39,984 bases of DNA from Hydrogenophaga sp. (lineage in GTDB: Bacteria > Pseudomonadota > Gammaproteobacteria > Burkholderiales > Burkholderiaceae_C). Location of the stretch: the NCBI GenBank assembly GCA_025458915.1, contig JALORL010000020.1, positions 1 through 39,984 on the forward strand, in the 5' to 3' direction. Of the stretch, positions 1 through 39,984 are shown in pieces (positions within the stretch are counted from its first letter, which is position 1; every line of letters begins with the position of its first letter). Both the position numbers and the translations under genes were made by a program. The notes under the pieces were generated by a model that did no database searches, was not told the origin of the DNA, and saw nothing but the letters and a program-made list of their open reading frames with translations.

Positions 1-686
1 GCCACCATGGGCACACCCACCGCCACATACGGGCGCTGCAGCGTGGCCGAGGGCTGGAACGTGCTGCGGTACACCTCCAGCGCCTGCAACAGCAACCGGG
101 GCGCGAAGTGGGAGGCAAAGGCAAAGGGCAACCCGCGCTCCGCCGCCAGCCGGGCCGAGAACAGGCTGGAGCCCAGCAGCCAGATCGGCACCTCGGTGCC
201 GGCACCGGGCATGGCGATCAGCCGCTGGCCAGGCTGCACCGGGCCCAGCAGACGCTGCAGTTCGGCCACGTCGCGCGGGAAATCGGCTTCGGTTTCCACC
301 CGGTCGCGGCGCAGCGCGCGCATGGTGAGCGGGTCGGTGCCCGGGGCGCGCCCCAGCCCCAGGTCGATGCGTCCCGGATACAGCTCGGCCAGCGTGCCGA
401 AGGCCTCAGCCACCACCAGGGGCGCGTGGTTGGGCAGCATGATGCCGCCCGACCCCACGCGGATGCGCTGGGTGCCACCTGCCACATGGCCCACCAGCAC
501 GGCCGTTGCGGAACTGGCAATGCCGCTCATGTTGTGGTGTTCGGCCAGCCAGTAGCGCTTGAAGCCCAGCTGCTCGGCGTGCTGCGCGGTGCGCAGCGCG
601 ATGGCCAGTGCGTCGGCCACGGTGCCGCCCTCGCGCACGGCAACCAGATCGAGCATGGAGAGGGTGATGGCGGTGGAGTCGGTCAT
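1..686 (-). CDS. LLM-class (luciferase-like) flavin-dependent oxidoreductase, C-terminus cut by window edge
   Basis: Manual minus-strand translation from ATG at 686: [60 protein letters not shown]...[15 protein letters not shown], typical of the family; open to the window edge. Confidence 0.85.
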
Positions 687-725
687 GGCAGCGGGTATGG
701 GGCTACGAAGAGCATGACAGGAGCG

Positions 726-1862
726 TCACAGGGAGGCTTCCAGCATGCCACGGTAGTCGTCGGACGTGGCGAGACGGGGATTTGTCTTGTGGCAGTGGTC
801 GGCCAGTGCGCCTTCGATCACGCGATCGAACAGCGCGGGCGTGACCCCCATGGCTGCCAGGCCGGTCGCCAGGCCGAGGCGGGCGTTCATGTCGCGGATG
901 GCTTCGGGAATGTCGCTGCCACTGCTCAGCCCCATGGCATGGGCCATGCGGTTCAGGCGGTCTTCCTTCTGCATGGATTCCGCTTCGGCATTGAAGCGCA
1001 CCACCGCCGGCAGGAACATGGCGTTGAGGGTGCCGTGGTGCAGGCGCGGGTCGACACCCCCCAGGCTGTGGCTGAGCGAATGCACGCAGCCCAGGCCTTT
1101 CTGGAACGCCATCGCGCCTTGCATGGACGCGCTCATCATGTTCAGACGCGCCTCGCGGTCCTGGCCGTTCCGGGTGGCGCGTTCAATGTTGGCCCAGCCG
1201 CGGCGCAGGCCGTCCAGACCGATGCCGTCGGCCGGCGGGTTGAAGGCGGGTGCCATGAAGGTTTCCATGCAATGGGCGATGGCGTCCATGCCGGTGGCGG
1301 CGGTCAGCATGGGCGGCAGGCCGAGCGTGAGTTCGGGGTCGAGCAGGGCGGTTTTCGGCACCAGGTGCCAGCTGTGGAAGCCCAGCTTGCGGCCGTCGTC
1401 CACGATCACGATGGCGCCGCGCGCCACCTCGCTGCCGGTGCCTGCTGTGGTGGGCACCGCAATCAGGGGCGGTACAGCCGGCGTGATGCGCGGCGAGCCG
1501 CCTTCGATGGTGGCGTAATGTTTCAGCGGCCCGTCGTGCGTGGCCGCAATCGCCAACCCCTTGGCGCAGTCGATCGAGCTGCCACCCCCCAGCGCAATCA
1601 GGCCGTCGCATTGCCCGCGCCGGTATTCGGCCACGGCAGCGCGAACGGCGGCTTCGGTCGGGTTGGAGGGTGTCTGGTCGAACACGGCCACGGTGCAGCC
1701 GGGCAGGGCGGCCAAGGCCTTGTCCAGCAGGCCGGCAGCTTTCACGCCGGGGTCGGTCACGATCAGCGGGCGACTGATGCCCACGCGCTCGCATTCGGCC
1801 TTGAGCTGGGACAGCACGCCGAAGTCGATGAGGATGTTGGTCACATAAAGAATCTGGGCCAT
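726..1862 (-). CDS. Iron-containing alcohol dehydrogenase
   Basis: MAQILYVTN start at 1862; GGGSSIDCAKG, PTTAGTGSEVA, and metal-site histidine region (AIAHCMETF...HSLSHSLGG) typical of Fe-ADH. Confidence 0.92.
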   Translation of the reverse strand: MAQILYVTNILIDFGVLSQLKAECERVGISRPLIVTDPGVKAAGLLDKALAALPGCTVAVFDQTPSNPTEAAVRAAVAEYRRGQCDGLIALGGGSSIDCAKGLAIAATHDGPLKHYATIEGGSPRITPAVPPLIAVPTTAGTGSEVARGAIVIVDDGRKLGFHSWHLVPKTALLDPELTLGLPPMLTAATGMDAIAHCMETFMAPAFNPPADGIGLDGLRRGWANIERATRNGQDREARLNMMSASMQGAMAFQKGLGCVHSLSHSLGGVDPRLHHGTLNAMFLPAVVRFNAEAESMQKEDRLNRMAHAMGLSSGSDIPEAIRDMNARLGLATGLAAMGVTPALFDRVIEGALADHCHKTNPRLATSDDYRGMLEASL

Positions 1863-1999
1863 GGCGGGTCTCTCGGGTCTCGGGTTATGGTGTCGGGCTG
1901 CAAAAACTATACGACTGGCGTCGCCGCACGTCCAAGTGCAAGGCGCCCTTCGCGTCCCGCAAACGACACCCGACCGACCCCTCGGTGCCCTGAACGCGC

Positions 2000-2896
2000 A
2001 TGTCCCACCACCCCAACCCACGCAGTCTCCTGACACCGGCCACGCGCGGCCTGCTCGACCGCATTGCCCGCGCCGGGCATCCGCCCATGCACGCGCTCAA
2101 CCCCTCACAGGCCAGGCAGGCCTACGCCGCAGGCGCCGGGGTGCTGGACATCCCGGCCCACGCGCTGCCACGGGTGGAGGACTTGCAGATCCCCGCGCGC
2201 GACGGACACGCGCTGCCCGCCCGGCTCTATGCCCCGGCCAGCGCACAGACGCTGCCGGTGCTGCTGTACTTCCACGGCGGCGGCTTCACGGTGGGCAGCG
2301 TGGCCACGCACGAGCCGCTGTGTCGCCACATGGCCCATCTGGCGCACTGCGCGGTGGTGTCGGTGGATTACCGGCTCGCGCCAGACTGGAAGTTCCCAAC
2401 CGCCGTGCACGACGCCTGGGACAGCCTGGCCTGGTTGCGCGTCCATGCCACAGAGCTTGGGGCCTTGCAACTGCTGTTCTACCCGGGCTGTGCCGGCCAC
2501 CAGGACACGCCCTCCCACCACACCTTCGCCAAAGGCTTCCTGCTGGAGGAGCCGCACATCAGCTACTTCTTTGGCCACTACCTGAACGGCCCAGTGGAGC
2601 GCAATGACTGGCGCTTCGCCCCGCTGGACGGGGTGGACGGCACGGGTTCCCCACGCGATCTGGACGGCGTGGCTCCCGCCTGGATCGGCCTGGCCGAATG
2701 CGACCCGCTGGTGGACGAGGGCGTGCTGTACGCCGACCGGCTTCGCCTGCATGGCGTGGCGGTGGACTTGGAGATTTACGCCGGCATGGTGCATGGCTTC
2801 ATCCAGTTCGGCCGCGCCATTCCGCAGGCGCTTGCCGCGCACACCGACGCTGCGCGTGCCTTGCGGCAGGCCTTTGCCGCCGCCGCGCAGGCCTGA
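2000..2896 (+). CDS. HSL-family alpha/beta hydrolase lacking the GDSAG nucleophile elbow
   Basis: HGGG oxyanion motif (YFHGGGFTVGS), DYRLAP, catalytic Asp context ECDPLVDEG and His context GMVHGF are present; the GxSxG segment expected between WLRVHATELG and LQLLFYPG is absent. Confidence 0.85.
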   Translation: MSHHPNPRSLLTPATRGLLDRIARAGHPPMHALNPSQARQAYAAGAGVLDIPAHALPRVEDLQIPARDGHALPARLYAPASAQTLPVLLYFHGGGFTVGSVATHEPLCRHMAHLAHCAVVSVDYRLAPDWKFPTAVHDAWDSLAWLRVHATELGALQLLFYPGCAGHQDTPSHHTFAKGFLLEEPHISYFFGHYLNGPVERNDWRFAPLDGVDGTGSPRDLDGVAPAWIGLAECDPLVDEGVLYADRLRLHGVAVDLEIYAGMVHGFIQFGRAIPQALAAHTDAARALRQAFAAAAQA

Positions 2897-2917
2897 CCTG
2901 CATCCGCCAGGGGTCTC

Positions 2918-3508
2918 TCAGCGTTCGAGCCAGGCACCCTGCGTTCGACCGTGCTGGGTGTCCCGGTCATACGCGATTTCTGCCCGGATCGCCTCGTCCA
3001 GCAGGCGCCGTCCGAGCTGATTGGCGGCAGCCTGCAAGGCCGTGCATGACGGCTGTGGTGGCAGCGCTGCAATGGCCTGATCGATGCGGTGTGCTGCGTC
3101 CAGCCCGAATTGGTAGTGCCCCATTTCGTGCTCACGCAGCGCGGTCACGAAGCGGTCGAAGACCTGCTGGGCCTCGGTCGGCGCACCCCGCAGTTCGGGC
3201 AGCGTGATGACCGCGTCCACCTGCGTCACGGTGCGGTCGATGCGGCACTGCCCGCCGGGAAATTCCATCCACCAGAATTGCCACTTCACGTTCCAGCGTG
3301 TGTAGCCGTGAAAGGTCCTGCCCTGGTGGCGCACCGGCGAGGCCGCCGTGATGGTCTGGCGCAGGCTGGCGTCTGCGCGGTAGGTCACCGGGTAGGTCTG
3401 TACCTGCAGCGAAGGCCGGACCTCGGCCTGGGCGAGCAGGGCGGCCAGCAGCAGAGAGAGAAAGAGAAGCGGGCGAACAAGGCGGGCAGGGCGCATCGGG
3501 CGAAGCAT
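2918..3508 (-). CDS. Secreted DUF922-type putative zinc protease
   Basis: N-terminal signal-like hydrophobic stretch (RLVRPLLFLSLLLAALLAQA) and HEMGH motif in a DUF922-like context; start ATG at 3508 chosen over upstream in-frame codons. Confidence 0.7.
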   Translation of the reverse strand: MLRPMRPARLVRPLLFLSLLLAALLAQAEVRPSLQVQTYPVTYRADASLRQTITAASPVRHQGRTFHGYTRWNVKWQFWWMEFPGGQCRIDRTVTQVDAVITLPELRGAPTEAQQVFDRFVTALREHEMGHYQFGLDAAHRIDQAIAALPPQPSCTALQAAANQLGRRLLDEAIRAEIAYDRDTQHGRTQGAWLER

Positions 3509-3662
3509 CTGGGGCACCGGGGCAATTCCCGGTTGCAGGCAGGGTGTGCCAGTGTGCCGCAAGGCATCGGGCTCCGGGCGTTGCCCAGGTGACCACCTGG
3601 CGTGCCCGTTCCCACTATCCTCGCCGAACAGACCAACGACCTTGCCCTTCCGGAGACCCGCC

Positions 3663-4529
3663 ATGCCGACGAACCGCGCCGACTTCCGCTTCTTCCACCG
3701 CCTGCGCGTGCGCTGGGCCGAAGTGGACATGCAGAAGATCGTCTTCAACGCCCACTACCTGATGTATTTCGACACCGCTATTGCCGACTACTGGCGCGCC
3801 ATGGCGCTGCCGTATGAATCGGCCATGCACAGCCTGGACGGCGACCTCTATGTGGTCAAGGCCACGGTGGAGTTTCACGCCTCGGCCCGGGTGGACGACC
3901 AGATCGACGTCGCCATGAAGTGCGAGCGCATCGGCAAGTCGTCCATCCTGTTTCGCGGTGCGATCTTCCGCGACCAGACGCACCTCATCAGTGGCGAGCT
4001 GGTGTATGTGTTTGCCGATCCGGCCACGCAGTCGTCGCGCCCGGTTCCGCAGGCCCTGCGCGACATCCTCACCGGCTACGAGGCGGGTGAATCGATGCTG
4101 CACGTGCGCACCGGTTCGTGGCAGGCACTCGGCCCGCATGCCCAGCCGGTTCGCACCGAGGTGTTCGTGGCAGAGCAGGGCATTCCGGTGGAGATCGAGC
4201 GGGACGCAGCCGATGCCACCGCGCTGCACGCCGTGGCCTACAACCGCCTCGGGCAGCCCGTGGCCACGGCGCGCCTGGTGGAGACCGGCCCCGGCGTGTT
4301 CAAGCTTGGCCGCATGGCAGTGAACCGGGTGCTGCGCGGTGGCGGTGTGGGCCGGCAGGTGCTGGACGCCTTGATCGAGGCCGGCCGCAACGCCGGGGCG
4401 CAGGAGATCGTGCTGCATGCACAGACCAGCGCCCAGGGCTTTTACCAGCGCCTGGGCTACCTGCCGCGTGGGGAAGCGTTCGAAGAAGCCGGCATCCCGC
4501 ACCAGGAAATGTTCAAACGCCTGGCCTGA
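3663..4529 (+). CDS. Fusion of 4HBT/YbgC-like acyl-CoA thioesterase and ElaA-like GNAT acetyltransferase
   Basis: N-terminal hotdog motif VRWAEVDMQKIVFNAHYLMYFD; C-terminal GNAT VRTEVFVAEQGIPVEIERD...LGRMAVNRVLRGGGVGRQVLDALI...HAQTSAQGFYQRLGY. Confidence 0.88.
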   Translation: MPTNRADFRFFHRLRVRWAEVDMQKIVFNAHYLMYFDTAIADYWRAMALPYESAMHSLDGDLYVVKATVEFHASARVDDQIDVAMKCERIGKSSILFRGAIFRDQTHLISGELVYVFADPATQSSRPVPQALRDILTGYEAGESMLHVRTGSWQALGPHAQPVRTEVFVAEQGIPVEIERDAADATALHAVAYNRLGQPVATARLVETGPGVFKLGRMAVNRVLRGGGVGRQVLDALIEAGRNAGAQEIVLHAQTSAQGFYQRLGYLPRGEAFEEAGIPHQEMFKRLA

Positions 4530-5376
4530 GCCAGGTCAGTGTTTCGGTGGCGCGTTGGCGGCCGGACCATTGGTGTGGCTGGCCCGGTTCGGGTGGCTGG
4601 TGCGTCCATTCGTCGAGCTGCACCCGCCAGGTGCCCATGCCGCTGTTGGCAGGGCGTTCCACGCGCATCAGCAGGCTGCTGCGCGTGCCGTACTGCCGCT
4701 GTGGCAGGTGCACGAACGGACTCGACAGTGCCTTTTCGATGGCCGCAGGAACACCCGTACTGGGCAACTCGGTGCCGGGGCCGGGCACCGGACTGGCCAG
4801 TGCCTGCAACAAGGTGCGCTCGGCATCGAAAGCACTTTGCTCCACGGCCAGGCGCATGGCATGGGTCAGGCTGCAGGTTTTGGGCCAGGGCGTGTCCAGG
4901 GCCGCGTTCGACAGGCCGTACACCCCCGGAGCAAGCCTGCGGTGGTGCAGCGCGCTGACCTGTTCGGCATGCGGATTGTCGGGCTGGCGGTTGCTCAGCC
5001 AGCCCCATTCGTTGCGGTGAAAGTCGCCCGCCACCAGATTGAAACCGGCATAGTCCTCGGGCCGCACACTGGCCAGCAGTTGGTCCCAGCCAAGGTCGCC
5101 GCGCAACCAGCGCAACGGCAACTGGCCCCGGCTGCGGCGGGCAGGCCAGGGGTCATTGCCCCGCACGTTGGTGAGCATGGCGACCCGGCCGGCCAGACTG
5201 GCACCCAGCCAGGTACCGCCATCCTTCAAATCCCTGCCCGACACCAGCGGCTGGCCCCCGGGGAGTGCCCAGCGTTGCAGCGGAGCCGTGGGTCGCTCGA
5301 ACGATTCGTCGCGGTTGGCAGCGAGCAGAAAAGGGCGGTCGGTGGCCGCGTCGATGGCGAAAGCAATCAGGCACAT
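4513..5376 (-). CDS. NRDE (TANGO2-like) family protein
   Basis: MCLIAFAID...LLAANRDESFERPT...DGGTWLGASLAGRVAMLTNVR. Confidence 0.92.
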   Translation of the reverse strand: MCLIAFAIDAATDRPFLLAANRDESFERPTAPLQRWALPGGQPLVSGRDLKDGGTWLGASLAGRVAMLTNVRGNDPWPARRSRGQLPLRWLRGDLGWDQLLASVRPEDYAGFNLVAGDFHRNEWGWLSNRQPDNPHAEQVSALHHRRLAPGVYGLSNAALDTPWPKTCSLTHAMRLAVEQSAFDAERTLLQALASPVPGPGTELPSTGVPAAIEKALSSPFVHLPQRQYGTRSSLLMRVERPANSGMGTWRVQLDEWTHQPPEPGQPHQWSGRQRATETLTWLRPGV

Positions 5377-5387
5377 GCCCGGTCGGC

Positions 5388-6335
5388 TCAGATGTCGGCC
5401 AGCAGCTCGTAGGGCAGGGGCAGCAGGCGCAGGCCTTGCCCGTTTGCGCTCCCCACGGTCAGGGGACCTTCGGCGGCGCTGGTCTGCATCGACACCACGG
5501 CATTCCAGCCGCCAGCCGGATCGGGCGCGGCCGCAGCCACGGTGCCGCAAGGCTGTTCGGCGTCGCTGTCGTGGAACACCGCATCGCCCACCATGAGCGC
5601 GCTGTCTGCGCGCACCACATAGGCACGTCGCTTCAGCGTCCCTCGGAACTGGCTGCGGGCCACCACCTCCTGCCCCGGGTAGCAACCTTTCTTGAAGTTC
5701 ACGCCGCCCACCGACTCGTAGTTCAGCATCTGCGGCACAAAGGCTTCGAACACTGGCTGGCTGACCAGCACAACGCCGCTCATGACCTCCAGCCAGTCCC
5801 ACTGGTCGGCATCCAGCTGCGGGCCGCCTGGACCTGCGTCGGCCGCCGGAGCCAGCCACAGCGCGCGCGCCAGTCCGGCGCCCGGGTACAGGCGCACCAG
5901 GCTTGCATCGCCATCGTCCCGCTTGCCCCAGGGCTGCGCCGGCCAGTCTGCCGGTGCGGAGGCTGCCGCCAGCCCCCAGACCTGAAACTCACCGGTGGCG
6001 TCGGTGAGCCGGGCCTTGGCGCGCAGCACGAACATGGACAGCCGCTTGAGGCTTGTGGCCAGCAGATCGCGTTGGCACACCAGCAGCACCTCCTGGTGAT
6101 TGCGCTTGAAGCCGACGAAGCTCGCCTGCAACCGGCCCTTGGCCGAACAGAAGCCGGCCAGCCGCGCTTCCGACAAACCGAGCAACGCGAAATCCTGTGT
6201 GAGCTGGCCGTGCAGGAATGAAGCAGCGTCTTCGCCCTGCACCCGGATCACGCCAAGGTGGTCCAGGCGGGCGGCACCCTGCAGGGCACCGGGTGGCAGG
6301 GGAGCGGAAGGGGTTTGAGTCACGGAAGCGGTCAT
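5388..6335 (-). CDS. ygfZ: YgfZ/GcvT-like folate-binding protein
   Basis: Conserved KKGCYPGQEVVAR motif and the N-terminal GcvT-like fold sequence (LDHLGVIRVQGEDAASFLHGQLTQD). Confidence 0.92.
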   Translation of the reverse strand: MTASVTQTPSAPLPPGALQGAARLDHLGVIRVQGEDAASFLHGQLTQDFALLGLSEARLAGFCSAKGRLQASFVGFKRNHQEVLLVCQRDLLATSLKRLSMFVLRAKARLTDATGEFQVWGLAAASAPADWPAQPWGKRDDGDASLVRLYPGAGLARALWLAPAADAGPGGPQLDADQWDWLEVMSGVVLVSQPVFEAFVPQMLNYESVGGVNFKKGCYPGQEVVARSQFRGTLKRRAYVVRADSALMVGDAVFHDSDAEQPCGTVAAAAPDPAGGWNAVVSMQTSAAEGPLTVGSANGQGLRLLPLPYELLADI

Positions 6336-6434
6336 GGCAGTCTTTGCAGGGCCAGCGGCCAGGGGGGTCGATTATCATCTGGCCCCCATGGACATTCGAT
6401 CCCCAACGCACTTGCCCCCAGTGGCATCAGGCCT

Positions 6435-7445
6435 GTGATCCGGTTCGTGCTGCGCCTGTTTTCCCTCGGTGTTCTTCTGGCTGCGCTCGCCTTTGCAGGC
6501 GCAGTGTGGTGGTTGCAACAACCCCTGCCCATGGCGGACAGCGTGACGGAAAGCGCCCCTCTGGAGGTCACCATCGAACCCGGGTCGTCGGCGCGCAAGG
6601 TGGCTGAGGCGCTCCAGAGCGCCGGCATGTCGGTGCCGTCGGTGGTTCTTTTCGCATGGTTCCGGGCGTCCGGGCAGTCCCGCGCCATCAAGGCGGGCTA
6701 CTACGAGTTCGCGCCGGGCACCACACCCCGCAGCCTGCTGGACAAGCTGGTCCGCGGGGAGCAGGCGTTGCGCAGCATCACCCTGGTGGAGGGATGGAAC
6801 CTGCGGCAGGTGCTGCAGGCGGTGCAATCGTCGCCCGACCTCCTGCCCGACATCCAGGGACTTTCGCATGCCGAGATCATGGCGCGCATCGGATACCCCG
6901 GTGTGCATCCGGAAGGGCGTTTTTTTCCGGACACCTACCGCGTCGTCAAGCGCGCACCGGCATCCAGCGTGCTGCGCGCGGCGGCGCAGGCCATGGAGCA
7001 GCGCCTGGCGCAGGCCTGGGCGCAGCGGCTGCCGGATTCGCCGCTGCGCTCGCCAGACGAAGCCCTGATCCTGGCCAGCATCGTCGAGAAGGAAACCTCG
7101 CTGGAAAGCGACCGGGGTCGTGTGGCCGGCGTGTTCAACAACCGGCTTCGCATCGGCATGCGCCTGCAGACCGACCCGACCGTGATCTATGGCCTGGGCG
7201 AGGCGTTCGACGGCAACCTGCGCCGCATTCACCTGCAGACCGACAACCCCTACAACACCTACACCCGCGCCGGCTTGCCTCCCACGCCCATTGCCATGCC
7301 CGGCATGGCCTCCCTCATGGCGGCGGTGCGACCCGAGTCCACCACCGCGATGTACTTCGTGGCCCGTGGGGATGGCTCCAGCCAGTTCAGCACCACGCTG
7401 GAAGAACACAACGCCGCCGTGCGCCGATACATTCTGCAGCGCTGA
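6435..7445 (+). CDS. mltG: Endolytic transglycosylase MltG (YceG-like)
   Basis: N-terminal TM, EGWNLRQVLQAV, LILASIVEKETSLESDRGRVAGVFNNRLRIGMRLQTDPTVIYGLG, YNTYTRAGLPPTPI. GTG start at 6435 inferred. Confidence 0.93.
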   Translation: MIRFVLRLFSLGVLLAALAFAGAVWWLQQPLPMADSVTESAPLEVTIEPGSSARKVAEALQSAGMSVPSVVLFAWFRASGQSRAIKAGYYEFAPGTTPRSLLDKLVRGEQALRSITLVEGWNLRQVLQAVQSSPDLLPDIQGLSHAEIMARIGYPGVHPEGRFFPDTYRVVKRAPASSVLRAAAQAMEQRLAQAWAQRLPDSPLRSPDEALILASIVEKETSLESDRGRVAGVFNNRLRIGMRLQTDPTVIYGLGEAFDGNLRRIHLQTDNPYNTYTRAGLPPTPIAMPGMASLMAAVRPESTTAMYFVARGDGSSQFSTTLEEHNAAVRRYILQR

Positions 7446-7478
7446 ACGGTCCGTTCGGCCCAACCCTAGCCCCACACC

Positions 7479-8141
7479 ATGCCAAACAGCGGTCTGTTCA
7501 TCAGCTTCGAAGGCATCGACGGTGCCGGAAAATCGACCCACATTGAAGGACTGGCCGACGCGTTTCGTGCGCAGGGCCGTCCGGTGGTGCTCACGCGCGA
7601 ACCGGGCGGAACGCCGCTGGCCGAAAAACTGCGCGCCCTGGTGCTGAACGACGCAATGGACCCGCTGTGCGAGGCCCTGCTGATGTTTGCCGCCCGCCGC
7701 GACCACTTGCGCTCCATCATCGAGCCCGCGCTGCAACGCGGCGACGTGGTGCTGTGCGACCGCTTCACCGACGCCACGTTTGCCTACCAGGGCCATGGCC
7801 GTGGCTTTGACCTAGCCGTGCTGGAGCAGCTGGAGCGCTGGGTGCAGCAGCGCAATGACCTGCCCGGCTCACTGCGCCAGCCCGACCTGACGGTGTGGTT
7901 CGATCTGGCGCCCGAGGTGGCTGCGCGACGGCTGGCCTCGGCCCGCGTGCCCGACCGCTTCGAGTCCCAGCCAGTCGAGTTCTTTCGCCGCGTCGCCGCA
8001 GGCTACGCTGCACGCCTGCAAGCCGACCCTCGCCGCTTTGCACGCATCGACGCGCAGCAGGAGCGGGATGCTGTCTGGAGCGACGTCCAGGGGGTGTTTG
8101 TGGGGCGGGGGTGGCTGCCCGCCATGCAGGACCCGTCATGA
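7479..8141 (+). CDS. tmk: Thymidylate kinase
   Basis: [21 protein letters not shown]-loop, [31 protein letters not shown]. Confidence 0.97.
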
Positions 8142-9172
8142 TGGACACGGGCCTTCCGCTCGCCCCCTGGCTGCAGCGCCAGCTGGAGATGCTGCTCGGT
8201 CAGCGCGGCCATGCATTGCTGCTGGCAGGACCGTCTGGCCTGGGCCAGTACGAACTCGCGCTGGCGCTGGCACGCGCCTGGTTGTGCGAACAGCCCACAC
8301 CGCAAGGCGCCTGTGGTGCCTGCGCCAGTTGCCACGCGGTCGACGTGCGCACCCATGCCGACCTGCGCGTGCTGATGCCCGAGACAGTTTGCCTGGAGCT
8401 GGGGTGGCCACTGGATGAAAGCACCCAGAAAGACCTCGACGACAAAAAGCGCAAACCCAGCAAGCAGATCCGGGTGGAGGCGGCGCGCATGGCCGTTGGC
8501 TTCACCCAGCTCACCCGGTCGCGCGGCGCGGCTCAGGTCATTCTGGTGTACCCGGCCGACCGCATGAACACCGAGTCGGCCAACACCCTGCTCAAGACGC
8601 TGGAAGAGCCGCTGGGAGACGTGCGGTTCGTGCTGGCCACCGAGGCAGCCGATCAGCTGCTGCCCACCATCCGCAGCCGTTGCCAGACCCATGCCATGCA
8701 CTGGCCCACCGAGGACGAATCGCTGCTGTGGCTGCAGGATGCAGTGGCCCAGCCCGGCGGCAAGGCACTGTCGCTCGAGCAGGCCCGCGCATGCCTCCAG
8801 GCAGCCGGTGGGCGCCCGGTCGACGCCCTGCGCTGGGCGCAGACAGGCCTGCAGTACCAGACCTGGCAGCAGTTGCCGCATGCCCTGGCGCGCGGCGAGT
8901 GGGCGTTGCTCGGCGACTGGCCTGCGCCACAGCAGCTGGAGGTGCTGCAGAAGGTCTGCCACGACCTCATGGCCGTGCGGGCAGGCGGGCGAACCCGCTT
9001 CTTTGCGCCGGAAAGTCTGCCGCCTGCCGCGGGCTGGGCTGTTCTGGCCGGCTGGTCCAAAGAGCTGTCTGCGGCCGCACGCACCGTAGAGCACCCTTTC
9101 AACGCGGGTCTCATGCAGCAGGCCTGGGCCGCCCGCGCACAGCAGGTTCTGGGCAGAGGCGGTGCATCCTGA
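8138..9172 (+). CDS. holB: DNA polymerase III subunit delta'
   Basis: Overlaps the tmk stop; [23 protein letters not shown], Cys cluster [35 protein letters not shown]. Confidence 0.94.
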
Positions 9173-9319
9173 CCCTGGTGGCCCCGGCAGAAGACGCGGG
9201 GCCATGCCTGCAAAAGTCCCGAAAAGTGCGCTGCGGTTCACGCCGGAGCCCGAAATGCGCGGTATCCGGACACCTGTTGTGGGGAAAGCAAAGCGCATTT
9301 CCCGCTAAACTGCAAGTCC

Positions 9320-9688
9320 ATGAGCAACACGTCGCCACCGTCGGCCGCAGCACGCCCCAGCGTGATCCAGCTCTCCATCAAGGAGAAGGCAGCGCTCTAC
9401 GCGGCCTACATCCCCTTGTTTGCCGACGGCGGGATCTTCATTCCCTCTTCGCGCGAATACCGTCTGGGCGACGACGTCTATGTTCTGTTGAGTCTGCCGG
9501 ACGACCCGCAACGCTACCCCGTGGCTGGCAAGGTGGCCTGGATCACCCCGGCCAAAGCCCAGGCCGGGCGCACGCAAGGCGTTGGCATCCGGTTCCCGGC
9601 TGACGAAAAATCCCGCCTGCTCAAGCTCAAGATCGAAGAAATCCTGGGCGCCAGCCTGGGTTCCGAGCGCACCACCCAGACCATCTGA
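9320..9688 (+). CDS. PilZ domain protein
   Basis: IKEKAALYAAYIPLFADGGIFIPSSREYRLGDDVYVLLSLPDDPQRYPVAGKVAWITPAKAQAGRTQGVGIRF; located between holB and tatD as in many proteobacteria. Confidence 0.88.
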   Translation: MSNTSPPSAAARPSVIQLSIKEKAALYAAYIPLFADGGIFIPSSREYRLGDDVYVLLSLPDDPQRYPVAGKVAWITPAKAQAGRTQGVGIRFPADEKSRLLKLKIEEILGASLGSERTTQTI

Positions 9689-9731
9689 TCCGGATGACCG
9701 GCACCGGTCACCCGATCTCCGAGACAACAAC

Positions 9732-9753
9732 CGGCCCATGGATGGGCCGTTTT
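9732..9753 (+). terminator. Rho-independent terminator-like hairpin after pilZ
   Basis: Perfect inverted repeat CGGCCCAT-GG-ATGGGCCG followed by TTTT. Confidence 0.65.
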
Positions 9754-9767
9754 CAATGGTTCCGAGC

Positions 9768-10580
9768 ATGTACACCGACTCACACTGCCACCTGAATTTT
9801 CCCGAGCTGCGGTCACAGCTGCCCGCCGTGCTCCAGGCCATGGCAGCGGCTCAGGTGGAGCGTGCCTTGTGCATCTGCACCACGCTGGAGGAGTTCGACG
9901 ATGTGCACAGCCTGGCCCGCGACCATGCCAACCTGTGGTGCACCGTGGGTGTTCACCCCGACAACGAAGGCGTTCAGGAGCCCACGCTGGACGATCTCCT
10001 GCAGCGCGCCAGCCGCGGGCGGGTGGTGGGGATTGGCGAAACCGGACTCGACTATTACCGGCTCGGTGAGCGCACCGTGGCCGACATGGCTTGGCAGCGG
10101 GACCGCTACCGCACCCACATCGAGGCGGGTCGCCAGCTGGACCTTCCGCTGGTGATCCACACGCGCAGTGCGTCGGAGGACACGCTGGCCATCCTGCGGG
10201 AGTCGGGTGGCTTCGGCAGCGGTGCGGGTGCCGGGGCATCCGGGCGCTCGCGCGGCGTGTTCCACTGCTTCACCGAAACCCGCGAAGTGGCGCGTGCGGC
10301 CCTCGACATGGATTTCTACATCTCCTTCTCCGGCATCATCACCTTCCGAAACGCCACCGACCTGCGGGACGTGGTGCGGTTTGTGCCGCTGGACCGGGTG
10401 TTGATCGAAACCGATAGCCCCTACCTGGCGCCGGTGCCCCACCGCGGAAAAACCAATTCCCCAGCCTACGTGCCGCACGTGGCGAGCCAGGTGGCCGAAC
10501 TCAAAGGGCTGAGCGCAGACGCGGTGGCGGAGGCGACCAGCAGGAATTTCGAGCAGCTGTTCTCCGGAGTGGTGCCATGA
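9768..10580 (+). CDS. TatD family metal-dependent hydrolase
   Basis: MYTDSHCHLNFPEL, GVHPDN, GIGETGLDYYR, VIHTRSASEDTL, VFHCFTET, IETDSPYLAPVPHRGKTNSPAYV. Confidence 0.95.
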   Translation: MYTDSHCHLNFPELRSQLPAVLQAMAAAQVERALCICTTLEEFDDVHSLARDHANLWCTVGVHPDNEGVQEPTLDDLLQRASRGRVVGIGETGLDYYRLGERTVADMAWQRDRYRTHIEAGRQLDLPLVIHTRSASEDTLAILRESGGFGSGAGAGASGRSRGVFHCFTETREVARAALDMDFYISFSGIITFRNATDLRDVVRFVPLDRVLIETDSPYLAPVPHRGKTNSPAYVPHVASQVAELKGLSADAVAEATSRNFEQLFSGVVP

Positions 10581-11266
10581 AGCAAACTGGAATTCACTTG
10601 AATAATCTGAAATACAGTGTTGTTTTTGTATTGGTTTTTTGCTTCCTGGGTGTGGCCCACGCCAACTCGTACGAGCGCTTCTTCGAGGCTGTGAAGCGCG
10701 ATGACGAATCGACCATGATCGCCCTGGCGCTGCGTGAATTCGACCTGAACACGCTCGGCCCCGACGGGGAACCTGCGCTGGTGACGGCGGTACAACTCGG
10801 CTCCCTGAAGGTGGCCAATTTCCTTCTGGACCAGCGCAAGGTGAAGGTGGAGGTGCGCAACCGCCGCGACGAAAGCGCGCTCATGATGGCCGCGCTCAAG
10901 GGGCATCTGGCCATCGCCAAGCGCTTGATCGCCCGCGGGGCCGAGGTGAACAAGCCGGGCTGGACCCCGTTGCACTACGCGGCCTCCCACCCGGAGCCCG
11001 CTGGTGTCGACATGACCCGGCTTCTTCTGGAGCACCATGCCTACATCGATGCGGAGTCCCCAAACCGCACCACGCCCCTGATGATGGCCGCACGGTATGG
11101 GCATCCCGATGTCGTCGCCTTGCTGCTGGAAGAGGGCGCCGATGCCTCCTTGAAGAACGAAAAAGGGCTTACCGCCATTGACTTTGCCCGCGAGGCCAAC
11201 CGCCCTTCGGTCGCAGAAGCCATTGCAGCCCAGTTGCGCAAGACACGCCCCCGCGGTACCTGGTAA
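10577..11266 (+). CDS. Secreted ankyrin-repeat protein
   Basis: Signal-like N-terminus; several ankyrin repeats (DESALMMAALKGHLAIAKRLIARGAEVNKPGWTPLHYAA..., TTPLMMAARYGHPDVVALLLEEGADAS). ATGA overlap with tatD. Confidence 0.92.
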   Translation: MKQTGIHLNNLKYSVVFVLVFCFLGVAHANSYERFFEAVKRDDESTMIALALREFDLNTLGPDGEPALVTAVQLGSLKVANFLLDQRKVKVEVRNRRDESALMMAALKGHLAIAKRLIARGAEVNKPGWTPLHYAASHPEPAGVDMTRLLLEHHAYIDAESPNRTTPLMMAARYGHPDVVALLLEEGADASLKNEKGLTAIDFAREANRPSVAEAIAAQLRKTRPRGTW

Positions 11267-11469
11267 GGCTGTGCCGTTGCACGGCCTCGAACCTACGTGC
11301 AACTACTTAAAGACGGCCCCAGCAATTGGGCGTCCAATCACGGGGTTCGCCCGGAGCCAGTGGCGCCGGTCCACGGTGTGGGCCGATCGCGGAGCTGGCC
11401 CCGACGGCATCCAGCAACCCGCATTGCCCTGGTCCAGGCCTGACCAGGGTGCGCACCAACGGAGACAGA

Positions 11470-11916
11470 ATGAAAAGCAAGGACATGCACGACATCGTGG
11501 GAGGGCTCGCGCTTGTCGCGCTCGGTGGCTTCGCTGCGATCTACGCACAGCGCTACGAGTTTGGCGATCTCAACCGGATGGGACCGGGCTACTTCCCTGT
11601 GGCGCTGGGCATCATCCTCGCGCTGCTCGGTCTGATGATTGCACTGCCCGCCTTCAAGCGGCACGGCGAACCCATTGCGGTGAAGTGGAAAACGCTTGTG
11701 CTTGTGCTGGGCAGCATCGTGGCCTTTGCGTTGACCCTCAAGGTGATCGGACTCATCCTGGCGACCGCCCTGGCCGTGGTCATCTCGTCCATGGCGGACA
11801 ACGACACCTCCTGGAAAGGGCGCATCCTGCTGGCGGTCGGCGTTTCTGCGCTCACGTATCTGGTGTTCGGTTTTGCCCTCGGAATGGTGCTGCCGGCCTG
11901 GCCCTGGAGTGCCTGA
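11470..11916 (+). CDS. tctB: Tripartite tricarboxylate transporter TctB family small permease
   Basis: Four-TM small protein with MGPGYFPVALGIIL motif; immediately upstream of tctA. Confidence 0.88.
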   Translation: MKSKDMHDIVGGLALVALGGFAAIYAQRYEFGDLNRMGPGYFPVALGIILALLGLMIALPAFKRHGEPIAVKWKTLVLVLGSIVAFALTLKVIGLILATALAVVISSMADNDTSWKGRILLAVGVSALTYLVFGFALGMVLPAWPWSA

Positions 11917-11960
11917 GCGGGCTCCACTGATCGAACCAACACTACACAAGAGAATTCCAG

Positions 11961-13487
11961 ATGGATGTCATTAACGGTTTGATGCTTGGCCTGGAATCGG
12001 CCTTGCAACCTGTCACGCTGATGTATTGCTTCATCGGCGTGTTCGTGGGCACGCTGATCGGCGTGCTGCCAGGCATTGGTGCCCTGGCGACCATTTCGCT
12101 GCTGCTGCCCATCACGTACCACATTCCTCCGACGGCGGCGATCGTGATGCTGGCCGGCGTGTACTACGGCGCCCAGTACGGAGGCTCCACCGCATCGATC
12201 CTGCTGAACCTGCCGGGAACCCCGTCTTCTGCGGTGGCCTGTCTGGACGGTTACCCGATGGCCAAGCAGGGCAGGGCCGGTGTGGCGCTGTTCATGACCA
12301 CGATTGCATCGTTTGTCGGCTCGATGCTGGGCATTCTGGCGCTGGTGCTGTTTGCCCCCGGTATTGCCGAACTGGGTCTGAAGTTCGGTCCCGCCGAGTA
12401 TTTCTCCATGATGTTGCTGGGCCTCATTGCTGCTTCCACGCTGGCTTCGGGTTCGCCGGCCAAGGGACTGGCCATGGTGGTGCTGGGTCTGCTGATCGGC
12501 ACGGTGGGCACCGACATCAACTCCGGCGTGGCGCGGTTCGACTTCGGTGTTCCCGAACTCATGGACGGCATCAACCTGGTGGCGCTGGCGATGGGGGTCT
12601 TCGGTGTGTCGGAGGTGATCACCGGCATCAACCAGCCACGGGAGGGCGAGGTGACCGAGAAGATCACCATGCGCACCATGACGCCCACCCGCAAGGACGT
12701 GAAGGACTCCATCATTCCCATGCTGCGTGGAACCGCGATTGGCAGCTTCTTTGGTGCCTTGCCCGGAACCGGTGCTTCGATTGCGTCGTTCTTTTCCTAT
12801 GCGGTGGAAAAAAAGGTGGCCAAGGACCCGAGCCGTTTCGGCAAAGGTGCCATCGAAGGGGTGACCGCACCCGAAGCCGCCAACAACGCAGCGTCACAAA
12901 CAGCCTTCGTGCCCACACTGTCCCTGGGCATTCCGGGCGACGCGGTGATGGCCTTGATGCTCGGCGCCCTGATCATTCACGGCATCCAGCCAGGCCCGTT
13001 GCTCATGACCCAGCAGCCGGAGCTGTTCTGGGGCCTGATCGTGAGCTTCGGCATCGGCAACATCATGCTGGTGATCCTGAACCTGCCCATGATCGGGCTG
13101 TGGGTCGCCATCCTGCGCATTCCCTACCGCGTGCTGTTCCCGGCCATTCTGGTGTTCATCAGTCTGGGCGTCTACAGCGTGAACAACAACCCGTTCGACG
13201 TGCTCATGGTGGCCGGCATTGGTGCGGTGGGCTATGCCATGTCGGTGTTGAAGTTCGAGGCCGCGCCATTGCTGCTGGGCTTCGTTCTGGGGCCGCTGAT
13301 GGAGGAAAACCTGCGCAGGGCGCTGCTGCTGTCGCGGGGCGACATGATGACCTTCATCGATCGCCCGATCAGCGCCGTGCTGCTGGCATTCGGTCTGGCC
13401 CTGATGCTCTGGACCCTCTGGGGCGCATTGAAGAAAGCCATGCGCGAGCGGGAAATGGAGAAGGATTATCCTGAACGTGCGGCCTGA
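11961..13487 (+). CDS. tctA: Tripartite tricarboxylate transporter permease TctA
   Basis: GVLPGIGALATISLLLPITYHIPPTAAIVMLAGVYYGAQYGGSTASILLNLPGTPSSAV signature and typical length. Confidence 0.96.
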   Translation: MDVINGLMLGLESALQPVTLMYCFIGVFVGTLIGVLPGIGALATISLLLPITYHIPPTAAIVMLAGVYYGAQYGGSTASILLNLPGTPSSAVACLDGYPMAKQGRAGVALFMTTIASFVGSMLGILALVLFAPGIAELGLKFGPAEYFSMMLLGLIAASTLASGSPAKGLAMVVLGLLIGTVGTDINSGVARFDFGVPELMDGINLVALAMGVFGVSEVITGINQPREGEVTEKITMRTMTPTRKDVKDSIIPMLRGTAIGSFFGALPGTGASIASFFSYAVEKKVAKDPSRFGKGAIEGVTAPEAANNAASQTAFVPTLSLGIPGDAVMALMLGALIIHGIQPGPLLMTQQPELFWGLIVSFGIGNIMLVILNLPMIGLWVAILRIPYRVLFPAILVFISLGVYSVNNNPFDVLMVAGIGAVGYAMSVLKFEAAPLLLGFVLGPLMEENLRRALLLSRGDMMTFIDRPISAVLLAFGLALMLWTLWGALKKAMREREMEKDYPERAA

Positions 13488-13526
13488 GGCGCATGGACGC
13501 GCACTGAGGCACATGGATGTGCACTG

Positions 13527-13549
13527 AAACGGGGCTCTGCGCCCCGTTT
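13527..13549 (+). terminator. Terminator-like hairpin downstream of tctA
   Basis: AAACGGGGC-TCTGC-GCCCCGTTT, 9-bp perfect stem. Confidence 0.6.
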
Positions 13550-13680
13550 GTCGTGTGCGACTGTCGACGCAGCGTCACTTCATCAAACAGGCGGTGCCGG
13601 GCGGAAAGCTGCGGTACTGTCAGCACCGGGAACCCGGGCACAGACCAGGGTGCTGGAATGCCTGGTCGGGACCTTTCCGG

Positions 13681-14307
13681 TCAGCGCCGTCTGGCCACCA
13701 GGCCGATCAAGGCAGACCGGCCCCGGTGTCCGCTGCCTTCGTCAAGGACGGCTTCGTATTCGCGCAGCTCCACGATCTCCAGCCCGGCGAAGGCTTCGCG
13801 CAACAGCGTTTCGGTGTACAGGTGCGACGCAATCGGCGGTCCACCGGTCCTGTAGACCAGCTGACGCGGCGTGTAGCCTTGCAGCACGATGTACCCGCCG
13901 GGCTTCAGTCCTTCGACCATGTGGGCAAACAGGCGTTCGCGCATCGCCGGATCGGCGAACTGCACAAAGATGGCGGCAACCCCGTCGAGCGTGTCTTTGG
14001 GCCAGGGGTACGCGTCGCAATCGGCGAGGGAGAAATGGACCTTCACCCCTCTTTTTTGGGCCAGTGCTCGGGCCTTGCGGATGCCGGTGTCGGCAATGTC
14101 AAAAGCGTCGACCGACAACCCCTGTTCGGCAAGCCAGACGCTGTTGCGGCCTTCACCATCCGCCACGCAAAGTACCTTCTGACCCTGCGACCAGACATGC
14201 GCCTGTTCTTGCAACCACGCATTCGGTTTCTCGCCAAACAGGAAGGCTGCCCCGGAAAACCGCTGATTCCAGGTTTCTGCGGGAGACTCAAAGGGTGTTC
14301 CAGACAT
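13681..14307 (-). CDS. Class I SAM-dependent methyltransferase (TehB-like)
   Basis: WNQRFSGAAFLFGEKPNAWL, VLCVADGEGRNSVWLAEQGLSVDAFDI. Confidence 0.88.
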   Translation of the reverse strand: MSGTPFESPAETWNQRFSGAAFLFGEKPNAWLQEQAHVWSQGQKVLCVADGEGRNSVWLAEQGLSVDAFDIADTGIRKARALAQKRGVKVHFSLADCDAYPWPKDTLDGVAAIFVQFADPAMRERLFAHMVEGLKPGGYIVLQGYTPRQLVYRTGGPPIASHLYTETLLREAFAGLEIVELREYEAVLDEGSGHRGRSALIGLVARRR

Positions 14308-14364
14308 GGTGGTCCTTGGTGCGACAGGGAGCTGGGATGTGCCAGGGCAGGGGGCGCACGCGCC

Positions 14365-14814
14365 TCAGCTCCGATCGTGCAGAAGGGTGCCAGCGGCGTC
14401 GGTTACCGTGACGCGCACCGGAAATGCCTGCCGAACACTCTGAGTGACGGTGCAAAACTCTTCAAACTGCGCCAGTGCCCGGTCGACGTGGGTCAAGGTG
14501 TCGGCTGCCACTCCCAGCCGCAAGTGCACCCGCATGCCAAGGATGCGCAAACGTCCTTCGGGGTTGCGACCCACCTCGGCCTCCACGTCGCATTCGAGTG
14601 GTTCGGGTGTCTGTTTGAACTTGCGCAGCGCAAACAGCAAAGAGTCGCTCAGGCAGTTGCCTACCGCAGCGCACAGCAGCTGTGTGGGGGATGGACCATC
14701 CCCTTGGCCCAAGGGCGGTGGTTCGTCGGCCGTCAGCACCGGAAGATGGTCTGCGAACCGGATTTCGAAGCGAAAGTCGGCCACTTGTTTGAGTGCGACA
14801 GAAGCAATGGTCAT
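14365..14814 (-). CDS. OsmC family protein
   Basis: SPTQLLCAAVGNCLSDSLLFALRKF around the conserved Cys; typical length from the ATG at 14814. Confidence 0.88.
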   Translation of the reverse strand: MTIASVALKQVADFRFEIRFADHLPVLTADEPPPLGQGDGPSPTQLLCAAVGNCLSDSLLFALRKFKQTPEPLECDVEAEVGRNPEGRLRILGMRVHLRLGVAADTLTHVDRALAQFEEFCTVTQSVRQAFPVRVTVTDAAGTLLHDRS

Positions 14815-15024
14815 GGGATCTGGCCTATGGTTATCACCGGTGCAATGCGGTCGTGCAATATGCCACGTGTGGGGTCGCACCGCAGGCCGATACCCGTCAG
14901 GAGGCGGCCGGCAACGGGCGCTGGAGCTGCAGCTGGCATTCAATCAGAAATCTGATCAGACATTCTACGATGTATATTATGTTAAGTTAAAGATGGGCGC
15001 AGATCGTGTTGCTTGCGCCTGCCG

Positions 15025-15069
15025 TTGCTTTTCTAAATTTTGTTCCTACTTTTTTCTAAAAGTTGATCC
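15025..15069 (-). repeat. Left-end repeat cluster of the insertion unit
   Basis: CTAAATTTTGTTCC at 15033-15046 and degenerate CTAAAAGTTGATCC (11/14) at 15056-15069. Confidence 0.65.
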
Positions 15070-15140
15070 AGTCAGCAGTCACCCGAAGTCAGCCCGACGT
15101 CCCCCCATTTTCAGTAGCACTGGGCTTTGGAGTCCGGGAT

Positions 15141-15974
15141 TTAATTTAGCGGGTTTTTCATCAGCTTCTGGGCATGGGCCGCCGGGGTCAATCCGCCGAG
15201 GGACTTCTTCGGACGTTCCTCGTTGTATTCCCGGCGCCAAGCCTCGACGATCACACGGGCATGAGCCAAGCTGGTCAACCAGTGCTCGTTTAGGCATTCC
15301 TCCCGGAATCGACCATTGAACGATTCGATGTAGGCGTTCTGGTTGGGCTTTCCGGGCTCGATAAGGAACAACTGAACACCCCTGGCGTGAGCCCAGTTCA
15401 GCATGGCTCGCCCGCAGAACTCCTTGCCGTTGTCGGTACGAATCGCCTTGGGCAGACCCCTTGTCTTGGCGAGTTGATCCAGAATCCGCGTCAACTGGGT
15501 GCCGCCCATTGCCCGCTCGGCCACGATGGCCACCGCCTCATGGGTTGCATCATCGACCACAGTCAGATTCTTGAGGGTGCGACCTTCAGCGGTTCGGTCA
15601 AACACAAAGTCCATGGACCACACCTGGTTGGCAGCCATCGGACGTTGCAGGGGGTGACGCTCAGACAGCGGGATCTTCTTGCGTTTTCGTTTCCTGAGCT
15701 GCAGACCCGCCTCGGCGTACAGGCGCTCGATGCGCTTGTGGTTGACGATCTCACCGGCCTGGCGCAGCTTCAGGTAAATCATGCCCGCACCATAACGGCG
15801 ATGGCGTTGTGCCAGGGCGATGATCTTGTCCTTCAGGACGCTGTTTCGGTCTGCAGCGGGCTCATAACGATAGGCGCTGGCGCTCATGCCGATGACGCTC
15901 AGTGAACGGCGTTCGCTCAGCCCGCAGTCGACCATGTGGCGCACCAGCTCGCGCCGTGCGGGTGCGCTCACCAC
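15141..15974 (-). CDS. IS3-family transposase OrfB (DDE integrase core)
   Basis: rve domain with D, D and E motifs; in the -1 frame relative to OrfA. Confidence 0.93.
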   Translation of the reverse strand: MVSAPARRELVRHMVDCGLSERRSLSVIGMSASAYRYEPAADRNSVLKDKIIALAQRHRRYGAGMIYLKLRQAGEIVNHKRIERLYAEAGLQLRKRKRKKIPLSERHPLQRPMAANQVWSMDFVFDRTAEGRTLKNLTVVDDATHEAVAIVAERAMGGTQLTRILDQLAKTRGLPKAIRTDNGKEFCGRAMLNWAHARGVQLFLIEPGKPNQNAYIESFNGRFREECLNEHWLTSLAHARVIVEAWRREYNEERPKKSLGGLTPAAHAQKLMKNPLN

Positions 15975-16234
15975 TTTTTTCTCAAGGCTTCTTTCGTCAC
16001 CTCGTTCTCAAGCATCGACTCGGCCAGCAACCGTTTGAGGCGAGTGTTTTCAAGCTCGAGTTCCTTCAGGCGCTTGGCATCCGAGACGCTCATGCCACCG
16101 AACTTGTTGCGCCAGAGGTAGTAGCTGGCTTCCGAGAAACCGTGCCGACGGCACAACTCGGTCACCGGCAGGCCTGTCTCGGCTTCGCGCAGGAAGCCAA
16201 TGATCTGCTCTTCCGTAAATCTCCATTTTTTCAT
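15968..16234 (-). CDS. IS3-family transposase OrfA
   Basis: MKKWRFTEEQ... ends ...ALRKKW* over an A AAA AAG slippery heptamer (15980-15974). Confidence 0.9.
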   Translation of the reverse strand: MKKWRFTEEQIIGFLREAETGLPVTELCRRHGFSEASYYLWRNKFGGMSVSDAKRLKELELENTRLKRLLAESMLENEVTKEALRKKW

Positions 16235-16444
16235 CAGTGCGACCCAAAGGACTGTTTCCCTTCGAGTGTGGCGAGCGTGCGGTCCGGGGCTAGCGCGGCT
16301 CTTGGTGGGCGGTGGGATGAGGCCGAACTGAGCTTTCGGATCCGGTGGCCAGTTACCTTGCAGTAACCCGGCTGGACGAAGAATGGCAGCGCGAGAGGCG
16401 GAATGCCCCGATCGCAACCCCTCCAACCTCATCAGGACTTCATC

Positions 16445-17104
16445 ATGTCAGCTTCCATCAAATCGCTCATTTCTGTCTCCGTGGCGGGTGTTTCGCTGTT
16501 GGTTTGCCTGCCCGTCGCTCCCCAAGACAAGGCAGGCTGGTATGCCAACGTTTACGGAGGCAGCAGCTCACTGGCCTCAACCAACCTGTCAGATACCAGA
16601 TCCTCTGTACCGACCCTGGCCGGCAAGGCTGCTTTTGGCAGCGGAATGGGCTTGGGCGGAGGCGTCGGTTATCGCTATGGCAATGGCTGGGCAGCCGAAC
16701 TGGCCTGGGACTACCGGAGTCATGACCTCAAGCGCATCGATGGCGTGACCGTGTCGGGCGAGTTCGCCTCCACGACGGCCTTCCTCAATGGCAACTACCG
16801 CTTCCAAAAGGTGGGCGTGGTGCGCCCCTTTGTGGGCGCTGGTGTGGGATATGTCACCGAGATCGACATGGACCTCAGCCGTGGTGGCTCCGCACGAGAG
16901 TATTCGCGCCGCGGCGGTCTGGCCACCCAAGCCATCGTGGGTGGCGAAGTGGACTTGTCCGACCGCTGGAGCGTGAGCGCCGACCTGCGCTGGACCCAGA
17001 TGGGCAGCGGGACTTTCAAGTCAACCAACCCCGACGCTTCGCTGGGGGGCAAGCCCAAGTACCAGCCCACATCGCTGAACGTGGGTGTGACGTACCGCTT
17101 CTGA
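16445..17104 (+). CDS. Outer membrane beta-barrel protein
   Basis: N-terminal signal-like segment; alternating aromatic/hydrophobic strands (GWYANVYGGSSSL, GLGGGVGYRYGNGWAAELAWDYRSHDL) and C-terminal ...LNVGVTYRF ending in F. Confidence 0.85.
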   Translation: MSASIKSLISVSVAGVSLLVCLPVAPQDKAGWYANVYGGSSSLASTNLSDTRSSVPTLAGKAAFGSGMGLGGGVGYRYGNGWAAELAWDYRSHDLKRIDGVTVSGEFASTTAFLNGNYRFQKVGVVRPFVGAGVGYVTEIDMDLSRGGSAREYSRRGGLATQAIVGGEVDLSDRWSVSADLRWTQMGSGTFKSTNPDASLGGKPKYQPTSLNVGVTYRF

Positions 17105-17122
17105 ATGGCACACTTTGCGTGT

Positions 17123-17693
17123 ATGTCCCGAGTCCTGATCGTCGAAGACCATCCGCGCATGGCCCAAACGGTGGCCGCAGCCTTGCGGGCGCAAGGGATT
17201 GCCTGTGACACCGTGGCCACGCTGGGGCATGCCGCCGCTGATCTTGACGGCGCGGGACGCACTGGACGACCGCGTGAACGGACTCGAAACCGGCGCCGAC
17301 GATTACCTGACCAAGCCTTTTGAAATGGCCGAGCTGGTGGCACGGATCAAAGCCTTGATGCGACGCAACCAGCCTTGGGCGCCCGACGAAACCTGTTTCG
17401 CAGACCTCAAGATCTCGCCCCACGCCAGCACGCTTTTTGTGGGGCCGTCGTCCATCACCTTGTCCCCCAGCGAATTGCAGGTGCTGTTGGCTCTGATTCG
17501 GCACCAAGGCGAGGTCGTGCGGCGTGGCGCGCTGGAGTCGGCCGCCTGGGGAGCGTTCTCCGACATCACGCCCAAGGCCCTGGACGTTGCCATTCATCGG
17601 CTGCGCGGCAAGCTGGTGGCCCTGCAATCGAAGGTATCGATCACCAACACGAAAGGCGTGGGCTATGCGCTGGCAGTTTCTCAAGACGCCTAG
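17123..17693 (+). pseudogene. OmpR-family response regulator disrupted by an internal frameshifting deletion in the receiver domain
   Basis: Frame 1: MSRVLIVEDHPRMAQTVAAALRAQGIACDTVATLGHAA; then a different frame: MPPLILTARDALDDRVNGLETGADDYLTKPFEMAELVARIKALMRR + winged-helix C-domain. The beta3 phospho-acceptor segment is absent. Confidence 0.88.
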
Positions 17694-19017
17694 CCTTGCG
17701 CTTCGCCTGACCGTCGTGTTCTCGCTGGCGATTGCCATCGTGGCGGGCCTGTACATGGCGGTGCAGGCTGTGGTCGCGCACCGCTTTGGCGATTTCATCA
17801 CGCAGCAAAGCCTCATGGGCCAGAGCCACGACATCGCAGACGCCATGGCCATCGATGGCAAGGGGCAACTCACTGTGAAGCTGCAAGGGCCCGACGCCGA
17901 GAGTTTCGATGCGTTTTTTGCGAATCTCAAGTACCGCGTTCTGGCAAGCGATGGCCGGGTGCTGGCTTCTTCAGACGGCGATTTCAACAGTCTGCTGCCC
18001 GGCGTACCCCCGAGCGAGCAGGACGCTCACTACCTGCGCACGGAAGTCAACCGAACGCTGTTTCATGTCGCCACCGTGCGCCACCGCATTCAGGGGCAGG
18101 ACTACTGGGTGCAGGTCGGTCGCAGCGATCGCTTTGCCCAACTGACGCAAGAAGCGATCTTGCCGGCCATGACCGAAGCCGTGGGCATCATGGCGGCCTT
18201 GGCGATTGTGGTGCTGGCTGTCCTGAGCTACTGGGGGGTGCGCAGTGTTTTGCGGCCGATCCGACTGGCCAGTGAAGCAGCACACACCGTCGCCCAAAAC
18301 AACTTGTCCGCCCGCATACCGGTGGAACCCTTGCCAGCCGAAATCCGGCCCTTGGTGATCGCTTTCAACGAGGTGTTGGCTCGACTTGAGCTGGCCTTCC
18401 ATGCGCAGCAGCGATTTTTTGCCAACGCCGCCCATGAGCTCAAGACGCCGATTGCTTTGCTGCGCGGGCAGTTGGAGGCGCAGGGCGCGCGCGTGCCTCC
18501 CGAAACACTCGGCGACGTTGACGCCCTTGGGCGCACGGTAAACCAGTTGTTGCACGTGGCAGAAGTCGCGGGTGGACGTGTTCTGCGAAAGCAGCCCGTG
18601 GCTTTGGCAGAGATCACCCAACAAGTGAGCGGATTTCTGTCATGGCGCGCCCAAAAGGCCGAGGTCAGCCTGCAGATCGTTCTTGAACCGCCTGACGTTC
18701 GGGTCGAGGCAGACGCCGGTGAACTGTTCGTGTTGATCAAAAACCTGGTCGAAAACGCCATCGATCATTCACCGAGCGGCGGCATCGTTCGAATCAGCGT
18801 GACCCCGGGGGGGCTGTGCGTTGAAGACCAAGGGAAAGGCGTCGCAGAGCATCATCGAGCGCACGTATTCGAACGTTTTTGGCGCGCTTCGGACAACACG
18901 AAACCAGGCTCGGGTCTGGGCTTGGCCATTTGTATGGAAGTGTCGCGTGCGCACGGCTGGCGGTTGGAGTGCAAGCAATCGATTCTCGGTGGCGCTCTTT
19001 TTCAACTGGACTTTTGA
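17665..19017 (+). CDS. Sensor histidine kinase
   Basis: Two TM segments, HAMP-like region, H-box FFANAAHELKTPIALLRGQ, N-box LIKNLVENAIDHSP, G-box GSGLGLAIC. Confidence 0.94.
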   Translation: MRWQFLKTPSLALRLTVVFSLAIAIVAGLYMAVQAVVAHRFGDFITQQSLMGQSHDIADAMAIDGKGQLTVKLQGPDAESFDAFFANLKYRVLASDGRVLASSDGDFNSLLPGVPPSEQDAHYLRTEVNRTLFHVATVRHRIQGQDYWVQVGRSDRFAQLTQEAILPAMTEAVGIMAALAIVVLAVLSYWGVRSVLRPIRLASEAAHTVAQNNLSARIPVEPLPAEIRPLVIAFNEVLARLELAFHAQQRFFANAAHELKTPIALLRGQLEAQGARVPPETLGDVDALGRTVNQLLHVAEVAGGRVLRKQPVALAEITQQVSGFLSWRAQKAEVSLQIVLEPPDVRVEADAGELFVLIKNLVENAIDHSPSGGIVRISVTPGGLCVEDQGKGVAEHHRAHVFERFWRASDNTKPGSGLGLAICMEVSRAHGWRLECKQSILGGALFQLDF

Positions 19018-19649
19018 AGCAGCCGCTTTGGGGTGCCGCCTGCTCGGCCAGAACAACCTGCTCATACTTCAACCGCGTTAGTTTCCAATCTGCAGTTGCG
19101 CCAGCTTGAATGGCGGGTTCGGAGGCCTAGCCCCGATGTCCGCTTCGGGTCGAGAGCGTGAGTTGAGCGCTTCGAGCAGCTGACATTCGGTCGCGAGTTG
19201 GCGGAGCCATCGGCGGCCGGCTACGCTGGATGACTGCAGCCCCTTCGATACCTGTCATTGATGCCGCCTTGCTGCCGGGTGAGCCGATGACGGCTTCGTG
19301 CTAGGCACCGTGAACCCAGCTCACGGGCGCGACCGGCTCCAAACGCTGCACAAGCGCCCCTGACCCGTGATGGTGCAGTCCTGTTGCTGGAGCAAGTCTT
19401 GTCTGACTCCCTCCCCTCCAGCCGAACCATCAACATCACAGGTTGCTTCTCAGTGGCACGAAAATCGCTGCAGTCAAGATTCCGGCGGCATTCTGCAGGC
19501 ACTCGACCCTCCAGGAACGAGGTTCAGCAATGGCATAAATGAGGTGACCACAACGGCGCCAGACACCTGAGCAAGTTCGGCCGTAAGAGTGCCGTGGTCG
19601 ATCCAGGAGTCAAATAGTGGCCAAACCGAGAACGCGGAGCGTCAGGTGG

Positions 19650-19771
19650 GGAACAATTTCTAGACGCAGTCTATTTTTGGAACAAAATCTAGCAGAAAGC
19701 TGTTCTAGATCAAGGGACCATACACCGCACCACCGTGGAGGAAGTGGGGATTGCTTTGGAACAAAATTTAG
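19650..19771 (+). repeat. Right-end repeat cluster of the insertion unit
   Basis: GGAACAATTTCTAG (19650-19663), GGAACAAAATCTAG (19679-19692), GGAACAAAATTTAG (19758-19771), all in the same orientation. Confidence 0.7.
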
Positions 19772-19992
19772 AAAATGAACGCCTGCCGACCTCCCGGACC
19801 CCGACCGGTCCGGAAAGGCACGGACCTTGCTCACTCCAAAACATGCCGCACCCTGGTGCCAATCGCTTTCGAACATCGGGGGAAACAGCAGAGCCAGTTG
19901 CCCGGGCACGGAACACCCCACACCTACAATCCGTTACCTTTCGAGGGCGCCAATTCCGGCCATCCCGATTCACCTGTTTATCTAGGAATTCC

Positions 19993-20832
19993 ATGAAAAA
20001 CCTGATGCTGACCCTGGGTCTGATCGCTTCCGCCGTGCTGGTGGGGTGTGGAAAAAACGAGTCGCCCGCGCCCGCTGCCCAGGCCCCTGCTGCTGCTCCT
20101 GCCGCCGCCCCGGCACCGGCCGAGCTGCCGGAACTGAAGGTCGCCATCGACCCCACCTACGAACCGTTCACCTTCAAGACCCCCGACGGCAAGCCCACCG
20201 GGTTCGATGTGGACATCGCCGAAGCCCTTTGCGCCGAGATCAAGCGCAAGTGTGTGTACGTGGAACAGGTGTGGGACGGCATGATCCCCGGCCTGCAGGC
20301 CAAGAAATACGACGCGATCATCAGCTCCATGTCGATCACCGAGGAGCGCCAGAAAGTGGTGGACTTCACGGACAAGTACTACAACACGCCCAGCCGCATC
20401 GTGGTCAAGGCAGACACTGCCTTCACCGACCTGGCGTCCATCAAGGGCAAGAAGATCGGCGTGCTCAAGGGCAGCACCCAGGAAAAGTACGCGATGGGCG
20501 AGCTGGCACCGGTGGGTGTGTCGGTGGTGCCGTACGAGGCCCAGGATCAGGTGTACCTGGACATCAAGTCCGGCCGTCTGGATGGCACCGTGGCGGACTC
20601 GGTGGAAGTCACCGGCGGCTTCCTGAGCAAACCTGAGGGCCAGGGCTACGGCTTCGTGGGTCCGGTGCTCAACGACAAGAAGTACTTCGGCATTGGTGTT
20701 GGCGTTGCGCTGCGCCAGGGCGAAACCCAGCTCAAGGACGAGCTGAACGCCGCCATCAAGGCCATCCGCGCCAACGGCACCTACGACACCATCAGCAAGA
20801 AGTACTTCTCCTTCGACGTCTACGGCGACTGA
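19993..20832 (+). CDS. Polar/basic amino-acid ABC transporter substrate-binding lipoprotein
   Basis: Lipobox-like LVGCGKNE; SBP family 3 sequence LKVAIDPTYEPFTFKTPDGKPTGFDVDIAEALC...DGMIPGLQAKKYDAIISSMSITEERQKVVDFTDKYY. Confidence 0.95.
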   Translation: MKNLMLTLGLIASAVLVGCGKNESPAPAAQAPAAAPAAAPAPAELPELKVAIDPTYEPFTFKTPDGKPTGFDVDIAEALCAEIKRKCVYVEQVWDGMIPGLQAKKYDAIISSMSITEERQKVVDFTDKYYNTPSRIVVKADTAFTDLASIKGKKIGVLKGSTQEKYAMGELAPVGVSVVPYEAQDQVYLDIKSGRLDGTVADSVEVTGGFLSKPEGQGYGFVGPVLNDKKYFGIGVGVALRQGETQLKDELNAAIKAIRANGTYDTISKKYFSFDVYGD

Positions 20833-20850
20833 TTCCAGGCGGCGTCCGTT

Positions 20851-21537
20851 TTGTCCGGCTACTTCGCCTCCATCCTGCAGGGTGCCCTCCTCACGGTCGG
20901 GGTGTCCCTGTCGGCGCTGATCCTGGCCATCGTGCTCGGCCTGATCGGCGCGGCGGCGAAGCTGTCCGGCAAAACCCTCCCGATGGCCGTCGCCACGGTG
21001 TACACCACCGTGGTGCGGGGTGTGCCTGAGCTGGTGCTGATGCTGCTCATCTTTTATGGCGGCACCATCGGCATGAACAACCTGCTGGAGTGGGCCGGTA
21101 GCAAGGCCACGGTGGACATCAACCCGTTTCTGGCAGGTGTGCTGACCATTGGCTTCATTTACGGCGCCTACATGACCGAAACCTTCCGGGGCGCCATCCT
21201 CTCGATTCCCAAGGGCCAGATGGAAGCCGCCTGGTCGTTCGGCATGGGCCGGATGCGAACGTTTCTGCGCATCACCCTGCCGCAGATGGTGCGCTACGCC
21301 CTGCCCGGCTTCACCAACAACTGGCTGGTGCTGATCAAGGCCACGGCGCTGGTGAGCCTGATCGGCCTGCACGAAATGACCTACCTGGCCAAACAGGCCA
21401 GCGCCGCCACGCGCGAGCCGTTCACTTTCTTCCTTTTTGCAGCCGTGCTTTTCCTGGCCTACACCTCCATTTCGCTGTGGGCACTCCGCTGGCTGGAGCG
21501 CCGGTACAGCGTGGGCGTGCGGCGCACGTCCGCCTGA
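20851..21537 (+). CDS. Amino-acid ABC transporter permease (HisQ-like)
   Basis: TVVRGVPELVLMLLIFYGG and EAAWSFGMGRMRTFLRITLPQMVRYALPGFTNNW (EAA loop); TTG start uncertain. Confidence 0.93.
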   Translation: MSGYFASILQGALLTVGVSLSALILAIVLGLIGAAAKLSGKTLPMAVATVYTTVVRGVPELVLMLLIFYGGTIGMNNLLEWAGSKATVDINPFLAGVLTIGFIYGAYMTETFRGAILSIPKGQMEAAWSFGMGRMRTFLRITLPQMVRYALPGFTNNWLVLIKATALVSLIGLHEMTYLAKQASAATREPFTFFLFAAVLFLAYTSISLWALRWLERRYSVGVRRTSA

Positions 21538-21549
21538 GGAATCCGGACG

Positions 21550-22263
21550 ATGAAGTGGAGCGTCATCTTCGAGCCCGCCACCCTGGCCATGTACGCCGAC
21601 GGGGTGGTCACCACCTTGACCCTGCTGCTGTCTTCCCTGGCGGTGGGTGGTGTCATGGCGGTGGCATGTGCGCTGGCCCTCACGAGCCGGGTGGCGCCGC
21701 TGCGCTGGCTGGTGGGCACCTACACCTATGTGATCCGGGGAACACCCTTGCTGATTCAGGTGTACATGATCTATTACGGCATTGCCCAGCTGGAGTGGGT
21801 GCAAGCCCGCTGGGACGATGTGTGGCCCTGGACCCATTTCAAGGAGCCGTTCTTTTGCGCATTGCTGGCGTTCAGCCTCAACACCGCCGCGTATACGGCG
21901 GAAATGCTGGCTGGTGCCATCCGGGACACCCACGCTGGCGAGATCGAGGCCGCCCAGGCCATGGGCATGGGCCGTTGGCAGGCCATGCGGCGAATCGTCT
22001 TGCCCAGCGCCTTGCGCCGTTCCCTGCCCGCTTACAGCAACGAGGTGGTGATGATGCTGCACAGCACCAGCCTCGCCAGCGCGGTACCTGCCATGCTCGA
22101 CATCACCGCAGCGGCCAGCCGCATCTATTCGGACTACTACCTGCCTTTCGAGGCTTATCTGTTTGCTGCGGCCATCTATCTGCTGATCACCTTTGCCCTG
22201 GTCGGCATGTTCCGTCTGACCGAGCGCAGGTTCCTCGCGCACCTGGCACCGCGGGCCCACTGA
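21550..22263 (+). CDS. Amino-acid ABC transporter permease (HisM-like)
   Basis: YTYVIRGTPLLIQVYMIYYG and EIEAAQAMGMGRWQAMRRIVLPSALRRSLPAYSNE. Confidence 0.94.
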   Translation: MKWSVIFEPATLAMYADGVVTTLTLLLSSLAVGGVMAVACALALTSRVAPLRWLVGTYTYVIRGTPLLIQVYMIYYGIAQLEWVQARWDDVWPWTHFKEPFFCALLAFSLNTAAYTAEMLAGAIRDTHAGEIEAAQAMGMGRWQAMRRIVLPSALRRSLPAYSNEVVMMLHSTSLASAVPAMLDITAAASRIYSDYYLPFEAYLFAAAIYLLITFALVGMFRLTERRFLAHLAPRAH

Positions 22264-22291
22264 ACTGCAACCGCATCAACATCCGCCCTTC

Positions 22292-23428
22292 ATGCAGAGA
22301 ACCGAACATCCGTTGCTGAGCCAGAGCCTCGGAAGCCAGAAAACCCTGGTGGCTTTCCAGTTCGGCGACCCGCTGGCACGCCCCAAGGTGTACGTGCAGG
22401 CCAGCCTGCACGCCGGGGAGTTGCCCGGCATGCTGGTTGCGCACCACTTGCGCGGCATCCTGGAGCAGGCCGCTGCCGAGGGTCGGATGACCGGCCAGGT
22501 GGTGCTGGTGCCGGCGGCCAACCCGATCGGGCTCGCCCAGCGCATCGACCACCACGTACAAGGCCGCTTCGAGTTCGGCACCTCGGAAAACTTCAACCGC
22601 CACTACCCCGATCTGGCCCAGGCCATCGGGGCTGACGTCCTGGGCCGCCTGGGTGAGGACCCGGCCAGCAACGTGGCGCTGGTGCGGTCCGCCATGCAGC
22701 AATGGCTGGAACAGTGGTCTCCCGCGAACGAGCTGGATAGCCTGCGCCGCCGATTGCTGCTGCTGGCCCACGATGCTGATCTGGTCCTGGACCTGCACTG
22801 CGATGGCGAGTCGGTCATGCACCTTTACTGCGAAGAACCGTGCTGGCCCGCCATGAAACCCCTGGCGCAGCTTCTGCAATGCCAGGCGGTTCTGCTGGCC
22901 AGGGACTCGGGCGGAGGGCCGTTCGACGAGCGGCTGTCGGGTATCTGGTGGCAGCTGGCCGAGCGCGTGGAAGCGACTGGCCGCATGGCTCCCCTGCCCC
23001 AGGCCTGCGCCAGTACCACCGTGGAACTGCGTGGCGAAGGCGATGTGCTGCACACACTGGCCAGACCCGATGCGCAGGCCATTGCACAGTACCTGGTCCA
23101 TGCCGGCGTGATGCGCGCCGAAGCGCAGCCGCTTCCAGCTCTCAGGTGCGAGCCCACGCCTCTGGCGGGCTCGCAGACACTGCGTGCCGAGTTGCCGGGT
23201 GTGCTGGTCTACCGGGTCCAGCCTGGCCAGCGGGTGCATGCTGGCGAAGTGGTGGCCGAGGTCATCGACCCGACCGCGCCCGGTGCATCCCATGTGCACG
23301 AAGTGAAGTCCGCCGTCGATGGCGTGCTCTACGCCATCGTGCGCGACCGCTACCTGCAGGCGGGTGGCGAGGTGGGCAAGGTGGCGGGCGCCAAGGCGTT
23401 CCGCACCGGTGACCTGCTCGGGGCCTGA
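22292..23428 (+). CDS. Succinylglutamate desuccinylase/aspartoacylase (M14/AstE-like) family protein
   Basis: Zn-ligand motif [10 protein letters not shown] (HxxE), [21 protein letters not shown]-terminal lipoyl-like/beta segment. Confidence 0.9.
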
Positions 23429-23454
23429 CGGGCCTCAACAACCCTGTTTCAACC

Positions 23455-24249
23455 ATGACGCCTTCCAGCTCCGCCTCTTCCGGAACCGCCTTGCTCCAGG
23501 TGGAGGACATCCACAAGCGGTTTGGTCCCAATGAGGTACTCAAGGGGGTGTCCCTGCAGGCCCGCGCTGGCGACGTGATCAGCCTGATTGGCAGTTCCGG
23601 ATCTGGCAAGAGCACGCTGCTGCGGTGCATCAACCTGCTGGAAAAGCCCAATGCGGGCCGCATTGTTCTTGCGGGTGAAGAGCTGCTGCTCAAGGCCGAC
23701 CGCAACGGCGAGTTGCAGGCGGTGCAGGCAGCGCAACTGCAGCGTTTGCGTACCCGGCTGGCCATGGTGTTCCAGCACTTCAACCTCTGGGCCCACATGA
23801 CCGTGCTGCAGAACATCGTCGAAGCACCGGTGCATGTACTGGGCGTGCCGCGCGATGAAGCCGTGGCCACTGCACGGCGATACCTGGAGCGTGTGGGTCT
23901 TCGCGGGGTGGAGGACCGCTACCCGGCGCACCTCAGTGGTGGCCAGCAGCAGCGGGTGGCGATTGCGCGGGCACTTGCGGTGGAGCCTGCCGTCATGCTG
24001 TTCGATGAACCCACCAGCGCGCTGGACCCGGAGCTGGTCGGCGAGGTATTGCGGGTCATGAAGCTGCTGGCCGAAGAAGGCCGGACCATGCTGGTGGTGA
24101 CCCACGAAATGGGTTTTGCCCGCGAGGTCTCCAACCACCTGATCTTTCTGCACCAGGGCTGCATTGAGGAACAGGGCACGCCGCGCGAGGTGCTGGCCAA
24201 TCCCAGGAGCGAGCGGTTGGCGCAGTTTTTATCCGGCAATCTGAAATAG
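23455..24249 (+). CDS. Amino-acid ABC transporter ATP-binding protein (HisP-like)
   Basis: Walker [10 protein letters not shown], signature [15 protein letters not shown], Walker [15 protein letters not shown]. Confidence 0.96.
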
Positions 24250-24383
24250 GCGGCTTGTGCTGCGCGAAGCACGGAAAAGCGGTGGGGATACCGCGCTGAT
24301 CCGGCGTTCGGGCAGCAGGCAGTTGGCGGACCATACGTCCACGCCCCCAGGGCCCCGACGTTCCCCACCTGAAAGGATTCGCC

Positions 24384-25121
24384 ATGAGCACCGCCGAAGG
24401 AATCGGTTCTTCCACCGCCAGCCAATGGTCACCGGCCCTTGCATCGCTGGGCTCCGCCCTCACCACCTATCTTCAGGACAAGATGCTGAAAAAGGTGGAT
24501 GCGGACGGCAACGGGGGCGTGGAACAGAGCGAGTTCCGGGCTGCCCTGGAGCAGCTGTCCGGCAAGCTGGGCGTGGAAATGGACGAAAGCAGCGAAGCGC
24601 TGTTCACCAGCCTGGATGCCGACAGCAGCGGTTCGCTGAACGGCGAAGAAATGGGTCAGTTGCTGCGTCAGGTGTTCGCCGCCCCCACCAGCACCCAGGA
24701 TTTCCTGAATGCCCGCGGCACGGAAACGTCTGATCCCTCCGGGTTCGATGCACTGGACACCGACGGCAACGGTACCCTCACACGCGCCGAGTTCGACGGC
24801 AGTGGGCCGGCCCTGCCCACCACCGCCGAGTCCTTCAAAATGGTGACCACCACAACCACCACCTATTCAATGGTGGACCCGGCGTTGGCATCCACGCTTG
24901 CTGGCTCCGATGGTGCTGCGGCCCCAGCGGTCGCCGGTGGCGAGACCGATCCCCTCAAGGCGTTGCTGGCATCTGCGGACAGCGACAGGAACGGACAGAT
25001 CACCACCAGCGAGGTCGATCAGTTCATTGCACAGCTGGCCAGCCAGATGCAACTGGCGCTGGCCCAGTTCAATGACACCCAGCTGGCCAGTGGCGAAACG
25101 AAGAATTCCGCAGCGGCCTGA
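24384..25121 (+). CDS. EF-hand domain protein
   Basis: Four EF loop candidates: DADGNGGVEQSE, DADSSGSLNGEE, DTDGNGTLTRAE, DSDRNGQITTSE. Confidence 0.9.
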   Translation: MSTAEGIGSSTASQWSPALASLGSALTTYLQDKMLKKVDADGNGGVEQSEFRAALEQLSGKLGVEMDESSEALFTSLDADSSGSLNGEEMGQLLRQVFAAPTSTQDFLNARGTETSDPSGFDALDTDGNGTLTRAEFDGSGPALPTTAESFKMVTTTTTTYSMVDPALASTLAGSDGAAAPAVAGGETDPLKALLASADSDRNGQITTSEVDQFIAQLASQMQLALAQFNDTQLASGETKNSAAA

Positions 25122-25146
25122 GCCAGCGCCGTTTGACGCGGCCGCT

Positions 25147-26088
25147 TCAGGCCGCAGCGACCCGACCCAACACCATCTGGCCGTCCACCAGCCTGAAGGT
25201 GACATTCGGGGCGCTGAAGTCGGTGAATGGTGAACCCAGGGAAATTTCACCGTCGCTGTGCAGCAGGCATTCCTGCCGGCGCAGGGCGATCGGATTGTCG
25301 GTGCCCGAGAAGCGCACCCAGGTTCCATAGCTGCTGACATCTTCCAGCACATAGTGCCCGGACCGGATGTCGATGGTGGCATGCAGGCGCGACACGCGCG
25401 GGTCGTTCACCACGAAATCCGATTCGGGTACCCGGCCGATCTTCACCGGCAGCTCGGTGAGGCCGAAGGAGCGGCTGCTGTCCAGCCAGCCCAGCTCGAT
25501 GCCTCCAAACAAGGATTCGCGGTTGGTGCCGAGCGCGTGCAGGTCGGCAGGCAGCGTGAGAAATTCCGAAGCCATTTCGGTCTGCCATTCAATGCGGAAT
25601 ACCTCACAGGGCTCTGCCCTCCCCTTGATCCGCATGGGTCCCAGGCTGCGGCTGCGCACGCCGTGCTTGGCGCCCAGGTTGCGGATCACGGTGTCGGTGG
25701 TCAGGATCTGTTCGGGGCCGGCAAGGTCGCTCAGGCGGGATGCCAGATTGACCGCATCGCCGAAGCAGTCGCCATCCACCTGGATGACCTGCCCCCGGGC
25801 CATGCCGATCTGCATCATCAGCTTCAGGCGCAACGGCCATTGCGCCACCCGCTGGGTGTGCTCCTGCTGAATCTGGATCATGCTCTCCACGGCCATGCGG
25901 TTGTTCGTGAAGGAGAGAAGAACCCCGTCTCCGAGCATCTTCACCACCTTGCCGCCGTTGTCGAGGCCAATGGAGCCGACCCACTGCGTGATTTTGGTGA
26001 CAGCCTGTGTGGCGCGTTCGTTGCCGAGGGTTTCGAAGACCGACACACTCCCGGTGAGGTCCACGAATGCGATGGTCAGTTCTGCCAT
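25147..26088 (-). CDS. Class III adenylate/guanylate cyclase domain + FHA domain protein
   Basis: FVDLTGSVSVFE, KMLGDGVLLSF, GDCFGDAVNLASRLS (cyclase); IGRVPESDFVVNDPRVSRLHATI...LEDVSSYGTWV (FHA). Confidence 0.92.
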   Translation of the reverse strand: MAELTIAFVDLTGSVSVFETLGNERATQAVTKITQWVGSIGLDNGGKVVKMLGDGVLLSFTNNRMAVESMIQIQQEHTQRVAQWPLRLKLMMQIGMARGQVIQVDGDCFGDAVNLASRLSDLAGPEQILTTDTVIRNLGAKHGVRSRSLGPMRIKGRAEPCEVFRIEWQTEMASEFLTLPADLHALGTNRESLFGGIELGWLDSSRSFGLTELPVKIGRVPESDFVVNDPRVSRLHATIDIRSGHYVLEDVSSYGTWVRFSGTDNPIALRRQECLLHSDGEISLGSPFTDFSAPNVTFRLVDGQMVLGRVAAA

Positions 26089-26494
26089 GGATTGCTGGTT
26101 AATTTGCGTGAATTACATCACACGCGGTTTGGCGCCCTGAACCGCTGCAGGCCGGAAGTGTTGCACCGGTCCCGCAGCATCGGACCAACGGCGTGCCCCA
26201 ACGCGGGGCAATCCTGCCGGGGCCGGCAGAGCAATGTGGCAACCGCATGTAGTGCCTTTGGACGCCGGGTGGAGTGCATTCGGCCCCGATGTCTGGGCAG
26301 CCTGTGTCGCTGGTTGATTGAAAGTATTCATGATCCTCAGAAAGCACCGGAGCCAAAAGCGCTAAGCCCATGATTTTCATGGGGTACAGGCTGTTGTATT
26401 TTGGAATTTCTAGGGATGCAGGTGATTGCATAGACCGCTTACATGCGGTTAAGGTGCCACACACAAAGACACGGTATGTCGTTCAGGAGTCCCC

Positions 26495-26827
26495 ATGCGT
26501 TGGTTCAAACCCAGTCTGCGGCACAGCATTTCTGCGTTGCTCAGCGCAGAGAACCGGCTTGATGCGCCGGAATCCCTGGAGCCCATTCGCCAGGCCATGC
26601 TGACCACGCTGGGCGCCGAAGGCGCGTCCCTGAACCCGCAGTTGTTTCGGCGGCTGCGTTACCTGCCGGACGCCAACGCGCTGTGGTTTGCGCGTTCAGA
26701 AATGGTCTCAGTGCTCAGCCGCATCCACGGCGAAGCCAAGGCGGTGGACATGGTTCAGGGTTTGTCGCCTGTGTTCCAGGGGCAGTTGCCCCGCAGCCTC
26801 ATGGAGTCGGGGCGGCTGCGGCGCTGA
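26495..26827 (+). CDS. Hypothetical protein
   Basis: 110-aa ORF in an otherwise uncovered interval; no family recognised. Confidence 0.55.
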   Translation: MRWFKPSLRHSISALLSAENRLDAPESLEPIRQAMLTTLGAEGASLNPQLFRRLRYLPDANALWFARSEMVSVLSRIHGEAKAVDMVQGLSPVFQGQLPRSLMESGRLRR

Positions 26828-26879
26828 GCATTGGCGGTTTGAAGACGGCCCTCCCCCTCCAGCCCGCGTGAATGGCCAG

Positions 26880-27818
26880 TCAACCCCAGAACAGCAGGGC
26901 GTCGCGCTCCTGAACCAGCAGTTCCACCTTCTGGCCCACTGGCAGCACCACCTTCGTGGGAACGTGTCCATAGGGCAGTCCCGTCAATACCGGGATGGCT
27001 ACCTTGGAGCGCAGCCAGTCCACCACGGTTTGCAGCTTGAAGCCTTTGTCGTGCGGCACGGGTTTGTAGCGCGTGAAGCCACCCAGCAGCACTGCCTTCT
27101 GCTGGCCCAGTACGCCGGCGTGCAGCAATTGGGTGAGCAGGCGTTCGATGCGGTAGGGGTGCTCGTTGACATCTTCCAGAAACAGCACGCCTCCCTTGAT
27201 CGCCGGAAACCAGGGCGTTCCCAGCAGGGAGCACAGCACCGTAAGGTTGCCGCCCCATAGCACCGCGTTGCGGATGTGCAGGTTGGGCGCACCCTCCACC
27301 GGTTTTTTCGGGACCGGCAGACCCGGCACGTCGGTGCGTGGCAGGCGCCAGCCGGTGCCCTCCCCCTGGCCGCACAACAGGTCGTCGAAACACGCTTCCA
27401 TGATGTCGTCGGGCGTGCCTTCAACCCCGAAGTCTTCGCCCAGCGCTGGCCCTGCCCAGGTGGGCGCCCCGGTTTTGGCCAGCAGTGCGCACTGCAGGGC
27501 GGTGAAGTCGCTGACACCCACGAAATGCGTGCCTTTTTCAATGGCTTTGGCGAGCGCCTTGTAAGGCAGGTCGGGCAGGATGCGGGTGAGCCCATAGCCG
27601 CCGCGCGAAATCAGCGCCACCTGCGCGCCGCTGGCAGCTGCCCTGGCGATGGCCGCAACGCGGGTAGCGTCATCGCCAGCAAAGCGCATGTGGCTGGATA
27701 GGGCGGCCTCGTCCACCTCGACCGAGTGGCCTGACGCTTTCAGGCGGGCGATGCCGCGCCGGAAGGCGGGTTTGTCGCGCACGGCGCTCGAGGGGGAATA
27801 GATGTAGATGTGGCTCAT
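26880..27818 (-). CDS. ldcA: LD-carboxypeptidase (S66 muramoyltetrapeptide carboxypeptidase)
   Basis: YIYSPSSAVRDKPAFRRGIARLKASGH, LISRGGYGLTRILPDL, VGVSDFTALQCALLAKTG, VLFLEDVNEHPYRIERLL. Confidence 0.92.
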   Translation of the reverse strand: MSHIYIYSPSSAVRDKPAFRRGIARLKASGHSVEVDEAALSSHMRFAGDDATRVAAIARAAASGAQVALISRGGYGLTRILPDLPYKALAKAIEKGTHFVGVSDFTALQCALLAKTGAPTWAGPALGEDFGVEGTPDDIMEACFDDLLCGQGEGTGWRLPRTDVPGLPVPKKPVEGAPNLHIRNAVLWGGNLTVLCSLLGTPWFPAIKGGVLFLEDVNEHPYRIERLLTQLLHAGVLGQQKAVLLGGFTRYKPVPHDKGFKLQTVVDWLRSKVAIPVLTGLPYGHVPTKVVLPVGQKVELLVQERDALLFWG

Positions 27819-27884
27819 GGGCGCGGCAGGCAGTTCGGTGAGCGGTCAGCCTTCAGGGGCTGATCGCGAATGGGGAGCGGGAGA

Positions 27885-29276
27885 TCATCGCGCAAAAACC
27901 GCGATGGCCTGGCGTGCGATCCCTTCGCCGGCTTCCTGCACGAAATGACCGGCGTCGGGCAGCAGCCTGGGTTCAGGGCAGCCCCGAATGGTCCGGCGCA
28001 GAGCCTGCATGACGGGCTCGCCGAGCACGGGGTCCTGCTGACCAATCACCATGAGGCTGCGCCCCTGCCAGGCGTTCTGCCAGAAATCCCGGGCTTCACG
28101 CGATATGGATGCACCGTCTTCGTTGCGGGTTTCCGGCACCAGGTCGGGAAACGCACGCAGGGCGGCGCGGTGGCCGCGGTCGGGGAATGGCGCATCGTAG
28201 GCCGCGCATTCAGCGGTGGACAGGCTCGGCACACTGCGCGCGAGGAGCCGGCCGACGCTGTAGTCGGGCTTGTCCCTGCACATGGCGCGCCAGGCCAGGA
28301 AGCCCGGACTGAGCGGCTGCTCGCCGGTGGCGAGCATGGTGTTCATGACCAGCAGGCCAGCGTAGCGGTGGGGAGCGGCCATGGGCAAGGTCAGGCCGAG
28401 CAGACCGCCCCAGTCCTGCACCACCAACACTACGTTGCGCAAGTCCAGGCGCTCGACCCATTCCAGCAACACCTGGCGGTGCCAGGAGAACGTGTGGGCA
28501 TGGGCCTTTTTGGGTTTGTCGCTGCGGCCGAAGCCGATCAGGTCGGGTGCCAGCACCCGGTCGCCCTGCGCCAGCCAGATCGGAATCATCTTGCGGTAGA
28601 GATAGCTCCACGCCGGATTGCCATGCAGGCACAGCCAGGTGCGCGGTGCATGGGTGGGCCCTTCGTCCAGGTAGTGCATGCGCAGCCCGGCCAACGCAGG
28701 CAGGTCGTTGACGTACCGGGGTTGCCATGGATAGCCTGGCAGATTGGAGAAGCGTTCTTCGGGCGTGCGCAGGGCGTCGTCGCGCAGCGGGCTGCCCAGT
28801 TCGCGCGCGGCGGCGCGGCGGTCCTGGAAAAAGCTTTGCATGACTTCTGCGCAGTCGTGCGCCAGCACACCGCCCTGCACCTGGGTCCGGTGGTTGAGTG
28901 CGGGTACGGCAAACAGGTTGATCACCGATCCTGCAGCGCCGGTGCGCGGTTCGGGTGCGCCAAACACCACTTTGTCCAGCCGGGCATGGAACGCTGCCTG
29001 GGCGCACATGGCGCAGGGCTCCAGCGTCACGTACAGCTCGCAGCCTTCCAGCCGGTAGTTGCCCTGATGGCGCGCGGCCTCGCGCAGCACGCGCACTTCG
29101 GCGTGCGCCGTGGGGTCGTGGCTGCCCACGGGGTTGTTGTGGGCCGCAGCGAGCACCGTGGCCGTGCCATCCGGGTGGCGGCGAACCAGCACGGCACCCA
29201 CGGGCACCTCCCCTGCTGCGCGCGCGGCGTGGGCCTGGGCCAGTGCCAGTCGCATGAAGTGGTCGTCGGTGCTCAT
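27885..29276 (-). CDS. Fusion: tRNA adenosine deaminase (TadA) + DhlA-like haloalkane dehalogenase
   Basis: TadA: HAEVRVLREA, PCAMC. HLD: TPEERFSNLPGYPWQPRYV, HGNPAWSYLYRKMIP, DLIGFGRSDKP, VVQDWGG, QQDPVLGEPVM, GCPEPRLLPDAGHFVQEAGE. Confidence 0.93.
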   Translation of the reverse strand: MSTDDHFMRLALAQAHAARAAGEVPVGAVLVRRHPDGTATVLAAAHNNPVGSHDPTAHAEVRVLREAARHQGNYRLEGCELYVTLEPCAMCAQAAFHARLDKVVFGAPEPRTGAAGSVINLFAVPALNHRTQVQGGVLAHDCAEVMQSFFQDRRAAARELGSPLRDDALRTPEERFSNLPGYPWQPRYVNDLPALAGLRMHYLDEGPTHAPRTWLCLHGNPAWSYLYRKMIPIWLAQGDRVLAPDLIGFGRSDKPKKAHAHTFSWHRQVLLEWVERLDLRNVVLVVQDWGGLLGLTLPMAAPHRYAGLLVMNTMLATGEQPLSPGFLAWRAMCRDKPDYSVGRLLARSVPSLSTAECAAYDAPFPDRGHRAALRAFPDLVPETRNEDGASISREARDFWQNAWQGRSLMVIGQQDPVLGEPVMQALRRTIRGCPEPRLLPDAGHFVQEAGEGIARQAIAVFAR

Positions 29277-29905
29277 GCGGTTGGCGGTTGTTGCACCATG
29301 CCCAGCCGCTGCATCCACTGTGCCAGGGCTCGTTCGTCTTGATTCCCCGCGGTGTAGGCCTTCGCCATGGCCGCATGGGACTCGGGGCGGTGCTGGTTGA
29401 GCTTGACCTTGCACGCCAGCCCCAGTACCTGGAATTCAAACGCATGGATGCCCTGCATCATTCTGGTCTGATATTCCGTGTCGAGCGCGCGCCACTGGTC
29501 GGCATAGGCAGGGTCGTGGTCGTGGATGAGGTGTTTGAGCAACTGGTCCTTGTTCTCGAACTCTTCGATGGGCCGCGCTTCCACGGTGGCGTGCACGGCC
29601 AGGTAGCTCCAGGTGGGAACACGCGCCAGGTCCGGGTAGACCCGTGGGGTCATGTAGGCGTGCGGGCCAAGGAAGGTGATGAGCGCCTTGGGCTGGTCGC
29701 GCAGGTATTTGCCGTGCGGGTTGGGTCTGGCCACGTGCCCCAGCAGGTACAGGCCATCCGCCCGTTCATCGACGTGCAGGGGCAGCGGGGTCACGAACGG
29801 CAGCCCATCCGGACCGACCGAAATGAGTTGGGCAAACGGGTGCTGGCGCATCACCTCCAGGGCAATGGCAGGGTCTTTGGCGGCAAATTGGGGCGGCAGA
29901 TACAT
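29273..29905 (-). CDS. PaiB-like FMN-binding negative transcriptional regulator
   Basis: MYLPPQFAAKDPAIALEVMRQHPFAQLISVGPDGLPFVTPLPLHVD, GHVARPNPHGKYL, YMTPRVYPDLARVPTWSYLAVHATV; ATGA overlap with the tadA fusion gene. Confidence 0.92.
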   Translation of the reverse strand: MYLPPQFAAKDPAIALEVMRQHPFAQLISVGPDGLPFVTPLPLHVDERADGLYLLGHVARPNPHGKYLRDQPKALITFLGPHAYMTPRVYPDLARVPTWSYLAVHATVEARPIEEFENKDQLLKHLIHDHDPAYADQWRALDTEYQTRMMQGIHAFEFQVLGLACKVKLNQHRPESHAAMAKAYTAGNQDERALAQWMQRLGMVQQPPTA

Positions 29906-30014
29906 GCTGCGATGATGCCTGCAGCGCGCGCCGCACCACAAGCGTCCCGAGGGCTTTCCCGGATGACCCTGGTGGTGCGATGATGGGTCGCTCGCCCCAC
30001 CACAGGAGTTCAAC

Positions 30015-30950
30015 GTGTCGATGTTGCACCACCCGGCCGTCCAGAGCCTTGTCTTGCCATGGGTGGCAGCCTTGCTGGCCATGGCTGTCCTGGGCGGCTG
30101 GCGCCCCGCTCGTTCCCCGCGCTGGGCGGGCCTGGGTGCCGCCTTGGGGCTGCTGGTGGCACTGGTGATTTTTCCCGGGTTTGAGTGGCCGGCTGCCTCC
30201 CGGGCCCAGAAATTTCCCTGGATCGTTCTGCTTTCGGTCGGGGTCGCCGTGGCCTCGGTTGCGGTTTTGCGGGTGCAGGACCTGCGGTGGCCTTTGTGGG
30301 CGCTGGGCACGGCGTTGTGGGCGATGGCGTCGATCTGGCTGACCGGAGGCGGTGGTGGTGCTCCAGCCTTCCAGAGCGTGGCCTGGTTGCTGGGTGGATC
30401 GGCCTTGATGGCGCTGGTGCTGCTGCCGGGTGCCAGCCCGCCTGAGGCTGCACAGAAGCCGACCCCGGTGGCGGGTCAGGCTTGCATTTCGGCTGGTGCG
30501 GTTCTGGCTGTGGTGGCTGCCGGTCAGGCTGCCATGGCTGCCATGGGCGGGTCGTTGCTGATTGCGCAACTGGCCATGGCGCTGGCGGTCGTGACCGGGA
30601 TGCTGGCCTTGTGGGGCTGGCTCGCGCCCGACGCGCCCGGCCTGTGCAGCCGACCGGCGCTGATGCCCCTGGCCCTGGCGTGGCTGGCGCTCGCGCAGTC
30701 GTTGTCGGCCACGGTGGCAGCCGGTCTGTTGCGCAGCGGCTTGCTGGCGTTGGCGCTGTGCATTCCCCTGGCGCTGCGGCGAACGGGCTGGGCCATGCGG
30801 CATCCGCGCTGGGTGCCCTGGCTGTCGGTTCTGCTGGCGGCAGTTCCGGTGGCATTGGCCTTGCTCCCGGTGTGGGCCGATGGCGCAATCGCTCCGGGCG
30901 GTGCTGGCGCCGACACCGATGACCCCTATTACCGTTCCGACTGGGACTGA
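30015..30950 (+). CDS. Hypothetical multi-pass membrane protein
   Basis: Long ORF with many hydrophobic helices; no family recognised. Confidence 0.65.
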   Translation: MSMLHHPAVQSLVLPWVAALLAMAVLGGWRPARSPRWAGLGAALGLLVALVIFPGFEWPAASRAQKFPWIVLLSVGVAVASVAVLRVQDLRWPLWALGTALWAMASIWLTGGGGGAPAFQSVAWLLGGSALMALVLLPGASPPEAAQKPTPVAGQACISAGAVLAVVAAGQAAMAAMGGSLLIAQLAMALAVVTGMLALWGWLAPDAPGLCSRPALMPLALAWLALAQSLSATVAAGLLRSGLLALALCIPLALRRTGWAMRHPRWVPWLSVLLAAVPVALALLPVWADGAIAPGGAGADTDDPYYRSDWD

Positions 30951-30982
30951 CATGCCCTTTTACCTCCCTGGGATTCTGGGTT

Positions 30983-31972
30983 TTGGCGGCCGATGCAAGA
31001 ATGCAGACCATGGCAGCACTTAGGCAAGCACGCATCGCCGGCAAGCGCTCTGCACCCGCTCAGGACACGGAGCCGCAGGACTGGTCAGATCTGTGGCAGC
31101 AGATGCTGGATGTGCGGGCCGGGGCGGCTGGCACCCGCTTTCCGCTCACCCGTCTGGTGCACGCCCGACAAGGCGGCTGGACCCTCCAGGGCACCTGCAG
31201 CAAGGCCAGTGCCGATCTGTTCGCGCTGTACAAGCCCATGCTGGACGCCCGTCACACGCTGGACCATTCCACCACCGCGCAGCCCTGGCTGGTGGCGCAA
31301 CTGGGGCAGAGCCTGGATGGTTTTGTGGCCACCAGCACTGGCGATTCCTACTACGTGACCGGCCCGGAAAGTCTGGTGCACCTGCACCGCCTGCGCGCGC
31401 TGTGTGACGCGGTGGTGGTGGGCGCCGGTACCGTCGCCATTGACAACCCCCAGCTCACGACCCGGCGCGTGGCCGGCGTCAACGCCGTGCGGGTGGTGCT
31501 GGACCCGGCCGCACGGCTGGACGGCACGGCCGGCGTGTTCTCCGACGGTCAGGCTCCTACCCTCTGGCTGTGCGACCAACGCGTGGCTGACATGGCCCGG
31601 GAGCGGCTGGCTTGCCGGCGTGTCGGTGCCGACGTGGACGGTGCGCACGCCGCCGAGGTGGTTGCCGTTCCTGGGCTGCTGGACGCCGCGGCACATCCCG
31701 CGCCAGATGCGTCCGGGCGCGCCGTGGCGGCGTTGGCGCAGCGGGGGCTACGCCTGCTGTTCGTGGAAGGCGGTGGCATGACGGTATCGCGCTTCTACCG
31801 CGAGAACCTGCTCGACCGTCTGCACCTGGTGGTGGCGCCGGTGCTGATCGGCGAAGGCCGCCGGGGTCTTCAGGCCGCAGCCCGGCCCGTGATGGCCGAT
31901 TGTCCGCGTCCTCCGGTTCGCCGGTACACCCTGGGCGAAGACCTGCTCTGGGACATGGACCTGCAGGGCTGA
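30983..31972 (+). CDS. RibD C-terminal-domain (pyrimidine reductase/DHFR-like) protein
   Basis: VAQLGQSLDGFVATSTGDSYYVTGPESLVHLHRLRALCDAVVVGAGTVAIDNPQLTTR...LRLLFVEGGGMTVSRFYRENLLDRLHLVVAPVLIGEG. Exact start uncertain (30983, 31001 or 31010). Confidence 0.9.
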   Translation: MAADARMQTMAALRQARIAGKRSAPAQDTEPQDWSDLWQQMLDVRAGAAGTRFPLTRLVHARQGGWTLQGTCSKASADLFALYKPMLDARHTLDHSTTAQPWLVAQLGQSLDGFVATSTGDSYYVTGPESLVHLHRLRALCDAVVVGAGTVAIDNPQLTTRRVAGVNAVRVVLDPAARLDGTAGVFSDGQAPTLWLCDQRVADMARERLACRRVGADVDGAHAAEVVAVPGLLDAAAHPAPDASGRAVAALAQRGLRLLFVEGGGMTVSRFYRENLLDRLHLVVAPVLIGEGRRGLQAAARPVMADCPRPPVRRYTLGEDLLWDMDLQG

Positions 31973-31976
31973 GGCC

Positions 31977-32927
31977 TCAGCGCCTGCGGCGACGGCCTTG
32001 CGCGGCCGCAGCGGGCCAGGCAATCAGGTCGACATGGCCCACCGTGAGCGCTGCCGCCCCACCGGTCGCCATGCGCCGCGTCTGCCAGCCCTGGATGCGG
32101 CTGGCCTCCCGCGGTGATTGCTCCCGCGCCGCGTTCCCCATGCCCTCCACCATGGCCTGATACAGCGCGACGCCCCCCGGGCCTTCGGCGGTGTCCACCA
32201 CCCAGTCGCTGTGTGCTTTGGCCACCCGATAGCCGGACTGCACCAGAGCGCTTTCCAGAACCGGCACGGCCTGCGCGCCGAGTGCCATCCCAAAACCCTT
32301 GTCGCGCTGCTGGTGGGCGGCGAATGCGTGGCCCACGCGTGTGTCGTCCGGGTCGGCAGGCGACCAGAGGTGGCGTCCATCCACACTGAGCGACAAGAGC
32401 AGCATGGCCCCCGACGCACGGGTGTGCGCCACCAGCTGTTCCAGCCATGCAGCACTGACCAGGTCAATCAGGGCCGATGCCGTCACGAGGTCGGCCGCCT
32501 GCCAGGGCAGTTCGTGCAGGCGCTTGGCCAGGTCCAGCGGCTGGCGAACGATCTGCACCGGTGCATCGGGCAGCGGCCACCGCAGCGCGCTTTTCAGGTC
32601 GCGTGCATCGCCCTGCAACCGGGTGCCGGTGCGGGCGAAGCGCTCGGGCCAGGCGGTCAGCAAGGCTTCGTCGTGGTCCACCACCAACCATTCCTGTGGC
32701 CCAGCCAGGTGCGGGGCCAGCCAGCGCAGGTTGGCGCCAGTGCCACAGCCCAGATCCATCACGCGCAATGGTCGCTGCAGATGCTGGGTCAGCCACTTCA
32801 GGCGCGCTGGCAGGCGCAGGTGGCGAGCGGCCTGATGGCGGGCGCGCTCGTCGTAGGGTTCACGCAGGCTCAGCCAGTCGGCACTGAAGCTGTCGCGGGG
32901 CTCGGCGGTTTCGGGGGTGTTGTTCAT
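31977..32927 (-). CDS. Class I SAM-dependent methyltransferase
   Basis: LRVMDLGCGTGANLRWLAPHL; start 32927 overlaps the upstream GT stop. Confidence 0.87.
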   Translation of the reverse strand: MNNTPETAEPRDSFSADWLSLREPYDERARHQAARHLRLPARLKWLTQHLQRPLRVMDLGCGTGANLRWLAPHLAGPQEWLVVDHDEALLTAWPERFARTGTRLQGDARDLKSALRWPLPDAPVQIVRQPLDLAKRLHELPWQAADLVTASALIDLVSAAWLEQLVAHTRASGAMLLLSLSVDGRHLWSPADPDDTRVGHAFAAHQQRDKGFGMALGAQAVPVLESALVQSGYRVAKAHSDWVVDTAEGPGGVALYQAMVEGMGNAAREQSPREASRIQGWQTRRMATGGAAALTVGHVDLIAWPAAAAQGRRRRR

Positions 32928-33988
32928 GGAAGGGCGTGCAGCCACTGGGAAAGTCGGGCGGCCTGTTGCGGCCAGTCGGGCAGGCTGAGCGCGGCCTGGC
33001 GGGCGCCGCTGGCAAGCTGGTTGCGCAACGCCGTGTCGTGAAGAACCCGGTGCAGCGCCGCCCGCAAGGCGGGGGCGTTCCCGGCCGGCACCACGAGTCC
33101 GGCGCCGGGCGGCAAGGTGTCGGCCAGTGCACCGCCGTCGGTGGTGACCACGGGAAGACCGTGGGCCACTGCCTCGGTGACCACCATGCCGAAACCCTCG
33201 TGCAGGGACGGGAGAACGAACACGTCGGCATGGTCGTAGTGCGAGCGCAGGGTGTTGTCATCCACCTCGCCATGCCAGGTGACCTGACTGGCACAGGGCA
33301 TGGCCGCTGCCAGGGTTTGCATGCGATGGGCGTGGTCGGGGTCGCGCTGCAGGCTGCCCACGTTGTGCAGCTCCCAGGACTGTTCCGGCATGGGCAGGTC
33401 CGCCAGCGCTTCCAGCAGCACCGCATGGCCCTTGCGGGGCGTGACCGTGGCCACGCACAGCAGGCGCACGGGACCCGGCGCGCGGTGGGGTGGCGGCATG
33501 CCCGGACCCGGCACGCGCTCGGTACCGGGTTCCACCACCGCAATGCTCTGCTCGGGCACGCCCATGGCGACCAGGTCGCGCACCGTATGGCGGCTGGTCA
33601 CCACCACACCGCGCGCCCACTGGAGCGCTCGGGTTTCGCTGTTGCGCAGGTGCAGGCGCCCCGCACCATCCAGCCCGGTTTCGAGGTGCAGCGGGTGGTG
33701 CACCAGTGCTGCCCAACGCAAACGCCCGGCGTGGAAGCGAGCGAGTTCGGGCATCCCGCCGAAGGCCAGGCCGTCGGCCAGCACCAGGCTGTGGTCGGGC
33801 AGTGTGGCGAGCCAAGCATGGGTGCGGGCCAGCAGATCCGGATCGGGTGTCGGCCAGGGTCCGGCGAGCTGTTCGGCATGGACCGTCCAGCCCAGGGCAG
33901 CAAGTTCCCGGGCCATGCGGCGGTCATAGGCGTATCCGCCCGTGGGCTGGTGCCAGTCGCCAGGAACCAGAACGTGCAGCAGCGCCAT
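32924..33988 (-). CDS. GT4-family glycosyltransferase
   Basis: LLCVATVTPRKGHAVLLEAL, DVFVLPSLHEGFGMVVTEAVAHGLPVVTTDGGALADTL. Confidence 0.93.
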   Translation of the reverse strand: MALLHVLVPGDWHQPTGGYAYDRRMARELAALGWTVHAEQLAGPWPTPDPDLLARTHAWLATLPDHSLVLADGLAFGGMPELARFHAGRLRWAALVHHPLHLETGLDGAGRLHLRNSETRALQWARGVVVTSRHTVRDLVAMGVPEQSIAVVEPGTERVPGPGMPPPHRAPGPVRLLCVATVTPRKGHAVLLEALADLPMPEQSWELHNVGSLQRDPDHAHRMQTLAAAMPCASQVTWHGEVDDNTLRSHYDHADVFVLPSLHEGFGMVVTEAVAHGLPVVTTDGGALADTLPPGAGLVVPAGNAPALRAALHRVLHDTALRNQLASGARQAALSLPDWPQQAARLSQWLHALP

Positions 33989-33996
33989 GTTCAGGG

Positions 33997-34428
33997 TCAG
34001 GCCCGGGCCACCGGCAGGCTGCCTTCGAACGAGGCCCAGGCCACGTGGGATTCGTTGAGCGTGACCTTCATGTGGCAAATGCCGCCATCGCCTGCAGCAG
34101 GCAAGGCCTGCGGGCCCAGGTCGCCGGTGGCGAGCCGGGCGGCGATGCGGTCAAACAGCACGCGTGCCAGGAATTCCGTGGTGGTGTTCCGGCCTTTGAA
34201 CTCGGGCATCTCGTCCAGGTTCTGGAAGTTCAGCCGCGCCAGTTCTTCATGCAGGACCTTGGTGGCCAGACCAATGTCGATCACGATGCCGTCGGCATCG
34301 AGCTGCTGCCGGCGCATTTCGAGGTCCACCACGTAGGTGGCGCCGTGCATGCGCTGGGCGGGCCCGAACACTTCGCCCTGGAAGCTGTGGGCGATCATGA
34401 AATGGTCTCTGACATTGACGGCGTACAT
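33997..34428 (-). CDS. Divergent 6-pyruvoyl-tetrahydropterin synthase/QueD-like protein
   Basis: MYAVNVRDHFMIAHSFQGEVFGPAQRMHGATYVVDLEM...GIVIDIGLATKVLHEELARLNFQNLDE...NTTTEFLARVLFDRI...MKVTLNES; PTPS fold pattern with atypical active site. Confidence 0.87.
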   Translation of the reverse strand: MYAVNVRDHFMIAHSFQGEVFGPAQRMHGATYVVDLEMRRQQLDADGIVIDIGLATKVLHEELARLNFQNLDEMPEFKGRNTTTEFLARVLFDRIAARLATGDLGPQALPAAGDGGICHMKVTLNESHVAWASFEGSLPVARA

Positions 34429-34487
34429 GGTGGATTTCCGTGTTGAAAAAAAGGAAGGACGGGGCTGCGGTGGGGCTGCGCGCGCTG

Positions 34488-35486
34488 TCAGGGCGCTGCG
34501 GGGTAATCGATGCGGTGGCACAACACATCGGCCGCGCCCGGCCCGGCCAGCCGGGCCATGACCTGGGGCAACTGGTCCCACGGTGCGCTGTGGGTGATGA
34601 GCGCGTCCAGCCGGGCATCGGTCAGCAGCGACAAAGCAAGTTCCAGGCGCTGGCGGTGGGTGAAGCGCTGTCGCATGGCCGGGGCCACCGAGCCCACCTG
34701 CGAGCTTTTGAGCTGCAGCCGGCGGGCATGGAAGTCTTCGCCCAGTGGCACCTGCACCGGCCGGTTGCCGTACCAACTCAGTTCCAGCACGGTGGCTTCG
34801 AACGCAGCCAGACGCAAGGCGGTGCCCAGCCCCGCTTCGCTGGCGCTGGTGTGCACGACCAGATCGGCGTTTCCACTGGCCTGCTGCGGCAGGGAAAACC
34901 GGGCCCCCAGCACCTGCGCCACCGCGGCGCGCGACGGCTCGATGTCGATCACCTCGACCGCACAACCCGGAATGCGCGCAGCCAGCCAGGCCACCAGCAG
35001 GCCCAGCGTGCCAGCGCCCACCACCGCGACCCGCTGGCCCATGCGGAGATCGGCGTCCCAGAGGGCATTGATGGCGGTCTCGAGGTTGGCGGCCAGGACT
35101 GCGCGGGCGGGTGGCACACCCGGCGGCAAGGGCACCACCGCGCTGGCGGGAACCTGGTACAGCGTCTGGTGCGGGAACAGACAGAACACCGTCTGCCCCA
35201 CCAGCGCGGCGGGCCCCTGCTCCACCTGGCCCACGTTCACATAACCGTATTGCACCGGGTGGGGAAACGCGCCACTCTGAAAGGGTGCACGCATGCGCTG
35301 CGCCTCGCTCACGGGCACCTGCGCCCGGTACACCAGCGTTTCGGTGCCGCGGCTCACGCCGGTGTGCAGGGTGCGCACCCGCACCTCGTCGGGCGCCAGT
35401 GGAGGCAGGTCCAAGTGGCGCCATTCGGACTGGAGCGGGCCAATGACCCAGAAGGCCTGCGCCTGCGCAGGGGCAAAGTCGGACAT
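34488..35486 (-). CDS. MDR-family dehydrogenase
   Basis: MDR architecture with GVSRGTETLVYRAQVP and Rossmann motif VAVVGAGTLGLLVAWLA. Confidence 0.9.
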   Translation of the reverse strand: MSDFAPAQAQAFWVIGPLQSEWRHLDLPPLAPDEVRVRTLHTGVSRGTETLVYRAQVPVSEAQRMRAPFQSGAFPHPVQYGYVNVGQVEQGPAALVGQTVFCLFPHQTLYQVPASAVVPLPPGVPPARAVLAANLETAINALWDADLRMGQRVAVVGAGTLGLLVAWLAARIPGCAVEVIDIEPSRAAVAQVLGARFSLPQQASGNADLVVHTSASEAGLGTALRLAAFEATVLELSWYGNRPVQVPLGEDFHARRLQLKSSQVGSVAPAMRQRFTHRQRLELALSLLTDARLDALITHSAPWDQLPQVMARLAGPGAADVLCHRIDYPAAP

Positions 35487-35609
35487 GGAACCTTGAGGGA
35501 AGAATTGGAGTCTGGCCAGCAGCCTGGAATGACCGTCGAACCGCGCTGGCCTGATGGAAGCGCCCACAATGGTACGGTGTCCATGACAAAACCCCTGACA
35601 GCCTGACGA

Positions 35610-36386
35610 ATGTCCCCCGGCAACCTTTTTGCACAAACGCTGCGCCGCAACACCCTGCCCTACCTGTTGGGGGCCGGCGGCGTTGTGTTGGCCGGTGCGC
35701 TCGCGCTGGTCGCATGGGGGGTGGTGGCGACGGCTTTTGTCTTCAAGGCCCTGGCGCTCTGGGCGCTCACGGCCACGTTCATCGGCTACACCCTTGGCAG
35801 TTCCCATGCCCATCCGCATACCCGCTTCGGGCCCGCGAACGGCATCACCCTGCTGCGCCTGTCCCTGGTGCTGTTGATGGCTGCGCTGGTGGGTGAAGTC
35901 TTTCCCGCTACGCCGATCCATGCCACCCCGGTGGCTGCCTGGGCACTGGTGGTGGTGGCCACGGTCACGGCATTGCTGGACGCCGTGGACGGACACCTGG
36001 CCCGCAAGACCGGTCTGGCCAGTGCCTGGGGTGCACGCTTCGACATGGAAACCGATGCTTTCTACATTCTGGTGTTGTGCCTGCTCGTGGTGCAAGCCGG
36101 CCAGGCCGGGCCATGGATCCTGGCATCCGGCCTCATGCGCTATGCCTTCGTGCTGTCGGCCCGCCTGTGGCCCTGGCTGTCGGGTCCGCTGGCGCCCAGC
36201 CGGCGGCGCCAGACGGTGTGCGTGGTGCAGGTCACGGCCCTCATCATCTGTCTGGGCCCCATCGTTCCGGTGGCGCTGGCGCAGTGGCTGGCTGCATCCA
36301 GCCTGGCCCTGCTGTGCGTATCGTTTGGTATCGACATCCGCGCGCTTGCGCGCCAACAGCCCCAGTGGAAGGAGCAATCGCCATGA
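35610..36386 (+). CDS. CDP-alcohol phosphatidyltransferase family protein
   Basis: Exact CDP-AP motif DG-HL-AR-KTGLASAW-G-ARF-D-MET-D in LLDAVDGHLARKTGLASAWGARFDMETD. Confidence 0.93.
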   Translation: MSPGNLFAQTLRRNTLPYLLGAGGVVLAGALALVAWGVVATAFVFKALALWALTATFIGYTLGSSHAHPHTRFGPANGITLLRLSLVLLMAALVGEVFPATPIHATPVAAWALVVVATVTALLDAVDGHLARKTGLASAWGARFDMETDAFYILVLCLLVVQAGQAGPWILASGLMRYAFVLSARLWPWLSGPLAPSRRRQTVCVVQVTALIICLGPIVPVALAQWLAASSLALLCVSFGIDIRALARQQPQWKEQSP

Positions 36387-37027
36387 TCCCGTCAGCCGCA
36401 TTCCGCTCAATCGCCGATCCCGGTCGTCTGTGGCGCGCTGCGCTGGGTGCCTTGCTGCTCGGCGCGGCCACGTTGGCCTCCGTGCCTGCACAGGCCCAGG
36501 CCGCCCGCTATGAAATCGATCCGGACCACCTGACGGTGGCGTTCCTGGTGGACCACATCGGGTATGCCAAGGTGCTGGGCATGTTCCGCTCGGCGCGGGG
36601 CAGCTACCGCTTCGACGAAGCCACGGCCACCCTGTCCGATGTGCGCATCGAGGTCGAAACCGCCAGTGTGTTCAGCAACCAGCGCAAGCGCGATGACCAC
36701 CTCAAGGGCCCCGACTTCCTCAACAGCAGCGAATTTCCGCGCATGGTGTTCACCGCCGGCAGCGCGCAGCGCAAGGGCGACCGCCAGTTCGAAATCAATG
36801 GCCAGCTGGAAGTACTGGGCAAATCGCTGCCGCTGACCTTGCAGGCAACATGGAACAAGAGCGCCGAGTCGCCCCTGGGTGGCGTGGGCGGGAAGCCCTA
36901 TGTGATGGGCGTGTCGGCCCGGGGCAGCTTCAAGCGCAGTGCCTATGGCATGAATTACGCGGTGGCCAATGGCTGGGTGGGCGACGAGGTGGAGCTCATC
37001 ATCGAACTGGAAGCGGTGCGCAAATGA
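36383..37027 (+). CDS. YceI family periplasmic protein
   Basis: Signal peptide-like N-terminus; YEIDPDHLTVAFLVDHIGYAKVLGMFRSARGSYRFDEA...LKGPDFLNSSEFPRMVFT. ATGA overlap with the CDP-AP gene. Confidence 0.93.
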   Translation: MIPSAAFRSIADPGRLWRAALGALLLGAATLASVPAQAQAARYEIDPDHLTVAFLVDHIGYAKVLGMFRSARGSYRFDEATATLSDVRIEVETASVFSNQRKRDDHLKGPDFLNSSEFPRMVFTAGSAQRKGDRQFEINGQLEVLGKSLPLTLQATWNKSAESPLGGVGGKPYVMGVSARGSFKRSAYGMNYAVANGWVGDEVELIIELEAVRK

Positions 37028-37043
37028 CACCGCTTCGCAAGTT

Positions 37044-38813
37044 GTGAACCGCGTGGCATCCGTACCCGCCCAGTCTTCCCCAAGCGATCCCCCAAGCCAC
37101 CAGCCAGTGTCGCCGCTGGTCTGGGGGATGCGTTTTGCGCTGGCTTTCGGCTTGCTCAACACGCTGCTGACGTTCGAGAACCGTTGGCCCGGGTTTGGAG
37201 TGCTGTACATGCCGCGCCTGTCTTTCGAGCTGTGCCTGGGGGTGGCGGCGCTCCTGGGCTGGGTCGCATGGCGGGGGCGACCCCCGGGCACGCGCGCGCT
37301 GTCCTGGCTGGCTGTCGGGTTTGTGTGGCTGGTTCTGGTGCGCTATGCCGATGTCACCATCCCGGCGGTGCTGGGACGGCCGGTGAACATTTACTGGGAC
37401 GGTCAACATGCGGCCGAACTGATGCGCGTTGCGGCCCGCTCGCTGTCGTTGGTGCAGTTGGGGGCGGTGGTGTCTGGGTGTATCGCCGGTCTGGTCGTGC
37501 TGTGGGCTGTTGTGCGCTGGGCGTTGGGAACCCTGTCGCAGGCACTTCTGTGGTCGGCGCCACGCCCCTGGTTGCTGGGTGCCGTGGCAGCCTTGACGGT
37601 GAGTTTTGCGGCCTACGTACCCGACCAGCGCGATACCCGCTGGTTTTTTTCCCTGCCCCTGATGCCCACGCTGGTGGATCAGGGCGTGTTGCTGGCGCGG
37701 GTGGCATGGGCCCACAGCGATGCGGCAGTGCTCGGCCCCAGTCCGACGTTTGGTGGCTCCCTGGCCGGGCTGGCCGGGCCACAGGGCTCACGCGACGTGT
37801 TGCTGGTGTTTGCCGAGTCCTACGGCGCCGTGGCTTTCGACCGACCCGACATGGCGGAAGCCCTGGTCGATGCCCGTTCGCAGCTGGCCCAGACCATCGC
37901 GTTCGGCGGCCGGCAGGTGGTGTCGGCCCGCGTTGTGGCACCGACCTTCGGTGGTTCGTCGTGGCTGTCGCATGCAACGCTGCTGTCGGGCGTGAACACC
38001 GCCGACCCCAGCCACCACCAATTGCTGCTGGCCAGCGATCGGCCCACCCTCGTTGGTCATTTCGCGCAGCAGGGTTACCGCACCGTGGGCTGGATGCCGG
38101 GCATCAAGCGCCCCTGGCCCGAGGGGCGCTTCTATGGTTTTGACCGGTTTGTCGATGACGCCGGCATGGGCTACCAGGGTCCCGATTTCGGCTACTGGCG
38201 CATACCGGACCAGGCCGCCATGGCCCTGCTCCATGCGCAGGAACTGGCCGTCCAGGATGCCGAGTCCGACCGGGCTCCCCGATTGGTCGTGTTCCCCACC
38301 ACCACCACGCATGCCCCCTTCCACCCGGTGGCCCCGCTCGAGTCCGACTGGTCAGGGCTGATGGATGGCTCTGTTCCCGCCCCCGCCCAGGCGCAGGCTG
38401 CGCTGGCCCAATCGCTGGAACTGCAGAACCCGGTGCGCAACTATCTGAGCAGCATGCAGTACCAGTACGGCTGGTGGAATGCCTACCTGCGTGACCTGGC
38501 GCCCCGGCCGCTGGTGGTGGTGATCGTGGGCGACCACCAGCCACCTGGTCTGGTGGCAGGCAATGGTGCCAGCTGGGACGTGCCGGTGCACATCATTGCG
38601 GACGACCCCGCCCTGATCCGGCGCCTGCTGGCCCAGGGTTTTACCCCAGGCCTGGGCTTGCCCGCAACGCCGCTGGGCCCGATGGAGCAGCTCACCCGCC
38701 AGTTGCTGCTGGCCTTCGAGCACGATCCACGTGACGGAACGCTGCCCGACCCAAGCCTGGCCGATTCCACCGAACCGGTCGACGGCAGCGAAGCCTCAAC
38801 CCCCGATACCTGA
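37044..38813 (+). CDS. Membrane sulfatase/alkaline-phosphatase superfamily (LtaS-like) protein
   Basis: N-terminal TM helices, then DVLLVFAESYGAVAF, APTFGGSSWLSHATLLSG, GYRTVGWMPG, TTTTHAPF, VVIVGDHQPP. GTG start inferred. Confidence 0.85.
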   Translation: MNRVASVPAQSSPSDPPSHQPVSPLVWGMRFALAFGLLNTLLTFENRWPGFGVLYMPRLSFELCLGVAALLGWVAWRGRPPGTRALSWLAVGFVWLVLVRYADVTIPAVLGRPVNIYWDGQHAAELMRVAARSLSLVQLGAVVSGCIAGLVVLWAVVRWALGTLSQALLWSAPRPWLLGAVAALTVSFAAYVPDQRDTRWFFSLPLMPTLVDQGVLLARVAWAHSDAAVLGPSPTFGGSLAGLAGPQGSRDVLLVFAESYGAVAFDRPDMAEALVDARSQLAQTIAFGGRQVVSARVVAPTFGGSSWLSHATLLSGVNTADPSHHQLLLASDRPTLVGHFAQQGYRTVGWMPGIKRPWPEGRFYGFDRFVDDAGMGYQGPDFGYWRIPDQAAMALLHAQELAVQDAESDRAPRLVVFPTTTTHAPFHPVAPLESDWSGLMDGSVPAPAQAQAALAQSLELQNPVRNYLSSMQYQYGWWNAYLRDLAPRPLVVVIVGDHQPPGLVAGNGASWDVPVHIIADDPALIRRLLAQGFTPGLGLPATPLGPMEQLTRQLLLAFEHDPRDGTLPDPSLADSTEPVDGSEASTPDT

Positions 38814-39641
38814 GCCCACGGTCCGCCCGCCTGCGTGGGACCCGGGCAGCCAGGCGTGCACGTCGCCGGACGGCGCATCGGGCGGCAGTTGCATGAGCCA
38901 TTCCCGCATGGCGTCGGCCGTCATGCCTTGCGGTGTCAGCAAGGTCAGTTGCTCTCCGAGGGACACCGCATAGCGGTACCGCGCTGGCCCGGCAAGGGTC
39001 TCCAGCCGGTCGATGCAACCCAGCGCCAGGTCGCGCACTGTCGGCAGGAACTCGAAGGACAGCGCGGGCAGCGGCTGGCTCAGCCCCATCAGAACCTCCA
39101 GCTCGAAGCCTTCCACGTCGATCTTGGCAAAGTCGGGCAGGCCATGGGTGGCGATCAGCGCATCCAGCGTGGTCACCGGAACCACCGGCCCTTCTTCCCA
39201 GCGCACCTTGCTGAACGATGCGCTGGCACCGGCCCGCTTCACAAAGTCACGCGAGAGCGTGGCCACGGTGGGCGTCGCGGGGCTGGCCATCAGGCGCGCC
39301 TCGCCGGGCGCCCGGCCGACGGCCTCGGCCCGCAGCGCCACATTGCCATCTGCACCGTGCTGTTGCTGCAGCCAGACCATGAGGTCGGGCTGCGGCTCCA
39401 GCGCCACCACGCGCGCACCCAGTCGGCGAAAAGTCTGCACCCGGTTGCCGGTGTGCGCACCAATGTCGAACGCCAGTCCACCCGCTGGCACAAACCGCGC
39501 GTAGAAGCGCCGCAGCTGGAGGGCCCGCCAGGGAATGCCGTGGTAGACCACCAGCGATCGCAGGAACCCCCAGCGGCGGTTGACCAAGGCACGCCAGACG
39601 GTGGACGTTGTCATGGCAGCTGGAACGGTGGACGTTGTCAT
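38796..39641 (-). CDS. FkbM family methyltransferase
   Basis: GLAFDIGAHTGNRVQTFRRLGARVVALEPQPDLMVWLQQ...LDALIATHGLPDFAKIDVEGFELEVLMGLSQPL. Two tandem candidate starts (39641 and 39614). Confidence 0.9.
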   Translation of the reverse strand: MTTSTVPAAMTTSTVWRALVNRRWGFLRSLVVYHGIPWRALQLRRFYARFVPAGGLAFDIGAHTGNRVQTFRRLGARVVALEPQPDLMVWLQQQHGADGNVALRAEAVGRAPGEARLMASPATPTVATLSRDFVKRAGASASFSKVRWEEGPVVPVTTLDALIATHGLPDFAKIDVEGFELEVLMGLSQPLPALSFEFLPTVRDLALGCIDRLETLAGPARYRYAVSLGEQLTLLTPQGMTADAMREWLMQLPPDAPSGDVHAWLPGSHAGGRTVGSGIGG

Positions 39642-39651
39642 GGCAGCTGGA
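39598..39651 (+). repeat. Perfect 27-bp tandem duplication
   Basis: acggtggacgttgtcatggcagctgga at 39598-39624 and again at 39625-39651. Confidence 0.97.
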
Positions 39652-39652
39652 T

Positions 39653-39984
39653 TCACTCCCACTCGATGGTGGCGGGCGGCTTGCTGCTCACGTCGTAGGT
39701 CACGCGGTTGATGCCGCGCACCTCGTTGATGATGCGGCTGCTGACTTTTTTGAGCAGCGCGTACGGCAGTTCGGCCCAGTCGGCGGTCATGAAGTCGCTG
39801 GTCTGCACCGCGCGCAGGGCCACCACGTAGTCGTAGGTGCGGCCGTCGCCCATCACGCCCACGCTCTTCACCGGCAGGAACACGGTGAACGCCTGGCTGG
39901 TCAGGTCGTACCAGCTCTTGCCGCTGTTGTGGTCGATGGTGGAGCGCAGTTCCTCGATGAAGATGGCGTCGGCCCGGCGCAGCA
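39653..39984 (-). CDS. guaA: GMP synthase, C-terminal part (5' end beyond window)
   Basis: ...[75 protein letters not shown]. Confidence 0.96.

Follow-up and report, generated by a model that had tools for sequence, protein, structure and literature searches.

The window analysed here, that is, the whole stretch of 39,984 nucleotides of Hydrogenophaga DNA, contains a 4.76-kb unit integrated in a Burkholderiaceae genome, whose ends can be read directly from the sequence. The left terminal inverted repeat (TIR), TTGCTTTTCTAAATTTTGTTCC, occupies positions 15025-15046 on the forward strand, and the right TIR occupies positions 19758-19779 on the reverse strand, its reverse complement being TTCATTTTCTAAATTTTGTTCC. 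The two match at 20 of 22 positions, and their inner 18 bp, TTTTCTAAATTTTGTTCC, are identical. Immediately outside both TIRs lies the nonamer CGCCTGCCG, present as a perfect direct duplication at 15016-15024 on the left and, read directly, at 19780-19788 on the right. The original prediction had named these TIRs and this target duplication, and its coordinates and letters were exact when checked against the sequence. A repeat search ranked the TIR pair as the highest inverted pair in the region, and it also recovered the sub-terminal repeats that had been predicted: one at the left end (15052-15069, forward strand, TTTTCTAAAAGTTGATCC), which has the orientation of the TIR, a 23-bp period and a 15/18 match to the end motif, and two at the right end on the reverse strand, namely right sub-terminal repeat 2 (19676-19692, GGAACAAAATCTAG) and right sub-terminal repeat 3 (19647-19663). 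The 18-bp motif is present in two copies at the left end and three at the right, and its orientation is single at each end, the sub-terminal copies following the TIR of that end.

These ends and the duplication are far above chance expectation. With up to three mismatches allowed, TTNNTTTTCTAAATTTTGTTCC has two matches in the window and an expectation of zero in 100 shuffles, and inverted 22-mers matching at 20 or more of 22 positions with 9-bp flanks matching at 8 or more of 9 positions occur once in the window and not at all in 30 dinucleotide-shuffled versions of it. The terminal stretches have G+C contents of 38% and 43%, compared with 62-63% in their surroundings.

The unit lies upstream of an amino-acid ABC operon, the substrate-binding gene of which runs from position 19992 on. 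In same-genus relatives, a 28-bp motif, either TTCTACGATGTATATTATGTTAAGTTAA itself or a sequence closely resembling it, is conserved upstream of this gene, and in the window it is found at 14963-14990, left of the unit. We took as the motif-to-ABC distance the number of base pairs between the point equivalent to window position 15000 and the ABC start codon. The motif was matched in 17 of the 29 same-genus ABC loci examined, and the distance was 137-184 bp in 14 of these 17 loci, the exceptions being 44, 283 and 720 bp. The window itself gives 4,992 bp, or 228 bp once the unit is subtracted. Because the motif is about 5 kb away from the ABC gene in the window and mostly 137-184 bp away in the relatives, the 4.76-kb unit is, as judged from this comparison, an insertion between the motif and the ABC operon. 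The ABC operons of the relatives, which do not contain the insert, thereby bear out the predicted insertion bounded by TIRs and a 9-bp duplication. The proposed search for an empty site was answered in part: an insert-free ABC side is present in relatives, but the exact single copy of the 9-mer was not seen, the nearest relatives being only ~80-85% identical in the ABC gene and too distant to display it. The main visible effect of the unit is that the ABC transporter operon has been parted from its conserved upstream motif.

The cargo of the unit comprises three genes on the forward strand. The first (16445-17104) encodes an outer-membrane beta-barrel protein (OMP) of the OMP_b-brl/OmpW-like type (Pfam PF13505, 1.2e-14; PF03922, 5.6e-7). 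It is followed by a frameshifted pseudogene of an OmpR-type response regulator (17123-17693), which misses 113 bp at about 17238/17239, and by a histidine kinase gene with an open frame (17665-19017) and HAMP, HisKA and HATPase_c domains. The upstream region of the OMP gene (16344-16444, forward strand) appears to have been captured as well, as homology to two other loci (L144 and L152) begins at 16344-16352. This region contains the conserved dyad GTTACCTTGCAGTAAC at 16352-16367, of the form GTTAC-N6-GTAAC, which is kept in both of these loci and may be where the linked response regulator binds. The 113 bp missing from the middle of the receiver domain are retained in the genomes of three relatives (G317, G340 and G328), and among them is ILDRGLPDGDGL, the part of the receiver in which the aspartate that becomes phosphorylated would be expected. 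The regulator had been predicted to be broken, and the cause can now be given as a 113-bp deletion with a frameshift. Because of these two lesions in the regulator, the two-component system is broken here, despite the open kinase frame.

Related cargo is present elsewhere in the genus. G317 and G340 contain all three cargo genes plus the upstream region at 75-78% DNA identity, G328 contains the three genes at ~70-76% identity, split across two contigs, and G339 contains a kinase homologue (75%) at a contig edge. For comparison, the identity of the ABC gene to that of the window is 77% in G317, 80% in G340 and 81% in G328. Since the cargo and the ABC gene show identities of the same order in these genome comparisons, the cargo operon looks native to the genus, a view that is based on identity values and not on a tree. 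In the relatives, the cargo operon has other neighbours on its contigs and is without the end motif. The original prediction had counted the occurrence of the same OMP/two-component locus without these boundaries as evidence against itself. Such loci do exist in relatives, but the boundaries stand, and because the ABC side supplies an independent insert-free allele, the operons without ends show capture of the cargo and not false boundaries. Those same operons are what would be expected if there had been no transposition at all, that is, if the operon were ancestral at this site and the inverted repeat and the 9-mer were coincidental. We regard this view as barely credible in light of the shuffled windows, of which 0/30 yield such a pair, the relatives' ABC operon that keeps its upstream motif adjacent, and the different neighbours of the OMP/two-component operon in the relatives. 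Instead, we consider it highly probable that the unit is a non-autonomous transposon bounded by TIRs, which entered the site upstream of the ABC operon in a single integration and then decayed.

An IS3-family element lies near the left end of the unit, on the reverse strand (15094-16233; orfB 15141-15974, orfA 15968-16234). Its orfAB products contain the Pfam domains rve and HTH_Tnp_1, annotation assigned it as ISCte3-like, and over positions 15094-16223 it shares 91% identity with a copy from a different genus of the family (G232). The left end of the element, CGACGTCCCCCC, is preserved at 15094 and lies 69 bp inward of the left terminus of the unit. Homology ends at ~16224-16233, and the copies in relatives run ~80 bp further, to GGGGGGACGTCG; the copy in the unit lacks both the right terminal repeat and the sequence that precedes orfA. 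Thus, by comparison with these relatives, the IS3 copy is seen to be nested in the unit and itself broken at its right end, a pattern that shows a deletion at this side of the IS3 within the unit. Since the right end has been lost, no duplication can be scored for the IS3 copy. Deletions beside the inserted element have been reported for the IS407 group of the IS3 family, and larger adjacent deletions for an IS21 element (PMC3281130). We rejected the IS3 as the mobiliser of the unit, its end CGACGTCCCCCC being located at 15094 and not at 15025, in agreement with the prediction that it is a nested insertion; it does not, however, have the TG...CA-type ends that the prediction described as typical of IS3 elements, the preserved end being CGACGTCCCCCC. 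A composite transposon was also rejected, there being only one IS3 copy and a single orientation of the motifs at each end.

The highly probable reading as a decayed transposon can take two forms: the unit may be a cassette without a transposase from the outset, or it may be an internal-deletion derivative of an autonomous ancestor, which would have had its own transposase genes in the interval from the left end to the OMP gene and lost them in the deletion that removed the right end of the IS3. The latter form would account for the point at which the IS3 homology stops and for the absent ~80 bp and right terminal repeat, and it agrees with the finding that positions 16234-16343 match nothing found. 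It is weakened by the lack of any transposase remnant, as the DNA outside the IS3 and the cargo matched only a dispersed repeat in a DNA-level search, and we give it an even chance.

This dispersed intergenic repeat is located at 19139-19460 and is 72-84% identical to sequences in many genomes of the family, among them a contig of G344 (G344:C18, 82%); a second match is present in the own genome (G000:C224:4904-5107). Such repeats, ~200-320 bp long and 72-84% identical, were observed in many Burkholderiaceae genomes, including two positions of another locus (L257:4381-4700 and 10777-10986). No conserved reading frame was evident in the repeat, and Rfam gave no family match in the window. Besides positions 16234-16343, two further stretches, 19042-19138 and 19461-19640, had no match in these searches.

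An owner of the ends was sought in the unit itself and beyond it. Within the unit, as predicted, open reading frames and Pfam revealed no transposase fitting the ends; only the IS3 orfAB is present, whose own end is internal. The suggested count of TIR copies in the host genome was run with up to three mismatches, and in this 3.19-Mb genome, which is 81% complete, the only end-motif sites were the four inside the unit. When the DNA of the whole unit was compared with 301 genomes of the family, the matches were limited to the IS3, short stretches of the regulator and the dispersed repeat. A search of species genomes (one genome per species, exact 18-mer) gave 61 single matches to TTTTCTARATTTTGTTCC among 84,980 genomes, and 13 more were found in viral contigs (IMG/VR); the matches were mostly in AT-rich genomes, and none of the 18-mer loci examined had an opposed pair at up to two mismatches. 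In 401 family genomes, searched with two mismatches, the matches fell in unrelated genes or intergenic DNA, with no partner site and no transposase evident. The 14-bp core, searched with one mismatch in 66 genus and 401 family genomes, gave no two-ended cluster, and controls were equally high. The two-unit pattern of the left end, searched in 399 genomes of the order and in IMG/VR, was found in the window only, and searches of the ends against plasmids and phages gave nothing meaningful. The longer copies with the same TIRs and a transposase, for which the original prediction had proposed to look, did not appear among the genus, family, order and species genomes, viral contigs, plasmids and phages.

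By its anatomy, we assign the unit to the degraded non-autonomous transposons of the mobile-insertion-cassette kind, the partner of its ends not having been found in the collections searched. Mobile insertion cassettes have been defined by inverted repeats, the lack of a transposase and a target duplication (PMC3913671). The unit has TIRs matching at 20/22 around OMP, response regulator and histidine kinase genes, a 9-bp target site duplication, and no transposase for the ends inside. It resembles MIC231 of Bacillus cereus and mic-qnrD of Proteeae in having passengers between TIRs, no transposase of its own and a target duplication. It differs from MIC231 in that the partner of the latter is known, IS231A, whereas none was found for the ends of the unit, and from both by its sub-terminal repeats, the truncated IS3 nested in it and the decay of its cargo.

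Other known systems share single features with the unit. The ISCte3-like IS3 family matches the nested element (orfA/orfB, rve, 91% to the family copy), but not the ends of the unit. IS903 and IS6 ends start with GG and are not known to have repeated sub-terminal motifs; the ends of the unit differ by beginning with TT and by their repeated sub-terminal motifs. IS21, Tn7, Tn402/Tn5053 and Mu carry a terminal motif repeatedly, always in the same orientation within an end, and generate duplications of 4-8 or 5 bp. The ends of the unit likewise carry a repeated motif, in one orientation each, but its duplication is 9 bp and it has no matching transposase. IS21 elements in particular have multiple terminal repeats and duplications of 4-8 bp, and the multiple terminal repeats raised the suspicion that the ends derive from an IS21-like element. 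Duplications of 7-8 bp have been reported for three Paracoccus IS21 elements, and duplications of 9 bp, the same length as in the unit, for IS903-group (IS5) elements and for ISPmar1 (IS6) (PMC3281130). Nevertheless, an IS21-like origin seems very unlikely to us, given that the motif was found at the ends of 0/30 IS21 loci drawn from 201 genomes of the family, that the duplication is 9 bp long, and that the ends start with TT and not TG. Membership of IS21 was itself rejected, istA and istB being absent among the open reading frames of the unit. It is somewhat less doubtful, albeit still unlikely, that the ends define an undescribed family of transposons that can capture whole host regulatory operons and of which the unit is the sole copy seen; its features would be 22-bp TIRs ending in TT, 18-bp sites repeated for the transposase and a duplication of 9 bp. 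Alternatively, the ends may just be those of an IS that is rare or has escaped sampling.

Returning to the decayed non-autonomous transposon, its history can be proposed as follows. A DDE-type transposase, absent from the unit, would have bound the repeated 18-bp motif at both ends, cut there, and transferred the ends to target strands broken 9 bp apart, from which the duplication of CGCCTGCCG would result. The unit would have brought with it the genus-native OMP/response-regulator/histidine-kinase operon along with the region upstream of it. An IS3 of the ISCte3-like type would then have inserted close to the left end, after which a deletion would have taken the right end of the IS3, and possibly the cognate transposase gene too, and the 113-bp deletion would have broken the regulator. 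We infer the DDE chemistry, transposase binding at the repeats, the order of events and the extent of the deletion. It should be noted that "non-autonomous" refers to the present state of the unit, whose ancestor may or may not have contained a transposase. Neither the unit nor its pair of ends turned up a second time in the own genome, relatives, species genomes, viral contigs, plasmids or phages, a result that gives no sign of repeated mobility and leaves the transposase family unassigned. Of the original view of a non-autonomous transposon moving a sensory/outer-membrane module, the transposon is upheld, but the working module is not, the regulator being 113 bp short and the right end of the IS3 being lost.

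As found, the unit is a decayed, single-copy element of an ordinary mobile-element kind. It nevertheless offers a well-documented pair of transposon ends without a known owner, which has carried a native envelope-sensing operon between genome sites. If transposase-bearing copies appear, the end sequence and the 9-bp duplication would identify the family at once.

The searches also brought up a back-to-back pair of the core motif in another genome (G043), which was rejected as unrelated: it is the edge of a recombinase element that has a 57-bp inverted repeat and sits within an IS21 gene. This integrase-like recombinase element (L247:4163-7657, on contig G043:C10) is bounded by 57-bp perfect inverted repeats, lies inside the IS21 istA gene and has a 16-bp perfect palindrome at one border; we take it to be RIT-like.
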